Program-made: the position numbers and the translations under genes
Shown: positions 1 to 64,000 of the stretch, piece after piece
Layout: every line of letters starts with the position of its first letter
How positions within the stretch are numbered: position 1 is the stretch's first letter
The notes under the pieces: generated by a model
Seen by the model: the letters and a program-made list of their open reading frames with translations, nothing else
Databases searched by the model: none
What the model was told of the DNA's origin: nothing
Origin: Panorpa germanica
Taxonomy: Eukaryota > Arthropoda > Insecta > Mecoptera > Panorpidae
Assembly (NCBI GenBank): GCA_963678705.1
Contig: OY783203.1
Coordinates: 42,160,347 to 42,224,346, forward strand
Reading direction: 5' to 3'
Length of the DNA: 64,000 nucleotides

Positions 1-600
1 GATGTTTATATTTCGTAAACTATCTTTAATAATGCAATATTTATTCTTACGATAGTTCGCGAATTACTTGACAACTGCTGCTATACTTTTGTAGTCATTT
101 TTTCTAATGTAATTGACATTTTTCAACATTTCACCCAATCTATCTTTATTAAAATTTCCCGAGTTTTACGAATCCAATTATGTAATAAGGAAATAATATT
201 AAAAGCAAACTAATCTAAATTTAGCTACTATCAAGTAAGCAAAATCCTTTTAGAAATAGAAAACTGCAGGAATGTTCAGTAGAAGGGCAGCTTGATATAA
301 TTAAATGTAGAAATAGTTGCATGCTCAAGGCGTTGAAGTACACAGAAATATGACACTACAAAAGTCATTATCATAACACTAAATTTTCAAATATATAATT
401 AATATATTATATATTAAATATACATATTAATAATTTTTACATATTATAAGTTAATTTTTAAAACCCTCCGACAAATGAACTTGTAAATAAAAACTATTAT
501 TAAATATTTTTAAGTGACTAAAATAAATAAATTATTAACAGAAATGTATATTTTAAGGAATAGGTAATTAAAAAGAAGATCCAAAATATTATATTAATAT
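1..600. other. AT-rich sequence without a recognisable gene
   Basis: Very AT-rich stretch with no coding frame of note. It lies downstream of the minus-strand gene that ends at 761. The AATAAA signal seen on the minus strand near 606-611 probably marks that gene's poly(A) site. Confidence 0.5.
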
Positions 601-760
601 CGATTTTATTTAAAAAGTATAAAAAATGTAAAGAATATATGTAAAATGATTCATAATAAAGTTAATTAATAGCAAAATATTTGTTTGATCGAATCTATCT
701 TTCTTGCCATTACGAAACATTACCAGTAGTTACCAGTAGTTATTATCTTATGCGTTTTTA

Positions 761-1098
761 CTATTTATCATTGAACAATCTTTTATAAAATCTTCCCAAA
801 AAGGGTTTATTTAATAAGGGAGTCCATTTTGTTCCAACAGTGTCTTGTGTGGAGTCACTGGCATCCCCAACAATAGCATTTTCATTATCCAGGTTTCTAG
901 GTATCGACGTCAAAGGAACAAATAATGTAGAATCGGACTTGCTTGCACCAACAATGCCGCCTCGTCCAAAAATACATCGGCTATTACGAAATTGAGATTG
1001 AAGTGGAGAAGCGTATTCCGAAGAAACAAAATATGGCATGAAATTTTGGTTTGTTGAAAACGCATTAGATGGCGAACTAGAAGATGGCTGGTTTATCT
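761..1098 (-). CDS. putative last exon of the secreted His/Gly-rich protein gene
   Basis: A minus-strand open frame ends with TAG at 761-763 and is open back to a good acceptor, TTTTTTAG, just above 1098. It encodes a Ser/Asn-rich start, then a GRGGIVGAS segment, a second AIVGD segment and a basic end (GRFYKRLFNDK). The IVG motif also occurs twice in the large exon upstream (GIVGS), which is why I assign both to one gene. The visible splice does not keep frame: the large exon's donor is in phase 0, but this reading frame needs a phase-1 junction. Either a base is wrong in the sequence, a splice site was missed, or the gene is damaged. AATAAA on the minus strand near 606-611 would serve as poly(A) signal. 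Confidence 0.5.
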
Positions 1099-1199
1099 AA
1101 AAAATTACTAGAAAAATTTACATTACTTTATAAATCATTTGAATTAATAATATACACGATATTTATAAATCAGCTCTAGTTGTTCTAGTGTGATCGTAC

Positions 1200-2240
1200 C
1201 TTAGACTGTTGCTGTGACCCAACAATGCCAAACATTGGTTGGTGATATACCCCGTGATGTCCATGGCTTCCATGGAAGTGATGCCCATGACCATGACCAT
1301 GCATATGCCCTCCGTAGGGATCATGAACCAATACCCCATAGCCTCTATGTGGTTGCATTAGCGGAGAAAATTCATTAACAAGTAAACCTCTGTGAGAATA
1401 TCCATATGGCATAGACGGAACTCCATACAGATTGCCTGGGTGGAAACGCTCAAATTCAGGATGTGCGCTGTCAATTGAAGATCTTACTTGTTCATTAATT
1501 GGAGAATGCCACAGTTGCATTTGCAAATCTGGAGATTGATTTGTAATTGATTGAGAAGTTGCTGCATTTCGCATTGCTGCCATTCGAGATGATGGTGACA
1601 TTATAACTTGATGGTTTGGAGGTGGAAGTACTTCATTCATATTAAGTGAAGGTCCATGCATGTAAGTAGTAGAAATAGGTTCATTTATGTAAGGTTCGGG
1701 TGATCCAACAATGCCCATTGAATTTTGAGAAACATCAGTCTGTTGTGTGTTAATGTGATACGGGTTGTTATCCGGTTGCAACATGTGAGCTGTATGGATC
1801 GGTTGTTGCTGTGTACTAAACACCTCCATTACTTTTGGTGAGGTAATATGAGCCAACATCACATTATCTGGTGCATACTGTGTAGGGGCCCAAGCAGGTG
1901 AATTGTGATCAGTAGTCATATATTGTGGATTTGTTTGAAGTGGAGAACCAACTGAATCAGTGTCGTAATAAAACTGTTGTGGTGTGTCTAGACCAAAATT
2001 ATCTGAGTTTGGATTTGCAGATCCTAGTAAATGACCACCACTGATGCCACCTATGTGTCCGTAGTGTAAATTTCCTATATGTCCAAGTTTGGCACCTCCC
2101 AAATGGCTATGACCAATACGACCAAGGTGGCCAGCATGAAAACCATGGAGGTGCGATCCTCCGATGCCAAGCCCGCCGAAAGCGCTGGTAAAGCAGGCAA
2201 ACAATATGCTAAAACGCCGAAACTGGCGAAAAAGAGACAT
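1200..2240 (-). CDS. secreted His/Gly-rich protein, large exon (cuticle or extracellular type)
   Basis: A 347-codon exon reading from ATG at 2240 to a donor (AAG|GTACGA) at 1199/1200; without splicing it would stop four codons later. The first ~22 residues have an Arg-bearing n-region and a hydrophobic core (FSILFACFTSAFG), a credible signal peptide. Residues ~23-60 are Gly/His repeats (GGSHLHG, GHLGRIGHSHLGG). The middle is rich in Pro, Gln, Asn and Met. Near residues 315-335 comes a dense His/Gly block (GHMHGHGHGHHFHGSHGHHG). GIVGS occurs twice. This composition fits secreted structural or metal-binding proteins such as cuticular or eggshell proteins; no known domain was recognised. A second reading frame over the first 90 nt also looks like a signal peptide, so the true N-terminus is uncertain. 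Confidence 0.7.
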
Positions 2241-2684
2241 ATTAAACTTGTTATAAAAGACTAATATAATAAATATTATTGTTACTTAAATTAGGTAAAT
2301 TTTAAATGCAAATATTAATTATATCTTCTTATTTTAGATTATCCCACTTAAATGATAAAATTTTTACGTCAATCATAATATATCTTATGTAAAATATGCC
2401 TAAAATAAATAATAGTGTTTAGTGAGCAGTAAATGTGTTATGTTCTTATGTATAAAGTATGAGATTATAATCTTTATAATATTTAACAATAAAGTCAAAT
2501 GAAAATGTTTATATTAATGAGAAAAATGAGATCATAAGTTCTTGTAACAAAATAAATACAATATCATAAATAATTTTTATAAAATTTTATAATAAAATAA
2601 AATATAATAGAAATATTACTTCAATTAAAAGTTTAAAACAATTTCCACTTTAATACAAAAATTATGTAAATAAAAGATACGTAC

Positions 2685-2775
2685 CATTATTGCTACCAAT
2701 ATTTTGGTCTTACAGGTTCAAACTTTAAATACAACTGACGAATAAATAAAGCAAGTCTTCCTTTTAAGACCTTTA
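2685..2775 (-). other. putative first exon of the secreted protein gene, ending in ATG
   Basis: On the minus strand a strong donor follows an ATG directly (AATAATG|GTACGTATC; exon end at 2685). Short first exons whose last codon is the start Met are common in insect cuticle-type genes. Two acceptors lie before the large exon. ATATTAG|TC (exon to 2260) would put this ATG in a 62-codon frame that is not the His/Gly frame. ACAAG|TTTAAT (exon to 2246) would keep it in the His/Gly frame, giving M-F-N before MSLFRQ. The transcription start is estimated from the TATA box. Confidence 0.4.
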
Positions 2776-2796
2776 CTACTTGCTGAGTTGAATGGT

Positions 2797-2808
2797 TCAT
2801 ATATAGAA
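2797..2808 (-). promoter_or_regulatory. candidate TATA box
   Basis: Minus-strand TCTATATATGAA lies about 25-35 nt upstream of the expected start of the short exon ending at 2685. Position and sequence fit a core TATA element of an inducible, tissue-specific gene. Confidence 0.4.
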
Positions 2809-2829
2809 CGCTGATACAAATTATGAATA

Positions 2830-4480
2830 AATGTTTGAAATTTCACAACTCATTCATGTTTAATTATTTCAAGTATGAACTAATTTTAATAAATATTTTA
2901 TTGCCTAATTAGCAATTCAGCAATTAATTGATTTCACTATAAACACATACGCAGAATACAGTATACACAATTATAAACACACATGGTTCTGTTTTGTAAA
3001 AGTATTTTTATTACGCAAACAATATTTATGAATCAATATGAAATTTGTTATAAACAACATAACGAAGTATGTAATAGATAACAGTGTTTTATATAACTTT
3101 AATTTTATTTTAAATATATATTTGCAATTTGCATACATAAAACGCACACACTATAGCAAATAGCAAGTTGTATGTTTGCGAAATCAAGAAAATACTAAAA
3201 ATTAATATTACAATAAATCATTACATTTCGTTAAATAGTGATATATCAAATGTCTCAAATTATAATTTATTTAAAATACAAAAGTGCAGCCTAAGGACAA
3301 TAACCTTAAATTTGAGCCACATACATGAGCTAAATGTTGACAGGCGAGACATTCAAAATCCAGACGTAGTCGCCATGTATTGCTTTAAAAGTCTCGCGTT
3401 GAATTGTTCTGAAATGAGTTTTACTCTCAAAGTAACACGGACTTAATAATAATATGGCAACTAAATCCACGACTTCAAACATTTATGATAAATTTATTCC
3501 CTTAAAAATATTTCTGATTTTTTAGCTTTATACTAACAGTAAGTACAACAAAAAGGCAACATTGGCTATAATATAATTTTCTTTTGATTACTCAAGTTGT
3601 GCCTATTCCTATTCCCTATAATAACAGTACATATTATATTTAAATTTATATATATATATATGAAAGTTCGTAGAAGTCCGCAAAATCTGCAGAGAAGAGT
3701 CATGTGTCATGTGTCATGTATATCTACTGGTGGATATGAAGAAAGCCGCGATCTGGGAGGCCGATCGCTCCTCCGAAGTGAAGCAGTAGTTCTCGCAGAG
3801 TACAACTCATCAATATCAAATAGCGGTCTCCTCACAAGTCCGATTGTCCAGGACCTGTAGAGATATCTAATGAGTACGTGATGATATAAAGTGAAACATA
3901 AAGTACCGGCCGATATATCATGATTCATGAATGAAATGACATGTCTTGAGTCGGCCACCTCTACTTAATAGCGGTGTAAAACATCTTAAAAACACCTTTA
4001 AAACACACAAAGCTGAGATCTGTCCAATCGATCGTTACTAGCTGAATTTACTACAAAACCGCATGCTAATTAAATCAAAATGCTAAAATGCCAAAATGCT
4101 AAAAATGCCCACACCCGGAATGTTAAAAGCCATTCATTGTCACCAGCCAGTTTGATTGAGTGATCGCGCTCAGTGCGCATTGCTCATTGCTCATTCTCAA
4201 TACAATGTACAACGCACAATGTACAACGGTACAACGTATAATATTAGTGAGGAATTATTAATGGTCAAATCTGATTAATAACATCTCTTTGAAGCAAACT
4301 GCACCTTTAGTAGATCTCGGTCTGTGAGTGAACTTCAAGCGGTTAATGTTGTTTCACAGGATGCAATGAGAGTGAATGAAGAAACTGTTTAGAGATTCCT
4401 GAATTACTCGCGTAGGGTATTTCGCGTATATATTCGCGTCGATAACTATATTACCGCAGTTCGAATCTGTGAACATATCT
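2830..4480. other. intergenic region between the secreted-protein gene and the Zasp-family gene
   Basis: Mostly AT-rich. It contains a GC-richer block at about 3,690-3,960 (listed separately), short direct repeats of an AAAATGCTA type at about 4,077-4,110, and repeated CAATGTACAAC-like strings at about 4,200-4,245. No complete gene is visible. Minus-strand AATAAA signals near 4,491 and 4,538 could end the Zasp-family transcript. Confidence 0.4.
3712..3858 (-). CDS. possible orphan exon (basic C-terminal segment)
   Basis: A 147-nt open frame on the minus strand begins after a fair acceptor (ATCTCTACAG, just above 3858) and ends at a TGA near 3712. The sequence is clearly GC-richer than its surroundings and reads as an Arg/Ser/Pro-rich tail (RRPLFDIDEL, LRRSDRPPRSRLSSYPP). 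It lies downstream of the Zasp-family stop on the same strand, so it could be an alternative last exon. However, joining it to the end of exon H (phase 1) would hit an early stop. It may belong to another gene or be chance. Confidence 0.22.
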
Positions 4481-4891
4481 GTGTAACTTTATTTCAAATC
4501 GGTAGGTGGAGTTTACTCCATAGAGACTACATTTTTGGATTTATTATTCGACATGAGACATTTTAGTGCCAGTTCTGATAGAATTTAGTTCAGGGTCGGC
4601 TAACGGCTTCAGAGGCGGGCGTTAACATTTGTTCCATGAGAAACATTTGTTCTCTTCGGCCTATAACCTACCACACAACAACGCAGCTGTTGTGCTACAA
4701 AAACATTGTAAAAAATACTACATGTATGCCAAATATATATTAGCAGCTGAGTAAATCGGCACAAAACAAAATTGCAAAACTTGAATAGTGTCTCTCTTTG
4801 GTACCTTCTGGGATAGACCCAGTCACGACACTAGGACATCTTTTAGACATCGTCTAAACTCGCAAAAAGTTCTCCCCCTGGCGTGACTTGA

Positions 4892-32234
<27,343 letters not shown>

Positions 32235-32439
32235 TTTAAAGGATTCAAAAGAATCAAACTGTCAACTTATATTCAACTTTCAATTTCACACAAAATATTG
32301 ACAGAAATATTTAAAATGAAATAAACTATCACATTTATTATGTTAAACTATTAAATAGTTTATTAAACAACACATAGCATGTATTTAAATTAATTATTTA
32401 TGTATTAATATTGACTATTATTATTGTTGTTAGATGTAC

Positions 32440-32740
32440 GACTGAATGTTTAACTTCGTACGAACAGGTCAGCGGTTGCAATTAGACTGGTTTGTTGGTT
32501 TGTCTTCAACAGCTTTCTGCTGGTAGTGTCTGGGCTCCTTGGACTCCCTGGGCTCCCTGGGCTCTCGTTGTGTCAGTTTGGTTGTTTTGCTTTGGTTGGG
32601 GACTTGACGGTTGGGCTTTTGAATACAGTGTCGGTTGTCCCACTGCAAGGTTTTAATACCATACTATACAATCCCCTGTACTGACCGGTGTCTGCCCACC
32701 GCTATCGGCTCAAACTGCAGTCAGTCTGGCTGCTAAATAT
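32440..32740 (-). promoter_or_regulatory. Zasp66: candidate promoter / 5' UTR of the Zasp-family gene
   Basis: A markedly GC-richer island 200-500 nt upstream of the start codon. It includes an imperfect 9-bp tandem (CTCCCTGGG type at 32,528-32,566) and CAGTC/GGTCAGTAC strings that could be initiators. Composition and position fit a promoter or untranslated exon; no defined element was proved. Confidence 0.35.
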
Positions 32741-33199
32741 CTTGATTCTTGACGCCTAAACCTGATTCATTTCATTGGTCAACTTTTATTTTTTATCTAT
32801 ATTTTATAGGAAAGTCATTTTCATATGTAAATATATATTATATTCAAATCAAATATGTAAACGATCATATGCTATATAATATTATAATCTTTAGATTAAT
32901 GTTTAATATGTACAACAAATAAGAGTAATTGTTTATTGCTGATTTCTTTAGAATAACTGACGAAAGGTTACAGTCTCTTTCGATAGAAATTTTCTTAAAG
33001 GAGGCGGGAGGGTAGCAAATTTTCTCTTGCAACTAGGGCCCTTACCAACCTGTATTTAAAATAAGTCGTAATATGGTACTATGAATAATATCATATTGAA
33101 ATATTGCCAACCCAATGGGTTGTACACTGGATTTTTCTCTGCATCTTGTGAACGACAATTTCTTGCTACACCCCCGCTATTCTTCACAGACATCACAAT

Positions 33200-33580
33200 A
33201 TCGATCGTCCTACTCAGTTCATTAGTGAGATAATTCCGAAAATTAAGTTTTGAGATCACGACGAAAACAATATTTAAGTTTCTGTCCATTATAATTTTGC
33301 TTAGTTTCATTTATGAGTTATCTGAATAATGAATTAGATTTAGGAAAAAATTCCACATCTAACTTCACATTCAACTCAAACTTGTAGGAGTAGTGTGATT
33401 AATGAATAATTAAGATAGAATTAGGAAATATCCAAATTTAAATATCTTTGTTGCCACTCTTTTCGGATTATTATACAAGATTGTGGTGTATGTCGATGAT
33501 ACAGTTCATTAGTGAAACAACTTAAAATATGGAGTTTTGAGATAACGACGAAATAAATATTCCGGATAATTCCAGCGGCG
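33200..33580. repeat. diverged direct repeat
   Basis: Two segments (about 33,205-33,280 and 33,495-33,570) share CAGTTCATTAGTGA and GTTTTGAGAT-ACGACGAAA blocks at similar spacing. A GTTCATTAGTGAGAC-like string recurs on the other strand near 63,570, so this is probably a dispersed family. Confidence 0.4.
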
Positions 33581-33792
33581 TTCGACATGTTTATCTTCCT
33601 TACAATGTTATTAAATTGCATTTATCTCTTATCAAAGTATTTAATGAATCAGACAGAGAATACTCACCTCAAATTTTGACTTTGCGCAGTTGTGTCACTA
33701 ACGAACTACACTATCGATTTATAACCTATTGTCAAATTTACATTTGTAATGACATTCAACATGTTGTAAATTTATTTTTTATAGGTAAGTAC

Positions 33793-34117
33793 TAGTACCA
33801 GGGTTCAATCGGTGGACCAGAGTATATTTTCTGGCCTAATAATAATTTGATTATTACTTTTTCCGATGCTGAGTCCTGTCAGTGACAACCTTCTATTATG
33901 TTGTTATGTGGTGTTGTGGTGCTATATATGTGTACTACACCACTGCCAAATAAGTTTATGAATATGTGTGTACATAACCAATTTACCTTGATAACAACCA
34001 AACCCAGTAAATATTAAAGAGATCGAACCCGATAGTAGCCCTTTCGGCTACTATATTGTCAATTACTACAGGACTCAGCATCGGAAATAGACCGACGTTA
34101 AATAAAGTATATTAAAA
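33793..34117. repeat. composite of SINE pieces in opposite orientations
   Basis: 33,793-33,852 is a plus-oriented body (GGTTCAATC..GGACCAGAGTATATTTT). 33,855-34,066 is a near-complete minus copy (CCGATGCTGAGTCCTGTCAG .. GAGATCGAACCC). 34,067-34,117 is again plus (GGACTCAGCATCGG..CGACGTTAAATAAA). The three lie end to end, suggesting nested insertion or inversion. Confidence 0.65.
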
Positions 34118-34398
34118 ATTGTTGGAATGGCATAAAATACAACAGATCTTTTAATAGAATATTATTTTCGAGCACCTGCTACATAATTACAACAACGCGA
34201 TGTTTATTATTTCTATTTTTGCACAACCGGCTAAAATAAATTCGTCGAATGGAAAATAAAATTAATGTAACACAAACAAATGAAATTTGTAGTATTTATC
34301 CTATATTATAATGTTCTAACTGAAAGTTTATTTATTTATATGTTTACGCGATTCGTATGGTGGCTCGAAACGGCTCTTCGCATTTTCTTGAAAATTGC

Positions 34399-34830
34399 CT
34401 ATTTCGTAGAGAAAAAAATTCTAAGACTTTTGGCATCCTTGGAGTTTCCCCTGAATTTCCTGGAAACCCCTAATTTTGAAAAAACTAAAAAAATTACTTT
34501 TTTACTTTTTACTCGATAACTTTTAATTCGTAAAAGATAGAAAATGGAAATTTGGCATGTGTATTATAGTGTTCAATGCTAAATTTCTTTGAAAATTAGA
34601 AATTGAAAAATTGGAAAAGGGGGCGTTGAGAATTGGATTATTTAATAATGAAATATGTTATTAAAAGAAAAAAATTCAAAAATTTTATTTTGGGGCATGG
34701 GGATAGTTTTTGCCGAATGTAAATATTGGGCTAGAAAGTTGAAATTTTATATATGGGCTAACTTTGATATCTAATTTACAAATCGAAAGGAAATCCCAAA
34801 TTTTGAAAAAAAGTTGGCCAAATAACGATT
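34399..34830 (+). repeat. dispersed repeat R1, copy 2
   Basis: Aligns with 20,812-21,200 from TTTCGTAGAGAAAAAAATTC onward, with several diverged blocks and a longer 3' part (GTTGGCCAAATAAC shared). Noncoding. Confidence 0.55.
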
Positions 34831-35289
34831 AAATTGAAAATATTTAATATTTTGTTGAAAAAATTATATTTTTTTGTCAATTTATATGAAAAATTATTTT
34901 ATTATTGAACGAGTTAAATATTTCAATTTGAAAATAGAATTAAATTTTTAAATGAAATTCGAATTATTTTATTGGATTCAAATCATACACACCAAAAAGA
35001 CCAAAGGGTAAATTATAGAGTATATATATTTATATTACAGTTTATTATTTTCGGGAAGGTTCCATAAAAAAGGTTGCCACAAAGAATGTACTCGTACATA
35101 GTAAAATGTCATGGTTATAAAACCGTAACAGAGAAATGCTCACACGAAAAACAATATCACGAATGTTTTCACATGCAATATTGAACAGCGGAAACAAATC
35201 ACACAAATACGTGATGCTCATTATGCACCCACCCGATATGGCATGTTTGCCATTGTAAAATATAGAACATTCCATTCAATAATAATTTA

Positions 35290-35330
35290 GGACGACACAG
35301 TGGGCGAGAGCATAAATACTTGCCGGTGAT
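35290..35330 (+). repeat. SINE head fragment
   Basis: GACGACACAGTGGGCGAGAG followed by CATAAATACTTGC matches the first ~35 nt of the SINE head. Confidence 0.55.
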
Positions 35331-36876
35331 TGCAATGTCTAGATATGATTGTCATTAAGTAAAATTGAATATGTTCATACATATTAAACTTATTAGACAG
35401 CGGTGTAGGTGTCCTATATTTTTACCCATTAAAAACTAATGCTTTATCAACACACGAACTTCAGATTTTTTTTTATTGTTTTAAAAATTATAAAAATAGC
35501 ATCAATAAAATCACTATAACTCTTAAATTATTGGTCGGAATGTCATGATATTTTACCATATTTCGCTTGAAAAATCTGTGTCATCCTACGAATTTAAACG
35601 ATGGCGAATTCGAACGTAAATTAGCTACTACTCTCAAAGCAAACCGACTTCTGTGTCTTTGCATGTGTGTGTCACAATACATACACACCACGTACCGATC
35701 CTACAGTACGCCAAGTCAACTTGTGTACTGTAATTAATATAATTTATCATGAGAGCGAACTTTTACTTTAATTTTGATCAATACACCACTGTTCTTTCAT
35801 TCTCATTCATATTCCCTTCCAGTGTACTCGTTTGGCCCCTTCCATGTATTCGCTTGGTTAAAATTCGCTTAAATAGGCAGCAGTGTGAGACCTACATAAC
35901 GCCCATATTCGGACGGCTTTGTCCCTTGCAGTTCGGATAGGTAAAGCGCAATAGCGCGTGTACGTCCGTCCAAAATTCACTGAAATACGGTAGCATAGTG
36001 CGACAGGCCTAATTCCAGAAAGAAAATAATTATGACTAGACAGAATTGAATTTCGTGAACAAGTAAAAAAAACGATAATTTGGAACCATTACCCAGAGTC
36101 CTATAATGTCTTAATCCGGTCTGAATTACTATAAAAGACGAAGAAACTTTGTTAAGTGCAATATACTCGTACGTGGTCCTATATTTAAGAACTTCTGGTT
36201 TTACCCTGCCCTGTTTTACCTATTTCGAAACGAAAATAAAGAACTTGCATATAAAATGCCATTAGTTCATCTATTTTTGAAATATTTTTTGCAAGGGTAT
36301 GGTATTTCTTTGAATGACTCACTACACTGAAATGTAAACCTTCATATTTTCTAAATCTATAGCAGATTTGCAAAAGATAAACAATAGAATGTTTACGCGC
36401 GAATATACGGGACATATACAAATAGTTCAAATTACGAGAGATAGCATATTTAATAAAACAAAGAATTAGGAAAATTTAGAAATTGAAATATTTTTTTTTG
36501 ATTTTTTTTTTGAAAAAATAACAATCGTGTATTGTAATTATATTAGTGTGTGTCTGCATATGAAAATTTCTATGTATCAAGAAGTTTCCGGCAAAAATAA
36601 ATTAGAGTGCCATAAAGTATTTTAAAGTTCTTGTATTGATTGTCGAACTATACTTCTGTCTGCGATTGTCACGGCAAAACTACCTTAATATAACATTAAG
36701 GTGTTATTATATTTGCATCTTACATGCGTAACAATAAAAAAATTGATGTTCAATAAGATGAAAATTTTATATTTTATTTAACTAAAGTAATTAACAAAAC
36801 ATACACGAAAAATTGAAGATCTGATATAAATAATATCAGTTTAGATCTTATTCAGGTAGTTTGGTAGAGTGGGTTT

Positions 36877-38035
36877 TTAGTTGACAAGATAACTGATCCC
36901 AAGACGCTGTGGTTTTCTAACCGAGCGGCCCTTCCTGGTACGTCCTATAACAATGCCGCTTTTGTTCATTAAGCGAGAACTCCTGCGAGTGGGCTTCTTG
37001 CGCCTCTTGCGCCTACGCTTCTGACGCCTAGGAGTTGGGAAAATAGCTTCTGCCAACGATCGAAGGTATCTGGGGTTTGGATTTCCAAAGTAAAATATCG
37101 CTGAAAAACATGTTTATTTATTTATATATCATTTATAGTCAAAATCACGATAGTTCGGTGGCGACTTATACTTGAAAGGTTATAAGAGCGGTATAAATCA
37201 AAAATACGATAATGAATTTTATCTTATTCGTTTCTATATACATTATAGAAAAATCAGTGAGTCAGTGCTTTTTAGTTATATTGGCAGTTTATACTCCACA
37301 ATTTGTTTTAAGTATGAGTCGCTTTGAACTCTCCTAATTTGAACTATATGCTACATAAATCAATGTACTTCCGATTGTACTCATTTAAGCTTTTAATTTT
37401 TAACGTAAGTATGAGTAATATATAAGGATAAGGCCCCTATTTTGTAACGGTTTTCCAACGTCGTTTAACATTAGATGGTTTACAACTGTAGGGTCTTTAC
37501 AACAAGACGGTCATTTTATCGATATTTCAACAAGAGCGGTCATTTTAAACCAGTAGAAAAACGCAATATTTCAATGATACTTGGCAGATATAGTGTTTCA
37601 ATATTAACCTCAGAGTTTGTACTTTAGATTAAAATAAATATATCACCACTTTTCATGGGAATATTTCCTTTTTCTATTGATTTAAAATGACCACCCTTGT
37701 TGAAACATCCATAAAATGACCGCTCTGTTGAAAGACTATATATAAGTGCGAACAACCAATCTCTTTCACGTAATAATTTAATTCGCAACAGTAAAAAATA
37801 ATAGCTGATGCCTACAAGTTTATTTGAATGTGCGTCAATGCAGTTTGCTAAATTTAGCAACACTTGCTAATAATATGCGCGCTTTATGGATACTTAGCTC
37901 GAGACTCTTCAAACATGGTAAAATGTTCTCAACATGTTCTAAGACCTGGTCAGTTAATGTGATGTATACTTGTCCTATGCGTAACTTACCAAGACAATCC
38001 TCGAGCCCACATGGACAAATCCCGGTTGTTATCAT
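36877..38035 (-). CDS. small basic protein, novel CxC/GR-box family, paralog 1 (89 aa)
   Basis: Two exons: 38,035-37,990 (46 nt) and 37,100-36,877 (224 nt), joined in phase 1 across an 889-nt intron (donor CTTG|GTAAGT, acceptor TTTTTCAG). Exon 1 encodes MITTGICPCGLEDCL, with C-x-C-x4-C. Exon 2 opens IFYFGNPNPRYLRSLAEAIF, then a run of Arg/Lys (RRQKRRRKRRKKP), RRSSRLM, and the C-terminal box GRTRKGRSVRKPQRLG. The ATG is placed by homology with the two paralogs and by an acceptor (TTTGCCTTTAG) four nt before it, implying an upstream untranslated exon. The protein is small and very basic, so probably nuclear or nucleic-acid binding (inference). AATAAA on the minus strand near 36,771-36,780. Family unknown to me. 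Confidence 0.72.
37151..37346. mobile_element. mariner-like MITE (family M1), copy 2
   Basis: Lies in the intron of paralog 1. The right end CCTAATTTGAACTA and the left TAGTTC..GGTGGCGACTTATACTTGA pair as inverted ends; the left arm has lost about 12 nt relative to the copy at 52,155. Confidence 0.6.
37505..37730. repeat. inverted repeat inside the paralog 1 intron
   Basis: Arms of about 45 nt: GGTCATTTTATCGATATTTC..AACAAGAGCGGTCATTTTAA at 37,508-37,548 and its inverse at 37,681-37,730. They could form a hairpin in the pre-mRNA or be a small MITE. Confidence 0.5.
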
Positions 38036-39445
38036 TTTGCTAAAGGCAAACAAGACATTTTTTTATTTTAATGCACAATATTTGCTTATAATAGATATCA
38101 ACTTATCTGTTAAATGTTTAATTAAAAATGATCTAATTGTGGGAACAATCAACCACATATGTATTTAATAATCAAATTTCATTGACTCACTAACGGAAAT
38201 ATGTACTAAAATATATTGAAAACCTAACCAAAAATAAAATTGCACCACAATTTAAGATTGTTGCAAAATTTGTAATTAATCAAAAAACGAAACAACAAAA
38301 ACACAAATTATTTTGTATGTAAGGAACAATGCTAAGAATTATTTCATGAACGTATAATAATCTTTTCGAAAAAGACACGTTAGTTTAAAAATCATTATTT
38401 TTTGTCAAAGTTTATTTCTATTAAAGATTTAATTATATTTTATTGAAACGTTATATTTACCTGATTCTATTTTTCGCGTTTAATGGAGTTTAAAATGATA
38501 GAAAGATAAAATTCTCTAAAATTACTGTAATAAAATTTAAAAAATCAATCCTTTATCACAAATAACCATATGGAAAATATATTTTCTTATTCTTTAATTT
38601 TTTGTTTCACTTATTTAAAACATAAATTTTATTTTTTTGTTCTTTGAAACAAAAATAAATTGAAATATTTTATTTTAATTATTTTGAAGGGTTTCTATGA
38701 ATAAAATGTAAGTTTTAATGAATTAACCAAAAAAAGCGTGTTTTCGATAATGCACAGTTAGACACAGTTATTATATAATTATTTCTACAATTACTACATG
38801 ATAAAATATCATTCAAAGAATACTTTGTGAAATTTTCATAAATAAATATCAAGAAATGAGGCGAATCTCCGCAGTCGTCACAAAAAAAAGTAACATTGCG
38901 GTGCCACTCATAACTCATCAGTGTATTATCTGTAATCGAAAAACTTAAATGATTTCATTTGTTGATAAGTTTCTGCAGGTAACCCTGTCCAGTTTTTTTT
39001 TATTGATTTTTCAATTTTTTACAGCACTTAGAAGTCAAAATACCAATTTTTCATGAAAAGAATCAGAAACTTTGTTATTTTAAAATACATTAAAATTAAA
39101 AAAAAACTCAACAGCGCTACTTATATACAAAAAAGAGTATGCAAAATTTCAAAAGTTTCGATGCAGTAGATTTTGAGCTAGAGAGGGCACCGAAAAACGC
39201 GTTTTAAAGTTTTAAAGAAAGACGAAACCAGACCAGAGAGAAGACTTAAACCTCTATTTCTCCGACAGTTTTAGGAGATATTAACAATTAAAGAGATCCA
39301 ACGTTAAATATAATAAAAACGCCATTCTATCAAAAAATTTAAAAAACAACCCCTAAAAAAGAGTTCACAAGCCCATTGGAAAACGACCCTAAATATTACA
39401 TTTACATTAAAATTATAGGCGTATGATTTATGTTTTAGGATTGTG
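38036..39445. other. head-to-head intergenic region between paralogs 1 and 2
   Basis: 1.4 kb separates the two start codons. Both genes should begin with an untranslated exon somewhere here, judging from acceptors just before each ATG (38,039 and about 39,439). AT-rich; a stretch at about 38,990-39,370 resembles dispersed repeats. No promoter element was identified with confidence. Confidence 0.4.
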
Positions 39446-39825
39446 ATGGCCATTACGACTGGAAGTTGCTCTTGCGGCAGAGAGTTTTGCTTCTGTAAGT
39501 AAAACAGAACTCCTAGTAATAATATTTGTATTATCTTAATATCAATACAGTAAGCATTACTTTGGAACGGGGTGACAAACTGTTACACTATTTAAATATT
39601 TCAGCTAACTTCTATTGGAGTAACGAAAGATATATTAGACCGTTGCTGCGTTCTCTTTTCCCAAAGAGGTGCGTCTACAAAGTCAGGAAGCAGCGAAAGC
39701 CAAGGAAAGTGAAGAAGGCAATTCGCAGAAGCCGCCGTCTCATGGCTAAGAAAATGGCTCCTGTGGGGCAAACTAGAAGAGGGCGTCAAGTTAGAAAGCC
39801 AGCACGGTTAGGAGTTGAGAATTAA
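39446..39825 (+). CDS. small basic protein, novel CxC/GR-box family, paralog 2 (89 aa)
   Basis: Exons 39,446-39,494 (49 nt) and 39,605-39,825 (221 nt), phase-1 junction, 110-nt intron (donor TTCT|GTAAGT, acceptor ATATTTCAG). Exon 1 encodes MAITTGSCSCGREFCF, aligning with paralog 1 over ITTG-x-C-x-C-x4-C. Exon 2 reads SNFYWSNERYIRPLLRSLFP, then a basic block (KVRKQRKPRKVKKAI), RRSRRLM, and GQTRRGRQVRKPARLG. An acceptor (TATGTTTTAG) precedes the ATG by six nt. AATAAA occurs at about 39,902 and 39,918. The frame upstream of 39,605 in the same reading is intron, not coding. Function unknown; the charge suggests DNA or RNA binding. Confidence 0.74.
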
Positions 39826-39959
39826 TTATGATTAACATTTTAACATTTTTTATATCTAATAATAATGTAAAGTACATTGTATCGAATAATCTTAATTTCT
39901 AAATAAATTTTTATGAAATAAAATACTTAAAATATAAAACAATTTCTTATGTGATTATT

Positions 39960-40980
39960 TATAATTATTATTATTATTTAGTGATTATAACTAAAAAAAA
40001 TCGTTGCGACCTCGCACTCATACAATAACAATTATAATGTGATATAATAATATTTATTTATTAATAATCAATTACAATCGAATATGTAGTGTCAGGTCTC
40101 TTAACTTATCTGTATGTGTCGAACTTTTAATGCTGACCCTCCCAGTATTCTAAATCCAATGCCAAAACCCTAAGACACGCGTTTCGTGATCCATAAATCA
40201 CTACATCAGTCTTATAATGTATAGGCACCGCTGTTCCTCTACATGATGCCATTGTCAGGCCTGGGTTGAGTCACAGCGATGTAATGGGAGTATCCCACAC
40301 TGACTATTTTCAGTAGGCTGTTCTGGAGTTGGAAACTTGTTTAGAAGTTTCGATCCCAATAACCGTTGTTTTTACCAGCAAATATTTCGTAGCATCGCGC
40401 TAAATATATTGCGACTATTTCCTACAATTATATTCGCACTGTGAGATATACACTTCATTATATGAAGTCACATTGTTATAAAAAGTCCTAATATCAATAA
40501 AAGCACAGAAGCGGTATATTATAAAAATCATAATCAAATTACTGTAAGAGATAGACATTTCTAGCCCTGCATATAAGCTCTTCAAATATACCTTTAGATT
40601 TAGATATAGACGGTGCTTTATTATATAGTAATCTATATAAACTGTTCATTCTTAACACTAGGTAGTTCTCCCCCTTACCCCCTCCGGAACCATCGAGAAC
40701 ATGAGTCAAATTAAGTGAAAATTAAAAAAAAAATCATCTTATTCTTATTTTCTTTTGTATTTAATTTCAATTTAAATTAGTTAAATTATTAACTAATAGT
40801 GAAAAGATTATAAATGAATATTTATAAATCGAATATTTATAAATCTACAAATCGAATATCATCTTCGGGTTACCAGTTGTAGCTTTAAGGGCGAGCAATA
40901 TTTTTACAACTGGCCTTGTGAGTGTTTTGCCGAATGCCGTTACCATATATGCATGTAATAAACCACAAAGCACATGTGAA
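39960..40980. other. intergenic region with a GC-richer block
   Basis: About 40,085-40,400 is clearly less AT-rich than its surroundings and contains no long frame; it may be a decayed transposon. The rest is AT-rich. Confidence 0.35.
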
Positions 40981-40984
40981 CATT

Positions 40985-41138
40985 TATATGGTGCGATTTA
41001 TTCTTTTATTTTGGTAAGTCAAATATTTGTGTTTGTTGTTATTTTTATGTTTATTAATTAAGTATTCTTAACATTTCAGAAATATAATTGGTAAATTATT
41101 TAATAAATTTAACATTTTTACGAGAGAAACGAAATTGG
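40985..41138 (+). other. candidate untranslated exons of paralog 3
   Basis: Two good donors lie here: TATTTTG|GTAAGTCAA at about 41,014 and AAATTG|GTAAGTCAG at about 41,138. An acceptor, ACATTTCAG, falls between them at about 41,079. Together with the acceptor at 42,266 this fits a spliced 5' UTR for paralog 3. No open frame is conserved across them. Confidence 0.3.
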
Positions 41139-42017
41139 TAAGTCAGAAATTTTACATTTCTTACTTACTTTAAGATTGAATTGAAAATGCATGAAATTTC
41201 GTTTATATTAAATGATTATGTCCTTATAAATATTTGATCTAATGATCATTAACCGGTTAAAAGTCAGTATTTGTTCTAAATGGTTTAGTATGATCCATGT
41301 GCTACTTTGGTAGACCACACGAAGCAGCACAATTTAATTTTTCTTTATTTTCTTAATATATGTTTTAAATAGTACTTAGGTTAGAAGTGTAGGATAGTTC
41401 GCTTGCATTTTAATTAAAGTTAATATTAAAATATACGAAAAACAAGATTTTTTTGTTTTTTAATTTTGTTTCAAAATAATATTACCTTTTGTTTATATTT
41501 AAGTAATTAATAAGTTGGATCTTTTGTTTATATTTAGATAAATAATAGGTTGGATTAGTTAGTTGAAAGCAGCAGGTATCTTATTAGCAAAGTCAGCTAT
41601 TGATCCGAAAACCAAGTGTAAGTGGTTCAGGATATGGATCTCGCACAGCTCAATGTGGTTGTGATTACTATGTTTTTGTATCTAGATAAGTATCTTCATA
41701 ATCTGTATCTAGTCCTCCACTAATAGGAGGAGTGAGAATACTTAGATCGAAGTGCCCGAAATTGAATGGTATCTGTGATAAACTTACGTTGTATAGAATG
41801 GAATCTGAAAGATTCACTTGAAATTAGTATATAGACAAACAGAAATTTTCCAGTGTAGGAGCCCGTAACGTAATATATTATGGATACGAAATGTAACAAC
41901 AGTATACAAAAGTAAAATTTACGTAGAATATCTGAAACAAAAGATTTGAAACAAGTTCCTTATATCAACCAGTTACTTCCCGAACTTAATGTCCCTATTT
42001 TGTAACTGCGAACCTGG

Positions 42018-42198
42018 CTTCTGTTAACTTCTGACGATTTTTCAAAAGTGATATATTTTCTAAATTAGGGTATGTAGGTTTACCCAAAACTAACAAGAGA
42101 CCCTAAATAAAGAGTAAAATAGATCCCATACATTGGAGCATAAGTAGTCTAATTTAGAAAATATGGGACTTTGAAAAATCGTCAGCAGTTAACAGAAG
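42018..42198. mobile_element. palindromic MITE upstream of paralog 3
   Basis: About 50-nt inverted arms: CTTCTGTTAACTTCTGACGA..TTTTCTAAATTA and TAATTTAGAAAATATGGGAC..CAGTTAACAGAAG, with an 80-nt centre. It sits about 70 nt before the acceptor that precedes the start codon of paralog 3. Confidence 0.65.
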
Positions 42199-42276
42199 GG
42201 ATCTTTATTACAAATTACATTGCTACTTAACTTACTTATAAATAATTTATTAAAATGTTCTTATAGATCAATCGCG

Positions 42277-43996
42277 ATGACTATAACAATGGGGAGATGC
42301 CCATGCTCACCAAATACCTACTGTTTCTGTAAGTATCTTCTGTATTACAAGTAGAAAATAGTTTAGCAGTTAAAGGTTTACACTTGCTGGGTTACCTCAA
42401 GGTAATTAAACAATTATAGCGTTACATTTTCTACCTGGGATATGAAAATTTGTTTTATCTTTTAAAACTATATATAGAAAAATGCATGTTTGGAGCAAAC
42501 GTAAGAGATCCATTAACAATAATAAAAATCGATAATTATTAGTTACAATTTGGTTTTATGAAAAAGAGACAAATTTGTTGTTGAATATTACAACCTAATT
42601 CAGTGTAACTTATATATATTTTTAAAAAATTGTTCATATATTAAGAGCAAATTTTCATAATTGTTATATATTAACAATATCAATACATTTCTTTATTCAA
42701 ATTGGTAGGTAATGCTAGGATATTAAACGTAATCTTCCACGATAATTGTTACTGTTATGAAAATCCGTTCTAAAGAAGCAAAAATGAGCAAATGTGTAAC
42801 GTTTTTCCGACGCTATCTTACATTGACCCAAGAAATGTAATTCTGAAATTTATTCAGTACAGATAAACAATTTCTGTTATATCAACGAATTATTGCCGTA
42901 TTGCTCGTATAAACGATTCCAAGTTTCTACATTGCACAAATGTTAAACACGTCTGAAAAAAGTTACAACATTTTGGTCTTAGTGTGCTTTTAAGAGAAAG
43001 AGAAGAGAACAGATTATGCTGGAGTTTGAATATTTTGGCGAAGATTTTATTGCTGGTATGTACATGTTATTATCAATTCGTGCTGCTCAGGATATATACA
43101 GGTTTGCATATATTATGTTTTTGTGGATACGGCAATTAAAACAGGAATCCCTCAGAATATCAATTTGATATTTGTTTAAATCTTTTCTATAAAAAATGTG
43201 TAAGAAATATGATACCTTTCTGAATAATTTCTATATTTACTTATGTTATATTTTTAATAATAGCTACCAGAAAAGGAATTTGATAAGTACTAGTTTTGCT
43301 AGTTTCTGTCCCACCGGAATTAGTCCTACAGATTTGATGACAACTTTAATATGAGTGTTTCTTCGTTTTTTGACCCTGTGGTTGCGGTTGTTATGTTAAT
43401 GGATCTCAAAGGAAACTTCACTAAACAGAAAATATATATTCTGATTTTTATATACTCTTTATATAATTTGTAACAAAATATGGTAATTTAGAAAAGTAGG
43501 GTCGTATTAGTAGTAGAATACTATTCAGATTTTGTGCGTATGAACGATTTTAAATGTCCAATGATAAAGAATTTACAAATTTAAATATAACTTAAATTAC
43601 TCTAGTAAACAATATTCTACAAATTTGGATGCTTCGCTAAAATTTAAGTTAATCTAATCTATTCAGGCTAGCTAAAACAATTTATGTATTTCAGCTCAAT
43701 TTTACTTTGGAGACGTTCGATCAGTGAGAGCTCTTCTTCTAGAAGAACGTAGAAAATTTAGGGCACTGGCAGAGAAGAATAGGAAACAGCTTGAATATAA
43801 TAGGCGCCTAAATAATCTTAGAATAAAGAGACGTAATGCTCGGCTCTTTGGCACCAAAAAAAGGGGCGGTAAATCTCGTAGGGCCTCAAAACTCAAGAAT
43901 CCAGTGCGTAGAAGCAAACGCATTATGCAAAAGAAGTCTATCCAAGGCCATTCAAAAAGTGGTCGGCCAATTAGAGTGCCAGATCGGTTCCAATGA
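42277..43996 (+). CDS. small basic protein, novel CxC/GR-box family, paralog 3 (117 aa)
   Basis: Exons 42,277-42,328 (52 nt) and 43,695-43,996 (302 nt), phase-1 junction, 1,366-nt intron (donor TTCT|GTAAGTATC, acceptor GTATTTCAG). Exon 1 encodes MTITMGRCPCSPNTYCF, with C-x-C-x5-C. Exon 2 opens SQFYFGDVRSVRALL, matching the F-Y-[FW] start of the paralogs, then has an added charged helix (LEERRKFRALAEKNRKQLEY; a likely coiled coil) and an Arg/Lys-rich stretch, VRRSKRIM, and GHSKSGRPIRVPDRFQ. About 28 residues longer than the other two. An acceptor (TTCTTATAG) lies ten nt before the ATG. AATAAA near 44,268. It is the most diverged member. Confidence 0.74.
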
Positions 43997-44299
43997 GTTT
44001 TCCTACTGCTTATTTACATGAATTTGCTAAACTAAATTAGTGTTCTTAGTTTCATTTTGTTAATTACTATTTGTTTGTATGTATTTTTATGAAATGTTTA
44101 AAAGATAATTATAAACATATGATTTTAATTGTTTATATTCTTTGTTGATTACAAAAGTTATGATATTTATATTGTTTCTTTTTTTCTTGTTATTTACTTT
44201 AGTGCTAATATACTAGGTTTCGTTTTATGATTTTCATTTTGTATTTGTATTTCTGAATGAATTAATAAAAAATACTTTCTGAACAATGTTAATAATTAA

Positions 44300-46750
44300 T
44301 GTATTATTATTACCCTTTTACTTAAGGTTTTTGATATTTCATTTTACTTAATCAATTCTTTGTTGACCAAATATTAGAAATAAATATCGATTTTAAATTT
44401 TTATTATTAATTTTTTACATCTTGTACACTATATATATAAACTAAATGGACACTGTTGGTTGTTTACAGTCCAAAGAGACAGTATTCTTAAGGAAACTTT
44501 AAAGATTATATTTTAGTACTTATTAGTAATTTAATTATAAACCGGAATATTTTAATATAGGTGATTATAAAAATATCAATAATTTTTACAAAATTTCGTT
44601 CAACAGAAATACATTTTCTCTATGCGATAGGAAGCTTTTTGACCCTTCTTAGATTTAGAAATTAGATAATAGATGTTATTAGACTTCGTTTATTGAAGAA
44701 ATGCAATTATTATTTTAAAAAAAATATGCTATACCGGTGATTACCTATTCAAATCTATCTAAGAAATTTACCAAGAAACGACTATTATCTCTGGAAACAA
44801 CTTGCATTCTGTTGGTAATGGTGAAATGTTGCTACGTTAATTATTATATATTTGAAATTAATATTTTATTTGGACTTTTGTGTATGGTATAAATAATATT
44901 TACTTTTTTTATAAAATGTAATAATAGATATTTTCAATTATATTTGTACTTGTTTATTTAGTAGGAGCCGAAGTTAGCTACATAGTTTAGACTTCTTACA
45001 ATATAGGAATTGAAAATTAAAAAATTTATAAATATAAAATGCTTATTATTATTTTTTGCAGTAAAGAGATTTTGTTTTTATTTTTGTTTTTATTTTTATA
45101 AATTAAGGGACATTTTTTATTTTCAAGTGAATTTATCATAGTTCGACCATTTTAGCGCCCATTTTACTTAGAATAAATATTTAACTCGCCCTAACTAAAA
45201 TTTTCACGTGTTGTATCATTTTGGCGCATATTCACTTTTTATACGCCATTGATATCATCAACACCTCTTTTCTCTAAAAAAATTAATTTCTTCAAAATTT
45301 ACTTCAAAGTATCAAATTATTTCATATAATTCGTTTGTAAAGTGTTAGTAATTAATTTAAATTATCATCTTCATTGAATAATTCATTAAATACTGAATAT
45401 TGTGTTTTAGATATTTTACGATTATTTTTAGCGTCTTTTACTTGTCTTTTCTTCAAAGTGAGCTTAACTTGTGGAAACTACAACTAATATTTCAAGGTAC
45501 GTAATAAACACAAATTATTGATTTATGTTATATTTTATATTTAGAATAACATTATTTTATTTACAATTTATTTGAAAATTTTAATTTTTTTATATTTCGT
45601 ATATGTGTATAAAATAAACTAATAATTTAGGCGCCATTTTATCGACAGGTTTTTTTCTGGTTTAGTTTGTGGTTCTGTACACGATCATTATTTCATTTAT
45701 ACAACATTAATTTCAATCAACGGTAATATTTAAATTTATTAAAATTTAGTGAAATCATTATTTTCAGATAATAGTATTTATTGTGAGCACTTGTATAAAA
45801 TAATTGAATTAGATTTAATTTGAGGTACGTAGTTTTACCTCCAAATAATATTAGCTTTTCTTTGTTGAAGAAACACTTCTTTTATGTAATATATGATTTA
45901 GCTTTACCAGTTAGGTGTCAGAAGACATTTTACGGTGCTTTTATTAAATGAGTTATATAAATATTAGTTATGTTTATAAAATAAAAAGTAATAATTCTAT
46001 GTTGTAACATTTTTAGTTTTTCGAGGGCATTACATCGATTCAAGTAATAAAGGTAGGAAAATATGTCTAATTAAGAACCCGTAATGATTATCGTTAATTT
46101 GAAATCAAAGAACACTTATTTTTGAAGACGAAAACTCGTTACATTTTGTTAGTTAGTTTGCAAGGTGTTTGTGGAATTGTTGCCATTTATATTTTTGGAG
46201 ACATTACTTCTGAGTTATAAATTCTGGAGTTTGGCAGTTGTAGTTTTATAGTACCATATGTTTGTTTTGGATTTTAGAGATAATATTATTCTAGCTATCG
46301 CTGTATAATATGCATGAATCTTATGATAGCTATACATAAAGTTTATTTTAAATCACTTATACATATTAGGAAAATACTTCAATTATATGTTTACAATAAA
46401 TAAAAAATCTGTATAATGGACTAAAGAGAGAACTATTTAAATATATGTCAACGAAATCTTTTCTTGTGTTTGCATTGAATGAAGGAAGAATTGATTCAAG
46501 AAATATTCGTTGATGACATCGAACTACAGTTCTATTATGAATTTATGATTCGTTCTTTAAATCCAATGCGTCATTATGATTTTTGTTTGAAATAATATGT
46601 TTACTGGAGATGAAGTTAAATACATTAGAAAAAGTAAAAAGTACATGAGATTTTTGCTTGATAGTAAAGCACAACATGAATTAACCTGTTCTTTTGTGGT
46701 TTATATAGCTTATAAATTAACACGACCAAATTATAATTGAAATTTATATA
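44300..46750. other. intergenic / 5' region of the ten-exon gene
   Basis: AT-rich. Candidate donors for untranslated first exons of the downstream gene occur at about 45,496 (TTTCAAG|GTACGTAA), 45,822 (TTTGAG|GTACGTAG) and 46,051 (AATAAAG|GTAGGAAA); which are used cannot be told. No coding frame was found. Confidence 0.35.
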
Positions 46751-46756
46751 TTTCAG

Positions 46757-49348
46757 ATGAGCGACGTAATTGATCTAACTAGTCCAACTACTTCAACTAC
46801 TCCAAGTCCTTTAATTTCTCCAAAAAAGAAAAAATTAAAGGCTCGTGCACCTCTACGATCTGACAATTGTAAGCTTAATCATTACGATCTGCATTAACAT
46901 ATTAACAAATGATACCTTAAACCTATTGGTTGATATGATATTATAAATAAATTGTAGGAATAATTTAATTATTAATATATTATCTGTTGTAGATGTACGA
47001 GGTGCCGGAAATGAAATGCTATCGCCCATAATTGATGAGGTGCCGAAGTTATCAATACTAAACATAGACGATATAAGTAGTCCGGTAAGTCAATTATCAA
47101 CTTGATTAGAATAGCTAAAATTCTCTATAATCTAAATGGAAGAGAGTTATAACATAGCCTTTTCGTACAAGATTTCTTGCATATTTATAAAGAAAAATAT
47201 ATATAATAATCGTACGATAGATAAAATTCCATTCCAGTATTACAGGCTTTTTATAGTAATCACCATTATATTTTTCTCAAAAAAACTCAAAAATAATGAT
47301 ATTTATAATAAATAAAATTATGAAAAATTGGTTTTAATTTTTAAGTTTTACTATATCTTTAATTCAGTATTTATATATTAGAAATATAACTATGATTGAA
47401 CTTTTTTGCGAGAAACATAACAGTGTAACTATCTTATTCGAATAAAAGTCATTACTAGTTTCCAAAGGTTACCAATTTTTGATCAGCAAATCGAATTGAA
47501 ATTGAATCTGTTCTGCCTATTCACAAAATTGAATTCATTTTAGTTGCTACAAATATAAAAGGTTGTTTCTTTTTGTTTTTATTTGAGTTTTCGTTGTAGT
47601 TATAGAATAAACACAAACTTGATAAAATTTGAGACACGCCATATATATATATCAATTCAATTATTTTTTATTTGAAGGATGAAATTCCTTCATCTTCAAG
47701 GTCACATTCGGATTCTGAACCAGACCGTTTTCGAGGACCACCTGAAGGTAAGGATTTCATTGTTTTATTGTGTAATCAATTTAAAGGTACATATCAGTAA
47801 TGAAGATACCATTTTTATGATCGCTTCAAGCTAAATTTTAGAACACATTCATGTTCGTATACTCTTATATAATTTATACATAGGGCCTTATATATCAGCG
47901 ATCTTATGTTACAGCGCTTTTATATTATATTTTGGAAGCTTGATTTAATTTACTTAATGTTATTTTACTTTGTTTCAGAAGTACTAAAAAACTATTGCAA
48001 CGATCTGAGAAAGGGAATGCTCGAAAAACGGAAAAATAGACGTAATTCCTTTTTATATATTTATCTTCTAGTTTATATAAATTTTGACGATAATCTCTAT
48101 TTTATTTAGTATTTAACAAATAATACAACTAAAAACAAAAGCAAATGTTTTAATGTCAGTGAGATGGCATTGGTTTCTTAAAGAGTAGTAACCGTTTTTT
48201 AAGAAAGTGGGCAAAGGGAACAACAAACAAATAGACTTAATTAGATAAAAAAATTCAATTACACGATTGTAGTTTTAGATTATTGTGTTCTGTTAGATTA
48301 ACCACATATTGGAGACAAGACAGTCTTTTGATCCTTATTTTGTATTTTGATCTTAAATACGTTGTAAAATAGGTTCCATATCTTGTGGTAAAGTTAAGTA
48401 AACTACTAGACAAAAAAAAAACGCAAAACGCAGACAACATTATTCTGAATTGATGACAAATGGTTATAAGTAAATATGAATTAAGTTTGTATTTAACTAC
48501 AAGCCAAATAACAATATAATTTTTTTAGAACATTTGCAACGGCAAATCCAGGAAATGGATGAAATGTTAGATGCACTGGATTACGAAGATCCTCCAGAGG
48601 TATGATATTGTTTTTAGTTAATATAGAGATAATCGCTTGTTAAAAAATTTCACGTTTTTCTATCGCCTACGCTTAATCTAGTGTATCGACTAAATTTCTG
48701 GAATGTATTTTATCGAAACGTTATTGATATTTTTGTTTTTCTAATTCCATTGTTTGGTTTTAGTTCCCTGAACAACAAGCACCATCACGCGATGATGACC
48801 CTGTTCCAGGAACATCGCGCTCTGGATTTTACGTATGCGAAACTGAACCACATATCCAAGGTGATTACATTCAATTATCTCGCAGCTACAAAATGTTATG
48901 TTAACTGGTATATATACTGATGATGTCTAAAAAAATAATATCTTTCACCTTAACCAATTACACCATTATTTATTTATTTAACGTCGGCCTGTTAACGACC
49001 ATCTCCTTATATGTTTGCAGATTTTGTGGTGTCATGGCCCTCATATATGTGGGCTACACCGTTACCTAATAAGTATATGATTATGTATATACATAATCAA
49101 TTAAACCTAATATCAATATTGATAACAATGTTTTCAATAGATTATACATTATACGTTATAGAATTTTAAATAAAAGAAAAAGTATATTTGACACCTTTTT
49201 AAAGAGCGCAATGTTAAATACATTTTTTTATCTGCGATTTAAACTATCTTAAATGAACTTTATAAATGATGCAAGAAAGTGAAACTCTGCTTCCATTATT
49301 ACTCGAAGTTCTTTTTCCCAATGTACCAAAAGGATATATAATTAAATA

Positions 49349-49380
<32 letters not shown>

Positions 49381-51343
49381 TGTTAATTGTTATATGCAAA
49401 TAGAAAATGTACCACACTAGCAAGTGTGAAACTTACATTGCAATACAGTTTCTATTTGAGAAATAGAAAATTAACCTTAAAATTAGCTTGTATGAATCTT
49501 GCACTGTAACTTATTAGTTATAATAACCTAATCACTTACATACATATATTTAATTTTTTCAGAAATTTTAAAACGTGATCCATCTCCTTTGCTGGAGAAA
49601 AACAATGCTTCAGTGCCTTTTAAAATTGATGTAAAGAATTTGCCAACAGAAAATGTCAACCAGGTATGTTGTTGTTGATGATCATTTTATTAAAATCGAT
49701 AATGTGTTAAGATAAAATTCTAGGTTAATAGCGAATGAATTAAATTTAATTGAAGAATTATTATTATTATATTTATTTGAGTGCATCAACTTTTAATAGG
49801 TATTAGCACTTAAACCCAGAAAATATAACTCTGGCCCGGGGATCGAACCTGAAGGCACAGTAGTTAGAGTCAAGCATAAATGCTCTCGCCTACTCCATCG
49901 TCAATTAAAGATTCTTCTTATTTCATAATATTATCTATGCTAATTAAGTAATAGGTGTTAAAACTATGACTTTCTTGATTCTTAAAATATTAATTCTATT
50001 GCGTATTTTTTTATTTTACTGAATATTAAAATTTAATTAAAAACTACTTTATTGAAATTTGGAAAAGGTAAACTTTGAGAAGGCTATTTATAATTTAAAA
50101 TTACAGTTTATTAAAAAATCAAATAAAAAATGGTACACACATAATTTGTTTTATTTATCGTCTTTTGTCTTTTATACCAAACGATAATTAATAATAATAT
50201 AAATAATGTATTTATTTCTTATTTCAGGTCAACGATAACGGAGAATTCACACAAGGTAAAAATTTAAACCAAGATAAACATAACTAGTTGTTAAAGTAAA
50301 CTATAAGAAAAGTTAAAAATATGCAAAGCTAATAAATGATGCAGAAAGTAAAACATATGACAAATGCTTTTAGACTTTGATATTAGGTTTTTGGGCCTAT
50401 GGATTCGTTCCCAGATATTTCTCTATATTTTCCAGTCAATTTTCTACAATTTATAATCGTAAATTTATCAGATATACATACAAGTATATAAGCACCATAA
50501 AAGCAACCAGATAGTCGTCAGATTGGTTATAGATAAATATAACATTAACCGATTTAAGAATCTAGTAATTTTTTATTAATACTGTTAACGTGAAAATATT
50601 ATAATTTATTGTAATGTAATGGCCAACTCAGGTAGAAAATTGTCGTGCAATTATAAGTTCACCATAGGGTAACTTGCCACAAACTAATTCCAAAAATAAC
50701 GGTGTTCGGTAAATATAGTATATTACTTAATTGGAAAATTTTAATTTTAAATTAAGTATAAATTAAACAGTTTCATTAAAACAGTAATTAAATTATTTAA
50801 ATATTTCAAACCACGTTTTAGACGAAATAATTAACGAAGAGGAAGCTATCCCAGAGACTCCTGCTAGAGTCTCACTCACAAAGTCGGACGAGTCCGAGTC
50901 AGACGTAACTTCTGTAAGTAAACAAGTTCAATTAAAGGCGTAATTATGATATGATTTAATTGATTGCTTCTACCGATTTTCAGAATTTTCCGATTGGGTC
51001 TGATCGTGAACCGGCACCACGAGATTCAGATATTGAAATAAGAGTTAGCAGGTATGGGAGGCCTTTAATTCAAGCAGAGAGGTATAGGGCTGAGGATGCC
51101 AGGACCAGGGCCAAGATAAATGTTGTCAATTCTAATAGAACTCAAAGTCGTCGCAGTAATACGACGCAACAGAATTTGCCAAAGAAGCCGAAAAGGAAGA
51201 CGCAGAAGCCGAAAAGGAAGACGCAAATCAGACGCAACCAACAGCAAGTGGTCCAAGAAATTCCCAATGAGGTCGTAAAATTTTCCAGATATGGAAGAGA
51301 AATAAAGCCTGTTCTTAGGTACGGAATCAATTATGGTTATTAA
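46757..51343 (+). CDS. ten-exon gene: SIM-like N-terminus, coiled coil, twin SRYGR basic tail (361 aa)
   Basis: Exons: 46757-46868, 46993-47084, 47678-47747, 47979-48041, 48529-48599, 48764-48860, 49563-49663, 50228-50255, 50822-50913, 50984-51343. Every junction is GT-AG and in frame (phases 1,0,1,1,0,1,0,1,0), 362 codons with stop. Residues 2-8 (SDVIDLT) form a classic SUMO-interaction-type motif, followed by Thr/Ser/Pro and a Lys cluster (PKKKKLKAR) that could be a nuclear signal. Exons 4-5 give a charged probable coiled coil (EVLKNYCNDLRKGMLEKRKN; HLQRQIQEMDEMLDALDYED). The middle is acidic and Ser-rich. The last exon is basic. The ATG directly follows an acceptor (ATTTCAG), so an untranslated exon precedes it. 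Likely a nuclear scaffold (inference); family not recognised. Confidence 0.72.
48970..49120 (-). repeat. SINE body copy in intron 6 of the ten-exon gene
   Basis: TTATTTAACGTCGGCCTGTT..TGGTGTCATGGCCC..ATATATGTGGGCTACACCG..CATAATCAATTAA matches the SINE body; the head is missing. Confidence 0.65.
49343..49370. repeat. short TA microsatellite
   Basis: About 28 nt of (TA)n followed by a T run, in intron 6 of the ten-exon gene. Confidence 0.7.
49806..49912 (-). repeat. SINE head copy in intron 7 of the ten-exon gene
   Basis: AAACCCAGAAAATATAACTC..CCGGGGATCGAACCTGAAGG..GCTCTCGCCTACTCC: tRNA-like head with an intact B box (GGTTCGATCC on the minus strand). Confidence 0.72.
50984..51343 (+). CDS. 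ten-exon gene, terminal basic exon
   Basis: 119 residues with two copies of an SRYGR box: SRYGRPLIQAERYR near its start and SRYGREIKPVLRYG at its end. Between them lie an Arg/Asn/Gln-rich linker and a tandem PKRKTQKPKRKTQ. The S-R-x-G-R-x-[IL]-x-x-x-x-R-[YLF] pattern resembles the C-terminal box of the three small paralogs 7-14 kb upstream. The exon starts after CGATTTTCAG in phase 0; the stop is at 51,341-51,343. Confidence 0.78.
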   Translation, partial: NFPIGSDREPAPRDSDIEIRVSRYGRPLIQAERYRAEDARTRAKINVVNSNRTQSRRSNTTQQNLPKKPKRKTQKPKRKTQIRRNQQQVVQEIPNEVVKFSRYGREIKPVLRYGINYGY

Positions 51344-52154
51344 TACATCAAAATTGTTCCACATAATGATGCCTTACATAATACTTTATTATTTTTTACT
51401 GTTATTTTATAAGTATTTACATGTAACTTAAGAGGCATTTTTTAGTTTCATTTTTTATAACATTTATTTTTGTTTTGATTTAATTTTGTATATATTTTTT
51501 AGATTTATATTTTCGGTGACCTTTATTTTATGAATTATTAAGTATTACTTTCTTTACATGTTTATATATTTTATTAGGATAAATACAGTTTATTGTAAAT
51601 ATGATAGTATATTGTTTGTGCCTTACTTTTCAAACCATTTACTTTCAAACAAAATACTTTGTAGTCGCACTCTTTAAAGTGTAGTGTTAGTTATTATTAG
51701 CTTACTATTTGCACTATCGATAATACATATTATATATGTAAATATATATATAATACATTTAACTAAATAATTATCGAAAATATGTGCAAAATGTAACAAA
51801 TTTTTATTTTTAACAAAAAAAGTTTTGATCGATAAAAAATGTGATATTATATTAAAATATTATATTATAATAATTATATTAGTATTATACTTTAGAATAT
51901 TATATTAAAAATATAATATTATAAGAAGTTATAAATAATTAAATAAAATATATACATAATGAAAATAATTATGTTTTTTAAATTATAATTTATGTTAAGA
52001 TGGAGTGTTATTGTGTTTCTTTGTTAAAAAGAAAAACAAGTCACATTTAGGTATATCAAAGAAAATTATTTAATACAAATATAACATTTGGAAAGCTTAT
52101 GGATGACATTAACTGTATTTATAATTACCTATAAATACATGAATGATTCTTGTA

Positions 52155-52368
52155 TAGTTCAAATTACGAGAGTTAGGCGGCAACTCATGCTTAAAAGATG
52201 TTATAAGAGTCGAAAATATAATAATATCTTATTCGATAAGATTAAATTTTTATTCTATACATAATATAAAAAAAATAGTGAGACAGTGCTTTCCTTTGTA
52301 TCGTAAATTTATATAGCACAACTTGTTTTAAACATGAGTCACCGCCGAACTCTCGTAATTAGAACTAG
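52155..52368. mobile_element. mariner-like MITE (family M1), copy 3, best preserved
   Basis: 214 bp with about 42-nt inverted ends: TAGTTCAAATTACGAGAGTT AGGCGG.. at the left and ..CCGCCGAACTCTCGTAATTA GAACTA at the right, each continuing into CTCATG-TTAAAA. TA at both borders fits a Tc1/mariner-type target site. No coding capacity. Confidence 0.75.
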
Positions 52369-53989
52369 ACACACAAACGTAACATTTACGTAATGTTTAT
52401 GCAGAATATATGTTTCGAGATGAGTTATACGTAATAGCTACATAAATGTGATACTCGTAGATGTACGATCTTGATGAGGCAGGACGGAAAGGGCGATTGC
52501 AATCCTCGTAAGTTTAGATAGCCTCCAATTCATCAGTAAATAGTAACTGGAGAAAGGACATTTAACTTCAACTTCGTGAATTGAGACAGTAGAATTTATG
52601 TATTCTACTTCTATTTTAAATGGCTTTAAAATTATTGTTTCTGTATGTTTTCTCTGAGGGATTTTAATGATATTACAATAGTTTAATATATTATAATAGG
52701 CGTTAATGATATTACATGAGTTGCTTATCTGCATTTATTAAATACTATCTATCAACCTATCTAAAAATTCTCTAGCTAGCTTTCTTACACTGCGATTGAG
52801 GACTCATCAAGTTATAATCATAAATTAAGTTTTTATTTTTACCACATTTAAAAAAGAGCACTGCTATCTGTTCTATATAACCACAACAGAATAGAATTTG
52901 GTTGTGAATCATAACTGAATTTATATAAAACTGCACCTCAAATATCAAAATTATTTTTATTCAATTCGCAATATTATAAAAATTATTAACGATTGAAATA
53001 GTCATTTTGTCCCTTTAATAATTAAAGGAGTAAAACTTACAAAAAATAGCTTAGTTCACGACGTCAATGCTTCCTCACTTTCTTCTCCACTTCTTTTCCA
53101 ACCTTGACAATTGCTGTTAAACAAGAGAAGTGCAAAAGAGATACAGTATTGAACGTCAAAGCTATACCAAGTGTTACATCGACCCATAATCTTTCAATAT
53201 AATGTCGTGATATAAAATTTAAAAGAAATAAAAAAATATATATTATATTCTAACCAGTTCGTGACGTCATATTACGCAGTAAAACAAAATTCAAACTTTA
53301 AATAGATTTATATCCAGCAATTTTTGGATATTTAATCAAATAAAAACGCCAATACTGGTTTATATTTTTAATATTCGTTTATATATATACCAATATTTCA
53401 ATAGAGAATTACAAAATCGTTGAGTCACAACCCAATTGTTTAAATTAAATAAAATATGAAAATTTAATAAAGAATACTAAGTATTGTATAATTAACTTGG
53501 CTTTGTTTTATATGTTTCCATATTATTATAAATGTTAAACAAAGCCAATAATGTGGGCGTCAGTTAATTCGATTTTCTGGTTAAGTAATTTACCAAAATA
53601 AAATTTCCTACTTTTTATTTGATTAAGAAATTCAGAATAGAGTTTTAACTGTTGTCTTTATTTACAATCGTGTTAAAATGTTATGTAATGAATATAACTA
53701 GACTGTCTTTGCCAGTAGCAGTATACCAGTCCATTGACCACAAGTATATATAATCAGAGCGCGCCTTGGTTTATATATACCGCAGCTGCGATTGAGTTTG
53801 ACATATGACACAGTCTCGCAACCGGCTACGCCGCTACAGTGCCTGTGCTTCTACTTTCAACGTCTGTAGATTCTACAATACATTCAGCTGCAGCAAATCT
53901 AAAGAAAACATTGAAGATATATAATTCTATAAATTTTTGAATTTTGCACGCAACTCCCGTCAACTCCCTATAAACAATTTCTCTAAATC

Positions 53990-54065
53990 TCGTCCGAATA
54001 TAATACGATTCTAATGCGATTCGGTTCAATCCGTTCGAATCTAATACGAATCTAATACGACTACT
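53990..54065. repeat. short CGAATCTAATA-type repeats
   Basis: Several imperfect copies of an ATACGAATCTA-like 11-mer in about 75 nt. They create a misleading open frame on the minus strand. Confidence 0.4.
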
Positions 54066-55694
54066 GTCAAATTTTAGCAAGCTGCGTCATTCAGTTTGTG
54101 TTTGGTAGCCATTGAAAGCAATCAACCAGCAATTGAATGCCGCAATTACGATTGAATTTATTGTCACCATGGTCACCAAAAATCCATAAAATGGACTAAT
54201 CTATAGGAAAAGCCTGGTTGGTAAGAGATGTGGGTCCATCTCAAAGGGTACTGAAGAGTACTGAGTACCTATTTAGAGAAAACGTATTATTTTGAAGGAA
54301 TAAAAAAAGTGAAAAAACGCTGAATTAAATGTATCTAGTTTAAACGAGACTATGTTGATAAATAAAGCGCTTTTTGGGCAAAACATATCTTTTATCAAAA
54401 GAAAAAAATCACTGAATTATTAAAGTACCCTCGTATTTTTGAAAGAAATCAGAATCAGCGGATTCTTACCTGGTCCCTTTTGCTAGAAATTATTGCTGGA
54501 ATAAATAGATTTCGCTAGGAAAAAAGTTTACATTTTTGGAGTAGTATCACTAATATACTGGACGATCGACATATGTATATGCTGCGGCGGCCTTAGCCGT
54601 TGCGAGGCATTTGTTCTTTCTGTAATTTATCTAAATCGAAAGTAAGTATTTTTGATGATAATTGACGAGAAATGCAAAAGTTGAGTGTAGTTGAAAAATG
54701 TAGAGTTTTAAAATTTTATATAGGAAGATTTATAAAAGTTAGCAACCAGAAAGATGACAAATATTAATGATGATAAACTAAGGTACATGGGTGTCTTAAA
54801 AGATATATGCAGAGATTCAAACAGGGTTTCTAAAGCGACTTTTTCTACTTGTGGGGTTGCCTCCCATGCCTCTCCCTAATGCTGCCACTGTGTACATGCC
54901 TTTACCATTTCCTATAAATTTAAGTTCCACTTTTAATATCTAATGGTGAATCAAGCAAAACTTATGTATGCGCAGCACACTTTAAAAAACCTAGTGTTAT
55001 GCAAATTATGAAGTATGAGTCTGATTGTAGGAGTGCTGCAGCCACTTGAAGGTATAGACATCGTCTAGCTCTAATGCATAAGTCAATTAATTATGTCAAT
55101 TAATATGTAGGACTATAGTTGATATTTGTTGTATTAGTCATAGCGGAGTTTTAAGAAATCTGAGTCCAGCTCGAATATCCAAGGAGCGTAGAGTTAGATG
55201 TTGATTCATTCATTATTATTTTCACTAGATACGAGTATTAGGTGCAGAAAGAAATATTACGTAGAGGTGTGCGTGACAAGATTCCGTAATTTCGCTGCGG
55301 TAAGTGTCACCGCTTAATCCTAGATTAGTTACAAATTAAAACCACTGTACTCAACGGCAAATCAGCCTGATGGGAAGGGTCTTACTTTCCTATTTTTTTG
55401 GTTTTCCCACCAGAGGTGTATCAACTCTCTGTAACATTTTGGTACTAATTTTACTTCTAATACTTCTGATATTGGTAACAATGGGCTTGTGAACTATGAC
55501 TTAATTTCTATAAAACTGTACTATATATTGATAAAGTTGCCTATCATGGTGACTTTAAATGTACAATTGTTCGTTAATAAGCCTCAATATTATATTCTTG
55601 ACCTTCTGTGACAAAACTAAATTTCAAATTTTAAATGGCTATACTTCCGCCAACTTTTGGATATTTAAATAAATAGAAACGGTAATAATCCGGT

Positions 55695-55925
55695 ATTTCC
55701 GACTCTACTATCATTGCGGCTTCTATGTTGGCAGTTTTTGTAGTGTCGTGGACTCTACACTACACCAATGCCTCATAAACTTATGATTATGTGTGTACAT
55801 AATCAATTTAAGTTAATAAGAATCTAACCCATAAAATAGAACTCCAATCTGGGGATCGATCATGAAGACACAGCAGTCAGCATCAAGCAACAATGTTTAC
55901 TGCTCTGCATGTCATCACCATTAAT
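55695..55925 (-). repeat. near full-length SINE copy
   Basis: Runs from CCGGTATTTCCGACTC.. through TATGTTGGCAG, TGTGTACATAATCAATTTAA and CTGGGGATCGATCATGAAGA to the head. Somewhat decayed B box. Confidence 0.68.
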
Positions 55926-56407
55926 TTAAGATTTAGAAAAATATTAAATAATATTGAAGTGTTCATCATGCAGCAAATTGAAAAGAAGGTAAAATGTAAT
56001 TTGTATCAAAAAACACCAATACTTGGAAAACTTTGACACTTTCATAATAGTTGTTTTTATTATCGTTACACCTATACAAAACTTTCACCGATATGGCTAA
56101 CACCCTGTCTCTACTTACAATATAACAATTACCGCAAATCATTTATTTTGAATCTTGAAGTAAGTTCCTTTCTATTAAAGCAACTCCAGCATATTCAACA
56201 TTCATTCCGCTTATTCAATGTTTAATTCAATTTAATAACAAAATAATTCTTAGATCTCGTGTCTGATTGCATTGTTGAACTCGACAGACAGCGGGCAGTC
56301 GGCTATTGTTAGGTGAGAAACAAATATTACAATCCAAGAATCCAAGCTCACAAAGTTTAATCCAATTCTGTTTTGTTTTTCTTTTAGTTACATTTCTATA
56401 TAACACT

Positions 56408-56622
56408 GTAAAAAAAATTAGTTGAAGAAATGTTGGACGCTTCTTTCTGAGTTTTTTCGCTTATACAGCAGCGCAAAAAAGAATCATGAGGAAATAAATC
56501 GGCAATTCTGTAGCAAATGGAATCATATAAACGTCACGCACTTGCGATTTACAAATTTGCGGTGCGGATTTGTTCGCCTAAGGTAGAGGGGTCTAAAATT
56601 TGTTTTCAACTAATTTTTTTTA
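56408..56622. mobile_element. MITE with A-rich inverted ends
   Basis: 215 bp; left end AAAAAAAATTAGTTGAAGAA, right end TTTTCAACTAATTTTTTTT, inverted over about 30 nt (..TGTTGGAC / GTCTAAAATTTG). No coding frame. Confidence 0.6.
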
Positions 56623-56774
56623 TAATTGAGTTAGTAGCCTGAAAGATATTGTGAAACCGGATTTAATCATTATACCGTGGTGACACTTTTTTTAAACTTT
56701 TAGTTTTAATTTATTATATTGCTTTGATGATTTCTGCTTAATAATTGGTCGGACATAAGCTGTTTTTTTATGTA

Positions 56775-56880
56775 TAATTCAAATTACGAAGATTCAGCAG
56801 TCACTTATGCTTAAAAGAGCTTATAAGAGCCGTATAAATCTACGATACAATGGTGAATTTTATCTAATTCGATTGTTGTG
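56775..56880. mobile_element. mariner-like MITE (family M1), truncated copy
   Basis: Left half only: TAATTCAAATTACGAAGATT..CACTTATGCTTAAAAGAGCT..ATAAGAGCCGTATAAATC; the right end is missing. Confidence 0.5.
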
Positions 56881-59162
56881 AAAGCTTAGTGGAACGGACC
56901 CTAAATGTTGATCCGTCAACTTCGTATGTCCAGTTCATAGTCTGAAGAGTGCTTTTTCAAATTGTCTGTTGTATTGATGAGAAGTTTTCCCCTTTTCTGT
57001 ATTTTCTTTAATTAATTTTACCCTTACCGCCCAAAATAACTAGTGCCGGCCCTGAATAGAACCGTTTGAACTCCTACGTAATCTAACTATAGAATTGCAA
57101 TTACTTTTAATATCGGTTTTATGGTTTTATATTACCAGGTTAAAAGCTTTGCTCAGAAGTCAAACTGTCAGTAATTCTCAACCTCTGCTACCTATTGAGC
57201 ACGTGTTTTTGTTCAAAAAAGTCTTTAGATCCAACAGTTAGATCACATTAGAGCCGTAACATGAGATGTATGGACTCAAAAGATAAAAAAAATTTAATTG
57301 TTAATATCTCCTAAAATATATTGAGTTATTAAAAAATAATTGGATATAGGAGGTCCTTGACTTTCTCAATATATATAGCACAGTTTTATAGAAATTAGGG
57401 CATGGTTAACAAGTCCATTGTGACTAGATACAATTAATTTCGCGTTGGAGCTAAAAAAGCTAATTTCAGACAGGCTAACATAGAATCCAAAAATACGGTT
57501 AAATTATGATGGTGAAATTAAAAAAGAGGCAGTGAACGTTTACCTTTAGGTTACCTTTCAATGTTTTTAAATAGGATCGAACTCAACATTAAAATATAAC
57601 TACACATTTACATTCGTACCACAGTACGTATATGCAAATGCAAATTCGTTATATTGTTGTAATACAATTACGTATAATAATAGCGTTGAAGGCTGATCCG
57701 TGGGGTACGGATCGTTACTTGCAATGCAACAATGCAAGCGAACATTAAGGACGTGTAAAATAACAAACTCAACCTTATAGCAATGAGCAGAGCACTTAAC
57801 ATGTTCCATGAAATAATCTCATCATTGTTACTCGTATAATCTTATAAGGAAGTATCACTTTAATATATAATATAAATAAATTATAAATGTTTAAATCAAT
57901 TTAAATACAACATCGAGCGATCTTAACGCAAATTTAAATTCAATTATAAAACAGCGTATGCAAGTGTACTTGTAATGTCTTTAATCTGATTTTCTTTAAT
58001 GTTTTGTTGTGTTAAAATAATTAATTTTTTTCATTGTGGTTATCCAAAGATGTGATAAGCACTGTGTTTGATTGTAAACAAATTTAATAAGGCAGCTGTG
58101 TAGTATATGAAGCTTCGATACCATAAAACCTTCCAACATAGCAGGACGTTGTCGGTGATAAGACTGAGCATGAAAAATAGGTTCACTATAAATAAATAAA
58201 ATATAGTCTTTTATAATAATTTTAAAAATTCATTAAAATATAATCCCTAAATACTTCAATTATGTGAATATCAATATGCAAATTTTCAGTGAAATTTAAT
58301 GAAATCAGTTTTTAAAAAAATCCAACTCCAATCACTTCATAGTTCACTAGTTCACGATCATCACGACCTCCCGCGTCTTGTGCGTTCTTGAGACCGTGCC
58401 TCTGTGACTGTTAAACTTGCTTTGTTTACCCCAGAGTTTCTGAATCTAACAGTCCGGGGTCTAGTCTCGGTTTAGGACTTTAGGTGATCTCATATTAAGT
58501 ACCGTACACATGCGTAAGACTTAAACATGCGACATCCAACATTTGTTGGAAGAAGTTGTACAACACCGTCCACACTAGTGCGACATACAACTTAATACGT
58601 CGGAAGCTTTCATATTTCCAACGTATCTCTTCAACCTGCTTTAGAAAAAATATGGTTAGAAAAAATACGTAATAAACAACAGCCAAGGGTTGACAAGGGT
58701 CGACAAGGGCCTATTGTTCAGCACGGGTAAGCAGAGAACCCATTGCAACAAATTTATTAAACTTATACAAATTTGTCCATTTAAACACCATTTTAAACTA
58801 TTTTTATTTATTTAGTAAACAACTAAAAAAAACATCAACACACACTGATACTAGATCCTTTTCGTCGAGACCACATTTAAAGTCGCAATCCTTTTACAAG
58901 TACCGCCGAACGATAGAAACATATTTATTTCATAATAATACTACCTAGCCAATAGAAAAGAAATGAAAAAAATCTTAAAGAAGGTCAAGGCTCTACAAGA
59001 GCTGTAGCGCTAGGATGATTGATTGATTGAATATGAACTTATTGTATGCTATAGTAGATATTATTTAAGTAAATGCCATCGATATGAAATTGATAATTTT
59101 TTAAATAATTTTTATTGATATAAAACTATCTTTCAAATAAAGCGCAAATCTTTAAATAACCT

Positions 59163-59325
59163 TACGTCTTTGGGTTCGATACCCTAACTAGAGTTATATA
59201 CTTTGGGTGTAGCTGTTATTAGGTTAAATTGATTAGATGCATACATAATTATAAATTTATTAGGTAGAGGAGATCGATGATAGGCTCAGCAACGGAAATA
59301 GGCCAACGTTAAATAAATTAAATAA
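59163..59325 (+). repeat. SINE copy, plus orientation
   Basis: GGGTTCGATACCCTAACTAG at the left (B box on the plus strand) through TTAGGTTAAATTGATTAG to CTCAGCAACGGAAATAGGCC and an AACGTTAAATAAATTAAAT tail. Shows that the TTAAATAAAT tail is the 3' end of the element. Confidence 0.68.
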
Positions 59326-61189
59326 TAATCTAGATTGTACAAACTATTCTAGAGCAGTTTCTAATGACATGGAAGTTTGAGAACCTTTTGCTTACTGATT
59401 TCATTCAAGGGAAAGTCACATTGAGGATGATTCAGCAAGTGAATCAGTATACATAGCTAAACATTTAAATTAATTTTTCTTCACTTTATTATGAATATTT
59501 ATCTATTAAATTCAACTATTATTCACTTATATTTTCTGTTTAACAACTTTGTTAAATATAAATAATAAATTTAGAGAAGACTTTCTTAAGAAGAAATTAA
59601 AATTTCTCCATATGAAGTGAAAAATTATATTATAAATCAATAAATAAATTAAATATGTAATTATTTTAAATAAAATGTATAATTTAATGCACAACTTGTT
59701 TTCTTAATGTGGATATCTAGTTTTATGTGTTTCAAATTAAAATAAGAAATCGAAAGTATTGTCCAGTTCCAGTGCCCGACCGACGACCGGTAATGTCGAA
59801 TTGATTTCACAACTCTTACTTTTGATGGAGTAGCAATGAAGAACTAGCGGATGCTGGTATGGTACATTGCATATGATTAACTTGGGTGTCGCTATGATGA
59901 AAATTTTATGTAAACGATATGCGATACATAGTAATATTATATGTAATATTTTTTACCAAACAATTTTTCGGATTGTACGGTTCCAATAAACCTCATAAAA
60001 AAAGATATTTTATGACTGTAATGATTATATTTAAACATATCAATGTTTAGTGAAATAACATTAACTTTCGTTTTTTTAAATTTTCCGTTAACTCAGGTTC
60101 ATTCTAAACCTTAGTTGATACTTATGTTTCTCAGCTCTAATGTTAGTTTGAGTTGAACTAGGTCTTTGTCAAAACAAGAATTTACAAACCTATTTTTTAG
60201 GTTAAATTTCAGTTATGTCGTTTTAACATTTCACACTGTAAAATGTCTAATTATTGAATTGTAAGCTACTAGATAAGCATAACTATACTTAGTTGTAATA
60301 TTATAAATAAACAAAACAGTTATGTTATAACTGAAGTTTAACTGAGAATTGGGAAAGCAGCCCTAATTATTACCCAGTTATAACACAGTTACATATATTC
60401 AAGGTTTAATTATCAATAATTTAAATAATCGGTTAATATACTGTAAAGTTACATAACAACAGTTACACTTTGATATAAATTTAGCTTTCTGATGTAAATT
60501 AACCTTTTTATGCAATATTATATAATTATAGTTATTATATCATTAAATAATATATTAGATTAATATATTAGTACAAGATTCCTTGCATTTAATTAATGAC
60601 AATGAAACATAATTGTATTAAACTTTGGTAAATTACAAAACGTAACGTCAGATAAAAAATTATACGTTAAATTATACATAAATTTACGTTTAAAGTGTAC
60701 TTGAATTATTACCTTAATCTTGAACTCTACAAAATTGTACTTTGTATTGATTAGCCCAATTACATATTTCTTAATTAATCACAATATTATCGAAAATTTT
60801 ATTAATTTAAAGTTCTGTTAAAAAAGTATAAATACTACGTCATCCCGTTACGTCATAATATTTATTGAATATGTTTATTGCTCCATTATTTAAAATCACT
60901 GAGTATAGGGCGGCCCACTTTGCGGTAGGCATCATTATATTAAACAGAATTTATGACGCGAGACTAAAAATAAAGAATATTTTTTTAAGTAAAAATAGAA
61001 TATTGGTGAGTCAAGAAAGGTATTTTCAAAAAATCGATAGTACCAGGGGCGGATATATAAGAGGTTGTTAAACTATGTAATTCCACATTGACCTCATCGT
61101 TGCACATTTTTTCCAAAAATTTCATGTTATATTAACGTTTTAAGTTATGAATTTGTTTTTAGTTATTTTTTTAAATTTAATTTATTTAA

Positions 61190-61378
61190 CGTTGACCTAT
61201 TTCTGATGCTAAGTCCTATCAACAAGGAGCTTCATACTATTTATGGTGCCGTAGCCCCATATTGCCTAATAAGTTAACAATCAATTTAATTTGATAACAG
61301 CCAAACCCAGAAAATATAACTTTTCTCAGGGGATCGAACTCGAAGATATAGCTCTCGTTAACTACGTCGTCAATTTCT
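61190..61378 (-). repeat. SINE copy
   Basis: ATTTATTTAACGTTGACCTA tail, body ..CCTATCAACAAGGAGC.., then AAACCCAGAAAATATAAC and CAGGGGATCGAACTCGAAGA with part of the head. Internal deletions relative to other copies. Confidence 0.68.
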
Positions 61379-62589
61379 TTTTAAAATACATATTCTTTTT
61401 GCAACAAATGCATTACAAGTATGTTAGGTTTGTGAGTGAGTCATCTAGGCGTATTGTTTTAGAGCATACCTGTGTAACAATAAGTCCTATTTTTAGCATG
61501 AACAGGGCGTTAGGTGATTCAATCTGTCTATACTAATCAGCGTCAGGAATCAACAGTATTTAACATTTAAAATAATAGCCAAATTATCCGGTACTGCCTA
61601 ATGTAATAACAAATGAAACCGGTTACTTTGTATGAATAACGTGTGTGCTATGCTGCAGACTAATCAGGCGTAACAAACAAATCTTTGAATTATTTAAAAC
61701 TTAGGCTGGTTCTATAGAAGAAATCAAACAGAAGTTCTCTAAATAAGTTAAGGGTTATAGAAATGATAAACTTAACTTTGTAACATGTATTGCAACAGTG
61801 TTTTTTTAATAAATACGTAGTCTTGCAGTCTACGCTGTGCCGTCGGCTGTAATATACTGACAGTATAGCATAATGTAATATAATATAGTCATACGCTTAT
61901 TGAATTAGAAGCACACGCTACAACCATTAACTTTGAGAAATGTATTTCTTTAAATAAAATGTTTGTGATTAAAATAAAAAATTAAACTTGGCTTCAATTA
62001 TATCATCAAAAGTTTAAAAAAAAATCAGAGTTGAATAATCTTGATTTTGAACATGTGTGCTTGAAATTGTTTTCTGTAATTTTCTTCATTGCTCTTCTTA
62101 AATGCTGAATGCTGAATGCTGTATTAATCCATCAGCACTTAACGCCTCCGTGACATTGAACAACAGTCAATAGATATATAAATATATATTTATATACATA
62201 TAAAATAAAATTCAAAATAATATAATATTACTATGTAAACCGTGCCAAATCTTTTATGTATACAAATAATATGTTCTTTATTTTAATTAAATATTTTTGG
62301 ATAGAATCCAGATTCTTTTTAATGTTTCGATAAAGGGTGTCACCAAATGTTATTTATTATATTGTCGTAGGATATTCCATGCCTAATTTTGGGAGGGAAT
62401 TGTCTTCCATATAGCGGTGTAGCGCAGAAAATTTACATTGAGTCTCAGATTTGATTCTATTCACCATTGTCATAAATTCCATTTTTCTAGTGTAGTATAC
62501 AGAGATATCAACAATTAGAGGTTTTTTAAAATTCGTTTGAGTTCGAAATATCTGTCCTAATAATTATTTATTTATTTGTTTTAAATTCT

Positions 62590-62745
62590 ATCACTGACGA
62601 CCACCTACTATGTTGGCTTAATGAGCTTATGATTATATAATTACATAATTAATTTAATTAGATAATAACCAAACTCAGAAAATATAACTCTGGTCCAGGG
62701 ATTGAAGATGAAGATGTTCTCGACCACTGTTTTGATTACATACAT
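62590..62745 (-). repeat. SINE copy, decayed
   Basis: ATCACTGACGACCACCTACT ATGTTGGC, CTTATGATTATATAATTACA, AAACTCAGAAAATATAACTC and CCAGGGATTGAAGATGAAGA in the order of the other copies. Confidence 0.6.
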
Positions 62746-64000
62746 ATTGGAAATGTTATTTTATAATGAATGAAGTTTTTTTGCAGCTAAAATCTTATCA
62801 ATATTCTAAATTCTGTTTGAAAATGGAACGGATCCAATGGAATTTGTTAATATGTATTATCTCTGTATTCATTGTAACTCTATTAATTTAAGATGACGTT
62901 TAATTTAAATTTAATGATATTTAAGATCTAATTTGCTATTAGATACAACAGAAACAAACATTCCTTCTATAATATGCAAATTAAATTTTCCATAAACAAT
63001 TTATAAACCAAAATTATGATATTAAAATGTCATGGTAGAAAAGAAGAAATCTTTTGTGTTGGCAAGCTAATCTAAAGTTTTTCGGTTCGACTTCTGACAT
63101 GTACATGTTTTATATATATTTATTTTTATAACAAGCAAAGGATTTTAACAAGACAGCGGTGAAGAACCAACGTCTTTCTCTTTTCTTTCAAGAGACTATT
63201 ATATATGAATACATTTAATGGGAACAAGTGTGGGCCATTAGTGGTCAGATTCAGACATTTTGGTTTGAAGGTCTAAACAGTAATAATAAATGTAATATAT
63301 TGTTGAAAATAAAATATAGAGAAGACAAAAATACGAGTATATCGATATATTGAATACATCGATAGGTGAAATAAATACACTACATGTTTACATTGATACA
63401 GGAATTCAAAATTTGCAAACAAATATACGAATATAATGCATAATTCTTTATTTCAATATTTTCGAGAACGTGAGAACGTGATATTATCGACAAGTTTATC
63501 TGCATTATAATATTGTTTGGTAAAAGTTATATATTTTATATATATACTGCATGCTAAAGTTCAGTTTCAGAGATGTCTCACTAATGAACTAAACAAATAT
63601 ATATTTATATTTCTATAAAAATACGAGAATTAATTGCAGAAATAGTACTTCTTAGTTCCCTGTGTCGATTATGCAAAAAAGAATAAATAAAACAAATTAA
63701 AACGTGCATAGTGTATGATATAAAATAAAATATCAAATTGTATTTTCGATATAACATCGATATATTTTAGAACTTGACTTCACTATATTCGATACAGACA
63801 GATTTAATATAGATACAATGTCTTGGTCCTGACCTCATTATATTATCAACATTATGTGCTTTATTAAAAAAACAAACAGGAATCGACCTCACGACTTTAG
63901 TGTCAGACTGTTCGACTGTCCGACCGTCCGACCGATTGTTCGGCCTACAACTAAAACACCTAAAACATTTCCTGTTTTCAGAACAACATTCTGGTGAAAC

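Follow-up and report, generated by a model that had tools for sequence, protein, structure and literature searches.

Introduction

Sperm packaging proteins have been described from few insect orders, and the sequences of one species make poor probes for another, according to the part of the source cited here, which also publishes peptides of sperm nuclear basic proteins from cricket, cicada, fishfly and Tribolium (PMC12216123). In the cited part of a study of Nasonia, candidate sperm nuclear basic proteins (SNBPs) were short and basic and were kept at pI >=8; Nv-PL1 is 216 aa long with an N-terminal winged-helix-like domain, Nv-PL1 and Nv-PL2 are both single copy, cysteines occur in an Nv-PL1 peptide and are reported for Nasonia SNBPs, and Arg makes up as much as 80% of canonical protamines (PMC13148410). 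In Drosophila, the corresponding part of another report places 16 of 20 SNBP amplification events on sex chromosomes and describes the amplifications as mostly young (PMC9917458). Mecoptera, which include the scorpionflies, are called a sister order of Diptera in the cited part of a study of Panorpa cognata, which comprises 18 RNA-seq libraries of head, gonad and carcass and found no Y chromosome (PMC10715201). Literature searches for Panorpa with protamine, and for Mecoptera with sperm nuclear basic protein, returned no paper from sources that covered few subscription journals or preprints.

We analysed a window of 64,000 nucleotides from Panorpa germanica (contig OY783203.1, positions 42,160,347 to 42,224,346), which contains three small genes, A, B and C. 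As far as the cited parts of the literature go, Nv-PL1, Nv-PL2 and the other protamine-like SNBPs of hymenopterans resemble the products of this trio in being very basic and in having cysteines and, by prediction for the trio, a disordered basic region. The trio products differ in being 89-117 aa long, in occurring in three copies and in having no Pfam domain; the N-terminal winged helix that marks histone-H1-derived protamine-like proteins is thus not recognised in them. The HMG-box SNBPs of Drosophila (ProtA/B and others) are likewise basic and duplicated, but Pfam found no HMG box in the trio, and its copies are old. Canonical Arg-rich protamines are similar in size, in charge and, in some cases, in the presence of cysteines, whereas Arg does not dominate the trio products. 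AT-hooks and other short Arg-Gly-Arg nuclear motifs have a G-R core amid basic residues and resemble the trio in this respect, but the GRx[VI]RxPxR[LF] motif of the trio differs from the AT-hook core, and had no Pfam match.

Results and Discussion

Three two-exon genes form a paralogous cluster

An earlier note on this DNA had described three two-exon genes, one on the minus and two on the plus strand, and the coordinates, phases, motifs and lengths were all reproduced (Table 1); recomputing the first coding exons (46-52 nt, phase 1) and the products (89, 89 and 117 aa) returned the same values. Each coding sequence consists of a whole number of codons followed by a terminal stop, with GTAAGT at the donor sites and TTCAG at the acceptor ends. 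Acceptor-like YAG trinucleotides lie 4, 7 and 10 nt upstream of the ATG in A, B and C, and 0 nt upstream in the neighbouring gene D. Those of A and B scored above a threshold met by 121 of 2341 ATGs (5.2%), and that of C fell short by one pyrimidine, which is suggestive only of 5' non-coding exons ahead of coding exon 1. Poly(A)-like signals are present downstream of each stop, and are frequent anyway in DNA this AT-rich.

Table 1. Coding features of genes A to D, in positions of the window
Feature	Position	Strand	Description
Gene A coding exon 1	38035-37990 (46 nt)	minus	MITTGICPCGLEDCL, ending in phase 1
Gene A intron	37989-37101	minus	
Gene A exon 2, including stop	37100-36877	minus	protein 89 aa, pI 11.86
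Gene B coding exon 1	39446-39494 (49 nt)	plus	MAITTGSCSCGREFCF, ending in phase 1
Gene B intron	39495-39604	plus	
Gene B exon 2, including stop	39605-39825	plus	protein 89 aa, pI 11.76
Gene C coding exon 1	42277-42328 (52 nt)	plus	MTITMGRCPCSPNTYCF, ending in phase 1
Gene C intron	42329-43694	plus	
Gene C exon 2, including stop	43695-43996	plus	protein 117 aa, pI 11.86
Gene D, possible relative	46757-46868, 46993-47084, 50228-50255, 50822-50913, 50984-51343 (span 46757..51343)	plus	five coding exons, 227 aa

A, B and C share sequence in both exons, with an intron at the identical position and phase. The alignment score of exon 1 was reached by none of 5000 shuffles for A-B and B-C and by 5 of 5000 for A-C, and that of exon 2 by none of 5000 for any of the three pairs. 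At the DNA level, the signature M-(x)-I-T-x-G-x-C-x-C occurred three times in the window, never in 200 windows simulated with a first-order Markov model, and nowhere in 80 kb of flanking sequence. The three genes are therefore a paralogous cluster and chance is excluded, as the earlier note had expected in calling chance very unlikely. C resembles A and B weakly, though significantly by shuffling: genome-wide, a B query reached C only at E 9.18, and C as query retrieved neither A nor B, whether by tblastn in 144 kb or in a genome search with C exon 2.

Replacement changes among the trio were also fewer than expected, with pN at 0.35-0.38 where codon-shuffled sequences averaged 0.58-0.59, and not one of 500 codon shuffles fell to the observed value for any of the three pairs. 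The conserved parts of the genes are under purifying selection. That the frames arose by chance or are decayed genes is extremely improbable, since the shuffle, simulation and codon tests all oppose it, as does the GC content, which is 0.42-0.49 in the coding sequences but 0.22-0.31 in introns and flanking DNA, and nothing was found in its favour. Synonymous sites among A, B and C are saturated, and the duplications are therefore old. Of the rapid divergence proposed earlier, what stands is that the linkers between motifs differ greatly; the motifs themselves have been kept by purifying selection since old duplications.

The cluster is local and matches no known family in the libraries searched

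Genome searches scored the best candidates only, so that copy counts are lower bounds. Among these best-scoring candidates, exon 2 of B found only A, B and C at E<=10, and exon 2 of C found itself and one match of 20% identity at E 2.46; neither query gave a convincing further member of the family. The many dispersed copies expected of a transposon, placement in which would have refuted the reading of the earlier note, were not seen with either query, each of which gave few copies (at least those named). It is quite improbable that the genes descend from a piece of a virus or mobile element that was domesticated. The basic tail of the proteins resembles the C-termini of Pol proteins from retroelements, which are rich in Arg, and MITE-like hairpins are located in the intron of A and adjoining C, but the copies found are few and local, the spliced frames have been kept under selection in all three genes, and none of 364 pattern matches in viral contigs was confirmed. 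A tblastn search of phages with C gave no match, a result of little meaning.

Pfam gave no family for any of the three products, at E<=1 or at E<=10, and neither Rfam nor a tRNA scan matched anything in the window. A search of 5.8 billion proteins gave 140 candidates, none at E<=1, and a shortened alignment omitting the variable middle gave 97 candidates in the protein database, none at E<=10. As a control, a neighbouring gene retrieved insect proteins (136 of 138 candidates at E<=0.001), and the protein database is thus not blind to insects; diverged relatives could nevertheless be hidden by the word filter, by database size or by missed annotation of tiny genes. A PDB profile search returned three rows: two snake muscarinic toxins, at E 0.11 and E 0.68, and, at E 1.3, an unrelated protein. 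We took these as chance. The earlier statement that no family with this combination was known is borne out by Pfam, PDB, the viral contigs and the protein search, and the trio appears to belong to no known family in the libraries searched.

Composition and motifs suggest nuclear DNA-binding proteins

The products of A, B and C have pI values of 11.76-11.86, charges of +20.5 to +28.6 and an Arg plus Lys content of 27-30% (Arg alone, 18.8-19.1%), in keeping with the tiny basic proteins of nucleic-acid-binding-like composition described earlier. An N-terminal C-x-C-x(4,5)-C is followed by F-Y-[FW] at the opening of exon 2, and RRS-x-R-[LI]-M is followed 18-19 residues on by G-R-x-[VI]-R-x-P-x-R-[LF]. 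Folding of B exon 2 with its two paralogues predicted two short helices only, at low confidence (pLDDT 65.9, pTM 0.19), and from this model we infer that the products are largely disordered. RRS-x-R presumably resembles CENP-C, which suggested binding to the nucleosome acidic patch; a literature search on this idea was without result.

We tentatively propose, with somewhat less than even confidence, that A, B and C encode small DNA-binding proteins of the nucleus, and that these are most likely protamine-like SNBPs. On this view the three tandem paralogues, all of them old and X-linked, would yield small proteins, strongly basic and largely disordered, that are expressed in testis and located in the nucleus; their two Arg motifs would bind nucleic acid, and their C-x-C-x(4,5)-C module might form disulfide cross-links or hold metal. 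Lengths of 89-117 aa and pI values well within the Nasonia cut-off (pI >=8) speak for SNBPs, as do the cysteines, which Nasonia SNBPs also have. Against them are an Arg content of only 19%, far under that of canonical protamines, the lack of a winged helix or HMG box in Pfam searches, the enrichment of the P. cognata X for ovary-specific and not testis-specific genes, and the old age and purifying selection of the trio, unlike the mostly young sex-linked amplifications of Drosophila. Size and charge alone, together with the cysteines, would also suit a basic protein used elsewhere, such as a small mitochondrial protein, one associated with ribosomes, or a cationic antimicrobial peptide. We regard this as unlikely, given that Pfam returned nothing up to E 10, that the best PDB match was the toxin at E 0.11 noted above, and that no hydrophobic signal-peptide stretch was seen by eye in the first exons.

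The trio almost certainly sits on the X chromosome of P. germanica, whose length the contig matches exactly. In favour of the SNBP reading, 7.54% of X-linked genes are testis-specific in the cited part of the P. cognata study, which is not significantly different from autosomes (PMC10715201). A meiotic-drive reading was set aside because the copies are old, whereas most Drosophila amplifications are young in the part of that report cited here (PMC9917458), and since no Y was found in P. cognata, drive of X against Y would not operate there in that form. If the genes do encode SNBPs, an X-linked trio of common two-exon design in Mecoptera would help to show how such proteins arise, and whether X-Y conflict is needed for SNBPs to be sex-linked. 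A bolder and improbable extension is that scorpionflies evolved a new class of DNA-packaging proteins with cysteines, derived from a C-terminal nuclear motif common with neighbouring gene D, that these replaced or joined older sperm proteins, and that they have long been kept as an X-linked trio. In X0 males, the products could then mark or favour X-bearing sperm. As half of the sperm of X0 males lack an X, such products would have to be made before meiosis or passed between spermatids.

A neighbouring gene may be related

The trio lies between a Zasp-like gene and gene D. Gene D, whose splice sites were read by eye and with a script, is predicted to encode two motifs of the type SRYGR-x-[LI/I] that end in RY, plus a basic block. 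Its C-terminal motif is common with A and B, and it may be a relative of the trio. Its score was reached by 1 of 2000 shuffles against A and by 6 of 2000 against B. These values are consistent with a different role, that of small chromatin or transcription cofactors of ovary, embryo or soma that share the C-terminal nuclear motif with D, which we consider possible though doubtful. The N-terminus of D, MSDVIDLTSP, contains the SUMO-interacting-like motif VIDLT, and in the trio it is motifs, not just basic composition, that are conserved. The X of P. cognata is, moreover, enriched for ovary-specific genes (5.34% against 2.09%), and not for testis-specific ones, in the cited part of that study (PMC10715201). 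Against a cofactor role, the match between D and C is not significant (116 of 2000 shuffles), tblastn with A, B or C over 144 kb gave no hit to D at E<=1, and D as read here is without the cysteine exon. Spliced D gave no Pfam match at E<=10, and a single row, titin (E 0.46), in the PDB search; its last exon, taken as an open frame, matched Ribosomal_L36e weakly (E 0.057, 14.1 bits against a cut-off of 27).

Structure and likeness of the three genes

The three paralogous two-exon genes A, B and C were re-read in the sequence and spliced by script. Their first coding exons, of 46, 49 and 52 nt, each end in phase 1; the donor (GTAAGT) and the acceptor (ending TTCAG) are alike in all three, and a single second exon runs to the stop. 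The spliced products of 89, 89 and 117 aa reproduced the protein lengths given in the earlier note. GC content was 0.42-0.49 in the coding sequences compared to 0.22-0.31 in introns and flanks. A scan of the window for short exons that run from an ATG to a donor and carry two or more cysteines gave seven rows. Four of them were A, B and C (C twice, owing to two in-frame ATGs), while the other three, elsewhere in the window, were without the signature M-(x)-I-T-x-G-x-C-x-C. As a DNA pattern, this signature occurred three times in the window, in none of 200 simulated windows, and nowhere in 80 kb of flanking sequence.

All three products keep a constant order. The cysteine module is followed by an aromatic pair and then by a basic middle part that varies and is by far the longest in C. 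Next comes RRS-x-R-[LI]-M and, after a further 18-19 residues and near the protein end, GRx[VI]RxPxR[LF]. Exon 1 pair scores were equalled in 0 (A-B), 5 (A-C) and 0 (B-C) of 5000 residue shuffles, and exon 2 scores in 0/5000 for each pair. Residue shuffles of both exons and the simulated windows thus bear out the earlier claim that the likeness is very unlikely to be due to chance.

Selection and age

Across aligned codons of the pairs, pN was 0.35-0.38 and pS 0.76-0.85 (0.73-0.87 on a separate three-way alignment). As a control, the codon order of one partner was shuffled and the pair realigned, with 500 shuffles for each of three pairs. Mean pN rose to 0.58-0.59, and the observed pN was never matched (0/500 in each pair). 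Mean pS of the shuffled pairs was 0.79-0.82, indicating that synonymous sites are saturated. Thus, the low pN relative to shuffles, together with this saturation, indicates that the proteins have been kept by selection over a long time. The excess of third-position changes was equalled in 0, 1 and 0 of 500 shuffles. This substitution pattern supports A, B and C as real coding genes, with the caveat that the alignments were built on proteins.

Copy number and the neighbouring gene D

The genome searched comprised 464,208,970 bases in 249 contigs, the window being C21:42160347-42224346. At E<=10, exon 2 of B returned three candidates, all inside the cluster: its own locus, A at E 2.3e-8 (48%) and C at E 9.18 (41%). 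Exon 2 of C returned itself and one stretch on C15 (E 2.46, 20% identity, within a 774-aa frame), which was taken as chance rather than as a further member. In local tblastn within 144 kb, A and B matched each other at E 4e-14, and C as query found neither at E<=1. These genome searches could overlook a fourth member that had diverged to the degree of C, given that B barely reaches C and that C as query reaches neither of the other two. For B, C and D, the local tblastn within 144 kb also gave weak matches at E 0.040, 0.047 and 0.13, respectively.

D, a possible relative to the right of the trio, starts MSDVIDLTSP, of which VIDLT is presumably SUMO-interacting-like, and carries a tandem repeat of KPKRKTQ as well as two motifs of the form SRYGR...RY. 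It had no Pfam match above cut-off; weak rows were Ribosomal_L36e in Pfam, for its last exon taken as an open frame, and titin in the PDB. The score of its C-terminal part was equalled in 1/2000 shuffles against A and 6/2000 against B, and was not significant against C (116/2000). A C-terminal nuclear motif common to D and A/B, by descent or convergence, is plausible.

Possible function and X linkage

The products have a pI of 11.76-11.86 and a net charge of +20.5 to +28.6, with 19% Arg and 27-30% Arg plus Lys. No convincing match was found among protein families, solved structures, viral contigs or catalogued proteins, and a structure model of B exon 2 (three sequences) gave two short helices (pLDDT 65.9, pTM 0.19). 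The best-known role of small, highly charged, cysteine-bearing animal proteins is sperm chromatin packaging. The size, charge and cysteines of A, B and C fit this role, and insect sperm packaging proteins are described as varying so widely between species that similarity searches often fail (PMC12216123). We therefore prefer, tentatively and at somewhat short of an even chance, to regard them as candidate sperm chromatin packaging proteins. However, they do not reach the Arg share of canonical protamines, and are without the winged helix of Hymenopteran protamine-like proteins and the HMG box of Drosophila sperm nuclear basic proteins (SNBPs), which counts against membership of these classes.

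The P. germanica genome is reported as 464,228,243 bp in 254 scaffolds, the longest of 47,989,005 bp, with an X of 47.99 Mb and a next chromosome of 30.64 Mb (PMC11464959). C21 matches that longest scaffold exactly, at 47,989,005 bases, and on the strength of this length we take the window to lie on the X, although the genome searched is about 19 kb and five contigs short of the published assembly. In Drosophila, 16/20 SNBP amplifications are reported on sex chromosomes, most of them <10 million years old, whereas the ancestrally retained SNBP genes are reported to lie on autosomes in D. melanogaster as in most species (PMC9917458). A, B and C are X-linked, but old and few. For this reason, and because no Y was found in P. 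cognata, consistent with XX/X0 (PMC10715201), drive is not favoured as an explanation of the trio. According to the same report, testis-specific genes make up 7.54% of P. cognata X-linked genes, not significantly different from autosomes, and the X is enriched in ovary-specific genes (5.34% vs 2.09%). This enrichment keeps alive the alternative that A, B and C may be used in the ovary instead of in sperm.

Surrounding genes and elements

Features in and around the cluster (window positions unless prefixed; L007 lies upstream)
Feature	Position	Strand	Remark
Zasp-like gene	4892-11795; 32052-32261	-	left of trio; very long intron or alternative promoter
Intact 372-aa open frame	15281-16399	+	strand opposite to Zasp-like gene
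A	38035-37990; 37100-36877	-	two exons
B	39446-39494; 39605-39825	+	two exons
C	42277-42328; 43695-43996	+	two exons
D	46757-51343	+	five exons, 227 aa
emp24/gp25L family gene	L007:1712-2269	+	Pfam E 2.3e-38; upstream neighbour on X
Yip1-like frame	L007:4666-5413	-	under cut-off; upstream neighbour on X
CCCH zinc-finger gene	L007:7485-8258	+	30 bits vs cut-off 29; upstream neighbour on X
294-aa open frame	L011:5198-6079	-	PDZ-like by eye
Hairpin in intron of A	37497-37733		MITE look
Hairpin just upstream of C	42018-42198		MITE-like

The left-hand minus-strand gene is one that we take to be Zasp-like. Its exon at 10410-11441, which contains a block of 23 residues, matches insects; Gryllus, Timema, Diploptera, beetles and Hymenoptera are among the rows that carry names. 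A DUF4749-like stretch (9801-10304) fell under the Pfam cut-off. The probable first coding exon of the gene is 32052-32261, judged by its resemblance to the beginning of a Gryllus protein, and an acidic, Ser-rich 1004-aa open frame (4892-7906) probably belongs to the gene as well. The 372-aa frame, with no Pfam match above cut-off, probably sits within an intron of the Zasp-like gene. The 294-aa frame matched no Pfam family at E<=0.01, and the CCCH gene is presumably makorin-like.

The hairpin in the intron of A has two 88-nt arms (81% complementary). The one upstream of C has 29-nt arms (97%) and 30-nt arms (83%), and by eye, stretches near 37430 and 42790 resemble it.
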